DNA from: Rhodanobacteraceae bacterium ZG21-1
GTDB taxonomy: Bacteria; Pseudomonadota; Gammaproteobacteria; Xanthomonadales; Rhodanobacteraceae
Assembly: GCA_021390615.1 (NCBI GenBank)
Contig: JAJEJU010000025.1
Coordinates: forward strand, 558,001 to 622,000
Direction of reading: 5' to 3'
Length of the DNA: 64,000 nt
Shown here in pieces: positions 1 through 64,000 of the stretch. The number at the start of each line of letters is the position of its first letter. Positions within the stretch are counted from its first letter, which is position 1. The notes under the pieces are model-generated. The model was not told the DNA's origin, ran no database searches, and saw only the letters and a program-made list of their open reading frames with translations. The translations under genes were made by a program, and so were the position numbers.

Positions 1-1635
1 CCCGGCCCGATGGACCTGATCCCCAGCTTCGTCGCGCGCAAGCACGGCCGCGAGGAAGTGGAATATCCCGACCCGCGCGTCGAGCCCGTCCTGAAAGAGA
101 CCTACGGCATCATGGTCTACCAGGAGCAGGTCATGCAGATGGCGCAGATCGTCGGCGGCTACACGCTGGGCGGCGCCGACCTGCTGCGCCGCGCGATGGG
201 CAAAAAGAAGGTCGAGGAGATGGTGAAGCACCGCGCCATCTTCCGCGAAGGCGCGGCCAAGAACGGCGTGGCCGAGGGCAAGGCCGACGCCGTGTTCGAC
301 CTGATGGAGAAATTCGCCGGCTACGGCTTCAACAAGTCGCACGCGGCCGCCTACGCCCTCGTTTCCTACCAGACCGCCTGGCTGAAGGCGCACTACCCGG
401 CCGAGTTCATGGCCGCGACCATCTCGTCGGACATGGACAACACCGACAAGGCGGTGACCTTCCTCGACGAATCGCGCGCGATCGGCCTGACCATCCTGCC
501 GCCGGACGTGAACGCCTCCACCTTCATGTTCGAGGCGGTCGAGCCCGAGGGGGCTCCGCCACCGGGCCGCCGCGGCCTGCGCACCGTCCGCTACGGCCTG
601 GGCGCGATCAAGGGCGTCGGCCAGGGCGCCTGCGAGGCCATCGTCGCCGAACGCCAGCACGGCGGCGCCTACCAGGACCTCGCCGACTTCTGCCGCCGGG
701 TCGATCCCAGCAAGCTCAACAAGCGCGTGCTGGAAGCGCTGATCCTGTCCGGCTCGCTCGACGCGCTGGCGCCGACCCGCGCCAGCCTGATGCTGCAGCT
801 GCCCGATGCGATCAAGGCCGCCGAGCAGCACCTGCGCGACCGCGAATCCGGCCAGAACGACATGTTCGGCGCGCCGATGAGCGGCACCGCGCCGATCGTG
901 CAGGTCGAGCTCGCGGTGGCGCCGGAATGGCCGCTGGAGCAGAAGCTGCAGGGCGAGCGCGACACCCTCGGTCACTACCTCTCCGGCCACCCCACCGATC
1001 CATGGCGCGAAGAGCTGGCCCAGCTCGCCTCCTGTCCGCTGGGCGAGATCGCCGAACGCTACCAGCCGCCGCGGCCGCGCAAGAGCGACGGCGACGACGG
1101 CAACCGCTTCCGCCGCGGCCCCGACACGCCGTGGACGGTGGCCGGCATGGTCAGCGCGGTGCGCAAGCGCGGCGACAGCGACGCCTTCGTGCGCCTGGAG
1201 GACGGTACCGGCATCATCGAGGTGAGCTTCTTCGGCGAGCTCTACCAGCAGGTGGCGCCGCTGCTGACCCGCGACGAGATGCTGATCGTCGAGGGCGGCC
1301 TGCGCATCGACGAGTTTTCCGGCGGCGGCTTCCAGCTGCGCGCGCGCAGCGCGCTCACCCTCAGCGATGCCTGCCGCCGCTACGCGCGCCTGCTGCAGCT
1401 GAAACTGAACGGGATCGGCCCCGATTTCGCCTCGCGCCTGCAGCAGACCCTGGCCGGCTACCGCGGCGGCCGCGCCACCGTGCTGCTGCACGGCTACCAC
1501 AACCGCACCGCCCAGGCCGACCTGGAGCTGGGTGAGGAATGGCGCGTCGAGGCGATCCCGGAGCTGCTGCGCAGCGTGCGCCAGTTGCCCGGCGTGCAGG
1601 CCGCACGACTGCGCCTGGTGCGCCAGGCCGACTGA
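1..1635 (+). CDS. dnaE: DNA polymerase III subunit alpha, C-terminal part (5' end outside window)
   Basis: Replicative DNA polymerase catalytic subunit. The reading frame is open from the first base, so the gene begins upstream; about 544 C-terminal residues are visible (the whole protein is usually about 1160-1190). Visible parts are the end of the palm/fingers region (GYGFNKSHAAAYALVSYQ), a helix-hairpin-helix region, a clamp-binding peptide of the QADMF type (QNDMF, about 280 residues into the visible part), an OB-fold (WTVAGMVSAVRKR onward) and the C-terminal tau-binding region. The next gene is accA on the same strand after 160 bases, an order common in gammaproteobacteria. The PHP domain and the catalytic Asp residues lie outside the window and cannot be judged. 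Confidence 0.97.
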   Translation, partial: PGPMDLIPSFVARKHGREEVEYPDPRVEPVLKETYGIMVYQEQVMQMAQIVGGYTLGGADLLRRAMGKKKVEEMVKHRAIFREGAAKNGVAEGKADAVFDLMEKFAGYGFNKSHAAAYALVSYQTAWLKAHYPAEFMAATISSDMDNTDKAVTFLDESRAIGLTILPPDVNASTFMFEAVEPEGAPPPGRRGLRTVRYGLGAIKGVGQGACEAIVAERQHGGAYQDLADFCRRVDPSKLNKRVLEALILSGSLDALAPTRASLMLQLPDAIKAAEQHLRDRESGQNDMFGAPMSGTAPIVQVELAVAPEWPLEQKLQGERDTLGHYLSGHPTDPWREELAQLASCPLGEIAERYQPPRPRKSDGDDGNRFRRGPDTPWTVAGMVSAVRKRGDSDAFVRLEDGTGIIEVSFFGELYQQVAPLLTRDEMLIVEGGLRIDEFSGGGFQLRARSALTLSDACRRYARLLQLKLNGIGPDFASRLQQTLAGYRGGRATVLLHGYHNRTAQADLELGEEWRVEAIPELLRSVRQLPGVQAARLRLVRQAD

Positions 1636-1759
1636 ACCCGCCACCCCTTCGCCGCGAGAGATCGATTCCACGAGCCCGGAGCCGGCAGCCGACGCAGCCC
1701 TTTTCACCGGGTCGTGCGGTCCCTCGACGGTATGATTCTCGCCTTCCCATGCAGCCCGC

Positions 1760-1765
1760 TATACT
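1760..1765 (+). promoter_or_regulatory. Possible -10 box upstream of accA
   Basis: The dnaE-accA gap contains TATACT (5 of 6 match to TATAAT) about 30 bases before the accA start codon. No convincing -35 box lies 16-18 bases upstream, so this is only a candidate; accA could also be transcribed from dnaE. Confidence 0.3.
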
Positions 1766-1795
1766 GCTGCTCTTGTATGCCATGAACAGCTGCGA

Positions 1796-2752
1796 ATGAA
1801 CCCCAACTTCCTCGATTTTGAACAACCCATTGCCGACCTGGACGCGAAGATCGAAGAGCTTCGCCACACCAGTCACGGGCAGGCGTTCAACATTGACGAC
1901 GAAGTCAACCGCTTGCGCGAAAAGCTCAAGCTCAAGACCGCGGACATCTTCCGCAACCTCACGCCGTGGCAGATCACGCAGCTGTCGCGGCATCCGGCGC
2001 GCCCCTACACGCTCGACTACATCGGCGTGATGTGCGAGGAATTCCACGAGCTGGCCGGCGACCGCATGTATGCGGACGACGCCGCCATCGTGGGCGGCCT
2101 GGGTCGCATCAACGGACGCCAGGTGGTGATCATCGGTCACCAGAAAGGCCGCGACACCAAGACCAAGGTGCGCCGCAACTTCGGCATGCCGCGGCCGGAG
2201 GGCTATCGCAAGGCGCTGCGCCTGATGAAGCTGGCGGAGCGCTTCAGCCTGCCGCTGCTGACCTTTATCGATACGCCCGGCGCCTATCCCGGCGTGGGCG
2301 CGGAAGAGCGCGGCCAGAGCGAGGCGATCGCGCGCAACCTGCTGGAGATGGCCGAGCTGAAGGTGCCGGTGGTGTGCTCGGTGGTCGGCGAAGGCGGCTC
2401 CGGCGGCGCGCTGGCGATCGGCGTGGGCGACCGCGTGAACATGCTGCAGTACTCCACTTACTCGGTGATCTCGCCGGAAGGCTGCGCATCGATTCTGTGG
2501 AAGAGCGCCGAGCGCGCGCGCGACGCTGCCGAAGCGCTGGGCCTCACCGCACCGCGCCTGCTCGAGCTGGGCCTGATCGACAAGGTGATCCGCGAGCCGC
2601 TCGGCGGCGCCCACCGCAACCCGCGGGCGATGGCGGTGCGTCTCAAGGCCGTGCTGCTCAACCAGCTCGACGAACTGGCCGCAATGCCGCTGCCCGACCT
2701 GCTGGAGCAGCGCTACCGGCGCCTGCGCGGCCACGGCGCCTATCAGGAATAA
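1796..2752 (+). CDS. accA: Acetyl-CoA carboxylase carboxyltransferase subunit alpha
   Basis: One half of the carboxyltransferase that moves CO2 from carboxybiotin to acetyl-CoA to form malonyl-CoA, the committed step of fatty-acid synthesis; it works in the cytoplasm with AccD. The protein has 318 residues (E. coli 319). The N-terminal coiled segment ([16 protein letters not shown]) is followed by the crotonase-like core with the typical stretches [37 protein letters not shown] and [15 protein letters not shown]. It starts 160 bases after dnaE and ends 24 bases before the next gene. AccD is not in the window. Confidence 0.98.
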
Positions 2753-2776
2753 GCGAACCGCCTCCGGCTGCCTGCC

Positions 2777-4354
2777 ATGACGCGTTCGCACCAGTCTTTC
2801 GCGATGCTGTGCACGCTGTTGCGTTGCGCCGTCATCGTTATGGCGCTCGCCAGCGCCACGCAAGCCCTGGCCCAGGCGCGGGCGCAATCCGTCGACGACG
2901 CCGAAGCGCGCACCGCGCAGGCTTTTGAAACCGCACGCGCGCAAGGTCCGTTGACCCTGCGCGCCTTTCTCGCGCGCATGCCCAAGGGCGCCGATCTGCA
3001 CAACCACCTCGGCGGCGAGGTCTACGCCGAGTCATGGATCAGCCAGGGCGCCGCCGACGGCCTGTGCGTCGATGTCGCCGCACTGAAGCTGCTGGACAAG
3101 CAGAACGCGACTGCGCCGGACTGCGGCGCCGGCCGGCGTCCGGCGAGCGAGGCGCTCAGCGATCAACGCTTCTACGACGCGCTGGTCGATGCCTTCTCCA
3201 TGCGCAGCTTCGTGCCTTCCGCCGGGCATTCCGGCCACGACCAGTTCTTCGGTAGCTTCGATCGCTTCGCAGCCGTCCGTCCGCAGCAGCACATGGGCGA
3301 CTGGCTCAGCGAAGCGAGCGCACGCGCCGGCGCGCAGAACGAGCAATACCTGGAGCTGATGACCACGCCGCCGTTCGCGCACACCGCGAAGCTCGCTCAT
3401 GACGTGGGCTGGCTCGGCGACTTCGACGCCATGCGCACGCAACTGCTCGCGCGCGGCCTGAAAGACGAAATCGCCGACGACGAACGCCTGATCACGCAAG
3501 CGCTGGACCAACGCAGGCGCCAGCAGCATTGCGATACGGCTCAGGCCGAAGTCGGCTGCAGCGTGCAGCTGCGCTTTCTCTACCAAGTGCTGCGCGGCGC
3601 GGCGCCGGAGCGCGTATTCGCGCAAACCCTGCTCGGCTTCGAACTGGCCACGCTCGACCGGCGCTGGGTGGGCATCAACTTCGTGATGCCCGAGGACGGC
3701 TATCTGTCGATGCGCGACTACAACCTGCAGATGCGCATGCTCGACTATCTGCATGGCAAATACCCCAAGGTGCACATCAGCCTGCATGCTGGCGAACTCG
3801 CGCCGGGCCTGGTCCCGCCGGAAGGCCTGCGCTTCCATATCCGCCAGGCGGTGGAGCTGGGCCATGCCGAGCGCATCGGCCACGGCGTGGACGTGATGCA
3901 GGAAGACCGCCCCGAAGAGCTGCTGGACGAGATGGCCGCCCGCCACGTGCTGGTGGAGATCAATCTCACCAGCAACGATGTGATCCTCGGCGTGCGCGGC
4001 GCCGAGCATCCGCTGCCGCTTTATCTCAAGCATCACGTGCCGACCGCGCTGTCCACCGACGACGAAGGCGTCTCGCGCATCGACCTCACCCACGAATACG
4101 TGCGCGCCGTGCAGGATTTCGGGCTCGACTACCGCGCCCTCAAGCAGATGGCGCGCAACAGCTTGAGCTACAGCTTCCTGCCCGGCGACAGCCTGTGGAC
4201 GCAGGGCGGCTCGCTCGCCCCGGCCTGCAGCACGCAGACGCCCGGCAGCGAGCATCCCGACGCCGCCTGCCGACGCCTGCTGGCCGGCAGCGAAAAGGCT
4301 GCGGCGCAATGGGAGTTGGAACGCCGGCTGCGCGTGTTCGAAGCCGGGCGCTGA
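2777..4354 (+). CDS. Secreted adenosine deaminase-like metallohydrolase
   Basis: A member of the adenosine/AMP deaminase superfamily, zinc enzymes that hydrolytically remove the 6-amino group of adenine nucleosides or related compounds. Visible metal and catalytic motifs are LHNHL (His75, His77), SLHAGE (His337, Glu340), a second conserved His in IGHG (His369) and the Asp pair in LSTDDEGVSR (Asp428, Asp429). The first 33 residues form a signal peptide (basic start, hydrophobic LLRCAVIVMALASATQA, then Ala-rich cleavage region), so the enzyme is predicted to be periplasmic or secreted, as in the ADGF/CECR1-like branch, rather than the cytosolic Add. At 525 residues it is clearly longer than Add (about 333). 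The substrate cannot be read from sequence; extracellular purine salvage is an inference. The gene follows accA by 24 bases. Confidence 0.85.
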   Translation: MTRSHQSFAMLCTLLRCAVIVMALASATQALAQARAQSVDDAEARTAQAFETARAQGPLTLRAFLARMPKGADLHNHLGGEVYAESWISQGAADGLCVDVAALKLLDKQNATAPDCGAGRRPASEALSDQRFYDALVDAFSMRSFVPSAGHSGHDQFFGSFDRFAAVRPQQHMGDWLSEASARAGAQNEQYLELMTTPPFAHTAKLAHDVGWLGDFDAMRTQLLARGLKDEIADDERLITQALDQRRRQQHCDTAQAEVGCSVQLRFLYQVLRGAAPERVFAQTLLGFELATLDRRWVGINFVMPEDGYLSMRDYNLQMRMLDYLHGKYPKVHISLHAGELAPGLVPPEGLRFHIRQAVELGHAERIGHGVDVMQEDRPEELLDEMAARHVLVEINLTSNDVILGVRGAEHPLPLYLKHHVPTALSTDDEGVSRIDLTHEYVRAVQDFGLDYRALKQMARNSLSYSFLPGDSLWTQGGSLAPACSTQTPGSEHPDAACRRLLAGSEKAAAQWELERRLRVFEAGR

Positions 4355-4419
4355 GCGTCGTTCGCGACGCGGCTGCCGACGGGCGCTACCATCAGGCATC
4401 CATCACCGGGAGTGCCCGC

Positions 4420-5172
4420 ATGGCCAACGAGAACGCCACCAAGCTTGCCGTGCTGATCGATGCCGACAACGCCCAGCCCTCGATCGCCGAAGGCCTGCTG
4501 GCGGAAGTCGCCAAGTACGGCACGGCGCACGTCAAGCGCGCCTACGGCGACTGGACCAGCAATCACCTCAAGGGCTGGAAGGAACAATTGCTGACCCAGT
4601 CGATCCAGCCGATCCAGCAGTTCGGCTACACCAGCGGCAAGAACGCCACCGACTCGGCGATGATCATCGACGCCATGGACCTGCTGTACTCCGGCCGCTT
4701 CGACGGCTTCTGCATCGTGTCCAGCGACAGCGACTTCACCCGCCTCGCCGCGCGCATCCGCGAGTCCGGACTGACCGTGTACGGCTTCGGCGAACGCAAG
4801 ACGCCAGACCCCTTTGTCGCCGCCTGCGACAAATTCATCTACACCGAGATCCTGGTCAGCAAGCCCGACGAGGAGCAGCCGCTGAAGCCGCGCAGCGCAG
4901 CCCAACTGAAGCAGGACGGCGGCTTGATCAACCTGCTGCGCAACGCGATCGACGCCGCCTCCGACGAAGACGGCTGGGCCGGCCTGGGCGGCGTCGGTTC
5001 GATCGTCACCAAGCAGCGGCCGAACTTCGATTCGCGCAGCTACGGCTACGTCAAGCTGAGCGAACTGATCGCCTCGATCGACTTGTTCGAGATGGAGCGG
5101 CGCAGCCCCGGCGAAGGGCGCCCGCGCGTGATCTACGTGCGCAATCGGCCGCCCCGGCGCGAAGCAGGCTGA
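4420..5172 (+). CDS. NYN (PIN-like) nuclease-fold protein with C-terminal OST-HTH/LOTUS domain
   Basis: The 250-residue protein has an N-terminal NYN domain of the LabA/DUF88 type: LIDADN (Asp14, Asp16), NATDSAMIIDAMDLLYSG (Asp78) and IVSSDSDF (Asp103, Asp105) give the acidic cluster expected of a PIN-fold metal-dependent RNase. A linker leads to a C-terminal module (about 165-245, starting GGLINLLRNAIDAAS) that resembles OST-HTH/LOTUS, an RNA-binding winged helix. The pairing suggests RNA processing, but no substrate is known to me. I chose the ATG at 4420 because the conserved region begins directly after it. It lies between the adenosine-deaminase-like gene and tilS, ending 8 bases before tilS. 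Confidence 0.88.
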   Translation: MANENATKLAVLIDADNAQPSIAEGLLAEVAKYGTAHVKRAYGDWTSNHLKGWKEQLLTQSIQPIQQFGYTSGKNATDSAMIIDAMDLLYSGRFDGFCIVSSDSDFTRLAARIRESGLTVYGFGERKTPDPFVAACDKFIYTEILVSKPDEEQPLKPRSAAQLKQDGGLINLLRNAIDAASDEDGWAGLGGVGSIVTKQRPNFDSRSYGYVKLSELIASIDLFEMERRSPGEGRPRVIYVRNRPPRREAG

Positions 5173-5180
5173 GCGCACCG

Positions 5181-6557
5181 TTGCCTACGCCATCCGATGC
5201 ACTGAGCGAATACCTGGCCGCCCGCCTCGCCGAGGCGCCGGCTGGCGCCTTGTGCGTGGCCTTCAGCGGCGGCGGCGACTCGGTGGCGCTGCTGCATGCG
5301 CTGGGCGGACTGCCCGCGGCTCGCGCGCGCGGCCTGCGCGCGGTGCACGTCGACCACGGTCTGCATCCCGCCAGCGTGGCATGGGCCGAACAGTGCCAGC
5401 GCCAGTGCCAGGCCTGGTCGATCCCCTTCGAAGCGCTGCGCGTGGCCGTGGTGCGCGACGGCCAAGGGCCCGAAGCTGCTGCGCGCCAGGCCCGCTATGC
5501 CGCGCTGGCGGAACGACTGGGCGCACAGGACATCCTGCTGTTGGCGCAGCATCGTGACGACCAGGCCGAGACCGTGCTGCTCAAGCTGCTGCGCGGCGCC
5601 GGGCCGGAAGGCCTGGGCGGCATGCGCGCCTGGCGCGCGCTGGGCCGCGCGCGACTGTGGCGTCCGCTGCTGGAACTGCCGCGCGAGACGTTGCGCGCCT
5701 ACCGGCTGGCGCATGGCCTCGACTGCATCGAGGACCCTTCGAACGCCGATCCGGCGCTGGCACGCAACCGCCTGCGCCACGACATCCTGCCGCGCCTGCT
5801 CGCGCCCTGGCCGCATGCGCTCGACGCCATCCTGCACAGCGCACGGCTCAGCCGCGAAGCCGCCGACGCGCTGGAAGCGCAGTGGCGGGCGGCCCTGACC
5901 GAGCTTTGCGACGATGTAGACGGCAGCCTGCACGCAGCCGGCTGGCTGGCCTTGCCGTCGGCGCTGCGCCATCCGCTGCTCGACCACTGGCTGCACCGGC
6001 ACGGCTGCAGCGCGCCGACCGCGCGGCAGCGGGCGCAGATCGAACACCAGCTCGGCGCACGCAGCGACCGCGTGCCGTGCATCCACTGGAGCGGCACCGA
6101 ACTGCACGTATGGAAAGGCCGCCTGTGGGCCAGGCCGCCGCGCGATCCGCCTCCGGCATCCTGGGAAGCCCTCTGGCACGGCGAACCGCTGCAGCTGCCG
6201 GACGGCGGCGAACTGCGGCTGGAACCCACCGCCCGCCTGGCCGAGCCGCTGCGCGTGCAGCTGCGCCGCGGCGGCGAGCGCATCCGGCCCGCCGGCGATC
6301 GTCATACGCGCGAACTGCGCGACCTGTTCCAGCAGGCCGCGTGGCCGCCCTGGCAGCGCAGCGCCTGCCCCTTGCTGTACCGAGACGACCGCCTGCTCGC
6401 GGTGGCCGATCGCTGGCTCAGCGCCGAAGCGCAGGATTTGTTCGAACGAACCGGCAGCCGCCCGGTCTGGCAGCCTCCTGACAGCATGCGCACAAACGGC
6501 GCGCGGCAGCGCGGCGATATCGTCGATCGAGAGCTGCGCGACCTCGATGCAGATTGA
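5181..6557 (+). CDS. tilS: tRNA(Ile)-lysidine synthetase TilS
   Basis: Modifies C34 of the CAU anticodon of a minor tRNA-Ile to lysidine, which switches both amino-acid identity and codon reading from AUG to AUA; ATP-dependent and essential in most bacteria. The 458-residue protein has the N-type ATP-pyrophosphatase P-loop SGGGDS at 29-34, the [16 protein letters not shown] region, and the C-terminal substrate-binding domain ([22 protein letters not shown]). The start codon is TTG at 5181, directly before the conserved N-terminus and 8 bases after the preceding stop. The length fits the long E. coli-type TilS (432). Confidence 0.96.
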
Positions 6558-6590
6558 TTCCGGACGGGGGCTGCGCTAGCTTTGCGGCCC

Positions 6591-6848
6591 ATGGCCAAGC
6601 CTGCTTCCGCACCCGCCGATACGGCACCCACCGTCGACTTCGAACACTCGCTGGACGAACTCGAGCAGCTGGTGTCGCGCATGGAAGGCGGCGAACTGAG
6701 CCTGGATGAATCGCTCGCCTCGTTCGAGCGCGGGATCGGTCTGTATCGCCACTGCCAGCAGGCCCTCGAGAAGGCCGAACTGCGGGTGCGCTTGCTGCTC
6801 GACCCCGAAGCCCCCGAGAGCGCCGAACCGTTTGAATCCGATCCCTGA
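6591..6848 (+). CDS. xseB: Exodeoxyribonuclease VII small subunit
   Basis: Small subunit of exonuclease VII, which degrades single-stranded DNA in both directions; several XseB chains bind one XseA. The 85-residue protein carries the family signature [20 protein letters not shown] followed by [21 protein letters not shown] chose ATG 6591 over an in-frame TTG at 6582 because it is the stronger codon and the extra three residues add nothing conserved. It overlaps the next gene by 17 bases, the usual xseB-ispA arrangement. xseA is not in the window. Confidence 0.95.
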
Positions 6849-7728
6849 GCTCGGGCCGGCTCTGCAAGCCTTGATCGTGCGCGCCGAACAGGCGCTGGAT
6901 CGCGCCTTGCCGCCCGCCGACCACCCGCCCGCCGAACTGCACCGGGCGATGCGCTATGCCGTGCTGGGCGGCGGCAAGCGGCTGCGTCCGCTGCTGGTAT
7001 ACGCCGCCGGCCACGCGCTGGGCAGCGACAGCGCCGCACTGGATGCGCCGGCCTGCGCGGTCGAGCTGATCCACGCTTATTCGCTGGTGCACGACGATCT
7101 GCCGGCGATGGACGATGACGCGCTGCGCCGCGGCCGACCGACCTGCCATATCGTGTTCGGCGAAGCGATGGCGATCCTCGCAGGCGACGCCCTGCAGGCC
7201 CTGGCCTTCGAGATCCTGGCCACGCGACCGCACGGCGTCGACGCCGCGCGACGCGTCGAGATGCTGGGCCTGCTGGGCCGCGCCTGCGGGGCCGAAGGCA
7301 TGGCCGGCGGTCAGGCGCTCGACCTGGCCGCGGTAGGACGCACGCTGAGCCTGGCCGAGCTGGAGCACATGCATGCCTGCAAGACCGGCGCGCTGATCCG
7401 CGCCTCGGTAGGCCTGGGCGCCCTGGTGGCCGGCGCCGATGCCGGGCAGCTGGCCGCGCTGGACCGCTATGCCGGTGCGGTCGGCCTGGCCTTCCAGGTG
7501 CGCGACGACATCCTGGACGTGGAAGGCGAATCCACGGTGATCGGCAAGACCGCCGGCAAGGACGCCGCCGCCAACAAGCCGACCTTCCCGTCGATCATCG
7601 GACTGGACGCTTCGCGCGCGCGCCTGACGGCGCTGATTGCGGACGCGCTCGAGGCGATCGCACCGCTGGGAGAGCGTGCCGCGCTATTGCGCGAACTGGC
7701 CCACTACGCCGCGCAACGCCGGCACTGA
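6832..7728 (+). CDS. ispA: Farnesyl diphosphate synthase (short-chain polyprenyl synthase)
   Basis: Condenses DMAPP with two IPP to make C15 farnesyl diphosphate for undecaprenol, quinone side chains and hopanoids. The 298-residue protein has the GGGKRLRP motif (46-53), the first Asp-rich motif DDLPAMD (88-94) and the second DDILD near residue 223. The start is a TTG at 6832 inside the end of xseB; it gives the standard family N-terminus ([14 protein letters not shown]) and a length matching E. coli IspA (299). A longer reading of the frame would run through xseB in the wrong phase and was rejected. A hairpin with T-run follows 40 bases after the stop. dxs, which often follows ispA, is not present here. 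Confidence 0.94.
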
Positions 7729-7768
7729 AGAGCCCGGGTCGGCACCGGAGGCCCCGGGCGACACCCAC

Positions 7769-7799
7769 AAAAAAAGCGGCCCGAAGGCCGCTTTTTTTT
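7769..7799. terminator. Bidirectional intrinsic terminator between ispA and a DUF4870 gene
   Basis: GCGGCC (7776-7781), loop CGAA, GGCCGC (7786-7791), with a run of seven A on the left and eight T on the right. The symmetric arrangement can end transcription from ispA (+) and from the DUF4870 gene (-). Confidence 0.93.
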
Positions 7800-7824
7800 G
7801 AAGCGATGAAGCGTGCTTGCTCGA

Positions 7825-8166
7825 TCAGCTTTTGATCAGGCGCAGCGAGAACGGGTAGCGGTAGGCCGTGCCCTTGTTCGCAGCAACCCCGCCGATGATG
7901 CTGAGGATCAGCTGCAGCAAGCCCACGATCCACGTCAGGAACCCCAGGAATGGAACGAAACGCGCCAGGATGCTGATGACGATGATGACGATCAGGGTGG
8001 TAAGACCGAAATTGAAAGCCTCGGTGGTCTGGTCCTTGGCGAAGCTGCCCTTGCCCTTCCAGATCAGCCAACCGATCAGGCCGCCCAACCAGCCGAACAG
8101 CGCGGTCAGGATATAGGTTATGAGCGCGCCGGTGCGCTCTTCCTGGGTGGAACCTGCAATGTTCAT
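7825..8166 (-). CDS. DUF4870 family small membrane protein (1)
   Basis: The 113-residue protein matches DUF4870: an N-terminal TQEERTGALITY segment, two hydrophobic blocks (about 14-35, and 55-95 with IIVIISILARFVPFLG) and the family ending GTAYRYPFSLRLIK. It is predicted to sit in the inner membrane; the function of the family is unknown. A second member lies 104 bases upstream on the same strand, suggesting an old tandem duplication. Its transcript ends at the shared terminator at 7769-7799. Confidence 0.85.
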   Translation of the reverse strand: MNIAGSTQEERTGALITYILTALFGWLGGLIGWLIWKGKGSFAKDQTTEAFNFGLTTLIVIIVISILARFVPFLGFLTWIVGLLQLILSIIGGVAANKGTAYRYPFSLRLIKS

Positions 8167-8270
8167 CGACTACCTCCCTGACAATTCAATGGGTCAATGC
8201 GACGCCCGCAACGGGCGTGGCGCGTAGGCTAGCGCAGGTTAGGCTCGGCTAGCCATCAAAACTTGCGTGA

Positions 8271-8669
8271 TTACTGGATGAAGCGAATCGTCATCGGGTA
8301 GCGATAGGCCACGCCGTTGCTGGCGTTGACCGTGGCCATGATCACAAAGACCAGCCAGAGCACGAACAGCGCGATCAACAGGAAGAAACCGATCACCACC
8401 AGGCACAGCACGGCGCAGACCACGGCGGCCAGCGCCACGGTGATATTGAAGTTCACCGCTTCCTTGCCCTGGCTGTTCGCATACGGCAGGGTGTCTTTCT
8501 TGATTAGCCACAGCACCAGCGGCCCGATCAGGTTGCCGAACGGAATAAAGAAGCCGATCAGCGCGGACAAATGGGTGAACAGCGCCCATTGACGCTCTTC
8601 CGGGCTCACCCCTCCCACCGGCGGCGGCGTCATCGACGGCGGCACGATCTGATCGGGTGGAACGCTCAT
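8271..8669 (-). CDS. DUF4870 family small membrane protein (2)
   Basis: The 132-residue paralogue of the neighbouring gene has the same layout: a Pro-rich N-terminus (PPDQIVPPSMTPPPVGG), SPEERQWALFTHLSALIGFF, hydrophobic segments around 45-55 and 75-115, and the ending NGVAYRYPMTIRFIQ. It is a predicted inner-membrane protein without known function. The start at 8669 is preceded by a purine-rich ribosome-binding site (GGGGAGATGAGTC). The 130 bases upstream hold three near-identical 12-mers, listed separately. Confidence 0.85.
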   Translation of the reverse strand: MSVPPDQIVPPSMTPPPVGGVSPEERQWALFTHLSALIGFFIPFGNLIGPLVLWLIKKDTLPYANSQGKEAVNFNITVALAAVVCAVLCLVVIGFFLLIALFVLWLVFVIMATVNASNGVAYRYPMTIRFIQ

Positions 8670-8748
8670 GACTCATCTCCCCAAGTAGAAGCCGGCCCCT
8701 CCGCCGGTGGGCGCATGCTAGCACCACGCGCTAGCGGCGAATATTGCC

Positions 8749-8811
8749 GCGTCATGCGCCGGATCGCTTCGTCCGCGGCGCTGCGTCATGCGCCTGACAG
8801 CGTCATTCGCC
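8749..8811. repeat. Three spaced copies of a 12-mer GCGTCATGCGCC
   Basis: Exact copies at 8749-8760 and 8783-8794, and a one-mismatch copy (GCGTCATTCGCC) at 8800-8811 that overlaps the pmbA stop codon. They lie 80-140 bases upstream of the DUF4870 gene that starts at 8669. They could be operator sites or a small local duplication. Confidence 0.6.
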
Positions 8812-10170
8812 GGCGATGGTCATCCGCTCGAGCAGGATCGAGCCGGTCAGCAGGTGCGAGCGGCGATCCACGTCGGCCCCCACCGCAACGATGCCGGCGA
8901 ACATCTCGCGCAGGTTGGCGGCGATGGTGATCTCTTCTACCGGATAGGCGATCTGCCCGCGCTCGACCCAGAAGCCGGCCGCGCCGCGCGAGTAGTCGCC
9001 GGTAATGGTGTTGACGCCCTGGCCCATCACTTCGGTGACCAGCAGGCCGGTATCCATGCGCTGCAGCATGCCTTGGAAATCCAGGGCCTCGCCGCTTTCC
9101 TGACCGGCTTCCACGATCAGGTTGTGGACGCCGCCGGCGTTGGCGGTGGTCTGCAGGCCCAGTTTGCGTGCCGAGTAGCTGCCCAGCACGTAGCGGGCCA
9201 GCACACCGCGCTCGACCAAGGCGCTGTCACGGGTGGCCACGCCCTCCGCGTCGAACGCGCCGGAACCCTGCCCGCGTGCAAGCCGCGGTCGCTCGACGAT
9301 GTTCAGCCAGCCCGGCATCACCGGCTTGCCGAGGTGGTCGACCAGGAAGCTGGCCTTGCGATACAGCGAGCCGCCGCTGACCGCGCCGATCAGGTGGCCG
9401 ATCAGTCCACGTGCGATCTCGGGCGCGAACAGCACCGGGCATTGCCGGGTCGACAGCGGACGCGCGCCGAGGCGCGCCAGGGTGCGCTCGGCGGCCTTGT
9501 CGCCCAGCGCCTGCGCGTCGATGAAATCGGCGGCGTCGCGCACGCTGTCGTACCAGTAGTCGCGCTGCATGCCGTCCTCGCCGCCGGCGATCAGCGACAG
9601 CGACAGCGAGTGCCGCGTGCCGCGCTCGCGGCCCACGAAGCCGTGCGAATTGGCGTATACCGACAGGCTCTCGCTGGCCTGCACGCCGGCGCCGTCGGAA
9701 TTGCTGATGCCGGCATGGCGACGCCCGGCCTCCTCGATGCGCAGGCCCAGCTCGATCGCCCGCGGCGTGTCGATGTCCCACGGATGCCACAGGTCCAGGT
9801 CGGGGACGTCCTGCGCCATCAGCGCGGCGTCGGCCAGGCCACTGGCCGGATCTTCCTCGGTGTAGCGCGCGATCGCACAGGCCTGCTCCAGCGTGGCCTG
9901 GATCGAATCCGCATGCAGGTCGGCGGTGCTCGCCGAGCCCTTGCGCTGGCCGAAATACACGGTCAGCCCGAAGCCGCGGTCGCGGGTGTGCTCGACCGTC
10001 TCCACCTCGCCCATCCGCACATTCACGCTGAGCCCGCTGTCGATGCTGGCGGCCACCTCGGCCTGGCTGGCGCCGGCGGCGCGCGCGCGGCGCACCACGT
10101 CTTCCGCCAGTTGGGCCAGGCGATCCAGTTCCTGTCGGCTGTGGTCGGCGCTGCTGCTGATTTCGCTCAC
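8803..10170 (-). CDS. pmbA: Metalloprotease-family protein PmbA (TldE)
   Basis: Partner of TldD; the TldD/E heterodimer is a cytoplasmic metalloprotease that, in E. coli, matures microcin B17 and degrades the CcdA antitoxin. TldE lacks the catalytic HExxxH. The 455-residue protein has the PmbA hallmarks (GLSVNVRMGEVETVEHTRDR near 50; SLYRKASFLVDHLGKPV; TGDYSRGAAGFWVERG near the C-terminus). The GTG start at 10170 gives the family length (E. coli 450) and has an AGGAA ribosome-binding site; a longer in-frame extension to 10359 would cross the divergent DUF1653 gene and was rejected. The partner gene tldD lies 3.3 kb away on the same strand. Confidence 0.93.
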   Translation of the reverse strand: MSEISSSADHSRQELDRLAQLAEDVVRRARAAGASQAEVAASIDSGLSVNVRMGEVETVEHTRDRGFGLTVYFGQRKGSASTADLHADSIQATLEQACAIARYTEEDPASGLADAALMAQDVPDLDLWHPWDIDTPRAIELGLRIEEAGRRHAGISNSDGAGVQASESLSVYANSHGFVGRERGTRHSLSLSLIAGGEDGMQRDYWYDSVRDAADFIDAQALGDKAAERTLARLGARPLSTRQCPVLFAPEIARGLIGHLIGAVSGGSLYRKASFLVDHLGKPVMPGWLNIVERPRLARGQGSGAFDAEGVATRDSALVERGVLARYVLGSYSARKLGLQTTANAGGVHNLIVEAGQESGEALDFQGMLQRMDTGLLVTEVMGQGVNTITGDYSRGAAGFWVERGQIAYPVEEITIAANLREMFAGIVAVGADVDRRSHLLTGSILLERMTIAGE

Positions 10171-10251
10171 GTGGGTTCCTGAAGGTGCGGACGAAGGAGT
10201 ACGGGTAGAATAGCCGGCCAAGGCCACGCCATCTGCCCGATGTAAGGCCTG

Positions 10252-10530
10252 ATGGCCGACTTCCAACCTCCTCCGCCGGAATCCCGCATGCCCATCGCCA
10301 CCGGCATCTACCGCCACTACAAGGGCCAGCGCTATCGCGTGCTGGGCATCGCGCGGCACAGCGAAACGCTGGAGGAACTGGTGGTCTATCAGGCGCTGTA
10401 CGGCGAGCGCGGGCTGTGGGTGCGGCCCGCTGCGATGTTCGTGCAGACCGTCGAGCTGGACGGCGAGCCAGTGGCCCGCTTCGCGCTGGAACAGGCCGGA
10501 CCCGGCTTCGAGCTAGGCGCATCGGGCTGA
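10252..10530 (+). CDS. DUF1653 domain protein
   Basis: The 92-residue protein carries the DUF1653 core: TGIYRHYKGQRYRVLGIARH, then VVYQALYGERGLWVRPAAMF and a final FETVEL-like strand (here VQTVELDGE). It is a small beta-rich cytosolic protein of unknown function. It is divergent from pmbA, so the 81-base gap should hold both promoters. I chose ATG 10252 because AAGG lies seven bases upstream; an inner ATG at 10288 would still leave the whole domain. Confidence 0.85.
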   Translation: MADFQPPPPESRMPIATGIYRHYKGQRYRVLGIARHSETLEELVVYQALYGERGLWVRPAAMFVQTVELDGEPVARFALEQAGPGFELGASG

Positions 10531-10588
10531 TCCGCCCGCCCTCTTTCGCACCCGCCGGCCCGCGCCGGCCCGACCTGGAATTCGATCC

Positions 10589-11173
10589 GTGAGCCCCAGC
10601 CGCAGCCGCAATCAAACCGAACTGGACGAGACCGACTACGGCCCCAGCCGCACCCAGCAGCGCCGCGACGCGCTGGCCGTGCTGTCGCTGGCCGCCCAGC
10701 TGGTCGAGCTGCAGCCCAGCCGGCTGGCCAAGCTCGAGCTGCCCGAGGACGTGCTGCAGGAAGTCGCCACCACCCGGCGCATCACCTCGCACATCGCGCG
10801 CAAGCGCCAGCTGGCCTTCCTGGCCAAGCTGATGCGCCGCCACGGCGAAGAGGCCTTTGCCGCCGCGCGCGCCGAGCTGGGCGAGAACCGCGAGCGGCAG
10901 CGCCAGGAAAACGCCGCGATGCACCGCCTGGAGGCGCTGCGCGAGCGCCTGCTGGAAGACGACGAAAGCGCACTGTCGGGCCTGATCGAGCAATATCCCG
11001 AGGTCGACCGCCAGCATCTGCGCTCGCTGATCCGCCAGGCCCGCAGCGAGCGCGCCGGCAATAAACCGCCGAAGGCCTATCGCGAGATCTACCAGCTGCT
11101 CAAGCAGCTTGCCGACAGCAATAGCGACAGCGAGGCCGAGGCGGACGACGCCGAGCTCAACCCGCCGGACTGA
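10589..11173 (+). CDS. yjgA: Ribosome-associated protein YjgA/DarP (DUF615)
   Basis: Binds late pre-50S particles and promotes 50S maturation around the peptidyl-transferase centre (known for E. coli DarP). The 194-residue protein is highly charged and helical, with the family segments YGPSRTQQRRDALAVLSLA, ITSHIARKRQLAFLAKLMRR and RSLIRQARSERAGNKPPKAY. It uses GTG at 10589. Its neighbourhood to pmbA matches E. coli, where the two genes are divergent; here a DUF1653 gene lies in between. The last 17 bases overlap, antisense, the end of a small four-cysteine gene. Confidence 0.94.
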   Translation: MSPSRSRNQTELDETDYGPSRTQQRRDALAVLSLAAQLVELQPSRLAKLELPEDVLQEVATTRRITSHIARKRQLAFLAKLMRRHGEEAFAAARAELGENRERQRQENAAMHRLEALRERLLEDDESALSGLIEQYPEVDRQHLRSLIRQARSERAGNKPPKAYREIYQLLKQLADSNSDSEAEADDAELNPPD

Positions 11174-11384
11174 ACGCCGCGCAGCTATCGTCCGGCGACA
11201 CCAGCCGGTCGTGACGGAGGCACCAGCGGCTGTCGCCGACCGCGGCCGCGTCGGCCGAACCGAACACGCTCAATCCCGGCAGGCGGCGTTCCAGCCCGCG
11301 CCGGTCGTCGGGGCGGTGACGGCAGTCGGCGCAGCGCGCCGGCGTAGCGCCTGCATCGGCCACCTCGTTCGCCAAGCGGCTCAT
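11157..11384 (-). CDS. Small four-cysteine protein translationally coupled to the YeiH-like exporter
   Basis: The frame encodes 75 residues with Cys at 18, 21, 55 and 68 in the contexts CADCRHRP, WCLRHD and SCAAF, a pattern that could hold zinc or an iron-sulfur cluster. Its ATG (11384) and the stop of the upstream exporter gene share the bases ATGA, a four-base overlap typical of translational coupling, which is the main reason to call it. I have seen similar short CxxC...CxRHD...C proteins in Xanthomonadaceae, but know no function. Its 3' end overlaps yjgA by 17 bases on the other strand. Confidence 0.68.
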   Translation of the reverse strand: MSRLANEVADAGATPARCADCRHRPDDRRGLERRLPGLSVFGSADAAAVGDSRWCLRHDRLVSPDDSCAAFSPAG

Positions 11385-12808
11385 CGCGGCTGCCCGAAGC
11401 TCTCCCAGTAGCCGGCGAAGACGTGGGCCGACAGCAGGTAGCCGATCACCACGTTCACCGCCACGCCGACGGCGAAGGCCAGCAACGGCTTCCAGCCCAC
11501 CGCGCCCAGCGTGCGCAGCCGCGTGCTCAGGCCGATGCTGAGGAAGCAGAGAATGAAGGCCCAGGTGCGCAAGGTGACGATGGGCGCCACCAATCCGGGC
11601 ACCACCACCTTGCGGTATTCGTCCAGCGCGTAGTGGCTGGTGACCAGGGTGACCAGGGCCGAGGCCAGCACGAAGCCAAGCACGAACTTCGGAAAGCGCT
11701 TCCAGATCTCGCCGGCGCTCACCTTGGCGCGCACGCCGTCCGCCGCACCTTCCCAGCGCGTCGCCGCCACCCAGGCCAGCACGAAGGCCCAGATGCCGAT
11801 CCACACATCGCGGCCGACCACCTTCATCAAGGTGAAGGTCTGCACCGCGGCGTCCGGCGCGCCGGCGATGCTGCCGCCAGCCTGGCGCGCGAGGTCGCCG
11901 TAGGCCTGCGCCGCAGCAACGCCGGCGGCGTCGGCGAACTCCGAGGTGCCGATCCAGGCGCCGGCCACCGCGGTGGACAGACCGAGCGAACGGGCCGCGA
12001 ACGGCAGCACGAAGATCATCACGATCGCCCACAGGATCACCAGGGTGATCGCCATCGAGGCCTGCTCGCGCCGCGCGCGCACTGCGCCGGCGATGGCGAT
12101 CGCCGCGGACACGCCGCATACCGCGCCGCCGACGCCGAGCACGGCGGCAAAGCGCGGCTCCAGGCCCAGCCGGCGGCCGGCCAGGAAGATCACCCCGAAG
12201 GTCAGCAGCGAGACGATGCTGGCCTGGGCCACCGCCACCGGGCCGGCCCAGGCCAGCAGGGTCAGCGGCAGCGTCGCGCCCAGCAGCACGATGCCTACCT
12301 TGATGTAGAACTCCACCCGCAGGCCGGCGGCGAACCAGGCCGGCAACGGCAGCAGGTTGGACACCAGCAGGCCGAGCAGCAGGGCCACCAGCGGCGGCTC
12401 CAGGTTGTAGCGCGACGCCTGCACCCAGGCGCCGGCGCCGAACACCAGCAGCGCGGCCACGAACAGGATTGCGAAGGACGGCAGGAAATGGCTCAGCCGA
12501 TGTCCCAGCGCGGACAGCCCGATGCCGAACAGCGCCGCGAAGGTGGCGAACAGCGCCACATAGCCGAGCCAGTGCGCCTGCAGGTCGGCCAGCCACTGCG
12601 CCGGGCTGGACCATTTCGCCGGCGCCACCGCCAGCCACTGCAGCGAATGGCCGGAAGTGAACAGCGCCCACGCCGCCAGCACCAGCGCCAGGCCCAGCCA
12701 GACCGACCAGGCGTCCTCGCTGGCGAACGGGCCGCCGGTGCGCACCGTTGCCGGAGCGGCATCGGTGGCAGCGCCGGACGGCGCGGACAGGGCATGCACA
12801 TCACTCAT
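11381..12808 (-). CDS. YeiH family putative sulfate exporter (UPF0324) membrane protein
   Basis: A polytopic inner-membrane protein of 475 residues with about 11-12 hydrophobic segments. The YeiH/UPF0324 core is visible: [56 protein letters not shown] and [16 protein letters not shown]. The family is annotated as putative sulfate or sulfonate exporter; the substrate is not proven. It is longer than E. coli YeiH (349), with an N-terminal extension carrying extra membrane segments (about 30-110). I chose ATG 12808, which has GAGGTG nine bases upstream, over a start at 12856 without a site. No yeiE-like LysR regulator gene is adjacent. Confidence 0.88.
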
Positions 12809-12935
12809 GGCGACACCTCGCAGACAAACGCGCGTCCTGGCCGTCAGCCCACGCACGCAGGCGCCGGCCAGTGCGCCGGAGCAACTACTCTCGACGCACG
12901 CATGCGCAAAGCGAAATGACTTTGCCGACTATGCT

Positions 12936-12954
12936 TATGCCGCATCGCGGCATA
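12936..12954. promoter_or_regulatory. Perfect 8-bp inverted repeat upstream of the YeiH-like gene
   Basis: TATGCCGC, three-base centre ATC, GCGGCATA; centred about 137 bases upstream of the exporter start codon. It could be an operator or a weak hairpin; there is no T-run for a terminator. Confidence 0.4.
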
Positions 12955-13171
12955 GCTGGATCGCGATATGGGCTTGTGGCCGCAAGGCGTGCGATCGGCG
13001 GCGCCAGGACGCACGGCCGATGCCCTAGAAGCGGCAAGCCGGCGGGTATCCGCGCATGGATGGCCTCAGTGCATCCATCGCGCTGGCGCGGCATGGCCGC
13101 AAGGAGCGTCTGCCGCCTGTCCCGACGCTTCTCGCCGGAGACCGTACGTGGCCGGCACGCTCTCGGGCCTG

Positions 13172-13187
13172 ATACGTCCGTACGTAT
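13172..13187. promoter_or_regulatory. Perfect 6-bp dyad ATACGT-N4-ACGTAT
   Basis: A 16-base dyad in the gene-free region, with the shape of a TetR- or MarR-type operator. No regulator gene of those families is adjacent. Confidence 0.35.
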
Positions 13188-13491
13188 ACTGCGCCGGGAT
13201 CAGCGCGCGATCGAACCGGCATTTCTACCCAAGGATTCCTGCCTGCCCGTTTCAGATATCCGCACGATGCGGGCACACGACGCCACCGCTGCGATATCAC
13301 GGAATGATCGAAGTTTCAGGCTGAAGCTCTGGCCCTGACGGTGATGCCGCATACCTGCAGGCTCGGCCGGGCGGAGCCGACCTGCATGCCTTGGTCGCCC
13401 AGACCGCAGCCACGCATGCCTCCGCGTGGCTGTTCGCTCGATCGCCCCGCCGAAACGCGGCGCCACCCGCGTGACGCCGTGAAACGAAACC

Positions 13492-14934
13492 TCAGCCGGA
13501 CGCGGTGCCGCCCACGGTCATGCCGTCCACCCGCAGGGTCGGCTGGCCGACGCCGACCGGCACGCTCTGGCCGTCCTTGCCGCACACGCCGATGCCCTCG
13601 TCCAAGGCCAGGTCGTTGCCGATCATCGAGACCCGGGTCAGCACCTCGGGACCGGAACCGATCAAGGTGGCGCCCTTCACCGGCGCGGTGATGCGGCCGT
13701 CCTCGATCAGGTAGGCCTCGCTGGCGGAGAACACGAACTTGCCGTTGGTGATGTCCACCTGGCCGCCGCCGAAGTTGGGCGCATACAGGCCGCGCTTGAC
13801 CGAGCGGATGATCTCCTGCGGATCGTGCTGCCCGGCCAGCATGTAGGTATTGGTCATGCGCGGCATCGGCAGCGCGGTGAAGGACTCGCGGCGGCCGTTG
13901 CCGGTGGGCGCCATGCCCATCAGCCGCGCGTTGAGCTTGTCCTGCATATAGCCCTTGAGGATGCCGTCCTCGATCAGGGTGGTGCACTCGGTCGGGGTGC
14001 CTTCGTCGTCGATGCTCAGCGAGCCGCGACGCCCTTCCAGGGTGCCGTCGTCCACCACGGTGACCCCGGGCGCGGCGACGCGCTGGCCGATGCGGCCGGC
14101 GAAGGCCGAGCTGCCCTTGCGGTTGAAGTCGCCTTCCAGGCCGTGACCGATCGCTTCGTGCAGCAGCACGCCCGGCCAGCCGGGTCCGAGCACCACGGTC
14201 ATGCTGCCTGCCGGCGCTTCCACCGCGTCGAGGTTGACCAGGGCCTGCCGCACCGCCTCGTCGGCGAAGGCCAGCGCGCGGCCGTTGTCGATCAGCTCGC
14301 GGTAGCCGTAGCGGCCGCCGCCGCCGCCGTAGCCCTGCTCGCGGCGGCCGTTCTGCTCGGCGATCACCTGCACGCTGATGCGCACCAGCGGGCGCACGTC
14401 GGCCGCCAGGGTGCCGTCGGAAGCAGCGATCAGGATGGTGTCCATGGTCGCCGCCAGGCTGACCACCACCTGCTTCACGCGCGGATCGCGCGATCGCGCA
14501 TAGGCGTCCACCTCGCGCAGCAGGGCGATCTTGTCCGGATTGGGCAGGCTCTCGACCGGATCGATCGCCGGATACAGCGCACGCGCGCCGTGCACGGCCA
14601 GCGGCTTGCCGGCGCCGTTGCCGTCGTGGGCAATGGCGCGCGCGGCCCGGGATGCCTCCAGCAGCTGCGGCAGCACGATCTCGTCTGAATAGGCGAAGCC
14701 GGTCTTCTCGCCGCTGATCGCGCGTACGCCCACGCCCTGCTCGATCGAATGGCTGCCATCCTTGACGATGCCCTCCTCCAGCAGCCACGACTCGCTGCGC
14801 GAGTGCTGGAAATACAGGTCGGCGGCGTCGATCGACGGCCCCATCAACTGGGCGAACACGCGATCGAGGTCGTTGGCGGCGAGGCCGCCCGGGGCGAGCA
14901 GGCGGCGTTCCGCCTGCGTAATCAGGGAATCCAT
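13492..14934 (-). CDS. tldD: Metalloprotease TldD
   Basis: Catalytic subunit of the TldD/E zinc metalloprotease, which trims unfolded or peptide substrates in the cytoplasm (microcin B17 maturation and CcdA degradation in E. coli). The 480-residue protein has the active-site motif HEAIGH at 259-264, preceded by the Gly-rich [16 protein letters not shown] and followed by [21 protein letters not shown] and [22 protein letters not shown]. Length equals E. coli TldD (481). The partner gene pmbA is 3.3 kb further on the same strand, closer than in E. coli. Confidence 0.97.
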
Positions 14935-15083
14935 GCTGGTCTGCCGTATTGGTCCGGTCGGACTCTCAAAGGTAAGGCCGAATCCTGCGGCTTAAACCCC
15001 ACCCCTGCAAGCGCGCCGGCCACGTCCCGGCTACCATGTGGCCGCCGGCGCCGGCGCTGGAGCCTTTCCCTGCAGGTACGCAC

Positions 15084-16334
15084 ATGAGCAAACATTCGAA
15101 ACGCGAGCTGGCCCACAAGGTCCTGGACAACACCGTGGTGGCCCCGGCCGAGCGCATCGGCACGGTGGTCGACGAGACGCGCGACCTGTTCAAGCGCAGC
15201 GGCGAGCTGAAGCCGGGCAAGGCCATGGTAAGCACGGCGATCGGCATGGGACTGGCCGTGCTGTGCCTGCTCGGCGTGCTGGCCTTCCACTATCCGCAAT
15301 ACCTGACCACGCCGGAACTGCGCGCCAAGTATTCGGTGGACATGCTGCGCCAGGCGCTGTTCGTGGCCCTGCTGGTGTCCGGCACGCTGTCCCTGGTCAA
15401 CATCGTGTTCAACCGCCAGCGCAACCTCAACATCGCGGTGTTCGCCATCGTGGTGGCCGCGGTGGCGATGGGCGGTTCGCGCGTGCCGGTGGGCAACTTC
15501 CCCGATCACACGCCGTACATCGGGCTGGACTGGTTCATCCTCGACCTGCTCGGCTCCACCCTGATCTTCGTGGTCATCGAGAAGCTGTTCCCGCTGTATC
15601 GCGGCCAGACCATCTTTCGCCCCGAATGGCAAACCGACCTGAAGCACTTCACGGTGAACCATTTCATCGTCGGACTGATCCTGCTGGTGGTGAACTTCCT
15701 GCTGCACCACCTGTTCGGCTGGCTGGTACGCAGCGATTTTCAGCAGTTCGTGCGCGACATCCCGTTCCTGCCGCAGCTGCTGCTGTGCGTGCTGGTGGCC
15801 GACCTGGCGCAGTACTGGACCCATCGCGCCTATCACGAGGTGCCGTTCCTGTGGCGCTTCCATGCCGTGCACCACAGCGTGAAGACCATGGACTGGCTGG
15901 CCGGCTCGCGCCAGCACATGCTCGAGCTGGTGGCTACCCGCGTGTGCGTGCTGGCGCCGCTGTACATCCTCGGCTTCAGCGAGGGCGTGATGAACGGCTA
16001 CATCCTGATCGTCGGCTTCCAGGCGGTGTTCAACCACGCCAACGTGCACCTGCCGTGGGGGCCGCTGAAATACCTCGTAGTGACGCCGAACTTCCACCAC
16101 TGGCACCACGCCTCCGACGACGAGGCGATCGACAAGAACTACGCGGCGCACTACGCCTTCCTCGACTACCTGTTCGGCACCGCGGTGAAGTCGAAGAACA
16201 AGTTCCCCGAGAAATACGGCGTGGTCGGCGACTACATGCCGGACGGCTTCGTGCGCCAGCAGATGTTCCCCTTCCGCGGCAGCACCAAGCCGGTGGAGGC
16301 CGCCGCCCCCTCCGACGGCTCAGCGGGCGGCTGA
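15084..16334 (+). CDS. Sterol desaturase / fatty-acid hydroxylase superfamily membrane protein
   Basis: A membrane di-iron oxygenase family member. Of 416 residues, the His motifs HRAYH (247-251), HAVHH (260-264) and HHWHH (338-342) supply the metal ligands of the fatty-acid hydroxylase superfamily. Hydrophobic segments lie at about 50-70, 90-108, 118-132, 190-212 and 228-245. The N-terminal ~130 residues with a charged start and extra membrane segments are an addition to the core domain. The substrate (sterol, hopanoid, fatty acid or ether lipid) cannot be told. I chose ATG 15084, which has AGG upstream. It overlaps the end of the convergent yhdP gene by 15 bases. Confidence 0.86.
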   Translation: MSKHSKRELAHKVLDNTVVAPAERIGTVVDETRDLFKRSGELKPGKAMVSTAIGMGLAVLCLLGVLAFHYPQYLTTPELRAKYSVDMLRQALFVALLVSGTLSLVNIVFNRQRNLNIAVFAIVVAAVAMGGSRVPVGNFPDHTPYIGLDWFILDLLGSTLIFVVIEKLFPLYRGQTIFRPEWQTDLKHFTVNHFIVGLILLVVNFLLHHLFGWLVRSDFQQFVRDIPFLPQLLLCVLVADLAQYWTHRAYHEVPFLWRFHAVHHSVKTMDWLAGSRQHMLELVATRVCVLAPLYILGFSEGVMNGYILIVGFQAVFNHANVHLPWGPLKYLVVTPNFHHWHHASDDEAIDKNYAAHYAFLDYLFGTAVKSKNKFPEKYGVVGDYMPDGFVRQQMFPFRGSTKPVEAAAPSDGSAGG

Positions 16335-19300
16335 GCCGGCTGCCGCGGGTTCCGGCAGCGCCGCAGTCGAGGCTGCGGCGGGTTCGGCCTTGTCCAGCGG
16401 CGTCATCACCGGCTTGTCCCAGCTGCCGGTGATGCGGTAGCGGCGCACGGCCGCCTTGTTGAGCACCCGGCCGAGCAGGCCTTGCACCGCCAGCCCGGCG
16501 GCGATGCCGATCGGCCCGGCCACCGCGCCGACCACCGGCAGGCTGTTGCCGATGTGCGGCACCACGGAGACCTGCTGATCGTAGTCGCGCGCGCGCAGGC
16601 CGGTGCGCCCGCTGATGTCGATGTCCGCGGCCGGGCCGCGGATCTTCAGATTGTCGGTGGTGGCCATGCCGGCAGCGAGGCGGAAGTTGCCGTTGATCGA
16701 ATCGAACGCCAGGCCCTTGCCGAACACATCGCCGAAATCCAGGGTGAGGCGGCGCGGCAATTCGGCTAGCGAGACCAGCCCGAACAGGCGACCCACGCCA
16801 GGTGCCACGTCGAGGATGCGGCCGTTGCTGACGTTGGCGCGCAGCGTGCCGTCCATGTTCGCCCAGTCGATCGACGACGGCGCGCCGGGCCAGCCGGCGT
16901 TGATGCTGACCTGGGTCTTGCCGCCTTCGACGATGCCGGCATAGCCGAGCGCGGTGAGCATCTTGCCCAGGTTTTCCGCGGAGAAATCCACTTCCAGATG
17001 GGTGCGGCTGTTCTCGGCGCTGCCGTTCCAGTCGCCGCCGGCGCTGATCTGCACGCTGCGCGAGTGCGAGCGCAGCTGGTCGAGATGCATGCCCTGCGCG
17101 GTAGGCCAGGTTTCCAGTCGCGCCTCGCCGAGCTTGGCCTGGCCCAGGCGCAGATCGTTCACCGACATGTGGAACGGCGGCAGCGAGGCCGGATCGATGC
17201 CGGTCGCCGCGGGATTCGGCGGCGGCAACACCGGCGCGGCCGCTGCGACCACCGGCGCGCCGGCCGGCTCCTGGCCTGCCGGCGGCGTGTCCTTCGGCCA
17301 GTACAGGCGCTGCAGATGCGCGGTGATGCCGCGCTTGCGCAGGTCTTCGGTCGGCACGCTGAGCTGGCCGGCCACCGCCGCGCTGTCCACCACCACGCTC
17401 AGCGCGCCCGGCTGCGGCGTCACCTGCAGGCTCATGTTGGCGAAGTTGTGCCCGAACAGCTGCGCCTGGTCGGCGCTGACATCGATGCTCTCCAGTCCGG
17501 GACCGTCGCCGCCGCCCGCACCGCCGGCGGTCTGCTGCACCCAGCCGGTCACGTCGAGCAGGGCAGCCCGCCCGCGCACGCGGATGCCCTTGGCCGGCGC
17601 GGCGTCGGGCATGTCGGTGCCGAACGCGGCGCTGGCCGCGAACGGCTGGTTGGCGTTGCCGGCCAGGCGCAGGCGCGCACGCGCCAGCCCGCCCAGGCTG
17701 ATCTGCACGTCGCTGTTGGCCACCGGCAGGTTCATCGACAGGTGCAGCGGCAGGCTGTCCGCCGCCGGCTTGTGCAGCGGCGCGGGCAGCTCGAGGCTCA
17801 TGCCGTTCAGCGCCGAATCGATGCTGAGGACCTGCGTCAGCGGTGCGCTGCCAGCGGCGTCGCCACCCGGATGGGCGATCTCGAAACCGATCGTGAAGTC
17901 GCTGCGCCCCTGCGCCGTTGGGCCCAGCCATTTCAATGAAGGAAAGCCGTCGACCAGCTCGGCCACGCTGAAATTGCCGTGCAGCTGCGCGGCGAGGATC
18001 TTGGCCGGATCGCCGGTGGCGCCGGCGATCGACAGGTTCAGGGTGGTCGGCCGCCCGTGTGCGACCGCCTGCAGCGGGCCGGCCTGCAGGCCGTGCGCGT
18101 CGAAGCGCAGCGGACCGCCGAGCTGCTCCAGCGCCAGATTCCAGTCCGGCGCGCGCAGGTAGGAATTCTTCAGCTGCGCGCTGCCGTCCAGGGTGAAGTG
18201 GCTGATGTCCTTCACCGGCAGCACCAGGTGGAAATTCGCGGCGACGTCGCCACCGAGGTTGAGCTTGGCCAGCACGTCGGCCTGCTTGCTGGCGATCGGG
18301 CTGTGCGCCACGAAATTCATCGCGTCGGCGCCGCTGCCGCTGCCCTGCACGGTGAGGTCGAGCGTGGTGTCGGCGAAATCCGGGATCGAGGCGACCGCCT
18401 TGTCGGCCTTGAAGCCCATCGACTGGCCCGCATCCGCCTGCACCAGCATGCCGCCGTCGATGAAGTCGGCGGTGGCGTGCACGCCCTCGGCGCGCGGCCA
18501 GTCCTTGCCGTAGTCGAACACTACGTCGCTGACCACGGCGTGCGCCTCGAAGCGCCCTTCGTTGTGGCGGAACGGCCAGTCGCGCAGATCGCCGCGCACC
18601 AGCACGTCGCCCTGGTCGACCTTGCCCGACACCAGCGCGCGGTTCAGCCATTCCACCGAGGGCGGCGGCATCGAGTTCGGCCAGAACAGCTTGGCGGCGG
18701 TCACCTCGGCGTGGTTCACCGTGGCATACAGATCCAGGAACGGACGTCCGCCCGCGTCGGGCAAGGCCACCTCGCCGCGCGCCTCGCCGCCGTAGCCGGC
18801 GCCCTCGAAGGCCAGCCGGTCGGTGCCGATGTGCCAGGCCTGGTCCTGCGCGTCGTGCCACATCGCCACCTCGCCGCCCAGCTGGGACATCACGAAGGGC
18901 TGCGGAAACACGCCGGGAAAACGCAGGGTGGCCGCCTGGCTGGGCAGTTCGATCGAGAACGCCTCGGCGTCGGCGCGGAAGTTGCCGTCGAGATGGTCGA
19001 CACCCGGCAGCTTGCCCAGCGCCTCGATGCCCAGGCCACGGAAACCGATCTGCGCCGACTCCAGCCCGGCGGCCTGGCTCCAATGCAAGTCCGCCTGGGT
19101 CAACACGCCATGCGGCTGCCCGGTGCCGATCCATTGCGCCAGCCCGGCCGACAACTGCGGCTTCAGCGCCAGCCACGGCAGCAGCGGATCCAGCGCCAGG
19201 TTGCGCGCCACCGCGTCCACCCGCATGGCGTCGCTGCCCGGCTGGCGCACCATGGCGGCCAGGCCGCTGCCGTCGTCGCCGCCCCAGCGCAGGCGGTAGT

Positions 19301-20198
19301 CGCCGTTGTCGATGCGCACTTCGGCCAGCCCGTGCAGGGCCGTCACCTGGGCGCGGTTGCCGTCCGGGTTGATCACCGCGAGATCGCGCAGGTCGGCGCG
19401 CACCAGGCTGCGCACCACCTTGCCTTTGCGCCAGTCCAGCCACAGCGCCACGCTGCCGCGGCCGGCCTGCGCCGCGTAGCCGTGCAGATCGATGTCGGAC
19501 AGCAGGCCGGGCAGGTCCAGGCCGCTGCCCTCGATCCACAGCCGGCCGTCGGCGCCGTCCTGGCGAAAGCTGCCGGCGCCGTGCAGCACGCCGGTGGCGC
19601 CTTCGCGGTGCAGGCTGCCGCCGACCCGCACGCGATCGCCCTGGCGGCTGAGGCGCAGCTCGTCGGCGACCACCGCGTAGTGCCGGCCGGCGCCGGCGTC
19701 GGTGATGTCCAGGCGCGAATTGCTCAGCCACAGGTCGACCGAGAGATTGCCGAACGAGGCGTTCTGGTTGCCGCCGTCGCCACCAACGCCGAAGCCGTTG
19801 ACGTGCCAGGTGCCGTCGGCGTCGCGGGTCAGGTCCAGCCGCATGCCGCTGAGATGCAGGTTGAGCAGGTGCCGCGACGGCAGCGCGAAGGCGCCCAGAT
19901 CCAGGCTCAGTGCGGCCTGCGGCACGCGCAGCGGCACGCCGCCCTCGGTGGGCTGCACGGTGATGTCGTGCAGCACGAACAGCGGGCCGGCCGGCCGCCA
20001 GTGCCCTTCCATCGAGGCGAAGCTGATCGGACGGTGCAGCCGCTCGCTGAGCTGCGCGGCGACCCACTGCGGGTGGCGCGCCAGCAGGGGCAGCGACAGC
20101 TGCGCCACGCCCACCAGCACGGCCAGCACGATCAGCGAGCACCCGGCCACCCAGCCGAGCAGGCGGGCACCACGATGCAGGCGCCGTTGCCAGCGCAT
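16320..20198 (-). CDS. yhdP: YhdP family AsmA-like envelope protein
   Basis: A very large inner-membrane-anchored periplasmic protein of about 1292 residues (E. coli YhdP 1266). The AsmA-like family, with TamB and YdbH, forms bridges that carry phospholipid to the outer membrane. One N-terminal transmembrane helix (about 15-37) is followed by long beta-rich DUF3971 and AsmA-2-like regions; MSLELPAPLHKPAADSLPL and the late GVGRLFGLVSLAELPRRLTL are typical of the family. Start is ATG 20198; an in-frame GTG two codons upstream (20204) is possible. It follows rng by about 30 bases, the same rng-yhdP-tldD order as in E. coli, with a sterol-desaturase gene inserted before tldD. Confidence 0.93.
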   Translation of the reverse strand: MRWQRRLHRGARLLGWVAGCSLIVLAVLVGVAQLSLPLLARHPQWVAAQLSERLHRPISFASMEGHWRPAGPLFVLHDITVQPTEGGVPLRVPQAALSLDLGAFALPSRHLLNLHLSGMRLDLTRDADGTWHVNGFGVGGDGGNQNASFGNLSVDLWLSNSRLDITDAGAGRHYAVVADELRLSRQGDRVRVGGSLHREGATGVLHGAGSFRQDGADGRLWIEGSGLDLPGLLSDIDLHGYAAQAGRGSVALWLDWRKGKVVRSLVRADLRDLAVINPDGNRAQVTALHGLAEVRIDNGDYRLRWGGDDGSGLAAMVRQPGSDAMRVDAVARNLALDPLLPWLALKPQLSAGLAQWIGTGQPHGVLTQADLHWSQAAGLESAQIGFRGLGIEALGKLPGVDHLDGNFRADAEAFSIELPSQAATLRFPGVFPQPFVMSQLGGEVAMWHDAQDQAWHIGTDRLAFEGAGYGGEARGEVALPDAGGRPFLDLYATVNHAEVTAAKLFWPNSMPPPSVEWLNRALVSGKVDQGDVLVRGDLRDWPFRHNEGRFEAHAVVSDVVFDYGKDWPRAEGVHATADFIDGGMLVQADAGQSMGFKADKAVASIPDFADTTLDLTVQGSGSGADAMNFVAHSPIASKQADVLAKLNLGGDVAANFHLVLPVKDISHFTLDGSAQLKNSYLRAPDWNLALEQLGGPLRFDAHGLQAGPLQAVAHGRPTTLNLSIAGATGDPAKILAAQLHGNFSVAELVDGFPSLKWLGPTAQGRSDFTIGFEIAHPGGDAAGSAPLTQVLSIDSALNGMSLELPAPLHKPAADSLPLHLSMNLPVANSDVQISLGGLARARLRLAGNANQPFAASAAFGTDMPDAAPAKGIRVRGRAALLDVTGWVQQTAGGAGGGDGPGLESIDVSADQAQLFGHNFANMSLQVTPQPGALSVVVDSAAVAGQLSVPTEDLRKRGITAHLQRLYWPKDTPPAGQEPAGAPVVAAAAPVLPPPNPAATGIDPASLPPFHMSVNDLRLGQAKLGEARLETWPTAQGMHLDQLRSHSRSVQISAGGDWNGSAENSRTHLEVDFSAENLGKMLTALGYAGIVEGGKTQVSINAGWPGAPSSIDWANMDGTLRANVSNGRILDVAPGVGRLFGLVSLAELPRRLTLDFGDVFGKGLAFDSINGNFRLAAGMATTDNLKIRGPAADIDISGRTGLRARDYDQQVSVVPHIGNSLPVVGAVAGPIGIAAGLAVQGLLGRVLNKAAVRRYRITGSWDKPVMTPLDKAEPAAASTAALPEPAAAGSAAR

Positions 20199-20231
20199 GG
20201 TCACCAGCCGCTGCCCGCGCTTCGGGCCACC

Positions 20232-21722
20232 TTAAAGCAGTACGACATCGAACTGTTCCTGCGAATAATGCTCCTCGGCCTGAAAGCGTATGCTCTTCGA
20301 GATGAACTCTTCCAGTTCGGCGACCGCGCTGGACTCCTCTTCCAGGATGCGTCCGACCACCTTGGGGCTGGCCATCACCAGCAGCTTTTCGGCGTTGAAC
20401 TGGCGCACCGCGCGGGTGATCTCGCGGAAGATCTCGTAGGTGACCGTCTCGGCGGTCTTCAGGGTGCCGCGGCCGGCGCAGGCCGGGCACGGCTCGCACA
20501 GCTGGCGCTCCAGGCTCTCGGTGGTGCGCTTGCGAGTCATCTCGACCAGGCCCAGCGAAGACATCGGGTACACCGTGGTCTTGGCGTGGTCGCGCGCCAG
20601 CCCTTTTTCCAGCATGCGGATGACCTGGCGGCGATGCTCCTCGTCGGTCATGTCGATGAAGTCGATGATGATGATGCCGCCCAGGTTGCGCAGCCGCAGC
20701 TGGCGCGCCGCGGCCTGCGCCGCTTCCAGGTTGGTGCGGTAGACGGTTTCCTCCAGGTTGCGCGAGCCGAGGTAGCCGCCGGTGTTGACGTCGATGGTAG
20801 TCATCGCCTCGGTCTGGTCGACGATCAGGTAGCCGCCCGACTTCAGCGGCACCTCCTTTTTCAGCGCGCGCTGGATCTCGTCCTCCACGCCGTACAGGTC
20901 GAAGATCGGGCGCTCGCCGGCGTAGTGCTCGATGCGGTCGTCCAGGCTCGGCATGAACTTGTGCACGAACTTGACCACCTTGTCGTAGGTCTCGCGCGAA
21001 TCCACCCGCACCTTCTCGATGTCCTCGTTGAGCAGGTCGCGCAGCGCGCGCAGCGGCAGCGACAGTTCCTCGTAGACGCGATCGCCGACCTTGGACTTGG
21101 CGATGTTCTCCTGCACCACCCGCCACACCTTGCCCAGGTAGGTGACGTCGAAGGCCAGCGACTCGGCCGACTGCCCCTCGGCATTGGTGCGCACGATGTA
21201 GCCCAGGCGGTTGCCGCCGGGGATGTCCTCGCCGATCAGCGCGGTCAGCACGTCCTTCAGGCGCTGGCGCTCGGCCTCGTCCTCGATGCGCGCGGAGATG
21301 CCCAGGGTCCTGGCGTGCGGCAGCAGCACCAGGTAGCGCGACGGGATCGACAGGTGGGTGGACAGCCGCGCGCCCTTGCTGCCGATCGGGTCCTTCACCA
21401 CCTGCACCACGATCTCCTGCCCCTCGTGCACCAGCTCGCTGATGGAGGGCACGCCGTGGCCGTTGCCGTTGCTCTCGGCGCCCTCCGGCAGCGGCGCGCG
21501 CAGGATGTCGGAGGCGTGCAGGAAGGCCGCGCGCTCCAGGCCGATGTCCACGAATACCGCCTGCATGCCCGGCATCACCCGCTGCACGCGCCCCTTGTAC
21601 ACGTTGCCCACATAACCGCGGCGCGAGGTCCGCTCGACATGTACCTCCTGCAGCATGCCGTTCTCGACCACCCCGACGCGGGTCTCGCGCGGGGTCACGT
21701 TGATCAGGATTTCTTCACTCAC
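20232..21722 (-). CDS. rng: Ribonuclease G
   Basis: Endoribonuclease that matures the 5' end of 16S rRNA and cleaves some mRNAs. The 496-residue protein (E. coli 489) has the S1-like RNA-binding domain (about 35-120), the 5'-sensor region, and the DNase I-like catalytic core with DQTEAMTTIDVNTGGYLG and IIIIDFIDM carrying the metal-binding acidic residues. The Zn-link cysteines are in CEPCPACAGRG. It lacks the long C-terminal scaffold of RNase E, which fixes the call as RNase G. maf, the usual upstream neighbour, is absent here. A good promoter lies 25-55 bases upstream. Confidence 0.97.
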   Translation of the reverse strand: MSEEILINVTPRETRVGVVENGMLQEVHVERTSRRGYVGNVYKGRVQRVMPGMQAVFVDIGLERAAFLHASDILRAPLPEGAESNGNGHGVPSISELVHEGQEIVVQVVKDPIGSKGARLSTHLSIPSRYLVLLPHARTLGISARIEDEAERQRLKDVLTALIGEDIPGGNRLGYIVRTNAEGQSAESLAFDVTYLGKVWRVVQENIAKSKVGDRVYEELSLPLRALRDLLNEDIEKVRVDSRETYDKVVKFVHKFMPSLDDRIEHYAGERPIFDLYGVEDEIQRALKKEVPLKSGGYLIVDQTEAMTTIDVNTGGYLGSRNLEETVYRTNLEAAQAAARQLRLRNLGGIIIIDFIDMTDEEHRRQVIRMLEKGLARDHAKTTVYPMSSLGLVEMTRKRTTESLERQLCEPCPACAGRGTLKTAETVTYEIFREITRAVRQFNAEKLLVMASPKVVGRILEEESSAVAELEEFISKSIRFQAEEHYSQEQFDVVLL

Positions 21723-22156
21723 CGGGAGCTCCTAAAAACAGGCAACCCTTATAGCGGGTGCATGCGCAGGCTGTCGATGCGCCGGCCGCTGCCGGCGGCG
21801 CTCCGGCGCGAAACCGCTCGCCGGACGGCCATTTCGCAAGAGCCTGCATCGCCGCTGCCGACGCTCCGCCTCGCCCGACGAGGGCGGCGAGGCCGAACCC
21901 GCCGCAACGCATGACGGCGACCCTGCCCGAGCCTGCAGACGCTGCCCGCACGGCAGCAGCCGTCGAGCAGCTGGGGCACGCCCCGCCTGCAAACCCAGGT
22001 CTAGGTCATCGCACCTCCGCACATACCGACACCATCCCCACGCAGCGCCCGCTCACCGCCGGCTGTGCCCGGCCTGGCCCGACCATCCACCACCGGCGCG
22101 GGCAGCTCTCCAGTGCGAAGTACTGCGAACCGGCCGACAGGCTCTAAAGTAGCGCC
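21723..22156. other. 434-base intergenic region between divergent rng and the ATP-PPase gene
   Basis: Apart from the rng promoter at its left end I see no gene and no clear repeat. maf, commonly found upstream of rng, is not present, even as a recognisable fragment. Confidence 0.6.
21748..21777 (-). promoter_or_regulatory. Sigma70-type promoter upstream of rng
   Basis: On the minus strand TCGACA (21777-21772, 5 of 6 to TTGACA), an 18-base spacer, and TATAAG (21753-21748, 5 of 6 to TATAAT). Predicted transcription starts about 20 bases before the rng start codon. Confidence 0.6.
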
Positions 22157-22885
22157 ATGAACGCCACCCCGATATTGCTGGCCTGGAGCGGCGGCAAAGA
22201 CTGCCTGATGGCGCTGCAGCGGCTCCGCGCCGATCCGCACTGGCAGCCGGTCGGCCTGCTCTGCACGATCAACCGCACCTACCAGCGCGTCGCCATGCAC
22301 GGCGTGCGGCGCGACGTGCTGCTGGCCCAGGCCGAGGCGCTGGGCCTGCCGCTGCTGGAGGCGCCGCTGGACTGGCCGGGCAGCAACGAGGCCTACGAGC
22401 AGGCGCAGGCCGCGGCGCTGGTCGAGGCGCGCCGGCTGTGGCCAGGCGTGCGGCATTGCGCCTTCGGCGACCTGTTCCTGCAGGACGTGCGCGACTATCG
22501 CGTGCGCCAGCTCGGCCACAGCGGCTGGCGCGCGGTGTTCCCGCTGTGGGGCGAGGACACCGCGGCGCTGTCGCGGCGTTTCGTCGGCGAAGGGCATCGC
22601 GCCGTGCTGTGCTGCGTGGATACTCAGCAGCTCGATCCGGCGTTCTGCGGACGGCCGTACGATCGCGCCCTGCTCGACACGCTGCCGTCCGCGGTCGACC
22701 CCTGCGGCGAGCGCGGCGAGTTCCACACGCTGAGCTATGCCGGCCCGCTGTTCCGCCGCCCGCTCGCGCTGCGCCGCGGGGAATCGGTGCTGCGCGACGA
22801 GCGCTTCCAGTTCACCGACTTCCTGCTTGCCGAAACCGATGCGGCGAGCCAGCGGCCGCATGCAGCAGGCCCCGATGCCGCCTGA
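22157..22885 (+). CDS. Diphthine-ammonia ligase-like ATP-pyrophosphatase (DUF71 family)
   Basis: The 242-residue protein begins with the N-type ATP-pyrophosphatase loop SGGKD (11-15) and contains FGDLFLQDVRDYR and PLWGEDTAALSRRF, which match the family that includes eukaryotic Dph6. In eukaryotes it amidates diphthine on EF2; bacteria have no diphthamide, so the bacterial substrate is unknown and probably another amidation or adenylation target. DPCGERGEFHT near 182-192 is a strongly conserved family motif. The 3' end overlaps the next gene by 11 bases, suggesting co-translation. Confidence 0.85.
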   Translation: MNATPILLAWSGGKDCLMALQRLRADPHWQPVGLLCTINRTYQRVAMHGVRRDVLLAQAEALGLPLLEAPLDWPGSNEAYEQAQAAALVEARRLWPGVRHCAFGDLFLQDVRDYRVRQLGHSGWRAVFPLWGEDTAALSRRFVGEGHRAVLCCVDTQQLDPAFCGRPYDRALLDTLPSAVDPCGERGEFHTLSYAGPLFRRPLALRRGESVLRDERFQFTDFLLAETDAASQRPHAAGPDAA

Positions 22886-23381
22886 GCATCCGCTCGTGAT
22901 CCTGCCCGACGTGCTGCGCCCCGGCCTGCGGCTGGTGTTCTGCGGCACCGCGGCCGGGCGCCGCTCGGCGGCCGAGGGCGCGTATTACGCCCACCCCGGC
23001 AACCGCTTCTGGCCCGCCCTGCATGCGGCCGGCTTCACCCCACGGCTGTACGCACCGGCGGAATTCGCGCAGCTGCCCGCGCTGGGCATCGGCCTGACCG
23101 ACCTGGCCAAGCGCCACGTCGGCAACGACGACGAACTGCCCGCCGACGCCTTCGACGTCCCTGCCCTGCTCGGCAAGCTGCAGCGCCACGCGCCGCGCAT
23201 GCTGGCCTTCACCAGCAAGGCGGCGGCGCGCGCGGCGCTGGGTCGCGCCGCCGGCTACGGCCTGCAGGATGAGCGCCTCGCCGACGTGCCGGTGTTCGTG
23301 CTGCCCTCGCCCTCGGGCCAGGCGCGCGGTCATTGGGACCTCGCCCCATGGCAGGCGCTGGCCGCGCTGGCGCTCGCCTGA
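22875..23381 (+). CDS. mug: Mug/TDG-family mismatch-specific DNA glycosylase, atypical motif I
   Basis: A 168-residue member of uracil-DNA glycosylase family 2 (Mug/TDG), which removes uracil or ethenocytosine opposite guanine. RPGLRLVFCG, GAYYAHPGNRFWPALHAAGF and VFVLPSPSGQARGHWDL give the family framework. In E. coli Mug the catalytic residue is Asn18 in GINPG; here the aligned motif is GTAAG (24-28), so Ala26 takes that place. Activity or specificity may therefore differ. I chose ATG 22875; an in-frame ATG at 22860 is an alternative. It overlaps the ATP-pyrophosphatase gene. Confidence 0.82.
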   Translation: MPPEHPLVILPDVLRPGLRLVFCGTAAGRRSAAEGAYYAHPGNRFWPALHAAGFTPRLYAPAEFAQLPALGIGLTDLAKRHVGNDDELPADAFDVPALLGKLQRHAPRMLAFTSKAAARAALGRAAGYGLQDERLADVPVFVLPSPSGQARGHWDLAPWQALAALALA

Positions 23382-23650
23382 CGGCCTTGCCGCAGCACGT
23401 TCAGCCGCACACGCATTAACGATAATTAATCCAGCGCCGCACCAGCCGCCCGGCTTCGGCGCGAGATGGCGCCGCGGCGCCGCTGTCGCCACACCAGGGC
23501 GGCGCCGTCGCAATTGCCTGCGGTTTCGGGCATGCCGTTCGGCACATACTGGCCGTCCACGAAACTGCCTAGGCTGCGGTTTCCCCGTAACCTAACCCGA
23601 TCTCGCCTGCTCGAGGAATCCGCAGACGAGGACGACGGAAAGTCTCGGCC

Positions 23651-26600
23651 ATGTGGATCGTCAAAATCGCGCTCGAGCGGCCGCTCACCTTCATCGTGCT
23701 GGCGCTGCTGCTGCTCATCCTCGGTCCGCTGGCGATCCTGCGCACGCCTACCGACATCTTCCCCGACATCAATATCCCGGTGGTCTCGGTGGTATGGCAG
23801 TACACCGGCCTGCCCGCCGACGACATGAACAACCGCATCGTCACCGGCTTCGAGCGCTCGCTCACCACCACCGTCAACGACGTCGAGCACACCGAGACGC
23901 AGTCGCTCAACGGCGTCGGCCTGGTCAAGGTGTTCTTCCAGCCGAACGTGAACATCGACATGGCGGTGGCGCAGATCACCTCGATCTCGCAGACCGTGCT
24001 GCGCTCGATGCCGCAGGGCGTGACGCCGCCGCTGGTGATCGTCTACAACGCCTCCAGCGTGCCGATCCTGCAGTTCGCGCTGTCTTCCGACCAGCTGTCG
24101 GAAACGCAGATCTTCGACGACGCCAACCAGATCGTGCGCACCTATGTGACCAGCGTGCGCGGCGCGGCGACGCCCTACCCCTACGGCGGCAAGCAGCGCC
24201 AGATCCAGGTGGACCTCAATCCGCAGGCGCTGCTCGCGCACGGCCTGTCGCCCGGCGACGTGGTCAGCGCGATCGGCGCGCAGAACCTGATCCTGCCCGC
24301 GGGCACCGAGAAGATCGGCGACCTCGAGTACAGCGTGAGGCTCAACGGCAGCCCGCAGCAGATCGCCGAACTCAACGACGCGCCGATCCGCACCGCCAAC
24401 GGCGTCACCACCTATATCCGCGACGTCGCCCATGTGCACGACGGCTCGCCGCCGCAGACCAACATCGTGCGCGTGAACGGCCAGCGCGCAGTGCTGATGT
24501 CGATCCTGAAGATCGGCAACGCCTCCACCCTGGACATCGTCGACACGCTGAAGAAGCTGCTGCCGCAGATCCGCGACGCGGTGCCGCCGAACCTGCAGAT
24601 CCACGCCTTGTCCGACCAGTCGCTGTTCGTGCGCGCGGCGATCTCGGGGGTGATCCGCGAGGGCGCCATCGCCGCCGGCCTGACCGGCCTGATGATCCTG
24701 CTGTTCCTCGGCTCGTGGCGCTCCACCCTGATCATCGCGATCTCGATCCCGCTGTCGATCCTGGCCTCGATCATCGCCCTGTCCGCGCTCGGCGAGACGA
24801 TCAACATCATGACCCTGGGCGGCCTCGCCCTCGCGGTCGGCATCCTAGTGGACGACGCCACGGTAACCATCGAGAACATCAACTCGCACCTCGAGGAAGG
24901 CAAGGAGGTGTACGACGCCATCCTCGAGGGCGCGCACCAGATCGCCGTGCCGGCGCTGGTCTCCACGCTGTCGATCTGCATCGTGTTCGTGCCGATCTTC
25001 TTCCTCGGCGGAGTGGCGAAGTATCTGTTCGCCCCGCTGGCCGAGGCGGTGGTGTTCGCCATGCTGGCTTCCTACGTGCTGTCGCGAACCCTGGTGCCGA
25101 CGCTGTCGATGTACTGGCTGAAGAAGCACGAGTCGCGCGAGCACGCGCCGCGCGGCGGCCTGGCACGCTTCCAGGCCGGCTTCGAGCGGCGCTTCGAGCG
25201 CCTGCGCGAAGGCTATCGCGACACCCTGGCGGCGGCCGAGGAACACCGGGTGATCTTCGCGGTGCTGTTCTTCGCCGTCTGCACGCTGTCGATCGGCGCG
25301 CTGACGCCGTGGCTGGGGCGCGACTTCTTCCCCTATGTCGACGGCGGCCAGATCAAGCTGCACTTCCGCGCGCGCACCGGCCTGCGCATCGAGGAGACCG
25401 CGCGGCTCGCCGACGGCATCGAGCAAACGGTGAGGCAGACCATTCCCAAGCAGGAGCTGGCCAGCATCGTCGACACGCTGGGCCTGCCGTACAGCGGCAT
25501 CAACCTCTCGTACAGCAATACCGGCGTGATCGGCACCTCGGACGGCGACGTGTTCGTCAGCCTCAACGAGGACCACCGGCCGACCATCGACTACGTGCGC
25601 TCGCTGCGCAAGACCCTGGCTGAGCGCTATCCGGGCGTGATCTTCTCGTTCCTGCCGGCCGACATCGTCGGACAGATCCTCAACTTCGGCGCGCCCGCGC
25701 CGATCGATGTGCAGGTCAGCGGCCACGACGCCGAGGCCACCGCGCGCGTGGCCGACGAGCTGTACGGCAAGCTGCTGCGCGTGCCCGGCCTGGTCGACCT
25801 GCGTCTGCAGCAGGCGCTCGACCTGCCACAGATCAACGTCAACGTGGACCGCACGCGCGCCAGCCTGGTCGGCCTCACCCAGCAGAACGTGGCGAGCAAC
25901 CTGCTGACCGCCCTGGCCGGCTCTTCGCAGGTGAGCCCGACCTTCTGGGTCGACCCGAAGTCCGGCATCAGCTACACCATCGCGACGCAGGCGCCGCAGT
26001 ACCGGCTCGACAGCTTGGAAGCGCTGCGCACGCTGCCGATCGGCGCCGCCGGCGCGGCCAGCAGCGCAGCGCCCGCCGGCAACGGCGGCCTGCCGGGGCA
26101 GACCCTGCAGGACGTGGCTTCGTTCGCGCGCAGCGCCGGGCCTGCGGTGGTCAGCCACTACAGCACCAAGCCGGCGATGGATCTGTTCGCCGCGGTCGAC
26201 CGCACCGACCTGGGCAGCGTGGCGGGTGACGTGCAGCGCATCGTCGAGGACAGCTCCAAGCATCTGCCGCGCGGCGTCGGCATCGACGTGCGCGGCCAGG
26301 TGCAGACCATGGCCGCGTCCTACCGCGGGCTGATCGGCGGGCTCGCCTTCGCGATCCTGCTGGTGTACCTGCTGATCGTGGTGAACTTCCAGAGCTGGCT
26401 CGATCCGCTGATCATCATCACCGCCCTGCCCGCGGCGCTGGCCGGGCTGGTGTGGATGCTGTTCCTCACCGCCACGCCGCTGTCGGTGCCGGCGCTGATG
26501 GGCGCGATCATGTGCATGGGCGTGGCCACCGCCAACTCGATCCTGGTGGTGAGCTTCGCGCGCGAGCGGCTGGCCGCGCACGGCGACCCGGTCAAGGCGG

Positions 26601-26836
26601 CGATCGAGGCCGGCTTCGCGCGCTTCCGCCCGGTGCTGATGACCGCCTTCGCGATGATTATCGGCATGGTGCCGATGGCGCTCGGCCTGGGCGAAGGCGG
26701 CGAGCAGAACGCGCCGCTCGGCCGCGCGGTGATCGGCGGCCTGCTGCTGGCCACCGCCGCCACCTTGTTCTTCGTGCCCACCTTCTTCAGCCTGCTGCAT
26801 CGGCGCCGCTCCGCGCGCCGGGCGGCAACCGCCTGA
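23651..26836 (+). CDS. RND family efflux transporter permease (AcrB/HAE1-like)
   Basis: Proton-driven inner-membrane pump of 1061 residues with the 12-helix, two-repeat RND plan: helix 1 at about 10-30, a large periplasmic loop with DIFPDINIPVVSVVWQY and the MPQGVTPPLV region, then helices 2-6 from about 335, including GLALAVGILVDDATVTIENI with the paired Asp of the proton relay, and a second half starting near 530. The early motif FPDI and overall features fit the HAE1 class rather than heavy-metal (CusA) pumps; an Ala/Gly-rich insert lies near 795-815. The adaptor gene follows 10 bases downstream, the reverse of the common adaptor-permease order. No outer-membrane factor gene follows. Confidence 0.93.
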   Translation: MWIVKIALERPLTFIVLALLLLILGPLAILRTPTDIFPDINIPVVSVVWQYTGLPADDMNNRIVTGFERSLTTTVNDVEHTETQSLNGVGLVKVFFQPNVNIDMAVAQITSISQTVLRSMPQGVTPPLVIVYNASSVPILQFALSSDQLSETQIFDDANQIVRTYVTSVRGAATPYPYGGKQRQIQVDLNPQALLAHGLSPGDVVSAIGAQNLILPAGTEKIGDLEYSVRLNGSPQQIAELNDAPIRTANGVTTYIRDVAHVHDGSPPQTNIVRVNGQRAVLMSILKIGNASTLDIVDTLKKLLPQIRDAVPPNLQIHALSDQSLFVRAAISGVIREGAIAAGLTGLMILLFLGSWRSTLIIAISIPLSILASIIALSALGETINIMTLGGLALAVGILVDDATVTIENINSHLEEGKEVYDAILEGAHQIAVPALVSTLSICIVFVPIFFLGGVAKYLFAPLAEAVVFAMLASYVLSRTLVPTLSMYWLKKHESREHAPRGGLARFQAGFERRFERLREGYRDTLAAAEEHRVIFAVLFFAVCTLSIGALTPWLGRDFFPYVDGGQIKLHFRARTGLRIEETARLADGIEQTVRQTIPKQELASIVDTLGLPYSGINLSYSNTGVIGTSDGDVFVSLNEDHRPTIDYVRSLRKTLAERYPGVIFSFLPADIVGQILNFGAPAPIDVQVSGHDAEATARVADELYGKLLRVPGLVDLRLQQALDLPQINVNVDRTRASLVGLTQQNVASNLLTALAGSSQVSPTFWVDPKSGISYTIATQAPQYRLDSLEALRTLPIGAAGAASSAAPAGNGGLPGQTLQDVASFARSAGPAVVSHYSTKPAMDLFAAVDRTDLGSVAGDVQRIVEDSSKHLPRGVGIDVRGQVQTMAASYRGLIGGLAFAILLVYLLIVVNFQSWLDPLIIITALPAALAGLVWMLFLTATPLSVPALMGAIMCMGVATANSILVVSFARERLAAHGDPVKAAIEAGFARFRPVLMTAFAMIIGMVPMALGLGEGGEQNAPLGRAVIGGLLLATAATLFFVPTFFSLLHRRRSARRAATA

Positions 26837-26846
26837 GCTTGCCGCC

Positions 26847-28025
26847 ATGAACACGCCTCACGCCGCTCCCGCCGCCTCTCCTCGCCAGCCTCACCGCGTG
26901 CGGCTGGTCCTGCTCGTGCTCGGCATCGTGCTGGTGCTGCTGGCCGCCTACGGCATCGTGCAGCGCATGCATGCGCGCGGCGAGCTGCGCGAGGACACCG
27001 ACCGCGAGGCCACGCCCTCGGTCAACACCATCCAGGCACAGCCCGCGCCCGACGACCAGGCGCTGGGCCTGCCCGGTACGGTGCAGTCATGGCAGGACGC
27101 CCAGGTCTATGCGCGCACCACCGGCTACGTGCGCAAGTGGCTGGTCGACATCGGCACGCGGGTGAAGCAGGGCCAGCGCCTGGCCGAGCTGGATACACCC
27201 GACGTCGACAACCAGCTGAGCCAGGGCCAGGCGCAGATGCGCACCGACCAGGCCAACGAGCAGCTGGCCAAGGTCACCGCCGACCGCTACGCCAGCCTGG
27301 TCAAGCAAGGCCTGGTCGCGGTGCAGACCGGCGATCAGTACAACGCCGCCTACAAGGCCGACGTCGCCACCGTGGAGGCCGACCGCGCCAACGTGGCGCG
27401 GCTGCAGAACATGGAGGACTTCAAGTACATCGAGGCGCCGTTCGACGGCGTGGTCACTCAGCGCAACCTCAACGTGGGCGCCCTGGTCGACGCCGGCTCC
27501 AGCGGCAGCAACCTGTTCGTGATCGCCGACACCAGCAAGCTGCGCGTATTCGTCGACGTGCCGGAAAGCTATGCGCGCAGCGTGCGCATCGGCATGCCGG
27601 CGACGGTGACGCTGAACACCTACGGCGCGAAGCCGATCCAGGGCAGCGTCGCGCGCACCGCGGACGCGCTGGACGCCAATACGCGCACCCTGCGCACCGA
27701 GATCGACGTCGACAACGACGGCGCCAGCCTGGTGCCCGGCGTCTATGCCGACGTGAAGCTGGCGCTGACCAGCGCCACGCACAACTTCATCGTGCCGGCC
27801 AACACCTTGCTGTTCCGCAGCGAGGGCCTGCGCATCGCCCTGGTCGACGCGCAGGGCCGCGTGCACCTGCAGCCGGTGACGCTGGGCCGCGATTTCGGCA
27901 GCACGGTCGAGGTGACTTCCGGCCTCGACGCACAATCGCGCATCGTGCTCAATCCGGCCGACTCGCTCACCGAAGGCGAACAGGTGCGCGTAGTCGCGCA
28001 GACTGCTCCGGCCGCCGCGAAGTAA
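26847..28025 (+). CDS. RND efflux periplasmic adaptor (membrane fusion protein)
   Basis: Links the RND pump to a TolC-type channel. The 392-residue protein has an N-terminal membrane anchor (about 18-38), then the biotinyl-lipoyl half-motifs (GLPGTVQSWQDAQVYARTTG and FKYIEAPFDGVVTQRNLNVG), a short alpha-hairpin between them, and the beta-barrel and membrane-proximal domains (FVDVPESYARSVRIGMPATV; VPANTLLFRSEGLRIALVD). No lipobox Cys is visible at the N-terminus, so it is anchored by a helix rather than a lipid. It forms an operon with the permease upstream. The partner outer-membrane protein must be encoded elsewhere. Confidence 0.92.
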   Translation: MNTPHAAPAASPRQPHRVRLVLLVLGIVLVLLAAYGIVQRMHARGELREDTDREATPSVNTIQAQPAPDDQALGLPGTVQSWQDAQVYARTTGYVRKWLVDIGTRVKQGQRLAELDTPDVDNQLSQGQAQMRTDQANEQLAKVTADRYASLVKQGLVAVQTGDQYNAAYKADVATVEADRANVARLQNMEDFKYIEAPFDGVVTQRNLNVGALVDAGSSGSNLFVIADTSKLRVFVDVPESYARSVRIGMPATVTLNTYGAKPIQGSVARTADALDANTRTLRTEIDVDNDGASLVPGVYADVKLALTSATHNFIVPANTLLFRSEGLRIALVDAQGRVHLQPVTLGRDFGSTVEVTSGLDAQSRIVLNPADSLTEGEQVRVVAQTAPAAAK

Positions 28026-28091
28026 ATCGACAGCCGCCGCGCAAGGCCGGAGCTTCGTCGCCCCGGCCTCGCAGCGTGCGCCGCCACCGGC

Positions 28092-29501
28092 TCAGCCCAG
28101 CGACAAAGCAGCGACCTTGCCGTCGCTGTCGATGCCGAGCGAGAAAGGCAGCCGGCTGCCCGCACCGAAATAAATCACGTAGTCGAACCAGTGCAGCTTG
28201 GCCACCGTGCGCTGGCCTTTGAAGACGAAGGCCGAAGGCTGTCCGTAAGGTTGCAGGTTCGCGCCCATGCGCTTGGCCAGTCCGGCCTGCATCTTGGCCG
28301 CCAGCTTGGCGGACAGCTGCGCCGCATCCGGCTCGCCGCGCTGCCACTGCAGGAACACCGCTTTCGCGGCGGCCGTCGTGGCGGTGTCTTCGCCGGCTGC
28401 CGGGCGCATCGCCGCCGCGGCGATCGCCGGATAAAGCGTTTCGTAGACCGCCGTGGTGATCCGCTCGCCGGGCTCCGGATCGTCCTTGCCGTTGGTGAAG
28501 GCGATGATCTGCACGCCTTGTTCGGGGAAGTACTCGTTGGCCGTGGTGAAGCCCAGCGAACCGCCGGTATGGCCGATGCGCGGCTGGCCGTCGATGCTGT
28601 CGACGAACAAGCCGAAGCCGTAGCCGGCATCGCCGCCTTCGGTGGTCTTCACCGAGGTGTGCATCAAGGCGTAGTCGGCCGGGCTCACGATCTTGCCGCC
28701 CTGCAGGGCGACGTTCCACTTCTGCAGGTCGGCGACGGTCGACACCAGGAAGCCGGCGGGGCCGCCCACCGAGTCGCCGATGATGCCGGCGCGCACGATC
28801 CGCCCGTTGTCGCGGGTATAGCCGAGCGCCATATCCGGCAGATGCGCTTCGTCCGCCACGGTGTAGGTCTGGGTCATGCCGGCCGGATCGAGCAGGTGGG
28901 TTTGTATGTAGTGCCGATAGCTGCCGTGGGTGAGCACCTCGATGATGCGGCCGAGCATGGCGTAGCCGGTGTTGGAATAGCTCCAGTGACTGCCCGGCGC
29001 GAAATCCAGCGGCTTGCCGGCGATGTGCGCCATCAGCTGGGCGAAGCTGGCCGGCTTGTCGATGGTGTGGTCGGCGTCCATCGCGTCGAGATATTCGGGC
29101 AGGCCGCTGGTGTGCGAGAGCAGCTGGCGCAGGGTCACTTCGCCGGCATGCGGCGCGTCGGGCAGATAGACCGACACTTTGTCGTCGAGCTTCAACTTGC
29201 CGGCCTCCTGCAGCTGCAGGATCGCCGCGGCGGTGAACTGCTTGGTGATCGAACCGATCTCGTAGTGCGTGTCCACCGTGACCGGCGAATTTCGTTCGCG
29301 ATCGCGCTGGCCGTAGGCCTGCCGGTACACGATATGGCCGTCCCTGGCGACGGCGATCACCGCGCCGGAGGCAGGACTGTCGTGCAGCACCGTCGCGACA
29401 TCCGCGGCGATGTGCTTGGCCTGTTCGGGGGTGACAGCTTCGCCGGCGCGTGCGGCCAAAGAAGCGCCAAGGCAGGCGAGCAAGAGCGTGGTACGCAGCA
29501 T
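28092..29501 (-). CDS. Exported serine hydrolase of the class C beta-lactamase / DD-peptidase family
   Basis: The 469-residue protein has a signal peptide (MLRTTLLLACLGASLAARA) and the penicillin-recognising fold with SxxK as SITK (84-87), YxN as YSN (175-177) and HTG (311-313) in place of KTG. This set is typical of the broad 'serine hydrolase' group (EstB, AmpH, D-aminopeptidase-like), so a true beta-lactamase function is not implied. A C-terminal domain of about 120 residues follows the catalytic part. ATG 29501 has GGAG ten bases upstream. It is convergent with the RND adaptor gene. Confidence 0.88.
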   Translation of the reverse strand: MLRTTLLLACLGASLAARAGEAVTPEQAKHIAADVATVLHDSPASGAVIAVARDGHIVYRQAYGQRDRERNSPVTVDTHYEIGSITKQFTAAAILQLQEAGKLKLDDKVSVYLPDAPHAGEVTLRQLLSHTSGLPEYLDAMDADHTIDKPASFAQLMAHIAGKPLDFAPGSHWSYSNTGYAMLGRIIEVLTHGSYRHYIQTHLLDPAGMTQTYTVADEAHLPDMALGYTRDNGRIVRAGIIGDSVGGPAGFLVSTVADLQKWNVALQGGKIVSPADYALMHTSVKTTEGGDAGYGFGLFVDSIDGQPRIGHTGGSLGFTTANEYFPEQGVQIIAFTNGKDDPEPGERITTAVYETLYPAIAAAAMRPAAGEDTATTAAAKAVFLQWQRGEPDAAQLSAKLAAKMQAGLAKRMGANLQPYGQPSAFVFKGQRTVAKLHWFDYVIYFGAGSRLPFSLGIDSDGKVAALSLG

Positions 29502-29620
29502 GTAGGACTCCGATTCCGTGGTGGGCGCGCAAGGGCGACAGTCGTCTGTCGCAAGAGGCATACCAAGCGGACACACGGAGGATTTGCCTTGCTTTTCAAG
29601 GCCCTGATAAATCGAAGCCA

Positions 29621-29673
29621 GGCCGGCGCGCTGTCCGCGGACAGCTGGGCGCGGACAGCGCGGACAGCCGGCC
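29621..29673. repeat. Long GC-rich inverted repeat downstream of the cytochrome c operon
   Basis: CGCGCTGTCCGCG (29627-29639) and its exact complement CGCGGACAGCGCG (29650-29662) flank a 10-base loop; outer arms GGCCGG (29621-29626) and CCGGCC (29668-29673) also pair across a five-base bulge. The unit GGACAGC occurs three times. It lies 33 bases after the cytochrome gene stop and has no T-run, so it may act as a barrier to 3' decay rather than as a simple terminator. Confidence 0.65.
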
Positions 29674-29705
29674 CGCGCAAGGCATGCGCTGCGGTCCGAC
29701 GGAAC

Positions 29706-30992
29706 TTAGTCGAGCGAGGGATTGCGCCCCTTGCCGATGTCACGCTCGAGCACGGCCGGCGCCCGGTTGCTCCAGGCCTGGCGGATGTAGCTGACCACCG
29801 CCGCCACGTCGGCGTCGCTGAGCTGCTGGGCGAACGGCGGCATCGAGTACGGCCGCGGTTGCGCCGCGGTGAGCGGGGCGAAGCCGCCGAGCAGCACGGC
29901 GCGCGCCGCATTGATGCCGCTGGGCTCGTTCACCGAAACATTGCCGTTGAGCGGCGGATACACGCCGGCGATGCCGTTGCCGTCCATGCCGTGGCAGTCC
30001 GCGCAACGCTGCTGATAGATCTTGGCGCCCTGCTGGATCGCCGCGGACGCATCCGGCGCCAGCGCCGGGGCCGCCGCAGGGGCGCGCGGCGGCAAACTGT
30101 GCAGATAGACGGCGATCGCGCGCAGATCCTCGTCGTGCAGGTGCTGGGTGCTCTGGGTGACCACTTCGGCCATCGGGCCTAACGCCACCCCGCGCGCGGA
30201 CTGTCCGCGCTGGAGCAGGTCGACCACGTCCTGCTCGCTCCAGCCGGCCAGGCCGCCATGTTCCTGCATGCCGAGGTCGGGCGCATACCAGTCCAGCGCC
30301 GAGATCGTGCCGCCCGAAAGCGGCTGGCCCTTGGGCAGGCCGCCCAGCGCATCGCGCTGCACATGGCATTCGTTGCAGTGGGCGAGGCCCTGCACCAGGT
30401 AGGCGCCGCGGTTCCACTCGGCGGAGCGACCCGGATCGTCGCGGTATTCGGCCGGCTCGAAATACATCGCGCGCCAGGCCAGCACGGTGCTGCGCAGGCG
30501 ATAGGGAAACCTCAGCCGCGGCGCCTCAGTCGCCTGACGCACCGGCGGCAATGATTGCAGGTAGGCGAAGATCGCCAGCGCATCGTCGCGGCGCAGCTTG
30601 CTGAAAGACGGAAACGGAAAGGCCGGATACAGCGGCTTGCCGTCGCGTCCCCAGCCGTCGTGCAGGGCGCGCCGGAACTCGGCGAAGCTCCAGTCGCCGA
30701 GGCCAGTGTCATGATCGGGAGTGAGGTTGGTCGAGGGAATCTGGCCGAACGGCGTGTCCAGCATCCGCCCGCCGGCATAGCGCGTGCCGCCTTGCCGGGT
30801 ATGGCAGGAAGCGCAGTCGCCCACCGTCGCCAGGTATTCGCCGCGGGCGATCAGCGCCGGATCGCGCAGGGCGGCGGGCTCCACCCGATCGGCCGCCGAC
30901 AGCGGCGGCGCACGCTCGGACACCATCAACCAGCCGCCCAGCGCCAATACCAGCAGCAGCACCAGCGCGAGAAATCGCCACAGCCATTTCAT
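29706..30992 (-). CDS. Membrane-anchored triheme cytochrome c (dehydrogenase cytochrome subunit type)
   Basis: The 428-residue protein has an uncleaved or cleavable N-terminal hydrophobic segment (about 5-23) and three CxxCH heme sites: CASCH (60-64), CNECH (about 209) and CADCH (about 337). This three-heme plan matches the cytochrome subunit of periplasmic alcohol, gluconate or sorbitol dehydrogenases, which pass electrons to ubiquinol or terminal oxidases. No flavin- or PQQ-dependent dehydrogenase is adjacent, so the electron donor is unknown. Its ATG overlaps the stop of the upstream diheme cytochrome gene by four bases (ATGA), so the two are one operon. Confidence 0.9.
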   Translation of the reverse strand: MKWLWRFLALVLLLVLALGGWLMVSERAPPLSAADRVEPAALRDPALIARGEYLATVGDCASCHTRQGGTRYAGGRMLDTPFGQIPSTNLTPDHDTGLGDWSFAEFRRALHDGWGRDGKPLYPAFPFPSFSKLRRDDALAIFAYLQSLPPVRQATEAPRLRFPYRLRSTVLAWRAMYFEPAEYRDDPGRSAEWNRGAYLVQGLAHCNECHVQRDALGGLPKGQPLSGGTISALDWYAPDLGMQEHGGLAGWSEQDVVDLLQRGQSARGVALGPMAEVVTQSTQHLHDEDLRAIAVYLHSLPPRAPAAAPALAPDASAAIQQGAKIYQQRCADCHGMDGNGIAGVYPPLNGNVSVNEPSGINAARAVLLGGFAPLTAAQPRPYSMPPFAQQLSDADVAAVVSYIRQAWSNRAPAVLERDIGKGRNPSLD

Positions 30993-31723
30993 GCGCCGCC
31001 TCCCACTGCTTCGCCGATCAGCACGCCGCAGCGCAGCGGCGGCGCCACCGAGCCGGCGGGCTGCGCGTGCATGTCGGCCGGCGGCTCACGACTGGCCAGC
31101 CAGGCAGCCACCGCGGTGATGTCGGACGCCTGCAGCCGATTGGCCACCTGCGCCATGCAGTCGGGCGCGGTGGTGGCGCGCGCGCCGGTGCGCCACGAGC
31201 CGAGCTGCGAACTGAGGTAGTCGTACGGCAGCCCGACCAGACCCGGAATGGACGGCTGCACGCCGGTGAACTGCGCGCCGTGGCAGGCCTGGCAGGCGGG
31301 AATGCCGCGCGCGGCATCGCCATGCGTCGCCAGGGTTTCGCCACGCTGCAGCAGGGCCGGCGTCACCGGCGGCAGCGGCGAACGCTGATAGGCCACCTGC
31401 TGGTCGGCGAAGTACTCGGCGATCTCCTGCAGATAGGCCGGGTCCAGCCCGCGCACCGCGTATTCCATCGGCGCATAGCGGCGCAGGCCGCGCTGGAAGT
31501 CATGCAGCTGCCGCGATAGATAACCGGCCGGCTTGCCGGCCAGGCGCGGATAGAAGCCGCTGCCCGGCGAACCTTCGCCATGCACTCCGTGACAGGCGGT
31601 GCAGGCGGCAATGCGCTGCTGCAAGGTGTCGGGCACCGGCGCGGCCGGCGCATCGGCGGCGCGCGCCGGCGATCCCAGCGACAACAGCAGCCACACGATC
31701 AGCACCTGCGCTGCGTGGCGCAT
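30989..31723 (-). CDS. Periplasmic diheme cytochrome c (c4/c553-like)
   Basis: The 244-residue protein has a signal peptide (MRHAAQVLIVWLLLSLGSPARA) and two class I cytochrome c domains with CTACH and CQACH heme sites, as in cytochrome c4. It ends in a Pro-rich region and overlaps the triheme cytochrome gene by four bases, so the pair likely forms one electron-transfer unit. Start choice is uncertain: ATG 31723 gives a clean signal peptide, while in-frame ATGs at 31756 and 31771 would only add residues before it; none has a strong ribosome-binding site. It is divergent from the amidase gene. Confidence 0.84.
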   Translation of the reverse strand: MRHAAQVLIVWLLLSLGSPARAADAPAAPVPDTLQQRIAACTACHGVHGEGSPGSGFYPRLAGKPAGYLSRQLHDFQRGLRRYAPMEYAVRGLDPAYLQEIAEYFADQQVAYQRSPLPPVTPALLQRGETLATHGDAARGIPACQACHGAQFTGVQPSIPGLVGLPYDYLSSQLGSWRTGARATTAPDCMAQVANRLQASDITAVAAWLASREPPADMHAQPAGSVAPPLRCGVLIGEAVGGGA

Positions 31724-31863
31724 GCGGGAAAGACGATTGCCGGCTAGGCATGACATCGCTTGCTGGGGCATGCCGCGAGTATAAGTCGGCGCTCGCTGGG
31801 CACGTCGCGCCGGCGCCGCTAAGCTGGCTTTCGCGGCAACATGCCGCACCCCGGAGAGCCACC

Positions 31864-33468
31864 ATGCGCCTATCGCCCGTTCGCGTACTGCTGCTGAGCG
31901 GCCTGCTGTCCGGTCAGGCGACAGCGGCGACGACGCCGGCCCCGGCCGATCCGGTCGACACCTACGCCTCGATCGCCCAGCTGCGTCAGGACATGCGCGA
32001 CGGCAAGCTGGACAGCCGCCGCCTGACCCAGGCCTATCTGCAGCGCATCGAGCGCCTCGATCGCAGCGGCCCTGCACTGCATGCCGTGCTCGAAGTGAAT
32101 CCGCAGGCGCTGGAGCATGCCGCCGAACTGGATGCCGCGCACGCCGACGCCCGCCAAGCGCCGCTGTTCGGCATCCCGCTGCTGCTGAAGGACAATATCG
32201 ACACCGGCGACCGCGAACACACCACCGCGGGTTCGCTGGCCCTGGCCGGCGCACCGGCCGCGCGCGATGCCGGCCTGGTCGAGCGCCTGCGCAAGGCCGG
32301 CGCGGTCATCCTCGGCAAGACCAACCTCAGCGAGTGGGCGAATTTCCGCTCGGACCACGCCAGCAGCGGCTGGAGCGCGCGTGGCGGCCAGACCCGCAAC
32401 CCGTATGCGCTGGACCGCAACCCCTGCGGCTCCAGCGCCGGTTCGGCCGCAGCGGTGGCCGCCGGCCTGGCAGCCGCGGCGATCGGCACCGAGACCGACG
32501 GCTCGATCATCTGCCCGGCCTCGATGAACGGCCTGGTCGGCATCAAGCCGACCCTGGGCCTGGTCAGCCGCAGCGGCATCGTGCCGATCAGCCACAGCCA
32601 GGACACTGCCGGTCCGATGGCGCGCAGCGTGGCCGATGCCGCCGTGCTGCTCAGCGTCATTGCCGGCAGCGATCCGCGCGATCCGGCCACCGCCGAGGCC
32701 GATCGGTACGCCACCGACTACACCCGCTTCCTCGACCCGGCCGGCCTGAAGGGCAAGCGCATCGGCGTAGTGCGCCAGCTGGGCGGCGCCGAGCCGAATG
32801 CCGATCGCGTGCTCGACCAAGCGATTGCGCTGATGAAGGCGCAGGGCGCGGTGATCGTCGACCCGGTGGAGCTGCCGCACGTCGGCGAACTGAGTCACGA
32901 CGAGATGACCGTGATGCTGTACGAGTTCAAGCACGATCTGGAGGCCTACCTGGCTACACGCCCGGGCCTGGCCGTGCACACGCTGGCCGAGCTGATCGCC
33001 TTCGATCGCGCGCACGCCGTCGCCGAGATGCCGTGGTTCGGCCAGGAGCTGTTCGAGCAGGCCGAAGCGAAGGGTGCGCTGAGCGAGCCGGCCTATCGCG
33101 ACGCGCTGGCCAAGGTCAAACGCCTGGCGGGCGCGGAAGGCATCGACGCCGCCCTGGCCAAGGACCATCTCGATGCGCTGCTGGCGCCTTCGTGGGGACC
33201 GGCCTTCAAGACCGATCCGCTGCTCGGCGACCATGTGGTCAGCGGCGATCCCACCGTGGGCGGGCCTTCGCAAGCCGCCGCGGTGGCCGGCTATCCTTCC
33301 ATCACCGTGCCGGCCGGTTGGGCGCACGGCCTGCCGGTGGGCATCGTGCTGTTCGGCGCGCGCTGGAGCGAGCCCGGCCTGATCGCCATCGCCTACGGCT
33401 TCGAACAGCATGCCAAGGCCTGGCAGCCGCCGCGCTTCCTGCCCACCATCGATACGGAGACACCCTGA
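31864..33468 (+). CDS. Exported amidase (peptide amidase-like, amidase-signature family)
   Basis: The 534-residue enzyme starts with a signal peptide (to about residue 22) and has the amidase-signature Ser-cisSer-Lys triad: Lys109 in LLLKDN, Ser190 in the CGSSAGS stretch and Ser214 in TETDGS. The spacing and secretion resemble the peptide amidase of Stenotrophomonas maltophilia, which removes the C-terminal amide of peptides. GFDRxH-type substrate contacts cannot be assigned. ATG 31864 has GGAGAGCC upstream. The next gene begins two bases after the stop, so both are probably co-transcribed. Confidence 0.88.
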   Translation: MRLSPVRVLLLSGLLSGQATAATTPAPADPVDTYASIAQLRQDMRDGKLDSRRLTQAYLQRIERLDRSGPALHAVLEVNPQALEHAAELDAAHADARQAPLFGIPLLLKDNIDTGDREHTTAGSLALAGAPAARDAGLVERLRKAGAVILGKTNLSEWANFRSDHASSGWSARGGQTRNPYALDRNPCGSSAGSAAAVAAGLAAAAIGTETDGSIICPASMNGLVGIKPTLGLVSRSGIVPISHSQDTAGPMARSVADAAVLLSVIAGSDPRDPATAEADRYATDYTRFLDPAGLKGKRIGVVRQLGGAEPNADRVLDQAIALMKAQGAVIVDPVELPHVGELSHDEMTVMLYEFKHDLEAYLATRPGLAVHTLAELIAFDRAHAVAEMPWFGQELFEQAEAKGALSEPAYRDALAKVKRLAGAEGIDAALAKDHLDALLAPSWGPAFKTDPLLGDHVVSGDPTVGGPSQAAAVAGYPSITVPAGWAHGLPVGIVLFGARWSEPGLIAIAYGFEQHAKAWQPPRFLPTIDTETP

Positions 33469-33470
33469 GC

Positions 33471-34151
33471 ATGGGCCTTTTCGACTGCCGCTGCGCGATC
33501 ACCGGGGTCAGCCTCAAGGGCGCCGAGACTACTCTGGTGCCACTGCTGCGGCATGCAGGCGGCCATGCGCCGGCCGCGCTGCCGATCCACGGGCAGTACG
33601 ACCGCCTGGGCAGCATCGACGGCATCCGGGAAGACCTCAACACACGACTGATCCTGGATTACTTCCGCGAGCAGCTGCGCGCCGGCCGTTTCGTGGTCGA
33701 TCCGGAGCAGTTGCCGATCCACGACATCGAGGCCTTGCTGCGCGGCTTCGAACGCAATCTCAACGACGATCCGGCGACCGCGTGCCTGGACGGCGAGCCG
33801 GTGCTGTTCGCCCTGGTTGCCGACGCCGTGTGGTCGCAGCTGGCCCATGCCGCATCGAAGGACGCGACGGAGCCGGCCTGGTATCGCCGCACGCCGCTGC
33901 CGGCGGCAATCTACGCGGCGCAGCAGCACAAGCTGCGCGAAGCGATCGCCCAACTCGGCGCCGTCGATGCCTTTCTCGCCGCACGCGGCCTAGCCTGGCA
34001 GCCCTCCGACGATCCGGGACAGCACTACGCCGAGGAGATGCGCGCCTATCTGGACGAGGCCAGGCAGAGGTATGCCGACATGCCGGGCATGCTGGACGCG
34101 CTGCGGCGCTACGAAGAGGAAGTCGGCGAACTCCTGCGCGACGACGACTGA
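33471..34151 (+). CDS. Hypothetical protein beginning MGLFDCRCAITGVSL
   Basis: The 226-residue protein is acidic and mostly helical, without signal peptide or membrane segments. The N-terminal FDCRCAITGVSLKGAETTLV is familiar from scattered bacterial hypothetical proteins, but I know no function. Two cysteines sit close together (Cys6, Cys8) and a further one occurs near 104. The C-terminal third (about 180-226) is rich in charged residues and could form a coiled coil. It starts two bases after the amidase stop and has GGAGA 11 bases upstream, so it is likely co-translated with the amidase. Confidence 0.72.
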   Translation: MGLFDCRCAITGVSLKGAETTLVPLLRHAGGHAPAALPIHGQYDRLGSIDGIREDLNTRLILDYFREQLRAGRFVVDPEQLPIHDIEALLRGFERNLNDDPATACLDGEPVLFALVADAVWSQLAHAASKDATEPAWYRRTPLPAAIYAAQQHKLREAIAQLGAVDAFLAARGLAWQPSDDPGQHYAEEMRAYLDEARQRYADMPGMLDALRRYEEEVGELLRDDD

Positions 34152-34256
34152 GGGAAGCGCCCGCAAATTGCCTCCGCGGCGACCAATCGCAGCCTTCGTC
34201 GCGCCAGCAGCCATGGGCAGCATGGCGGGCATGTCTCGACCTCGGATGCCAACTTC

Positions 34257-35141
34257 ATGAAGCTCGCCCGCTCCGCCCTGCTCGCCGCCGCCCTCTCCTT
34301 CGTTTTCGTGGCTGCCGCTGCGGCGGAGGATGCTTCCTGGACCCAGCCGCAGAAGCCGTTCCGTCTTTACGGAGATACCTATTACGTCGGCACGCAGGGG
34401 CTCAGCGCGATCCTGATCGTGTCGCCGCAGGGCGACGTGCTGATCGACGGCACCCTGCCCCGCAATGCGCCGCAGATCAAGGCCAACATCCGCGCGCTCG
34501 GCATCCGCCTCGGCGACGTCAAGGCGATCCTGAATTCGCATGCACACGACGACCATGCCGGCGCCATCGCCGAGTTGGCCAAGGCCAGCGGCGCCAAGGT
34601 CTATGCCAGCGCGGCGGGCGCGCGCGCCCTGGAACTCGGCGGCAAGGACCCGGACGACCCGCTGTACGGCGAGACGTCGCCGTACCCGCCGATCGCGCAC
34701 GTGCAGGTGGTGGCCGATGGCGGCGTCGTGCGCGTCGGCGAGCTGCAGTTGACCGCGCACTACACGCCCGGCCATACCCCCGGCAGTACCTCGTGGACCT
34801 GGCGCAGCTGCGAAGGGAAAGACTGCCTGTCCATGGCCTATGTCGACAGCCTCACGCCGATGGGCGCCGCCAGCTTTCGCTTCAGCGGCGACGCCACCCA
34901 TGCTTCCCGGGTTCCGGCCTTCCGGCACAGCCTGCAGACCGTGGCGGCGCTGCCCTGCGACATCCTGATCACGCCGCATCCGGGGCTCAGCTATCTGATG
35001 GCACGCGTCGCGCGCCGCGACCGCGGCGATGTCCATGCCCTGATCGATCCGCAGGCCTGCCGCGCTTATGCCGCGGATGCGACCACCTGGCTGGACGCGC
35101 GCGTGGCCAAGGAGCAGCAGGCGCCTGCCGGGAAACTTTGA
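34257..35141 (+). CDS. Subclass B3 metallo-beta-lactamase
   Basis: A periplasmic dizinc hydrolase that opens penicillins, cephalosporins and usually carbapenems. The 294-residue protein has a signal peptide (to about 23) and all six zinc ligands: His95, His97, Asp99 and His100 in SHAHDDHAG, His173 in TPGHTPGS and His241 in ITPHPG (standard numbers 116, 118, 120, 121, 196, 263). The residue at standard position 119 is Asp, which is unusual. B3 enzymes are common chromosomal genes in Xanthomonadales, so this is probably intrinsic. No transposon, integron or LysR gene is next to it. A signal peptidase gene follows 61 bases later. Confidence 0.92.
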   Translation: MKLARSALLAAALSFVFVAAAAAEDASWTQPQKPFRLYGDTYYVGTQGLSAILIVSPQGDVLIDGTLPRNAPQIKANIRALGIRLGDVKAILNSHAHDDHAGAIAELAKASGAKVYASAAGARALELGGKDPDDPLYGETSPYPPIAHVQVVADGGVVRVGELQLTAHYTPGHTPGSTSWTWRSCEGKDCLSMAYVDSLTPMGAASFRFSGDATHASRVPAFRHSLQTVAALPCDILITPHPGLSYLMARVARRDRGDVHALIDPQACRAYAADATTWLDARVAKEQQAPAGKL

Positions 35142-35202
35142 GGGTCGCCACGCGGTCCACAGCATGCCGGCCGGCCTGAGCCGGTCCACCCTGGGGTCCG
35201 AC

Positions 35203-35877
35203 ATGCGCAAACTCATTCGCTTGCTGGTGCAGAACCGCAGCCTGTTCGTCTTCATGCTCGGCATGCTGGCCTTCCGCAGCGCGGTGGCCGACTGGAACGA
35301 CGTACCGACCGGCTCGATGCAGCCGACCATCCGCATCGGCGACCGCATCCTGGTGGATCGCTCGGCCTACGACATCCGCGTGCCGTTCACCCACATCTCG
35401 CTGTATCACCGCGCCGATCCGCAGCGCGGCGACATCGTGGTGCTGGACTCGGCGGCGGCGCACGAGCGCCTGGTCAAGCGCGTGATCGGCCTGCCCGGCG
35501 ACGTGGTGGCGCTGCACGACAACATGCTGTACGTGAACGGCACGCGCGCCAGCTATGCGCCGCTGCAGGAACGCGGGATCGCCGACGACACCGCCAACCC
35601 CGCCCGCTACGAGCTCGAAAGCCTGGGCGCGATGCATCATGCCGTGCGCCTCTCGCTGCACGCGCCCAGCCCGGCCAGCGACTACGGCCCGGTGACCGTG
35701 CCGCAAGGCCAGTATCTGCTGCTGGGCGACGACCGCGACAACAGTTTCGATTCGCGCTTCCTCGGCTTCGTGCCGCGCGCGGAGATCGTGGGGCGCTCCC
35801 GCTATGTCGCGCTGTCGCTCGATCCGCAACACCACTACCTGCCGCGCTCCGGACGCTTCGGCACCGCGCTGGATTGA
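35203..35877 (+). CDS. lepB: Signal peptidase I, short single-anchor form
   Basis: Cleaves signal peptides at the periplasmic face. The 224-residue protein has one N-terminal membrane anchor (about 10-28), the nucleophile Ser38 in PTGSMQPT, the general-base Lys92 in RLVKRVIGLPGD and the box E motif GDDRDNSFDSR. It lacks the second N-terminal helix of E. coli LepB (324 residues) and is more like the short type found as a second copy in many bacteria, so a canonical lepB near rnc probably exists elsewhere. I chose ATG 35203, with GGGG upstream. Adjacency to the metallo-beta-lactamase may be fortuitous. Confidence 0.9.
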   Translation: MRKLIRLLVQNRSLFVFMLGMLAFRSAVADWNDVPTGSMQPTIRIGDRILVDRSAYDIRVPFTHISLYHRADPQRGDIVVLDSAAAHERLVKRVIGLPGDVVALHDNMLYVNGTRASYAPLQERGIADDTANPARYELESLGAMHHAVRLSLHAPSPASDYGPVTVPQGQYLLLGDDRDNSFDSRFLGFVPRAEIVGRSRYVALSLDPQHHYLPRSGRFGTALD

Positions 35878-35948
35878 TGCTCCGTGCCGAGCCTCGCTGG
35901 ACCGTGGCCGGCAGCGCCTACTGCAAGCATGGCTCTTGAGCAGCTGCG

Positions 35949-36326
35949 ATGACCGTGTCGATCCTGTTCAACGGCCACGCTGAAGAAGTGGCCTCGCCCG
36001 AAGCCCTGGGCGAGGCGCTGCAGCGCTTTGATCGCGCCGCCGAATTTGAACTCTGGGCGTCCGTCCCCGCAGGGCCGAGCCTGTGCATGCTGCGGCATGG
36101 CGAGCATGCCTGGCTGATGTACCTGCGCCAGGAGGGCGACAGCGGCTTCACTTCCCTCGGCGAGGCCGAGCGGCCGAGCACCCAGGCATACATCCTGAGC
36201 AACGGTCAAAAGGACGAATATCCACTGGCCTGGTGCATCCCGCTCGAGCAGTGCTATCGGGCCATCGCCTATTTCCATGCGAATGGTGGCGAGCAGCCGC
36301 CATGGATACGCTGGCTCGAGAGCTAG
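35949..36326 (+). CDS. Imm1-like immunity family protein, orphan
   Basis: The 125-residue protein contains no signal or membrane segment. Its second half, YILSNGQKDEYPLAWCIP followed by LEQCYRAIAYFHANGGEQPPWIRWLES, fits the Imm1 pattern (D/E-Y/F-P, a helix ending in YF, then W-I-x-W at the C-terminus). Imm1 proteins neutralise polymorphic toxins in the cytoplasm. No toxin gene is adjacent; the flanks are lepB and a 314-base gene-free stretch. It could be a stray antitoxin, a protective orphan, or a relative with another role. Confidence 0.62.
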   Translation: MTVSILFNGHAEEVASPEALGEALQRFDRAAEFELWASVPAGPSLCMLRHGEHAWLMYLRQEGDSGFTSLGEAERPSTQAYILSNGQKDEYPLAWCIPLEQCYRAIAYFHANGGEQPPWIRWLES

Positions 36327-36640
36327 CGGCGAGGCGCGGGCCTGTGCTCCGTCGATGTCCTCGCCGGCGTGGCCAGCCCACTGCTGCAGCGCTGCTGTCC
36401 GAGGGACATGTCGTCCCAATCTGATGACCTGCCTTGGCTCCATCGTCGGCAGTCGGCTTTGCGGCACCGGCCAGCAACCTGCCTCGTCGCAGGCATGACT
36501 CGCGGCGGAATCCGCTACGCCGAGCGCCTGCAAAAGCGGCAAGCCTGGCTCCGCTTTGGACGGCTAAACGCGACAGCGCCCCCGCTCCGAACGCGCCGGT
36601 CCGCCGCACAATTCTCCGAAGCTATCGTGCGCCGATACGC
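36327..36640. other. 314-base gene-free stretch between convergent genes
   Basis: It lies between the Imm1-like gene (+) and the stop of the DAHP synthase gene (-). I see no open frame with protein-like content, no terminator with a T-run and no clear repeat. It could be the remnant of a partner gene for the Imm1-like protein, but nothing recognisable remains. Confidence 0.55.
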
Positions 36641-38005
36641 TCAGCGCGCGCCGGCCACCGACTTGCGCACGATCAGCATGGCCAGCTCCAGCGACTGCTC
36701 GTAGTTGAGCCGCGGGTCGACCATCGACTTGTAGGCACGGTCGAGATCCGCCTCGCCGAGGTCGCGCGCACCGCCCATGCACTCGGTGACGTCCTCGCCG
36801 GTCAGCTCCAGGTGCACGCCGCCCAGGCGCGTGCCGGCGGCCGCATGGATGTCCAGCGCCTGCTCCAGCTCGCCGCGGATATTGTCGAAGCGGCGGGTCT
36901 TGTAGCCGTTCGAGGTGCTCTCGGTGTTGCCGTGCATCGGATCGGCCACCCACAGCACGCGGCGGCCTTCGCGCTTCACCGCGTCCAGCAGGGGCGGCAA
37001 GGCTTCCGCGATCTTCGCGTTACCCATGCGATGGATCAGGGTCAGCCGGCCCGGCTCCTCGTCCGGATTCAACGCGTCGATCAGCGGCAGCAGTTGCTCG
37101 GGCGTCACCGACGGCCCCACCTTTACTGCGATGGGATTGCGGATGCCGCGGAAATATTCCACGTGGGCGCCGTCCAGCGCCGCCGTGCGCATGCCGATCC
37201 AGGGGAAGTGGGTGGACAGGTTGAACCAGCCGGCGTGACGCGGCACCTGCCGGGTCAGCGCCTGCTCGTAGTGCAACAGCAAGGCTTCGTGCGAGGTGAA
37301 GAAGTCGACCCGGGTGAAGCCGGCGATCGGGCCGGCCAGGGTTTCCATGAAGCGCAGCGAGTCGCCGATGCCCGCCACCATGCGGCGGTATTCGGCGGCC
37401 AGCGGTGCGTGCTCGACCCAGGCCAGGTCCCAGTATTCGGGGTGATGCAGGTCGGCGAAGCCGCCGTCGATCAGCGCACGCACGAAGTTCATGGTGAGCG
37501 CCGAATGGGCGTGCGCCTGGATCAGCCGCTGCGGATCGGCGCGCCGCGCCGCCGCGGTGAAGGCCGGTCCGTTCACCACGTCGCCGCGGAAGCTCGGCAG
37601 GGTCACGCCGTCGCGCGTCTCGGTATCGGCCGAACGCGGCTTGGCGTACTGGCCGGCGAAACGCCCCACCCGCAGCACCGGCTGCTTCAGCCCGTGCACC
37701 AGCACCAGGCTCATCTGCAGCAGCACTTTCAGGCGATTGGAAATGATCGGGCTGGTGCAGTCCGCGAAGCTTTCGGCGCAGTCGCCGCCCTGCAGCAGGA
37801 AGCGCGAGCCCTCCTGCGCCTCGGCCAAGGCCTGCTTCAGCGCCAGCACTTCCCACGAAGTCACCAGCGGCGGCAGCGAGGCGAGCTGCGAGGTGGCCGT
37901 GGCCAGTTCGACGGCATCCTCGTACTGCGGCTGCTGCAGCGCGGTGTGCCGCTGCCACGAACCCGGCGACCAGTTGGCTGCGTCACTGAAAGAGAGGTCG
38001 TTCAT
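36641..38005 (-). CDS. Class II 3-deoxy-7-phosphoheptulonate (DAHP) synthase
   Basis: First step of the shikimate pathway: phosphoenolpyruvate plus erythrose 4-phosphate give DAHP. The protein (454 residues) is of the plant/actinobacterial class II type, with NWSPGSW, the metal-binding Cys in QGGDCAESF, KVGPSVTPEQLL, DPMHGNT and HLELTGEDVTEC. It is not related in sequence to E. coli AroF/G/H. ATG 38005 gives the normal N-terminus (NDLSFSDAANWSP); an in-frame ATG at 38029 would add eight residues and leave only three bases after dsbB. Neither has a strong ribosome-binding site. It follows dsbB on the same strand. Confidence 0.94.
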   Translation of the reverse strand: MNDLSFSDAANWSPGSWQRHTALQQPQYEDAVELATATSQLASLPPLVTSWEVLALKQALAEAQEGSRFLLQGGDCAESFADCTSPIISNRLKVLLQMSLVLVHGLKQPVLRVGRFAGQYAKPRSADTETRDGVTLPSFRGDVVNGPAFTAAARRADPQRLIQAHAHSALTMNFVRALIDGGFADLHHPEYWDLAWVEHAPLAAEYRRMVAGIGDSLRFMETLAGPIAGFTRVDFFTSHEALLLHYEQALTRQVPRHAGWFNLSTHFPWIGMRTAALDGAHVEYFRGIRNPIAVKVGPSVTPEQLLPLIDALNPDEEPGRLTLIHRMGNAKIAEALPPLLDAVKREGRRVLWVADPMHGNTESTSNGYKTRRFDNIRGELEQALDIHAAAGTRLGGVHLELTGEDVTECMGGARDLGEADLDRAYKSMVDPRLNYEQSLELAMLIVRKSVAGAR

Positions 38006-38032
38006 CGATAAGGCTTTGGACGAAGTCATCGC

Positions 38033-38530
38033 TCAGGCTCGCTTGCGCACGGCGGCCACGACGATCAGCGCGGCCAGCAGCACGAACCACAGCAGAGTCC
38101 AGAACGGCATCGGCATGCCGAGCACCAGCTGCACCTTGGCGCACTCGCCGGAACCGGTGAAGACCAGCCGCAGCACCTTGGCGAACGGGAAGGCGCTGAA
38201 CATGTAGTCCAGCGGCGGTCCGCAGGAAGGCACCTGGTCGGCCGGCAGCGACTGAATCCACAGATGCCGGCCGGCTACCGCAATGCCGAAGGCCGCACCC
38301 AGCAGCGCGCCTGCGGCGTACACCCAGCGTGCGCCGCCGCGCGGACCGTGGATGGCGCCGATCAGGAAGAACACCGCCATCACCAGGAAGCCGATGCGCT
38401 GGAAGATGCACAGCGGGCAGGGAATCAGGCCCCAATAATGTTCGGTGTACAGAGCGAAACCGAGCAAGGCCACGCAGATCAGGAAGCCGACGAGGCAGGC
38501 GGTGCGATAGGACCAACGAAGCGGATTCAT
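38033..38530 (-). CDS. dsbB: Disulfide bond formation protein DsbB
   Basis: Inner-membrane oxidase that reoxidises DsbA and passes electrons to quinone. The 165-residue protein has four hydrophobic helices and both redox pairs: CPLC (Cys38, Cys41) in the first periplasmic loop and Cys103 / Cys130 in the second. The ATG at 38530 gives the standard start MNPLRWSYRT; longer in-frame starts up to 38563 add only non-conserved residues. DsbA is not in the window. Confidence 0.94.
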   Translation of the reverse strand: MNPLRWSYRTACLVGFLICVALLGFALYTEHYWGLIPCPLCIFQRIGFLVMAVFFLIGAIHGPRGGARWVYAAGALLGAAFGIAVAGRHLWIQSLPADQVPSCGPPLDYMFSAFPFAKVLRLVFTGSGECAKVQLVLGMPMPFWTLLWFVLLAALIVVAAVRKRA

Positions 38531-38717
38531 GGGCATGACGCGGTCTGGCAGGGATGCCGACATTACCTGCTTGCGCCTGACCTGTCAGCAAGGCGCAGCT
38601 GCCCATGAAAAGCCCACGCCAGGCGCGGCTACGGCGCGTGCTCCATCTGCGACCTCAGCCGGCCTCGGGTGGATTCCGGCACCGCCTGGCGTGGCAAGCA
38701 CGCCAGGCGGCGCGGAC

Positions 38718-39437
38718 TCAATGCGCCGCGCTGACTTCGAAGCGGATCCACGCCGGATGGTCGGCGGTCTGCGCCTCGATCGCCGCCACGGTCAACGCCG
38801 TGCGCCCGATCACCAGATGGCTGCCGGGCGTGAGATGCGCGCGCTGGATGGTGGACGGGTCGGTGTCTTCGGGTGCGAACTGCGACGGACTCCATTCGAC
38901 ATCGGCGGACGGCGAGGCGGCATCCGCCCCCCACGCCGTGATGCGCAGGTCGGAGGCGCCGTGGGTGTCCGGCCCGTTCACCCGCACCCGGCCCTCGCGG
39001 GCCAGATAGACTTCGACCTGGCCCTTGCCAGCTGTCGCAGCGTCGGGCGATGCCGCCACCGAGAGGTGACCCCGGCTGGCTCCGCTCGCCGGCACCACGC
39101 TCTCCACGCGGTGCAGGCCGTCGCCGGCAGGCATCAGCTCGTGTTTGCGCAGTTGCAGGACAAATTCGGCCTGTACCCCGCTCGGATAAGCACCGACGGC
39201 CACCCGCGCGCTGTCGCCGACGGCGATCGCGCCCACCGTCCATCCGCCGATGGCCGCCGTGCTGCCAGCCTGGATTTCGATCGGTCGCGCCGCACTTGCC
39301 TGACTCTCATGATCGGTCTGCATGGCTCTACTCGTTTGCATGGAAGTGTCCGACGCAGCCTGTCCAGCGGTCACGCCCAGGGCCAACCATGCTGTCGCGG
39401 CCAAGCCTGCGAAGCCCCCGGGATGTCCGTTGATCAT
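38718..39437 (-). CDS. Exported protein of unknown family, candidate immunity protein for the XVIPCD effector
   Basis: The 239-residue protein has an N-terminal signal-peptide-like region (hydrophobic AGLAATAWLALGVTAGQA, residues about 10-27) and no lipobox Cys, so it is predicted to be periplasmic. A Ser/Thr/Gln-rich linker (28-50) leads to a beta-rich region with many small residues, and no motif that I recognise; it contains no cysteine. It starts 69 bases after the stop of the calpain/XVIPCD gene on the same strand, with a strong AGGAGA ribosome-binding site. Genes for X-T4SS effectors are normally paired with an exported inhibitor in this way, which is the only basis for the immunity idea. 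The function is otherwise unknown. Confidence 0.75.
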   Translation of the reverse strand: MINGHPGGFAGLAATAWLALGVTAGQAASDTSMQTSRAMQTDHESQASAARPIEIQAGSTAAIGGWTVGAIAVGDSARVAVGAYPSGVQAEFVLQLRKHELMPAGDGLHRVESVVPASGASRGHLSVAASPDAATAGKGQVEVYLAREGRVRVNGPDTHGASDLRITAWGADAASPSADVEWSPSQFAPEDTDPSTIQRAHLTPGSHLVIGRTALTVAAIEAQTADHPAWIRFEVSAAH

Positions 39438-39506
39438 CGTTGCGTCTCCTGATGTCGGCGACAGGTGTGCATGCCCCGTAGGCCATGCACATGTCGTCCC
39501 GGTGCA

Positions 39507-40772
39507 CTAAACCGCTGGCCCCTGCCGCTGTTCCGGCGCGGGCTGCTGTGGTTGCGGCTGCTGCGGCTGCGCCGGCTGTTGCGGAGCCTGCGCCGCACGC
39601 TGCTGCCCGGCCTGCTGACAGGCCGCCGAACTCTGCTCGATCGGGGTGTTGGCTCCCTGTGCGGTCGATACGCTGGTCAACTGCCGCACCGGCGAATCCA
39701 GCTTGCCCTCGATGGCGATGGTGCGGCTCGCGGCGTCGTCGCTGAACACCACGTGGTCGATCCGGTTCAGGCCGTCGCGTTTGGCCGCGGCAGTCAAGGC
39801 AGCCGCCAGGTTGTCGCTGTGCTGGTCGGGCGTGCGGCCGTGCTGCTCGTCGAGCTTGTGGATGGCGTCGCGCGCCTGCGTGAACAACGGATGGTCAGGA
39901 TTCGCGGGCTCGTCGAGCCGCGCTGTCGCGGGCGCAGCCCCATGCGCTGCTGCTTCATGCGGATGCGTCGGGGTATCCGCACCTTGTTTCTGCGTCTTGG
40001 TGACCGAGTTGCCGACCGCGATCTCGTCTATGACCTTCGGGATGGCCGACACCGGGATGTCCTGCGGCTGATCGATCCCCCAGGGATTGTTCAGCGACAC
40101 GTACTCCTTGCCATCCTTGTTGTACACGTTGGTGACCGTGTAGGCATGGCCGCCGACCAGACCATAAGGATTTTTCCCGCTTTCCTGGCCCTGTTGGTCG
40201 CCGTCGGATTCCGGCGTGCCGACCACGATCAGCTTGCCCGAATTGAACTGCTGCTGCAGGTTCTTCAACTCGGTCGACGAGGTCTTGGGATCGTAGTAGG
40301 CCTGGGCAGCCTGCCCGGTCAGCGTTTCCAGCGCGTTCTTCGGATCGCCACCGTCGCCGATCTTCGCGTAGCCGCCGCCCTTGTCGACGCCGTTGACCAC
40401 CTTGTCGTTGAGCTTGGCGTAGGCGGCCTCCATCACCTGCGGCCAGATGACCTGCTTGCCGTTGGCGCTGTCGGTGGTATGCCCGTAGTCTTTTCCGTCC
40501 ACCGAATCCGCCGGAATATCCTTGCTCGGATCGATGGTGACTTGCGTCGGCTGGAGCTTGCCGCTCGCGCCGGCGTAGAACGTCACGGTATAGGTGCCGT
40601 TGTCGTTCGCGTGAATCATGTCCTTGAGCGACTGCGGGTTCTTCTCGGCGATTGCGCCCATCGAAGAAAGGAAATAGCAGTCCCCGTAGTTGCCCTGATG
40701 GATGTCGTGCAGGTTCGGCATGCCTGGATTTGGACCAGACGTGTTGAACAGTTCGCTATCAGTCGAACTCAT
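39507..40772 (-). CDS. Calpain-type cysteine protease with C-terminal XVIPCD (probable X-T4SS antibacterial effector)
   Basis: The 421-residue protein has two parts. Residues about 20-255 show the peptidase C2 (calpain) triad: Cys32 in GNYGDCYFLSS, His209 in GGHAYTV and Asn229 in LNNPWG. Residues about 289-385 match the Xanthomonas VirD4-interacting protein conserved domain (NPDHPLFTQARDAIHKLDEQ, GLNRIDHVVFS, IAIEGKLDSP, ending TPIEQSSAAC), which docks effectors to the VirD4 coupling protein; the 386-416 tail is rich in Gln, Pro and Ala, also typical. No signal peptide is present. ATG 40772 has a strong GGGAGGGG site. The N-terminal half is visibly less GC-rich than the surrounding genes. The target protein is unknown. 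An exported protein gene follows 69 bases later; the terminator of rplQ lies upstream. Confidence 0.88.
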   Translation of the reverse strand: MSSTDSELFNTSGPNPGMPNLHDIHQGNYGDCYFLSSMGAIAEKNPQSLKDMIHANDNGTYTVTFYAGASGKLQPTQVTIDPSKDIPADSVDGKDYGHTTDSANGKQVIWPQVMEAAYAKLNDKVVNGVDKGGGYAKIGDGGDPKNALETLTGQAAQAYYDPKTSSTELKNLQQQFNSGKLIVVGTPESDGDQQGQESGKNPYGLVGGHAYTVTNVYNKDGKEYVSLNNPWGIDQPQDIPVSAIPKVIDEIAVGNSVTKTQKQGADTPTHPHEAAAHGAAPATARLDEPANPDHPLFTQARDAIHKLDEQHGRTPDQHSDNLAAALTAAAKRDGLNRIDHVVFSDDAASRTIAIEGKLDSPVRQLTSVSTAQGANTPIEQSSAACQQAGQQRAAQAPQQPAQPQQPQPQQPAPEQRQGPAV

Positions 40773-40856
40773 TACAGCCCCTCCCCTTGTATGTCCCCAA
40801 ATCGCTTTTACCACACTGGCGGGCGATCTAAAAGCACCACACGGTTTCCGGACAGC

Positions 40857-40888
40857 CGAAAACGAAAAGCCCCGGCAGGGCCGGGGCT
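40857..40888 (-). terminator. Intrinsic terminator at the end of the rpoA-rplQ unit
   Basis: Perfect stem AGCCCCGGC (40868-40876) and GCCGGGGCT (40880-40888) with a three-base loop, followed in the minus direction by TTTTCGTTTTC. It lies 26 bases after the rplQ stop and closes the whole ribosomal-protein run. Confidence 0.9.
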
Positions 40889-40913
40889 CTCAGGGGTCAG
40901 CAACGGCCGAGGA

Positions 40914-41297
40914 TCACTCCTCGACGGCAGCTTCCTGGCGCGGGCGGCCGACCAGCTCGACGTAGGCCATCGGCGCATTGTCGCCGTCGCGGAAACCGCA
41001 CTTGAGGATGCGCAGGTAGCCGCCGGGACGCTCGCGGTAGCGCGGGCCCAGCTCGACGAACAGCTTGCCCACGGCTTCCTTGTCGCGCAGGCGCGAGAAG
41101 GCGAGGCGGCGGTTGGCGACGCCGTCGGTCTTGGCGAGGGTGATCAGCGGCTCGGCGACGCGACGCAACTCCTTGGCCTTGGGCAAGGTGGTGCGGATCA
41201 GCTCGTGCTTCACCAGCGAAGCGGCCATGTTGCGGAACATCGCTTCGCGATGGGCACTGGTACGGTTGAACTTGCGTCCGGATTTTTGGTGGCGCAT
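40914..41297 (-). CDS. rplQ: 50S ribosomal protein L17
   Basis: The protein has 127 residues, as in E. coli, and starts [20 protein letters not shown], the L17 signature. It binds 23S rRNA near the peptide exit. It is the last gene of the alpha operon, and here it is separated from rpoA by 295 bases instead of the usual few tens. An intrinsic terminator follows. Confidence 0.98.
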
Positions 41298-41390
41298 GGC
41301 AAACTCTCTTGTCTGTTGTTATGAAAAACCGGCGCTCAGGTCCGGCTTCCGCGGTTACCCGCTGTTGAGCCCGTGATGCAGGCTTTTTTA

Positions 41391-41430
41391 AGAGCGCGAC
41401 CGGCGAAGGTCGCTTCTGGCTTCGAGCGAG
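41391..41430 (-). repeat. REP-like palindrome in the rpoA-rplQ gap
   Basis: On the plus strand AAGAGCGCGAC begins at 41390; GCGACC (41396-41401) and GGTCGC (41408-41413) form the stem, and TTCGAG follows at 41421-41426. It resembles the GAGCGCGAC...GTCGC class of repetitive palindromes of Pseudomonas and Xanthomonadales, and matches another copy at 47164-47195. Confidence 0.5.
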
Positions 41431-41556
41431 GTATGCAACACTCGCCGAGCCGATACTGCGCAGCAGTCAAGCGCGACCGCAAAGAATGCGCTTCAACGAA
41501 GAACCACTTTTCGGTATTCGGCAGGAACGCGCTGCGCCTACCCGCCGAAACCGTAT

Positions 41557-41586
41557 GTCGCCGCGATCGAGGACGATCGCGGCGAC
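41557..41586 (-). repeat. Perfect 13-bp hairpin six bases after the rpoA stop
   Basis: GTCGCCGCGATCG (41557-41569), loop AGGA, CGATCGCGGCGAC (41574-41586). There is no T-run on either side, so it is not a standard intrinsic terminator; protection of the rpoA mRNA 3' end or partial attenuation before rplQ would fit. Confidence 0.75.
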
Positions 41587-41592
41587 CACACA

Positions 41593-42591
41593 TCAACCCA
41601 GCTGCATGCCGTGCGACAGACCCGGCGGCGGCCAGTTTTCCAGCTTCATGCCGAGCGCGAGACCACGACCGCCCAGCACGTCTTTGATCTCGGTCAGGGA
41701 CTTCTTGCCGAGGTTCGGCGTCTTGAGCAGCTCCACTTCGGTCTTCTGCACCAGATCGCCGATGTAGTAGATGCTCTCGGCCTTCAGGCAGTTCGCCGAA
41801 CGCACGGTGAGCTCCAGATCGTCGATCGGACGCAGCAGCAGCGGATCGAAACCGCCCTTCTCGGCCTTGTCGGTGGCGCTCTCGCGACGCGAGAAATCAC
41901 CGAACACCGACAACTGGTCGTTGAGGATCTCAGCCGCCTTGCGGACCGCGTCCTCGGCGCCGATGGTGCCGTTGGTCTCGATGTCCAGCACCAGCTTGTC
42001 GAGGTTGGTGCGCTGCTCGACGCGAGCCGCATCCACTTCGTAAGCCACGCGCAGCACCGGCGCGAACGAGGCATCCAGCTGCAGGCGGCCGATCGGACGC
42101 GCTTCGTCGTCCGGCAGGATGCGCGCGCTGGCCGGCTGGTAGCCGACACCGCGACGCACCTTGAGGCGCATATTCAGCGCGATGTCCTTGGTCAGGTGGC
42201 AGATCACGTGCTCGGGGTTGACGATTTCCACCGAGTGGTCGACGACGATGTCGCCGGCCGTGACCACGCCCTTGCCCTTCTTGGACAGGGTCAGGGTGAC
42301 TTCATCGCCGGTGTGCTGGCGGATCGCCACGTCCTTGAGGTTCAGCAGAACCTCGATCACATCTTCCTGCAGGCCTTCGAGGGTGGTGTACTCGTGCAGC
42401 ACGCCATCGATCTCGACCTCGACGATGGCACTGCCCGGGATCGAGGAAAGCAGGACGCGACGGAGCGCGTTGCCCAGGGTATGTCCAAAGCCGCGCTCGA
42501 GCGGCTCGACCACCACCTTGGCGCGGTTGGCTCCGAGCTGCTCGACGCTGAGGCCGCGAGGCCGCAGCACGCTAGTTGACGAAACTGCCAT
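41593..42591 (-). CDS. rpoA: DNA-directed RNA polymerase subunit alpha
   Basis: The 332-residue subunit (E. coli 329) assembles the polymerase core. The N-terminal domain carries [23 protein letters not shown], and the C-terminal domain carries the UP-element and activator contact region ([22 protein letters not shown], then [14 protein letters not shown]). It sits between rpsD and rplQ as in other Proteobacteria. Confidence 0.98.
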
Positions 42592-42606
42592 GCAAGGCTC
42601 CGATAA

Positions 42607-43233
42607 TTACTTCGAATAAAGCTCGACGATCAGGGCTTCGTTGATGTCCGACGGCAGATCGCTGCGATCAGGCAACGACTTGAAGGTGCCGGCGAACTTC
42701 TTCGCATCGACCTCAACCCAGATCGGACGCAGGTCCATGGTGTCGAACACGGTCGCGGCTTCCTGCACGCGCAGCTGGGTGCGCGCGCGCTCGGTCAGCG
42801 CGATCACGTCGCCCGGACGAACCTGGTACGAAGGAATGTTCACCTTCTTGTCGTTCACCAGCACCGCCTTGTGGGCGACCAGCTGGCGGGCCTGGGCGCG
42901 GGTGACCGCGAAACCCATGCGATAGACGACGTTGTCCAGACGGCTCTCGAGCAGACGCAGCAGATTCTCGCCGGTGTTGCCCTTGAGGGTGGACGCCTTC
43001 ACGTAGTAGTTGCCGAACTGACGCTCGAGCACGCCGTAGATGCGCTTGACCTTCTGCTTCTCGCGCAGCTGCACGGCGTAGTCGGACAGACGGGCGCGCT
43101 TGTTGGCGCCATGCTGGCCGGGCTTGTTCTCCAGCTTGCACTTGGAGTCGATGGCGCGCGCCGGGCTCTTCAGGCTCAGGTCCGAACCCTCACGGCGCGC
43201 GAGTTTGCAGGTGGCTCCACGATAACGGGCCAT
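42607..43233 (-). CDS. rpsD: 30S ribosomal protein S4
   Basis: The 208-residue primary 16S rRNA binder (E. coli 206) also serves as alpha-operon translational repressor in E. coli. The ATG at 43233 gives the standard [16 protein letters not shown] start; the longer in-frame stretch belongs to the rpsK region. The S4 RNA-binding domain ([20 protein letters not shown]) is intact. It follows rpsK by 11 bases. Confidence 0.98.
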
Positions 43234-43244
43234 GGTAGTGCTCC

Positions 43245-43631
43245 TTAAACGCGACGCTTCTTGGGGGGACGGCAGCCGTTGTGCGGAATCGGCGTGACGT
43301 CGACGATGTTGAGCACCTTGTAGCCCAACGCATTCAGCGAACGCACCGCCGACTCGCGGCCCGGGCCAGGGCCCTTGATGCGCACTTCCACCGTCTTCAC
43401 GCCGTAGTCGCCGGCGGCGCGGCCAGCCTTTTCGGCGGCCACCTGCGCAGCGAACGGGGTCGACTTGCGCGAACCGCGGAAGCCCGCGCCGCCCGCAGTC
43501 GCCCACGACAGCGCATTACCCTGGCGGTCGGTGATGGTGACGATGGTGTTGTTGAAAGAAGCCTGCACGTGAGCCACGGCATCCGTGACGACGCGCTTGA
43601 CCTTCTTCTTGGTTTTGACCGGCTTAGCCAT
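43245..43631 (-). CDS. rpsK: 30S ribosomal protein S11
   Basis: The 128-residue protein of the 30S platform has the conserved [22 protein letters not shown] and C-terminal [15 protein letters not shown]. It is preceded by rpsM and followed by rpsD with short gaps, so it is part of the alpha operon. Confidence 0.98.
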
Positions 43632-43645
43632 GATTTATTGACCTA

Positions 43646-44002
43646 TCACTTCTTGATGGCGCGACGCGGACCCTTGCGGGTGCGTGCATTGGTCTTGGTG
43701 CGCTGACCGCGAACCGGCAGGCCGCGGCGATGGCGCAGGCCGCGGTAGCAGCCCAGATCCATCAGGCGCTTGATCGCGATACCGACCTCACGGCGGAGAT
43801 CGCCCTCGACCACGTACTTGGCGATTTCGTGGCGGAGCTTCTCCACCTCGCCTTCGCTCAACGACTTGATCTGCGTGGTCGGAACCACGCCTGCGTCCGC
43901 GCAGACCTTCTTGGCCCGGCTGCGGCCGATGCCGTAAATGCTCTGCAGGCCAACCCACACGTGCTTCTGGACTGGCAAATTGACACCCGCGATGCGCGCC
44001 AT
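43646..44002 (-). CDS. rpsM: 30S ribosomal protein S13
   Basis: The 118-residue head protein, with the same length as in E. coli, begins [19 protein letters not shown] and has the basic C-terminal tail that contacts P-site tRNA ([21 protein letters not shown], broken here only by description). It is the first gene of the alpha operon; no rpmJ lies between it and secY. Confidence 0.98.
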
Positions 44003-44130
44003 GATGTTCTATCTCCGATGCATTTCGTGCGCGGTAAACGCGCAATTCTAACCTGAATTAATCCGACAGGAAAGCCCTGCGGCGCCTAGGCGCCACCGCC
44101 CTTCCCGCTGTCGACCAGCTCGCCCCAGCT
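44003..44130 (-). other. secY-rpsM gap without rpmJ
   Basis: The 128-base gap where many bacteria carry rpmJ (L36). No CxxC...C...H L36-like frame is present. It holds a 14-base perfect palindrome GGCGCCTAGGCGCC (44081-44094) and a candidate -10 box TAGAAT on the minus strand (44050-44045), which could start an alpha-operon transcript. Confidence 0.6.
44045..44050 (-). promoter_or_regulatory. Candidate -10 box upstream of rpsM
   Basis: TAGAAT on the minus strand, 43 bases before the rpsM start codon, is a 5 of 6 match to TATAAT. The -35 region is weak (TTTCCT at 17 bases spacing), so a separate alpha-operon promoter is only possible. Confidence 0.35.
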
Positions 44131-45480
44131 TCAGCTGCGACGCAGATTGGCCTTTTTGAGCAAACCTTCGTACTGGTGACTGACCAGGTGAGCCTGGACC
44201 TGCGCCGTGAAGTCCATCACCACGACCACCACGATCAAGAGCGACGTACCGCCGAAATAGAACGGCACGTTCCACACGTTGTGCATGAACGTCGGCACCA
44301 GACAGACCAGCACCAGGTACAACGCACCGACGCCGGTCAGACGGGTCATCACCGAGTCGATGTACTCGCCGGTCGCACGCCCCGGACGAATGCCGGGAAT
44401 CAGCGCGCCCGAGCGCTTGAGGTTGTCCGCCGTTTCCTGCGAGTTGAACACGATCGCCGTGTAGAAGAAGGCGAAGGTGATCACCAGCACCGCGAAGATG
44501 ATGTCGTACAGCGGCTCGCCCGGCGAAAGCGCCTGGACCAGCTCCTGCAGCCAGCGCGACTGACCGTTGCCGCCCTTACTGAACCAGTTCATCGCCGTAG
44601 CCGGGAACAGCAGCAGGCTCGAGGCGAAGATCGGCGGGATCACGCCCGACATGTTGATCTTCAGCGGCAGGTGCGAGGTCTGGTTCATGTAGGCCCGCTG
44701 CCCACCGGTGCGCCGTGCGTAGTTCACGGTGATGCGCCGCTGCGCTCGTTCCATGAAGACCACGAAGGCGGTCACCGCCAGGATCATCACCACCACCACC
44801 ACCACCGCGATCACCGAGGACTTGGCCAGGGTCAGCTCGCCGTTGCTGGCCTTGTTCAGGGTGTTGGCCACCGCTGCCGGCAAGCCAGCGACGATGCCGG
44901 CGAAGATCAGCAGCGAGATGCCGTTGCCCAGGCCTCGTTCGGTGATCTGCTCGCCCAGCCACATCAGGAACATGGTGCCGGCGGTCAGGCCGACCACCGC
45001 GGCCAGCACGAAGCCGAAGCCTCCGTTGTACACCACCGGCACGCCCGCAGACGTCTGCTTCTGCAGTGCCATGGCGATGCCGAAGGCCTGGAAGGCCGCC
45101 AGGCCCACCGTGCCGAAGCGGGTGTACATGGTCATCGTGCGGCGCCCGGACTCGCCCTCTTTGCGCAGCTGCTGCAGGCTCGGAATCACCGAACCCATCA
45201 TCTGCACCACGATCGAGGCCGAGATGTAGGGCACCACGCCCAGTGCGAACACCGAGAAGCGCGCCAGCGAACCGCCCGAGAACATGTTGAACATGTCCAG
45301 CAGGCCGTTGTTCTGCTGGCCGAGCAGGTTGGTCATCGCCTCGGGGTTCACCCCGGGAACCGGGATGAACGAACCCAGGCGGTACACGATCAACGCGCCG
45401 ATCACGAAGAAGAGGCGCGCCCGCAGCTCGACCAGCTTGCTGCCAGGCGTTCCAAGCGTCTTGCCCTTGGCTTGCGCCAC
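44131..45480 (-). CDS. secY: Preprotein translocase subunit SecY
   Basis: Channel subunit of the Sec translocon in the inner membrane. The 449-residue protein (E. coli 443) shows ten hydrophobic segments and the signatures RLGSFIPVPGVNPEAM and GVVPYISASIVVQMMGSVIPSL near the N-terminus, and GIRPGRATGEYIDSVMTRLT in the cytoplasmic loop before helix 9. It is the last gene of the spc operon, four bases after rplO. Confidence 0.98.
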   Translation of the reverse strand: MAQAKGKTLGTPGSKLVELRARLFFVIGALIVYRLGSFIPVPGVNPEAMTNLLGQQNNGLLDMFNMFSGGSLARFSVFALGVVPYISASIVVQMMGSVIPSLQQLRKEGESGRRTMTMYTRFGTVGLAAFQAFGIAMALQKQTSAGVPVVYNGGFGFVLAAVVGLTAGTMFLMWLGEQITERGLGNGISLLIFAGIVAGLPAAVANTLNKASNGELTLAKSSVIAVVVVVVMILAVTAFVVFMERAQRRITVNYARRTGGQRAYMNQTSHLPLKINMSGVIPPIFASSLLLFPATAMNWFSKGGNGQSRWLQELVQALSPGEPLYDIIFAVLVITFAFFYTAIVFNSQETADNLKRSGALIPGIRPGRATGEYIDSVMTRLTGVGALYLVLVCLVPTFMHNVWNVPFYFGGTSLLIVVVVVMDFTAQVQAHLVSHQYEGLLKKANLRRS

Positions 45481-45484
45481 GTCG

Positions 45485-45916
45485 TTACTCCACGCTGCCG
45501 CCGGCGGCCTCGATGGCCGCCTTGGCGCCGGCCGTGGCGAGCACGCCGGTGAGCTTCACTGCACGGCCGATCTCGCCCTTCAGCACGATCTTGACCTTCT
45601 TGGCGCGGCTGTCGATCAGGCCAGCCTTGTGCAGCGCGATCACGTCGATCACGTCGGTCGCGATGCTGGCCAGCTGATACAGGAACACCTGCTGGCTCTC
45701 GGCCTTGCTCAGCGAGCGGAAGCCGACCTTCGGCAGGCGACGCTGCAGCGGCATCTGGCCGCCTTCGAAACCGTACTTGTGGGTGCCGCCCGCGCGGGCA
45801 TGCTGACCCTTGTGGCCGCGGCCGGCGGTCTTGCCCAGGCCCGAACCGATGCCGCGACCGACGCGCAGGCGCGTCTTGCGCGAACCGGCGGCCGGCTTGA
45901 TGTCATTCAGACGCAT
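45485..45916 (-). CDS. rplO: 50S ribosomal protein L15
   Basis: The 143-residue protein starts [20 protein letters not shown] and has the Gly-rich rRNA-binding stretch ([17 protein letters not shown]). It lies between rpmD and secY with gaps of five and four bases. It is a late assembly protein of the 50S subunit. Confidence 0.98.
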
Positions 45917-45921
45917 GATGC

Positions 45922-46125
45922 TTACTCCTCGACCCGCACCAGGTAGTAGACCGTGTTGATCAGACCACGCACCTGCGGGCTGTCCTTCAGTTCACGGACG
46001 TCGTTGAGCTTGTTCAGGCCCAGCGCCTTCACGCTCAGGCGATGACGATGCTGCACGCCGCGCAGGCCCTTGACCAGGCGCACGCGCACGGTGGCGTCGG
46101 CCGCCGCTTCGTTCTTCTTAGCCAT
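45922..46125 (-). CDS. rpmD: 50S ribosomal protein L30
   Basis: A 67-residue L30 with the [29 protein letters not shown] core. It carries about eight more N-terminal residues ([11 protein letters not shown]) than E. coli L30 (59). Its start overlaps the rpsE stop by eight bases, indicating translational coupling. I chose ATG 46125 over an upstream in-frame start inside rpsE. Confidence 0.96.
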
Positions 46126-46627
46126 GACCCAGCACCTCTTCCACGGTCTTGCCACGCTTGGCGGCGATGCGCTTCGGCGAAGCGATGGCCTGCAGGCCCT
46201 TGATGGTGGCGCGCACCAGGTTGATCGGGTTGCGCGAGCCGACCGCCTTGGCCAGCACGTTCTTCACGCCGACCACTTCCAGCACGGCGCGCATCGCACC
46301 GCCGGCGATCACGCCGGTACCTTCGGAAGCCGGCTGCATGTAGACGCGGGCTGCACCGTGGTTGGCCTTGATGGCGTACCACAGGGTGCCGTTGTTCAGG
46401 TCGATAGTCACCATCTGACGGCGGGCGCGCTCCATGGCCTTGGAGATGGCCACCGGCACTTCGCGCGCCTTGCCATAACCAAAGCCGACGCGCCCTTCGC
46501 CGTCGCCCACCACGGTCAACGCGGTGAAGCTCATCTGGCGGCCGCCCTTGACCGTCTTGGCCACGCGGTTGACGGCAATCAGCTTCTCGAGCAGGCCGTC
46601 GGAATTTTCGCGATCGGTAGAAGACAT
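46118..46627 (-). CDS. rpsE: 30S ribosomal protein S5
   Basis: The 169-residue protein (E. coli 167) takes part in decoding accuracy. It has the double-stranded-RNA-binding-like N-terminal domain ([20 protein letters not shown]) and the C-terminal domain ([18 protein letters not shown]). ATG 46627 gives the standard N-terminal extension. It is separated from rplR by 125 bases, a rather long gap for the spc operon, with a small hairpin at 46643-46657. Confidence 0.98.
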
Positions 46628-46752
46628 ATTCGTTTCCGTATGCCCGGACCATCCGGGACTTTTTCTTGCGGCCAGGCCGCTTGGAGTTGTTTTTGTCTGG
46701 CGGGAATCGCGGTGGACCACCGCTATCCCGCGCAGGGATGTTGCTTAAAGCT

Positions 46753-47106
46753 TTAGAACTTCAGGCCGGCTTCGCGGGCTGCCTCGGCCAGGGCCTTGAT
46801 GCGGCCGTGGTAGCGGAAGCCCGAGCGATCGAACGCCACGGCCTCGATACCGACTGCCAGGGCGCGCTCAGCGACCGTCTTGCCCACCGCCGCGGCGGCT
46901 TCGAGGTTCTTGGTGCCCTTCAGGCCTTCCGCCAGCGCCTTCTGCACGGTCGAGGCAGCCGCCACGACGTTCGCGCCGGAAGCATCGAACACCTGGGCGT
47001 AGATGTGCTGCCCGGAGCGATGCACCGACAGACGCGGCACCGCCAGCTTGCGGATATGCGAGCGCGTGGACTTGGCGCGGCGCAGACGGGATTCTTTCTT
47101 GTTCAT
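46753..47106 (-). CDS. rplR: 50S ribosomal protein L18
   Basis: The 117-residue 5S rRNA-binding protein has the same length as in E. coli and starts [19 protein letters not shown]. The C-terminal [24 protein letters not shown] is conserved. It is preceded by a 113-base gap that holds a REP-like palindrome. Confidence 0.98.
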
Positions 47107-47163
47107 CGTCGTAGTTCCTCGAAAGCGGATCGACTCGGTTGGCTAGACACATCCTGCTTTCTT

Positions 47164-47195
47164 GAAGAGCGCGACGATGGACAGTCGCCTCGAGA
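47164..47195 (-). repeat. REP-like palindrome in the rplF-rplR gap
   Basis: GAAGAGCGCGAC (from 47164) and GTCGC (47184-47188) form the stem, with CTCGAG following. The order AAGAGCGCGAC - spacer - GTCGC - CGAG is shared with the element in the rpoA-rplQ gap at 41391-41430. Confidence 0.5.
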
Positions 47196-47219
47196 GGCAG
47201 GAACAGCGTACTAGCCCGC

Positions 47220-47747
47220 TTAAGCCTTCTTGGCTTCCTTGATGGTGATCTTCTCGCCGGCATAGCGAACGCCCTTGCCCTTGTAGGGCTCCGGCGGACG
47301 ATAGGCGCGGATCTTGGCGGCCACCTCGCCCACGCGCTGCTTGTCCGAACCCTTGATCAGGATTTCGGTCTGCGTCGGCGTTTCGAGGGTGATGCCCTCG
47401 GGCGCGTTGAACACCACCGGATGGGAGAACCCGAGGCTCAGGTTCAGCGCCTTGCCGGCCATCGAGGCGCGGTAGCCGACGCCGACCAGCTCGAGCTTGC
47501 GCTCGTAGCCTTCGGACACGCCCTTGACCATGTTCGCCAGCAGCGCGCGCAGCGTGCCGCCGAACTTGTCCTCGGCGCCTTCGGCAACCTGGATGTTGAC
47601 GGTGCCGTTCTCGACGGTGACCGCAGCACCCGGCAGGTTATGCGTGGACAAGGTACCCTTCGGGCCCTTGACGGTCACGCCGTCCTCGGTGGTCTTCAGT
47701 TCCACGCCCTTCGGCAGGGAAATCGGTTTTTTGGCAACACGAGACAT
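47220..47747 (-). CDS. rplF: 50S ribosomal protein L6
   Basis: The 175-residue protein (E. coli 177) starts [17 protein letters not shown] and ends with the L6 signature [17 protein letters not shown]. It binds 23S rRNA near the factor-binding region. ATG 47747 was chosen; it lies ten bases after the rpsH stop and has GGAGTC upstream. Confidence 0.98.
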
Positions 47748-47757
47748 CGAAGACTCC

Positions 47758-48153
47758 TTACGCCACGAGGCCGATGACTTCGCCGCCCAGACCCTTGGCC
47801 CGGGCCTGCGCATCGGTCAGCAGACCGGCGGAAGTCGAAATGATCGAGATACCCATGCCGCCGAGAACCTTCGGCAGCTCGTCCTTGCCGCGATAGACGC
47901 GCAAGCCGGAGCGGCTGACTCGGGCGATGGTCTCGATGGCCGGACGGCCTTCGAAATACTTGAGCTTGATCTCGAGCACCGGCTTGCCTTCCGCAGCGGA
48001 GGCCTTGGCGTCGAGGATGTAGCCCTCGTTCTTGAGAAGGTTGGCGATGGCCACCTTCAGTTTCGACGACGGCATGCTTACGGTCTGCTTGCCCGTGAGC
48101 TGGGCATTGCGGATGCGCGTAAACAGATCGGCGATGGGATCAGTCATGCTCAT
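47758..48153 (-). CDS. rpsH: 30S ribosomal protein S8
   Basis: The 131-residue 16S rRNA binder is the spc-operon translational repressor in E. coli. [16 protein letters not shown] and the C-terminal [20 protein letters not shown] are conserved. Two ATGs six bases apart are possible (48153, 48147); AAGGAT is better placed for 48153. It is separated from rpsN by 222 bases containing a promoter candidate. Confidence 0.98.
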
Positions 48154-48250
48154 GAAAACATCCTTCAGAGTGCACCGATATCCGAAAAACCGGAAATCTT
48201 GTCAGATTGTGAGCCGGCAAAGACACCGGCCTGCGTTGCGCAGACCGACG

Positions 48251-48280
48251 ACTATAGCAGGCTTTCCTGCGTTTTGCGAA
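48251..48280 (-). promoter_or_regulatory. Internal promoter candidate upstream of rpsH
   Basis: On the minus strand TTCGCA (48280-48275, 4 of 6), an 18-base spacer and TATAGT (48256-48251, 5 of 6) preceded by TGC. It lies in the 222-base rpsN-rpsH gap, about 98 bases before the rpsH start codon. Confidence 0.5.
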
Positions 48281-48375
48281 TATCGACGTCGATTCAACGT
48301 CGGCGTCACGGCCGAGCCGTGTCGTCTTGCCGGAATCGGCGCACCAGCGCCGAGCCCGATCGATCTTGCCCGTGC

Positions 48376-48681
48376 TTACCAGCTGGCCTTGCGCAGGCCA
48401 GGCACGTCGCCGCGCATGGTGGCTTCGCGCAGCTTGTTGCGGCCCAGGCCGAACTTGGCGTACACGCCGCGAGCACGGCCGGTGAGCGCGCAGCGGTTGC
48501 GCTGGCGGCTCGGGCTGGCGTCGCGCGGCAGCTTCTGCAGCTTGGTCTGGGCTTCCATCTTCTCCTCGTAGGAGGCGGTGGGGCTCAGCACGATCGCCTT
48601 GAGTTCGGCGCGCTTGGTCGCGTACTTCTTGACGAGCTTGGTCCGCTTGATATCGCGGTTGACCATCGAGGTCTTAGCCAT
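48376..48681 (-). CDS. rpsN: 30S ribosomal protein S14
   Basis: The 101-residue zinc-free (long) form has a single Cys and no CxxC pair; C-terminal [28 protein letters not shown] is typical when read around GRARG. It follows rplE by 18 bases. The gap after it is unusually long for the spc operon. Confidence 0.98.
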
Positions 48682-48699
48682 GGGTATCTCTCGCGTGTA

Positions 48700-49239
48700 T
48701 CAGTTGCGGAACGGGAAGCTGAACGCTGCCAGCAGCGCCTTCGCCTCTTCGTCGGTCTTGGCGGTGGTGGTGATGGAGATGTCCATACCGCGCAGCGCGT
48801 CGACCTGATCGAAGTCGATTTCCGGGAAGATGATCTGCTCTTTGATGCCGAAGTTGTAGTTGCCACGGCCATCGAAGGCGCGACCCGACACGCCGCGGAA
48901 GTCGCGTACGCGGGGCAGCGAGATGTTGATCAGGCGATCCAGGAATTCCCACATCTGGGCGCGGCGCAGGGTGACCTTGCAGCCGATCGGCCAACCGTCG
49001 CGGATCTTGAACGAGGCCACGGAAACGCGCGCCTTGGTCGTGATCGGCTTCTGGCCGGCGATCTTGGCCATGTCGGCCACGGCGTTCTCGAGCACTTTCT
49101 TGTTGCCCGCCGCTTCGCCCACGCCCATATTCAGCGTGATCTTGGTGATGCGGGGAACCTGCATCACGTTCTCGTAGCCGAAGCGCTCGGTGAGCTGCTT
49201 CACTACCTGGTCTTTGTAAATCTTTTCAAGGCGCGTCAT
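48700..49239 (-). CDS. rplE: 50S ribosomal protein L5
   Basis: The 179-residue 5S rRNA-binding protein has the same length as in E. coli. [38 protein letters not shown] and [19 protein letters not shown] mark the family. It lies between rplX and rpsN with short gaps (11 and 18 bases). Confidence 0.98.
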
Positions 49240-49250
49240 GACTGTGTTCC

Positions 49251-49565
49251 TTACGCGTCCACGACCTCGCCGGACGAACGGAACACGCGGACCTTGCGCC
49301 CATCAGCGAGCGTCTTGGCACCTACGCGTTCACCCTTGTTCGTGGCGGGGTTGAACAGCTGCACATTGGAGATATGGATCGAAGCTTCGCGCTCGACGAT
49401 GCCGCCCGGCTGGTTGGCCTGCGGATTCGCCTTGGTGTGGCGCTTCACCAGATTCACGTTGGAGACGAACACACGCTCGCCCTGCACGCGCAGCACGTCG
49501 CCGCGCTGCCCTTTGTTCTTGCCGGTGATCACGAGGACCTGATCACCCTTGCGGATACGGTTCAT
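49251..49565 (-). CDS. rplX: 50S ribosomal protein L24
   Basis: The 104-residue assembly initiator has an N-terminal KOW motif ([20 protein letters not shown]) and the same length as in E. coli. It stands between rplN and rplE in the spc operon. Confidence 0.98.
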
Positions 49566-49580
49566 GGTTCTGGACTCCGC

Positions 49581-49949
49581 TCAGAGCACTTCGGGAGCGA
49601 GCGAGACGATCTTCATGAACTTCTCGCTGCGCAGCTCGCGGGTGACCGGCCCGAAGATACGGGTGCCGATCGGCTCGAGCTTGTTGTTGAGGAGCACGGC
49701 CGCGTTGCCGTCGAAACGGATCAGCGAACCGTCGGCGCGGCGCACGCCCTTGGCGGTACGCACCACCACGGCGTTGTAGACCTCGCCCTTCTTCACCTTG
49801 CCGCGCGGAATGGCATCCTTCACGGTGACCTTGATCACGTCGCCGATGGCGGCGTAACGGCGCTTGGAGCCGCCGAGCACCTTAATGCACATCAGTTCCT
49901 TCGCGCCGCTGTTGTCCGCCGCGGAAAGCGTGCTTTGCATCTGGATCAT
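49581..49949 (-). CDS. rplN: 50S ribosomal protein L14
   Basis: The 122-residue protein starts [20 protein letters not shown] and contains [20 protein letters not shown]. It contacts the 30S subunit at bridge B8. It is the first spc gene after rpsQ; the gap of 15 bases leaves little room for a separate promoter, so S10 and spc are probably read through. Confidence 0.98.
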
Positions 49950-49964
49950 GTCTGCACCCTCCCT

Positions 49965-50225
49965 TTAGACCTTGGCGCGCGTGATGATTTCCACCACGCG
50001 GTGATGCTTGGTCTTGGACAGCGGGCGGCATTCCGCGATGCGCACCACGTCGCCTTCGCTCGCGCCGATGTCATCCTGCGCGTGCAGCTTGGTGGAACGG
50101 CGGATGATCTTGCCGAGCAGCGGATGCTGCACCTGGCGCTCGATCAGCACAGTGACCGTCTTGTCCATCTTGTTGCTGGTGACACGACCCTCGAGGGTGC
50201 GTGCCTGCTTGTTGTTCTCGCTCAT
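49965..50225 (-). CDS. rpsQ: 30S ribosomal protein S17
   Basis: The 86-residue OB-fold protein binds helix 11 of 16S r[23 protein letters not shown] and [20 protein letters not shown] are family signatures. It is the last gene of the S10 group, 12 bases after rpmC. Confidence 0.98.
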
Positions 50226-50237
50226 GTCGGCCGTCCC

Positions 50238-50423
50238 TTACTTCTTGCTGCCGAGCACGAACTTCGTGCGGGCGATGTCGCGCCGGACGCGGCGCAGCTG
50301 ATGCGGCTGGTTGAGCTGGCCACTGCCCTTCTGCATGCGCAGGTTGAACTGCTCCTTGCGCAGGTCCAGCAGATGCTGGTTCAGCTCGTCGGCCGACTTG
50401 TTCGTCAGATCTTTGATGGCCAT
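50238..50423 (-). CDS. rpmC: 50S ribosomal protein L29
   Basis: The 61-residue protein near the exit tunnel has the two-helix hairpin ([35 protein letters not shown]). Its ATG overlaps the rplP stop by one base (TGATG), so translation is coupled. Confidence 0.97.
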
Positions 50424-50836
50424 CACATCACCGCCCGGGTCACAAACTGGGTCTGCACCGACAGTTTGGCGGCGGCCAGGCGGAACGCCTCGCGAGCCGT
50501 CGTCTCGTCGACGCCCTCGATTTCGTACAGCATACGTCCCGGCTGGATCGGGGCGACCCAGAACTCGACGCCGCCCTTGCCCGCGCCCATACGCACTTCG
50601 ATCGGCTTCTTGGTGATCGGCTTGTCCGGGAACACGCGGATCCACAGCTTGCCGCCGCGCTTCACGAAACGGGTGATGCAGCGACGAGCAGCCTCGATCT
50701 GGCGAGCGGTGAGCGCGCCGTGCGTGGTGGCCTTCAGGCCGTACTCGCCGAAGCTGACGAGGTTCGAGCTGAACGCCAGGCCGTCGTTGCGGCCCTTGAA
50801 CTGCTTACGGTATTTGGTTCGCTTGGGTTGCAACAT
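50423..50836 (-). CDS. rplP: 50S ribosomal protein L16
   Basis: The 137-residue protein (E. coli 136) begins [20 protein letters not shown] and contains [20 protein letters not shown] and [15 protein letters not shown]. It sits near the A-site of the 50S subunit. It lies between rpsC and rpmC. Confidence 0.98.
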
Positions 50837-50847
50837 GGCAACTCTCC

Positions 50848-51603
50848 TTACTTCGCCGTCCGCTCGCGGCGGCCTTCACCGCCCTCGCGACGCGAATCAC
50901 CACGACGGCCTTCGCCACCTTCACGGCGCGGCTGCGACTGCTGCTCTTCCTTCGACTCCTGGCCGGCCTGGGTCAGGTCGAAGATCTCGCCCTTGTAGAC
51001 CCACACCTTGATGCCGATGATGCCGTAGGTGGTCTTCGCCTCGGCGGTGCCGTAGTCGATGTCGGCACGCAGCGTATGCAGCGGCACGCGACCTTCGCGG
51101 CTCCACTCGGAGCGGGCGATCTCGGCGCCGTTCAGACGGCCGGAGACGTTGATCTTGATGCCCAGGGCGCCGAGGCGCATCGCGTTGCCGACAGCGCGCT
51201 TCATGGCGCGGCGGAACATGATGCGGCGCTCCAGCTGCTGCGCGATCGACTCGGCGACCAGCTGCGCGTCCAGTTCGGGCTTGCGCACTTCGCTGACGTT
51301 GATGTGCGCCGGAACGCCCATCAGGTCGCTGACTTCCTTGCGCAGCTTCTCGATGTCCTCGCCCTTCTTGCCGATCACCACGCCCGGACGGGCGGTGTGG
51401 ATCGTCACGCGTGCGGTCTTGGCCGGACGCTCAATGAGGATCTTCGAAATGCCGGCGGCGGCCAGCTTCTTGCGCAGCATCTCGCGAACCTTCAGATCGG
51501 CGGCGAGGTACTGGGCATATTCGCCCTTATTGGCGTACCACTTCGAGTTCCAGTCCTTGGCGATGCCGAGGCGGATACCGGTGGGATGAACTTTATGACC
51601 CAT
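50848..51603 (-). CDS. rpsC: 30S ribosomal protein S3, with extended low-complexity tail
   Basis: The 251-residue protein (E. coli 233) forms part of the mRNA entry tunnel. It has the KH domain with the GxxG loop ([16 protein letters not shown]) and the C-terminal domain up to [12 protein letters not shown]. The last ~35 residues form a charged tail with two copies of RREGGEGRR, longer than in E. coli; such tails occur in related genera. Confidence 0.98.
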
Positions 51604-51618
51604 CGTCTATGTCCCCAG

Positions 51619-51954
51619 TCAGTTGCCAACGACCACAGTGATGTGGCTCGTGCGCTTCAGGATGCGGGAACCGCGGCCTTTGGCGCGGGCGTACATGCGC
51701 TTCATCGCCGGACCCTCGTCCACGAAGATGCGCGCGACCTTCAGCTCGTCGACGTCGGCGCCCAGGTTGTTCTCGGCGTTGGCGACAGCCGAGAGCAGGA
51801 CCTTGCGGACGATGTGCGCAGCTTTCTTGTTGGTGAACTGGAGCACGTCGCTGGCGCGGCCCACGGGGAGACCGCGGACCAGGTCAGCCACCAGGCGTGC
51901 CTTCTGCGCCGAGATGCGGGCGCTGCGCAGGATCGCTTTGGCTTCAGTGCTCAT
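51619..51954 (-). CDS. rplV: 50S ribosomal protein L22
   Basis: The 111-residue protein lines the exit tunnel. It begins [20 protein letters not shown] and ends with the beta-hairpin region ([20 protein letters not shown]). I chose ATG 51954 over a GTG one codon earlier, because it overlaps the rpsS stop by one base (TGATG), a typical coupled start. The tunnel hairpin shows no obvious macrolide-resistance deletion. Confidence 0.97.
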
Positions 51955-52226
51955 CACTTGCCCTTCTTGTCGCCGCCGTGGCCCTTGAAGGTGCGGGTCA
52001 CCGCGAACTCGCCGAGCTTGTGCCCGACCATGTTCTCGTTGACGAGCACCGGCACGTGCTGGCGTCCGTTGTGGATGGCGATGGTCAGGCCGACCATTTC
52101 CGGCAGGATCATCGAGCGGCGCGACCAGGTCTTGATCGGGCGCTTGTTGTTGGTCGAAGCCGCAGTTTCGACCTTCTTGATGAGGTGCAGGTCAACGAAC
52201 GGACCTTTCTTTAGAGAACGAGGCAT
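51954..52226 (-). CDS. rpsS: 30S ribosomal protein S19
   Basis: The 90-residue head protein (E. coli 92) begins [20 protein letters not shown] and has [21 protein letters not shown] in the conserved core. It stands between rplB and rplV, overlapping the latter by one base. Confidence 0.98.
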
Positions 52227-52238
52227 GATCGTGTCCTG

Positions 52239-53060
52239 TTACTTGCGACGACGCACGATGAACTGCTGCGTGCGCTTGTTGTTACGGGTCTTGTAGCCCT
52301 TGGTCGGCGTGCCCCACGGGCTCACCGGGTGGCGGCCACCGGAAGTGCGGCCTTCGCCGCCGCCGTGCGGATGGTCGACCGGGTTCATCACCACACCGCG
52401 AACGGTCGGGCGAATACCCTGCCAACGCTTCACGCCGGCCTTGCCGAGCTTGCGCAGGCTGTGCTCCGAGTTGCCAACCTCGCCGATGGTGGCGCGGCAG
52501 TCGACCGGCACCTTGCGCATTTCGCCGGAGCGCAGGCGCAGGGTGGCGTAGCCGGATTCGCGGGCAATCAGCTGCACCGAGGCGCCGGCGCTGCGGGCGA
52601 TCTGCGCACCCTTGCCGGGCTTCATCTCGATGCAATGCACGGTGGAACCCACCGGGATGTTGCGCAGCGGCAGGCAGTTGCCGGCCTTGATCGGCGCGTC
52701 ATGGCCCGAGACCAGGCGGTCACCCACCACCACGCCCTTCGGCGCGATGATGTAGCGGCGTTCGCCGTCGGCGTAGCACAGCAGCGCGATGTGCGCGGTG
52801 CGGTTCGGATCGTACTCGATCCGCTCGACCACGCCGGCGATGCTTTCCTTGTCGCGCTTGAAGTCGATGATGCGGTAGTTCTGCTTGTGACCACCGCCGC
52901 GATGGCGGGTGGTGATGCGGCCGAAATGGTTGCGGCCACCGGTCTTGGACTGCGATTCGGTCAGCGGCGCGTACGGCGCGCCCTTGTACAGACCTTCGGT
53001 GCGGACGCTTACCGCGTCGCGGCGACCGGGCGAGGTCGGCTTGTGGGTAATTAGTGCCAT
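52239..53060 (-). CDS. rplB: 50S ribosomal protein L2
   Basis: The 273-residue protein has the same length as in E. coli and is needed for subunit joining and peptidyl transfer. The catalytic-centre region [14 protein letters not shown] (with the conserved His) and the N-terminal [10 protein letters not shown] are intact. It lies 17 bases after rplW. Confidence 0.98.
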
Positions 53061-53077
53061 CTCACAAAACTCCTGGC

Positions 53078-53371
53078 TCAGGCCTTGGCCGTCACGTCGA
53101 TGGTCTGGCCATCGGCGAGGCGCACGTAGGCCTTGCGCTTGCCCTGGCGGCTGCCAGCGCGGAAACGGAAGGACTTCACCTTGCCCTTGGCGTTGACGAG
53201 GTTCACCTGCTCGACCTTGACGTCGAACATCTTCTCCACGGCATCGCGGACGTCGGCCTTGGTCGCGGTCTGCGAGACCACGAAGACGTACTGATTGTGC
53301 TCGGCGAGACGGGCGGACTTCTCGGAAATGTGCGGCGCGCGCAGCGTATCCAGAATGCGTTCGTTGCTCAT
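53078..53371 (-). CDS. rplW: 50S ribosomal protein L23
   Basis: The 97-residue protein at the tunnel exit is the docking site for trigger factor and [23 protein letters not shown] and [18 protein letters not shown] are conserved. Its ATG (53371) and the rplD stop share ATGA, a four-base overlap that shows coupling; a GTG three codons upstream was rejected. Confidence 0.98.
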
Positions 53372-53970
53372 GCCAGCCACTCCTCGATCTTCTTCACTGC
53401 ATCGACGGTCAGCACCACGTAGTCGGAGCCGACCAGGCTGACCGGGTTCAGCGCCACCACGTCGACCACGTGCAGATACGGGATGTTGCGCGCGGCCAGG
53501 AACAGCGCCTCGTTGGCATCCTCGGACACCAGCAACACGCGACCCGACAGCTCCAGCTCCTTCAGCTTGGCGACCATGCCCGAGGTCTTCGGGGCTTCGA
53601 TGCCGAAGCTCTCCACCACCTTCAGGCGACCGGCGCGGTTGAGCTCGGACAGGATCGAACGGATCGCCACGCGGTAGGCCTTGCGATTGACCTTCTGCAC
53701 ATAGCTGCGCGGCTTCGCCGCGAAGGCACGACCGCCGCCCACGAAGATCGGCGCGCGATAGTCGCCGTGGCGGGCGCCGCCGCCCTTCTGCTTCTTGAAC
53801 TTCTTGGTGGTACCGGACAGCTCGCCGCGGGTCAGCTGCGACTGCGTACCGGCGCGACCACCCGCCTGATAGGCGATGACCACTTGGTGGATCAGGGCCT
53901 GCTTGAACTCGCCGCCGAACACTTCGTCCGACACGCTGAGCGGCTTGGCGCCAATGACATTCAGTTCCAT
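53368..53970 (-). CDS. rplD: 50S ribosomal protein L4
   Basis: The 200-residue protein (E. coli 201) reaches the exit tunnel and, in E. coli, represses and attenuates its own S10 operon. Conserved parts are [20 protein letters not shown], the tunnel loop, and [23 protein letters not shown] 53970 has a GAGGAGA ribosome-binding site. Whether it regulates the operon here is not known; the leader differs from that of E. coli. Confidence 0.98.
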
Positions 53971-53981
53971 GGCGTCTCTCC

Positions 53982-54623
53982 TCAACCCTTGGTGGTCGGA
54001 CGGATCACGACGTCGCCGCCGGTAGCACCCGGCACCGCGCCCTTGACCGCGATCAGGTGGCGCTCGGCGTCGACCTTGACCACTTCCAGACCCTGCTGCG
54101 TGCGGTTCACCGCACCCATGTGGCCTGCCATCTTCTTGCCCGGGAACACGCGACCCGGCGTCTGGCGCTGACCGATCGAGCCTGGAGCGCGATGCGACAG
54201 CGAGTTACCGTGGGTGGCGTCGCCCATCTTGAAGTGATGGCGCTTGATGGTGCCCTGGAAGCCCTTGCCCTTCGACACGCCGGCAACGTCGACGATCTGA
54301 CCGACGCTGAACACTTCCTCGGCCTTGATCTCGGTGCCCACGTTGTACTTGCCGAGGTCTTCGGCCGACACGCGGAATTCCCACAGACCACGACCCGGCT
54401 CGACCTTCGCCTTGGCGTAGTGGCCCTTCAGCGGCTGGGTCAGCAGGCTGGCGCGCTTCACGCCCACCGCGACCTGCACCGCGCTGTAACCGTCATTCTC
54501 GTCCGTCTTTACCTGCGTCACGCGATTCGGCGTCGCTTCGATCAGCGTCACCGGAATCGAACGTCCGTCTTCGGTGAAGAGTCGGCTCATGCCGCACTTG
54601 CGGCCAACCAGTCCGATACTCAT
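53982..54623 (-). CDS. rplC: 50S ribosomal protein L3
   Basis: The 213-residue protein (E. coli 209) initiates 50S assembly. It has [38 protein letters not shown] and the [15 protein letters not shown] region with the Gln-methylation site. ATG 54623 has AGGAT 12 bases upstream; an in-frame upstream ATG inside the rpsJ end was rejected. Confidence 0.98.
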
Positions 54624-54643
54624 CTTCGTATCCTGTCTATCGC

Positions 54644-54955
54644 TCAACCGAGCTTGATCTGAACATCGACGCCGGCGGCGAGATCGAGCTTCATGAGCGC
54701 GTCCACGGTCTTGTCGTTCGGATCGATGATGTCGAGCACGCGCTTGTGGGTACGAGTCTCGTACTGGTCGCGTGCATCCTTGTCGACGTGCGGCGACACC
54801 AGAATGGTGTAGCGCTCAATCTTGGTCGGGAGCGGGATCGGGCCGAGCACCGTAGCGCCGGTGCGCTTGGCCGTCTCGACGATCTCGCTGGCCGAGCGAT
54901 CGATCAGGCGATGATCGTACGCCTTGAGCCGAATGCGAATCTTTTGGTTCGCCAT
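54644..54955 (-). CDS. rpsJ: 30S ribosomal protein S10
   Basis: The 103-residue protein has the same length as in E. coli; it also acts as NusE in antitermination. The core reads [21 protein letters not shown] and [18 protein letters not shown]. It is the first gene of the S10 group; the promoter lies about 165 bases upstream. Confidence 0.98.
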
Positions 54956-55080
54956 AAAACCGTGTCCTGTTGTCGAAAGAACGTAATGTGTGATCCGGCA
55001 TGGCTTCTCGCTATGCCGCACTACCCTTGCTTGCCACCAGAGTCCGCCACCGAGCTTACTGCCACCCAGCGATTGCCGAC

Positions 55081-55118
55081 TTAAAAAGTCTTGGCAGGCC
55101 TACGAGGCCTGCCAAGAC
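55081..55118 (-). terminator. Promoter-proximal hairpin plus T-run in the S10 leader (putative attenuator)
   Basis: On the minus strand GTCTTGGCAGGCCT (55118-55105), loop CGT, AGGCCTGCCAAGAC (55101-55088), then TTTTTAA. It has all marks of an intrinsic terminator but begins at the predicted transcription start of rpsJ, so it either controls the S10 operon or blocks read-through from tuf. Confidence 0.72.
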
Positions 55119-55123
55119 AGAAA

Positions 55124-55152
55124 AGTATAGAGTGCACAACAACCCAGGTCAA
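55124..55152 (-). promoter_or_regulatory. Sigma70 promoter of the S10 operon
   Basis: TTGACC (55152-55147, 5 of 6), a 17-base spacer and TATACT (55129-55124, 5 of 6). This is the best promoter match in the window; the predicted start is near 55117. Confidence 0.8.
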
Positions 55153-55206
55153 CAGGAACGCTCCTGTCGCTGGGCTGTAGATACCACTCACGACCATCCA
55201 GGTCAG

Positions 55207-55251
55207 CGAACTCGAGGCACGTCCTGCACCTCATTTCGCGGTGTGCCGAGC
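55207..55251 (-). repeat. Repeat element copy 2, upstream of the S10 promoter
   Basis: On the minus strand GCTCG, eight bases, CGAAATGAGG, then TGCA...GGAC...GCCTCG and GTTCG. It matches copy 1 (59812-59858) in order and in the eight-base spacing. The middle part can form a small hairpin. Confidence 0.65.
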
Positions 55252-55319
55252 GACCCAAGTGAGCCGTCCAGCCAAATCAATCCAAACAGTATAGCGGCTC
55301 TCCCCGAGCTTGGGAAGAG

Positions 55320-55348
55320 GTGGCCGGGCAAATCATCCGCCCGGCCAC
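55320..55348 (-). terminator. Hairpin after tuf
   Basis: GTGGCCGGGC (55320-55329), nine-base loop, GCCCGGCCAC (55339-55348), eight bases after the tuf stop. The following minus-strand bases are CTCTTCCC, a poor T-run, so it is a weak or factor-assisted terminator of the str operon. Confidence 0.6.
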
Positions 55349-55356
55349 TTATTCGC

Positions 55357-56547
55357 TTACTTGATGATCTTGGCGACCACGCCGGCGCCGACCGTGCGGC
55401 CACCTTCGCGGATCGCGAAGCGCAGGCCTTCGTCCATCGCGATCGGGTGAATCAGGCTCACCGTCATTTTGATGTTGTCGCCCGGCATCACCATCTCCAC
55501 GCCGTCCGGCAGCTGGCACGCGCCCGTCACGTCCGTCGTACGGAAGTAGAACTGCGGACGGTAGCCCTTGAAGAACGGCGTATGACGACCGCCCTCGTCC
55601 TTCGACAGCACGTACACCTCCGCCTCGAAGTCCGTGTGCGGCGTGATCGTGCCCGGCTTCGCCAGCACCTGACCGCGCTCCACGTCGTCACGCTTCAGAC
55701 CGCGCAGCAGCAGACCCGCGTTGTCGCCCGCCTGGCCCTGATCCAGCAGCTTGCGGAACATCTCCACGCCCGTCACCGTCGTCTTCGCCGTCGGACGAAT
55801 GCCCACGATCTCGACTTCGTCGCCCACCTTGATGATGCCGCGCTCGATTCGACCCGTCACCACCGTGCCGCGACCCGAGATCGAGAACACGTCTTCCACC
55901 GGCATCAGGAACGCCTTGTCGATGTCGCGCTGCGGCTCCGGAATGTACGCGTCCAGCGCTTCCACCAGCTTGATGATCGCCGGCACGCCAATCTCGCTCT
56001 GATCGCCTTCCAGCGCCTTCAGCGCCGAACCCTTCACGATCGGTGTGTCGTCGCCCGGGAAGTCGTACTTCGACAGCAGCTCGCGCACTTCCATCTCGAC
56101 CAGCTCGAGCAGCTCCGCGTCATCGACCATGTCCGCCTTGTTCAGGAACACCACGATGTACGGCACGCCCACCTGGCGGCTCAGCAGAATGTGCTCGCGC
56201 GTCTGCGGCATCGGGCCGTCCGCCGCCGAACACACCAGAATCGCGCCGTCCATCTGCGCCGCACCCGTGATCATGTTCTTCACGTAGTCCGCGTGGCCAG
56301 GGCAGTCCACGTGCGCGTAGTGACGCGTCGGCGATTCGTATTCCACGTGTGCCGTCGAGATCGTGATACCGCGCGCCTTCTCTTCCGGCGCCGCGTCGAT
56401 CTGGTCGTATGCCTTGAACTCGCCACCAAAGCGCTCGGCGCCGATCTTCGTCAGCGCTGCCGTCAGCGTCGTCTTGCCGTGGTCCACGTGACCAATCGTG
56501 CCCACGTTCACGTGCGGCTTGGTGCGTTCGAATTTACCCTTTGCCAT
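55357..56547 (-). CDS. tuf: Elongation factor Tu
   Basis: GTPase that brings aminoacyl-tRNA to the ribosome. The 396-residue protein has GHVDHGKTT (P-loop), DCPGH, NKADM and the C-terminal domains, ending [15 protein letters not shown]. It closes the str operon 96 bases after fusA; a second tuf copy usually lies upstream of secE elsewhere in the genome. Confidence 0.98.
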
Positions 56548-56643
56548 GGCCTAAACCTCTTGATGAAACTGTTGATCAAAATGTGAGAGTGCGGCCATGG
56601 AGGGCCGCGGTACCAACGCCTGCCGCCTTCGTGGCCGCAGGGA

Positions 56644-58737
<2,094 letters not shown>

Positions 58738-58782
58738 GATCTAGACCTCTGGGGTACCGGTAGGCAATGCCTTCCGGCACGC

Positions 58783-59250
58783 TTACCAGCGGTAGTGCGA
58801 GAAGGCCTTGTTGGCCTCGGCCATGCGGTGGGTTTCCTCGCGCTTCTTGATCGCGCCGCCACGGTTCTCGGAGGCTTCCAGCAGCTCGGCTGCCAGCTTG
58901 CGCGGCATCGAGGTTTCGCCGCGCTTGCGCGCCGCCTCGATCGCCCAGCGCATCGCCAGCGCCATGCGGCGGCCCGAGCGCACTTCGACCGGCACCTGGT
59001 AGGTGGCGCCGCCGACACGACGGGACTTCACCTCGACGGCCGGAGCGATGTTGCCCAGGGCCTTCTCGACCAGGGCCACCGGCTCGGCGTTCTTTTCGCC
59101 CAGGTGCGCCAGCGCACCGTAGACGATGCTTTCGGCGACCGACTTCTTGCCGCTCTTCATCACCATGTTGATGAAGCGGGCGATCAGCTGGCTGCCGTGC
59201 TTGGGATCCGGCAGGACCAGGCGGGCGGGATGTGAACCTTTACGCGACAT
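58783..59250 (-). CDS. rpsG: 30S ribosomal protein S7
   Basis: The 155-residue head protein (E. coli 156 in B strains) is the str-operon translational repressor in E. coli. [25 protein letters not shown]-type helix ([19 protein letters not shown]) and the C-terminal NKAFSHYRW are conserved. It stands 74 bases after rpsL. Confidence 0.98.
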
Positions 59251-59324
59251 GTTTGTTGTCCGTCATGTGCGGGCGCTTCCTTGCCCGCGGAAAAGCGGCC
59301 GTCCTGACCGCGCTCTTCAATGGA

Positions 59325-59699
59325 TTACTTCTTCGGGCGCTTCGCGCCGTACTTCGAGCGCGACTGGCGACGCTTGGTCACGCCGGCGCAGTCGAGGCTG
59401 CCGCGCACCGTGTGGTAGCGCACGCCCGGCAGGTCCTTGACGCGGCCGCCGCGGATCAGCACCACCGAGTGCTCCTGCAGATTGTGGCCTTCGCCACCGA
59501 TGTAGCTAATGACCTCGTAGCCGTTGGTCAGGCGAACCTTGGCCACCTTGCGCAGAGCCGAGTTCGGCTTCTTCGGGGTCGTGGTGTACACGCGCGTGCA
59601 GACGCCGCGACGCTGCGGGCTGCTCTGCAGGGCAGGCGAAGCGCTCTTGTAGGTCTTCGGGCTGCGGGATTGGCGCACCAGCTGATTGACTGTCGTCAT
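59325..59699 (-). CDS. rpsL: 30S ribosomal protein S12
   Basis: The 124-residue decoding-centre protein has the same length as in E. coli. Lys43 (in [12 protein letters not shown]) and Lys88 (in GGRVKDLPG) are both the wild-type residues, so the sequence shows none of the common streptomycin-resistance changes. It is the first gene of the str operon, with AGGAAT as ribosome-binding site and a hairpin close upstream. Confidence 0.98.
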
Positions 59700-59720
59700 G
59701 CGAAGCTATTCCTGAGAAAC

Positions 59721-59748
59721 ATAAAGGCAGACCGAAAACCGGCCTGCC
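59721..59748 (-). terminator. Hairpin plus short T-run close to the predicted start of the str transcript
   Basis: On the minus strand GGCAGGCCG (59748-59740), loop GTTTT, CGGTCTGCC (59734-59726; one G-U pair), then TTTAT. The sequence CTTGGCAGGCC that opens it is shared with the S10 leader hairpin. Confidence 0.5.
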
Positions 59749-59759
59749 AAGAAGCGGGA

Positions 59760-59788
59760 ATTTAACATGGGCAACTTGCCATGGGCAA
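59760..59788 (-). promoter_or_regulatory. Candidate promoter of the str operon
   Basis: TTGCCC (59788-59783), a 17-base spacer and TTAAAT (59765-59760); each hexamer matches 4 of 6. The predicted start lies near 59753, about 54 bases before the rpsL start codon. Confidence 0.45.
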
Positions 59789-59811
59789 GTTGACGCCTGT
59801 CGTCCTTGGCT

Positions 59812-59858
59812 CGAACACGAGGCGCAGTCCATGCGCCTCATTTCGTATGTCAGCGAGC
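59812..59858 (-). repeat. Repeat element copy 1, downstream of rpoC
   Basis: On the minus strand GCTCG, eight bases, CGAAATGAGG, CGCA...GGAC...GCGCCTCG, GTTCG. GAGGCGCA and TGCGCCTC (59819-59826 and 59832-59839) form an 8-bp hairpin. Copy 2 lies at 55207-55251. Confidence 0.65.
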
Positions 59859-59874
59859 AAATCCCTTGACGGAT

Positions 59875-64000
<4,126 letters not shown>

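What the first reader, a model, noticed from the sequence alone, without database searches (positions are those of the whole stretch)
39507..40772. Calpain-type cysteine protease fused to an XVIPCD: probable type IV-secreted antibacterial effector
Seen: a complete C2 triad (Cys32, His209, Asn229) followed by a domain that matches the XVIPCD pattern and a Gln/Pro-rich tail, no signal peptide. Known: Xanthomonadales X-T4SS effectors carry a C-terminal XVIPCD bound by VirD4 and kill rival bacteria; most described ones are peptidoglycan hydrolases, lipases or nucleases. Inferred: here the warhead is a protease of the calpain fold, which I do not know as an established X-T4SS toxin; its target in the prey envelope or cytoplasm is open.
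Basis: partly seen in the sequence, partly recalled or inferred. Interest (0 to 1): 0.9.

Follow-up and report, generated by a model that had tools for sequence, protein, structure and literature searches.

The report
Calpain-type protease toxin with immunity gene
A soil-type bacterium carries a protein-cutting enzyme of the calpain kind, fused to a tag for its bacteria-killing injection machine and paired with a probable exported antidote; such enzymes appear to form a wider, so far untested class of bacterial weapons.

Summary
Window 39507-40772 (-) encodes 421 aa: Pfam Peptidase_C2 (residues 21-232, E 2.8e-21) with intact Cys32/His209/Asn229, then an XVIPCD (287-387, E 2.8e-30) and a Q/P-rich tail. 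The model has the calpain fold (Z 20.6). The genome holds an X-T4SS locus and 20 XVIPCD matches.

Window 38718-39437 (-) encodes 239 aa with an export signal. Homologues occur in 3 of 233 family genomes (this one included), each time directly behind a calpain of the same branch. In 43 of 47 related calpain genes an exported-type protein of one of two families lies adjacent, and calpain clade matches partner family: a toxin-immunity pattern.

The fusion is not unique: six Lysobacter-type proteins carry both domains, and the tree implies two separate fusions. A 2019 review already lists a CysPc (cd00044) domain among X-Tfe domains (PMC6536674).

Best reading: an X-T4SS-delivered cysteine protease toxin, most likely periplasmic, with cognate immunity. 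Toxicity, proteolysis, delivery and neutralisation are untested.

The parts
39507..40772 (-). Effector gene, 421 aa: calpain-type cysteine protease plus XVIPCD plus Q/P-rich tail
40077..40712 (-). Peptidase_C2 domain (residues 21-232; Cys32, His209, Asn229, Gln26 at the oxyanion-hole position)
   Evidence: PF00648 E 2.8e-21; triad conserved
39612..39914 (-). XVIPCD, X-T4SS recruitment domain (residues 287-387)
   Evidence: PF20410 E 2.8e-30; whole-genome hit C18:597612-597914
39507..39611 (-). Gln/Pro-rich C-terminal tail (about residues 388-421) and stop
   Evidence: sequence
38718..39437 (-). Candidate immunity gene (immB family), 239 aa with N-terminal export signal, 69 bp behind the effector
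   Evidence: homologues in 3 of 233 family genomes, each adjacent to a clade-B calpain; hydrophobic segment; nearly all-beta model
40868..40882 (-). Terminator-like hairpin between rplQ and the effector
   Evidence: 4 found in the region, shuffles 2.4 sd 1.5: weak
38612..38628 (-). Terminator-like hairpins (two overlapping) behind the immunity gene
   Evidence: weak
40914..41297 (-). rplQ-like gene (name recalled from the sequence): upstream border of the insertion
38033..38563 (-). dsbB-like gene (name recalled from the sequence): downstream border of the insertion

Best explanation
The two genes form an X-T4SS effector/immunity pair. The XVIPCD (shown by profile) recruits the protein to VirD4 and the X-T4SS passes it into a touching bacterium (inferred from the established role of the domain). 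There the calpain-fold cysteine protease (fold and triad shown, activity inferred) cuts one or more prey proteins, most likely in the periplasm, and stops growth (inferred). The 239-aa protein is exported to the periplasm of the producer (signal inferred from sequence) and inhibits the protease, protecting against self-damage or attack by sisters (inferred from gene linkage). The protease probably needs no calcium: compared by hand with the site residues listed by Rawlings, only the Asp nine before the catalytic Cys (Asp23) is kept, and the stretch behind NPWG looks too short for site 2. The pair was inserted between rplQ and dsbB.
For: XVIPCD and C2 domains over cut-off. X-T4SS genes: VirB4, B6, B8, B9, B10 and VirD4 by their own Pfam families, VirB1 and VirB11 by SLT and T2SSE domains plus position, a VirB7-like lipoprotein of 187 aa, and effector/partner gene pairs by eye in the same locus; 20 XVIPCD matches in the genome. 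Triad kept in 46 of 47 related calpains. Partner linkage: a whole-genome search of 233 genomes finds the partner in 3, all adjacent to a calpain of the same branch; 43 of 47 clan calpains lie next to immA (31) or immB (12), 0 of 8 distant calpains do; in the tree the 12 immB rows and the 35 others (31 immA, 4 none) are split at 100/100. Export signal: 40 of 43 partner proteins have a hydrophobic N-terminal segment, 16 a lipobox-like motif, by a simple rule. Insertion: rplQ-dsbB gap about 72-339 bp in 22 of 29 relatives, 2350 bp here.
Against: No experiment. The immunity gene lies downstream, whereas X-Tfis are usually upstream (PMC6536674 section 14). The window immunity has no lipobox by my rule and no Lys or Arg before its hydrophobic segment. 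Its fold has no significant PDB match, so an inhibitor role rests on linkage alone. Some X-T4SS effectors work or are predicted to work in the cytoplasm (LtaE, PMC11253431 passages; XAC3266), so the compartment is not settled. A thiol protease in an oxidising periplasm is unusual but not excluded.
Confidence: 0.62

Rival explanations
1. Same effector/immunity pair, but the protease works in the prey cytoplasm on an essential protein, as Cpe1 does on GyrB/ParE; the immunity protein is made in a cytosolic form as well, from an internal start behind the signal peptide.
For: T4SS effectors with cytoplasmic targets exist (LtaE); Cpe1 is a cysteine protease toxin that cleaves GyrB and ParE (PMC12136450). 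8 of 31 immA and 4 of 12 immB genes carry an internal ATG just behind the signal peptide with AGGA or better 5-7 bases before it, as proposed for X. citri X-Tfis.
Against: 40 of 43 partners keep an export-type segment; the window immunity's internal ATGs have only 3-base matches to a Shine-Dalgarno; the KD codons that create the motif in immA may be conserved for protein reasons, and I ran no chance control.
Confidence: 0.22
2. The effector is delivered but is not a killer: it processes a specific prey or host (also eukaryotic) protein and manipulates rather than kills; the neighbour is a regulator or chaperone.
For: Calpains are mostly processing proteases (established knowledge); LtaE binds prey regulators and blocks metabolite synthesis.
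Against: Two exported-type partner families track the calpain clades, the pattern of toxin/immunity pairs; a chaperone for an effector without signal peptide should not carry an export signal.
Confidence: 0.1
3. A relic: the gene is no longer a working effector, or the neighbouring gene is unrelated.
For: No expression data; no sigma-70-type promoter match in 38400-41400; this is the only genome of its genus among the 233 searched.
Against: Intact frame, full triad, full XVIPCD, linkage conserved in other genera.
Confidence: 0.06

Closest known systems
X-Tfes with a CysPc (cd00044) domain, listed in the Fig. 5 legend of PMC6536674 (2019 review)
   Same: By the legend, a papain/calpain-type domain (that cd00044 is calpain is recalled) in an X-Tfe; no experiment on it in the sections I read (13, 14 and passages)
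   Different: The figure is not held, so I cannot see which species; the Lysobacter-type fusions I found are clade A with immA upstream, the window protein is clade B with immB downstream
Calpain-XVIPCD proteins of Lysobacter-type genomes (L190-L194, L198)
   Same: Both Pfam domains over cut-off, catalytic residues kept
   Different: Separate fusion in another calpain clade, other immunity family, upstream immunity gene
XVIPCD-less clade-B calpains of Dyella marensis type (L126/L077, L076)
   Same: Best-matching catalytic domain (48%), same immunity family directly downstream
   Different: N-terminal extension instead of XVIPCD; export route unknown
Cpe1/Cpi1 cysteine protease toxin and immunity (PMC12136450, passages)
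   Same: Papain-superfamily protease toxin with immunity protein
   Different: Not C2/calpain; linked to T6SS and CDI; targets GyrB/ParE
Bacterial calpains (Rawlings 2015, PMC4631099) and WXG-fused calpains suspected as T7SS toxins
   Same: Same peptidase family
   Different: No X-T4SS tag and no immunity partner in the parts I read (abstract, sections 11 and 14, passages)

Membership tests
X-Tfe (X-T4SS effector) | C-terminal XVIPCD | tested here: met
   PF20410 105.3 bits, 101 of 101 positions
X-Tfe (X-T4SS effector) | Gln-rich tail behind the XVIPCD, no signal peptide | tested here: met
   sequence, (by eye; no signal-peptide program was run)
X-Tfe (X-T4SS effector) | X-T4SS in the same genome | tested here: met
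   VirB4, B6, B8, B9, B10, VirD4 by own Pfam families; VirB1 and B11 by SLT/T2SSE domain plus position; VirB7-like 187 aa with only a sub-cut-off TcpQ hit; VirB5 by position; VirB2, B3 not sought
X-Tfe (X-T4SS effector) | Adjacent immunity gene with export signal | tested here: met
   window 38718-39437 (-); no lipobox, and downstream rather than the usual upstream place; neutralisation itself untested
X-Tfe (X-T4SS effector) | VirD4 binding, X-T4SS-dependent secretion, killing | not testable with these tools
   needs bench work
Peptidase family C2 (calpain) | C2 profile over cut-off and Cys/His/Asn triad with preceding Gln | tested here: met
Peptidase family C2 (calpain) | Calpain protease-core fold | tested here: met
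   Z 20.6, rmsd 2.9, 220 aligned; best non-calpain row Z 10.5
Peptidase family C2 (calpain) | Calcium sites of eukaryotic calpain (not a defining feature of bacterial homologues) | tested here: inconclusive
   by hand only, from the calpain-9 alignment and residues listed in PMC4631099 section 11, with the catalytic numbering of calpain-2 recalled: only Asp23 of site 1 seems kept; the alignment stops before site 2
Peptidase family C2 (calpain) | Proteolytic activity | not testable with these tools
   needs bench work
Polymorphic toxin/immunity system | Toxin domain joined to differing delivery parts, with clade-specific partner gene | tested here: met
   XVIPCD, N-terminal extension or TGDP..tail; immA/immB split follows the tree; that the partners confer immunity is untested
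Cpe1-type papain-like toxins | Papain-like peptidase domain other than C2 | tested here: not met
   PF00648 is the only peptidase family reported up to E 1

The most novel reading that the evidence does not exclude
Calpain-fold proteases form a clan of antibacterial toxins in Lysobacterales and some Comamonadaceae and other bacteria, with two exported immunity families as bacterial counterparts of calpastatin. The toxin module moves between delivery parts (XVIPCD, an N-terminal extension, a Gln-rich TGDP tail) and was captured by the X-T4SS at least twice.
Probability: 0.55. Interest if true: 0.75.

Novelty: new variant of a known kind. Interest (0 to 1): 0.6.

Why it matters
If true, it would give bacterial calpains a role as weapons; Rawlings wrote that the selective pressure that keeps them is unknown (PMC4631099, passage). 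It would bring a cysteine protease of calpain fold into the tested X-T4SS arsenal, which the 2019 review describes as mostly peptidoglycan enzymes and lipases; metallopeptidase-type domains (M10, M13, HExxH) are listed there too. The two partner families would be new natural inhibitors of calpain-fold proteases. The pair is small and can be tested directly in E. coli.

Tried and rejected
Uniqueness of the fusion: my first searches (P0001 over 233 family genomes, with at most 7 candidates scored per genome; genome-contig scans; PF00648 over 398 order genomes) gave no second calpain-XVIPCD protein, but the PF00648 search of 395 genomes of the second family did: six proteins pass both Pfam cut-offs. 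I dropped the uniqueness claim. L188 has a sub-cut-off XVIPCD hit (19.5 bits) and was not counted; L179 has only a weak hit with my own profile and none in Pfam.

So the donor of the XVIPCD is not settled; only the break between the two parts is clear.

The Gln-rich tail of clade-A calpains as a degenerate XVIPCD: profile comparison gave probability 2.6%; not supported. The tail is also not a general tag in this genome: only the four calpains carry it.

Phage or plasmid origin: no match in phages; 7 plasmid records with distant C2 proteins, none covering 80%. PHROGs: no family for the effector or its partner.

Fold of the immunity protein: Foldseek's best E-value was 0.063 and VIA-align's best Z 7.7; no known inhibitor fold identified, which does not show that the fold is new.

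Rows dropped before the linkage count: of 57 unique calpain ORFs I left out one contig-edge fragment that duplicates another gene (L110), one Nocardia protein of 2742 aa (L147, no partner) and 8 distant calpains (used as contrast, 0 of 8 with a partner), leaving 47. Four of the 47 have no partner (L144, L197, L085, L179). The partner profiles were seeded with 5 (immA) and 3 (immB) genes beside calpains, so those match by construction. The loci were fetched around calpains, so the share of partner hits near calpains (43 of 44 and 16 of 16, duplicates included) is biased; one search is the unbiased test, with at most 12 candidates scored per genome. L131's partner was found only inside a longer overlapping reading frame (480 aa), so its start is wrong. 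L181 and L182 are near-copies.

Literature searches for a calpain X-T4SS effector; only the review legend (PMC6536674) came up. Several listings were cut (15 of 13,757; 15 of 357; 10 of 1,585; 25 of 812), and the library lacks most subscription journals.

Full report
WHAT IS THERE. The triad Cys32, His209, Asn229 and the Gln26 at the oxyanion-hole position are present. A structure model made with 22 sequences (pLDDT 70.5; weak in some loops, the linker and parts of the XVIPCD) has the calpain protease-core fold at Z 20.6, well clear of the best non-calpain row at 10.5.

THE MACHINE. The genome (G000, 5.52 Mb, 25 contigs) has 20 XVIPCD matches over cut-off, five of them at C18:1140932-1151381. 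Around these lies a vir locus: VirB8, VirB9, VirB10, VirB4, VirB6 and VirD4 match their own Pfam families; VirB11 and VirB1 are named from T2SSE and SLT domains plus position. A 187-aa VirB7-like lipoprotein is close to the 130-185 aa given for X-T4SS VirB7 (PMC6536674 passages). VirB2 and VirB3 were not sought and VirB5 was placed by position.

THE PARTNER GENE. 69 bp behind the effector, on the same strand, window 38718-39437 encodes 239 aa with a hydrophobic N-terminal segment and AGGAG 8 bases before its ATG. It has no Pfam, NCBIfam or PHROGs family up to E 0.1. A search of 233 family genomes (at most 12 candidates scored in each) found it in 3: this one and two of another genus (36-38% identity). 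These are the same three genomes that hold the best-matching calpain domains, with the two genes adjacent each time. Its model is nearly all-beta (pLDDT 79.3) without a significant PDB match.

THE WIDER CLAN. From PF00648 searches of 233 family genomes (14 with a match), 398 order genomes (18; overlapping set), 395 genomes of the second family (23; overlapping the order set) and a scan of genome contigs (22 loci) I collected 57 unique calpain ORFs; 47 remained after the exclusions told under Tried and rejected. In 31 an immA-type gene (145-231 aa as called, one miscalled at 480) and in 12 an immB-type gene (213-320 aa as called, the window's family) lies adjacent on the same strand; 4 have neither. 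Of 8 distant calpains none has one. Of the 43 partners 40 have a hydrophobic N-terminal segment and 16 a lipobox-like motif by a simple rule. In a tree of the protease domain the 12 immB rows (window included) form one side of a branch with 100/100 support, and the 31 immA rows and the 4 without partner the other. Tight linkage, clade-matched partners and export signals are what toxin/immunity pairs show. Cys and His are kept in 47 of 47 and Asn in 46 of 47, so activity appears to be under selection; the exception (L085) looks degraded.

DELIVERY PARTS DIFFER. The window protein has an XVIPCD; its nearest relatives (Dyella type) have an N-terminal extension instead; 19 of the 35 clade-A proteins match a profile of a C-terminal tail (TGDP...GPVMTR or similar, about 67-80 residues) that is not detectably an XVIPCD. 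Six clade-A proteins of Lysobacter-type genomes (L190-L194, L198; genus inferred from identical loci with named records) have an XVIPCD over cut-off, form one group (100/100) and lie far from the window protein, so the fusion arose at least twice. In these six the immunity gene is upstream, the usual X-Tfi order; in the window it is downstream. The protease part matches XVIPCD-less calpains best (48%). The XVIPCD's highest listed identity is with an effector of the resident vir locus (58%), though an effector of another genome scores higher, so its donor is open.

INSERTION. Of 30 relatives searched for dsbB, 29 gave a locus. In 22 of the 29, rplQ and dsbB lie about 72-339 bp apart; 4 have about 808-1347 bp, and in 3 rplQ is not in the fetched stretch. 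Here the gap is 2350 bp and holds just the effector and its partner. Terminator-like hairpins stand on both sides but are not clearly more numerous than in shuffles (4 against 2.4, sd 1.5), and no sigma-70-type promoter match was found.

MECHANISM. Shown: both domains, the triad, the fold, the secretion locus, the linked partner with an export-type N-terminus. Inferred: recruitment by VirD4, injection, proteolysis of prey proteins, neutralisation by the partner. The export signal on the partner points to the periplasm, by the rule that X-Tfis of periplasmic effectors carry signal peptides (PMC6536674 section 14). The Oka 2024 abstract and discussion (PMC10933484) show that such immunity can serve against self-intoxication. 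The compartment is open: LtaE acts in prey cytoplasm (PMC11253431, passages), and 8 of 31 immA and 4 of 12 immB genes have an internal ATG with AGGA or better 5-7 bases before it just behind the signal peptide; the window gene has only weak ones (no chance control). Calcium need is unlikely: only Asp23 of the site-1 residues listed in PMC4631099 section 11 seems matched in the calpain-9 alignment, and the domain ends soon after NPWG; this was done by hand with recalled numbering of the catalytic residues.

KNOWN AND NEW. The 2019 review (PMC6536674, sections 13 and 14 read) names CysPc (cd00044) among X-Tfe domains in a figure legend; that cd00044 is the calpain domain is recalled. The figure is not held. 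I found no experiment on such an effector in searches (several listings cut) of an open-access library that lacks most subscription papers; the word calpain does not occur in five X-T4SS papers searched for it. Rawlings 2015 (PMC4631099: abstract, sections 11 and 14, passages) describes bacterial calpains, and a reviewer there suggests that WXG-fused ones are T7SS toxins. Zhang 2012 (PMC3482391, passages) lists papain-like toxin families, without the word calpain in the part held. Cpe1 (PMC12136450, passages) is a papain-like cysteine protease toxin. L. enzymogenes and X. citri also have effector homologues that lack the XVIPCD and are toxic ('atypical T4Es', PMC10989847, abstract and part of section 7), a possible parallel to the clade-A calpains. 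So the window gene is a new, independently formed variant of a kind noted but, as far as I saw, untested; the partner families and their clade-matched pairing are undescribed as far as these searches go.

Noticed in passing
L056:8128-9201 (-), L057:8805-10133 (+), L058:8624-9673 (-), L059:8333-9457 (+) (own genome): Four further calpains of clade A in the same genome, each with an immA gene directly downstream and a Gln-rich tail ending in GPVMTR or similar; the tail profile matches no other place in this genome. L058 has no start codon in frame before its Gln26 position as called.
   Followed up: partly
L056:9318-9923 (+), L057:8230-8841 (-), L058:9853-10452 (+), L059:7609-8301 (-): A divergent coiled-coil-like gene with a membrane segment (ending ...CGG.PC..LD.K...WG..GEY.LL) stands upstream of each of these four calpains; 6 matches in the genome, two of them distant. 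Possible delivery partner or regulator.
   Followed up: partly
immA genes beside L059, L057, L139, L087, L130 (second), L127, L058, L056; immB genes beside L187, L196, L184, L186: Internal ATG just behind the signal peptide, preceded by AAGGA (AGGA in L056) at 7 bases (KDxxM in most) or AGGAG at 5 bases: possible second, cytosolic immunity product. May be a by-product of conserved residues; no chance control.
   Followed up: partly
L056:13261-14334 (+): A gene resembling a type III secretion export-apparatus protein (SctU/FlhB type, recalled) about 4 kb from one clade-A calpain.
   Followed up: no
L017; G000:C18:1528384-1528680: An XVIPCD reading frame with one in-frame TAG, so probably a broken effector gene.
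   Followed up: no
L085:1444-2733 (+): A clade-A calpain of another family genome that lacks the catalytic Asn and the normal end of the domain and has no adjacent partner: probably degraded.
   Followed up: no
L078-L083, L104, L105: A distant group of 437-499 aa calpains (genus g23, Rhodanobacter by inference, and the second family) without either partner family: a different role is likely.
   Followed up: no

Follow-up and report, generated by a model that had tools for sequence, protein, structure and literature searches.

A conserved terminator-like hairpin at the predicted transcription start of the Lysobacterales S10 operon, probably part of an attenuating leader

The hairpin and T-run that precede rpsJ in the 64,000-nucleotide stretch of DNA analyzed here (the window) are probably the intrinsic terminator of a leader that attenuates transcription of the S10 operon, the fraction of RNA polymerase reading through being probably regulated. 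Its conservation, its place in the path of seemingly every transcript of the operon and the presence of a sister hairpin before a second ribosomal operon make it look more like a transcription brake on ribosome production than like a palindrome due to chance.

The hairpin lies in the spacer between tuf (EF-Tu; 55357–56547), the last gene of the str operon, and rpsJ (S10, NusE; 54644–54955), the first gene of the S10 operon, on the minus strand, which is that of both genes and of every feature below unless stated otherwise. The earlier note on this DNA, which gave no strand, had described TTGACC-N17-TATACT followed, from the predicted start nucleotide, by a perfect 14-bp stem, a three-base loop and TTTTT, and we could confirm this anatomy together with its coordinates. 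The S10 operon promoter P2 (TTGACC-17-TATACT, 55124–55152, score 10/12) has its -35 box at 55152–55147 and its -10 box at 55129–55124; after the latter come TTTCT and then the stem, whose first base, G55118, is the sixth after the -10 box. As this is a usual place of +1, G55118 is the predicted start. The hairpin GTCTTGGCAGGCCT-CGT-AGGCCTGCCAAGAC (55088–55118) comprises 14 pairs, nine of them G-C, and a loop of three bases, and the TTTTT at 55083–55087 directly after this G+C-rich stem-loop completes the form of an intrinsic terminator. Counted from +1 through the last U of the run, the predicted P2 RNA measures 36 nt, within the 35–40 nt estimated previously, and it is possible, judging from the sequence, that such a short RNA is abundant.

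The rpsJ hairpin is part of the minimum-free-energy fold of the 170-nt leader (z -3.65). A hairpin of at least 9 bp in that register was found at 131 of 16,000 random positions of the same genome (0.8%), and a hairpin plus T-run at only 1 of 16,000; chance is thus not a good explanation. Promoter-like sites scoring at least 10/12 numbered four in 928 kb of strand-bases sampled, and such a hairpin followed the rpsJ one only. Since the stem sequence occurs once in the genome, a mobile or repeated palindrome was rejected, and no plasmid homologue was found. A search of Rfam for matches above or near the gathering score gave no related family for this region of the window or for seven relatives. 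Two further structures were observed in the spacer: an inverted repeat GTGGCCGGGC..GCCCGGCCAC (55320–55348) directly after the tuf stop codon, which has no T-run, and a hairpin around GNGAGAAGCC (54990–55021), between the terminator and the boxA-like site discussed below, which is conserved in Rhodanobacteraceae rpsJ leaders.

We gathered rpsJ leaders from 60 relatives and 80 named genomes. Together these genomes, which include Dyella, Rhodanobacter, Luteibacter, Stenotrophomonas, Xanthomonas, Lysobacter and other genera, assign the window to the order Lysobacterales (Xanthomonadales), families Rhodanobacteraceae and Lysobacteraceae, and nearly every long tuf-rpsJ spacer among them holds a hairpin of the start-site type. 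Of the 13 stem pairs, 11 show changes on both sides when 78 leaders are aligned, with 108 such cells against 24.6 in shuffled alignments, and the signal collapses once the partner columns are slid. The T-run (at least four T in six positions) is present in 95 of 101 leaders, as compared with 13% of control positions, and is kept both in leaders with a P2-like site (52 of 54) and in those devoid of one (43 of 47), which indicates that selection on the terminator anatomy does not depend on P2.

Promoters were called by consensus scoring alone. In addition to P2, whose TTGAC and TATACT are conserved in 53 relatives, an upstream promoter-like site P1 (TTCCCA-17-TATACT, 55288–55316, 9/12, -10 box at 55293–55288) was detected. 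Among 102 leaders, a P1-like site is present in 82, a P2-like site in 54, both in 34, and no leader lacks both; the terminator lies between the promoter-like site or sites and the first gene in all 102, as in a leader attenuator. Between hairpin and rpsJ, by contrast, promoter-like sites occur in 3 of the 102 leaders, where mononucleotide shuffles predict 14.5. As far as consensus scoring goes, transcription of the S10 operon thus seems to start upstream of the hairpin only; with promoter-like sites on that side and hardly ever downstream, rpsJ transcripts would have to cross it. A literature search found no Xanthomonas start-site map with rpsJ.

These data bear differently on the three readings put forward in the earlier note, namely an abundant short RNA, an attenuator, or an insulator that would block read-through from tuf, the true start lying beyond it. 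The attenuator gains from the covariation, from the persistence of the hairpin in leaders lacking P2 and from the exclusively upstream position of the promoters; the insulator with a later start is disfavored by the deficit of downstream sites. A related explanation is that the hairpin is an ordinary terminator or insulator for the str operon (tuf) and for P1 transcripts, which P2 merely overlaps, its own transcripts escaping because termination so near the start is inefficient. In its favor are the canonical terminator form and a location behind tuf on the strand of that gene. However, in the 47 leaders without P2, essentially none of which has a downstream promoter, such a terminator would sever the S10 operon from its only promoters; furthermore, the sister unit described below sits after rpoC and before rpsL, and GraL of E. 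coli is an example of efficient termination close to a promoter. We therefore regard this explanation as unlikely and continue to favor the leader attenuator.

The -35 box of P2 is overlapped by an inverted repeat, CGACAGGA-GCGT-TCCTGTTG (55150–55169), with a mean score over 52 P2 sites of 18.0 against 10.8 (sd 3.7) in shuffled sequences; at rpsL the corresponding repeat scores 17.7 against 11.4. In the read-through RNA the P2 repeat is predicted to fold as part of a longer helix. Between the -35 repeats of the rpsJ and rpsL promoters (55150–55169 and 59772–59792) the sequence varies and the pairing is kept.

Upstream of P2 the leader carries a structured RNA element, EL1 (55206–55239), that reads GCGAA-AU-GAGGUGC-AGGAC-GUGCCUC-GAG-UUCGC, with GGA in its loop. 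It is followed by a second small hairpin, EL2 (GACC-UGGAU-GGUC, 55192–55204), which also displays GGA in the loop and forms in the MFE fold. A profile of EL1 matched 105 leaders, with the consensus GCGAA-AU-GAGGYRC-AGGAN-GYGCYUC-GNG-UUCGC lying some 130 nt before the hairpin; 98% of cells are paired and covariation amounts to 0.220 as compared with 0.123 after shuffling. Frequent G-U pairs argue that EL1 acts as RNA rather than as a DNA palindrome. The GGA of the EL1 loop is kept in essentially all of the 78 aligned leaders, and GGA or AGG stands in the place of EL2 in 77 of the 78. An RNA made from P1 or by read-through is predicted to fold as a chain of hairpins that ends in the terminator (z -7.0).

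A covariance model of EL1 run across the genome gave two significant places, the rpsJ leader and the region upstream of rpsL, and this two-hairpin GGA-loop element before rpsL and rpsJ is a new RNA motif, absent from Rfam. In a class-wide sample EL1 was confined to Lysobacterales, with two weak matches outside the order; one of these, checked against its list of reading frames, falls inside a coding frame and was dismissed as spurious. Third matches in relatives were weak and unconvincing, except for a short one in one relative (L178:1280–1303, minus), where, at a site other than rpsJ or rpsL, a lone inner GGA hairpin, ATGAGGCGCAGGACGCGCTTCGTG, runs directly into a terminator-like hairpin. Mimicry of rRNA by the upstream element was also considered and rejected, as model R1 had no match in the E. 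coli rrnB, rpsL or S10 regions.

The GGA motifs in the apical hairpin loops of EL1 and EL2 are of the type bound by CsrA/RsmA, which makes this protein a candidate regulator, and no more than that. They also invite an explanation in which the product of the unit is an abundant trans-acting short RNA, either the 36-nt RNA from P2 or one of about 200 nt from P1 whose GGA-loop hairpins could bind RsmA/CsrA. Small RNAs of the Rsm type consist of a promoter, GGA-loop hairpins and an intrinsic terminator, and P1 with the two GGA-loop hairpins and the terminator resembles that layout; the near-invariance of the GGA in EL1 points the same way. Nevertheless, a P1-like site is missing in 20 of the 102 leaders, the rpsL copy stands directly after rpoC where no P1 was seen, and EL1 is conserved well beyond its loop, more than CsrA sites need, so that we consider a dedicated trans-acting RNA very improbable.

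The rpsL copy of EL1 (59812–59845; 32.7 bits, E 1.3e-7 over the genome) lies 30-odd nt after the rpoC stop codon. It belongs to a sister unit spanning 59711–59851 directly upstream of rpsL, within which the EL1-model match covers 59851–59788. The order of parts is the same as before rpsJ: the element, a promoter-like site (TTGCCC-17-TTAAAT, 59760–59788) inside an inverted repeat (CAACTTGCC-CAT-GGCAAGTTG, 59792–59772), a hairpin near +1 (GGCAGGCCGG-TTT-TCGGTCTGCC, 59726–59748), a T-rich stretch (TTTATGTTT) and the gene. Relatives also possess the rpsL sister unit, some with a clear TTGAC-TATACT and a hairpin at +1; in the Rhodanobacteraceae copy the hairpin is present and the U-run, TTTATGTTT, is poor. 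A joint promoter-hairpin model applied to the genome scored 65.5 bits at rpsJ and 37.7 bits (E 2.9e-6) at rpsL, and returned a weak third match (22.1 bits, E 0.036) at the rplU promoter. This promoter of the L21 gene (L245:1501–1577, plus strand; C17:869587–869663 in the genome of the window) has a TATACT and an apparent start-site hairpin and is devoid of a U-run; hairpins like it were seen in several relatives, in a comparison covering ten genomes.

In the class-wide sample, the joint model had matches in 25 genomes from outside the order, and comparison by coordinates located 22 of these 25 directly upstream of rpsL. Reading the rpsL leaders of the class directly revealed the same promoter-hairpin design in many families; in E. 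coli, which the joint model does not reach, rpsL presents TTGACA-17-TAAAAT-TCGGC-GTCCTCA..TGAGGAC. The rpsJ copy is related to the rpsL unit by joint alignment and by the model, yet does not stand before rpsL, and as a promoter-hairpin unit it looks specific to the order. The simplest reading of these sequences would be that the start-site hairpin is an old rpsL feature of which Lysobacterales have a second copy before rpsJ, the direction of copying being our inference. For rpsL of EPEC, a growth-phase-dependent premature 3' end has been reported (PMC10687069), at a position that may or may not be that of the start-site hairpin; an E. coli 3'-end paper makes no mention of rpsL.

The distribution of start-site hairpins also bears on another role, in which the hairpin would serve mainly as a 5'-terminal stem-loop of ribosomal-protein mRNAs and termination would be minor. 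A stem-loop at +1 would bury the 5' triphosphate, guarding it against pyrophosphate removal and the mRNA against 5'-end-dependent decay. Start-site hairpins at rpsL throughout the class, at E. coli rpsL and apparently, with no U-run, at rplU are in agreement with such protection, as is the G at the first stem base (base 6 after the -10 box) in 48 of the 53 P2-bearing relatives. Against it, the rpsJ hairpin and its T-run are kept in 47 leaders without a P2-like site, where the hairpin would lie well inside the transcript. As a main function we hold protection to be rather doubtful, if somewhat less so than a plain str-operon terminator. Still, the poor U-run at rpsL in Rhodanobacteraceae and its absence at rplU, the possible third hairpin, count against attenuation and leave room for protection as a second role.

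Taken together, the results favor a leader attenuator at rpsJ that could work as follows. RNA polymerase arriving from tuf, starting at P1 or starting at P2, whose first transcribed base is the first base of the hairpin, would cross the hairpin before reaching rpsJ. A fraction would stop there and release a short RNA, of 36 nt from P2 or of about 200 nt from P1, while the remainder would go on to make the ribosomal-protein mRNA, and the size of the stopped fraction is probably regulated. From sequence evidence we infer both termination at this hairpin in the cell and regulated read-through. For P1 and read-through RNA, the upstream GGA-loop element may set the read-through; for P2 RNA, a factor acting on the hairpin itself might do so instead. 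Because the hairpin starts at +1, P2 RNA has no room for an upstream antiterminator, and no alternative antiterminator pairing was apparent in the folds of the window, so that the layout is not that of an antiterminator switch; protein-dependent attenuation needs no such structure. It is tempting to speculate further that EL1 and the start-site terminator hairpin form one RNA module, of which Lysobacterales have copies in front of both the str and the S10 operon. One and the same RNA-binding factor, for which ribosomal proteins, elongation factors and RsmA/CsrA are candidates, would act through this module to set read-through along the rpoBC-str-S10 chain. We put this forward tentatively; if true, it would couple the synthesis of RNA polymerase, elongation factors and ribosomal proteins.

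A further level of control may operate closer to the gene. In front of the rpsJ ribosome-binding site lies a boxA-like site, GTTCTTTCGACAA (54970–54982). Of 117 leaders, 112 have G[CT]TCTTT no more than 50 nt from rpsJ, against 0.6 expected, and the presence of the boxA-like site in so many leaders is a new finding of this work. As 16S genes were not found in the assembly of this genome, we compared the site with relatives: the rrn spacer boxA of three of them, TGTTCTTTGAMAA, has the core GTTCTTT in common with the rpsJ site, which bears one extra base after it. Since S10 is NusE, autogenous control is plausible besides attenuation, and S10-NusB probably controls rpsJ translation at this site. 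The likeness to the boxA autoregulation of Nus factor genes (PMC5725501) lies in a boxA-like site close to the start of rpsJ. That study reported boxA before rpsJ in three genera; in Lysobacterales the site is nearly order-wide and takes deviating forms, GTTCTTTCGAYAA and GCTCTTTTAACG, which its exact GYTCTTTAANA would miss, suggesting that NusB-S10 autogenous control occurs in a form that escaped the published consensus.

Altogether, the analysis describes a leader design in which the predicted terminator starts right at +1; compensatory changes have preserved it in front of two major ribosomal operons in the order to which Xanthomonas, Stenotrophomonas and Lysobacter belong. To our knowledge, the control of ribosomal-protein operons outside E. 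coli is largely unknown, and the leader RNAs of ribosomal operons are often not conserved between orders. The design raises two questions: whether RNA polymerase can terminate on a hairpin made from its own first 31 nucleotides, and what decides read-through. It also adds, with the upstream GGA-loop element, an RNA motif that Rfam does not hold.

Three known systems are closest to the one described here. In the E. coli S10 operon, attenuation by L4 and NusA is established (PMC10931766), and, as proposed here, a leader terminator before rpsJ acts on transcription of the same operon. In contrast, no sequence similarity beyond 8-mers exists between the two leaders, so that an E. coli-type L4 leader is not recognizable by sequence in Lysobacterales; neither the S10 nor the rpsL region of E. 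coli is matched by model R1, and on reading E. coli rpsJ we saw no start-site hairpin with T-run. Rfam 15 cannot decide on the S10-leader type, since the S10 leader of E. coli itself went unmatched there. GraL of E. coli greA resembles the leader proposed for rpsJ in having a terminator a few nucleotides from the promoter, a short RNA and partial read-through into the gene, and it stops about two thirds of transcripts (PMC6829880); gene and sequence differ, and the GraL hairpin comes after about 19 nt, whereas that of rpsJ is at +1. Finally, Naville and Gautheret (2010, PMC2965389) predicted attenuators upstream of rpsL, in Xanthomonas and Pseudomonas among others, which likewise place an intrinsic terminator between the promoter and the first gene of a ribosomal-protein operon. 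Relative to those leaders, compared by layout, Lysobacterales add a copy at rpsJ, have the hairpin start at +1, leaving P2 RNA without an upstream antiterminator, and possess an extra upstream RNA element common to both operons.
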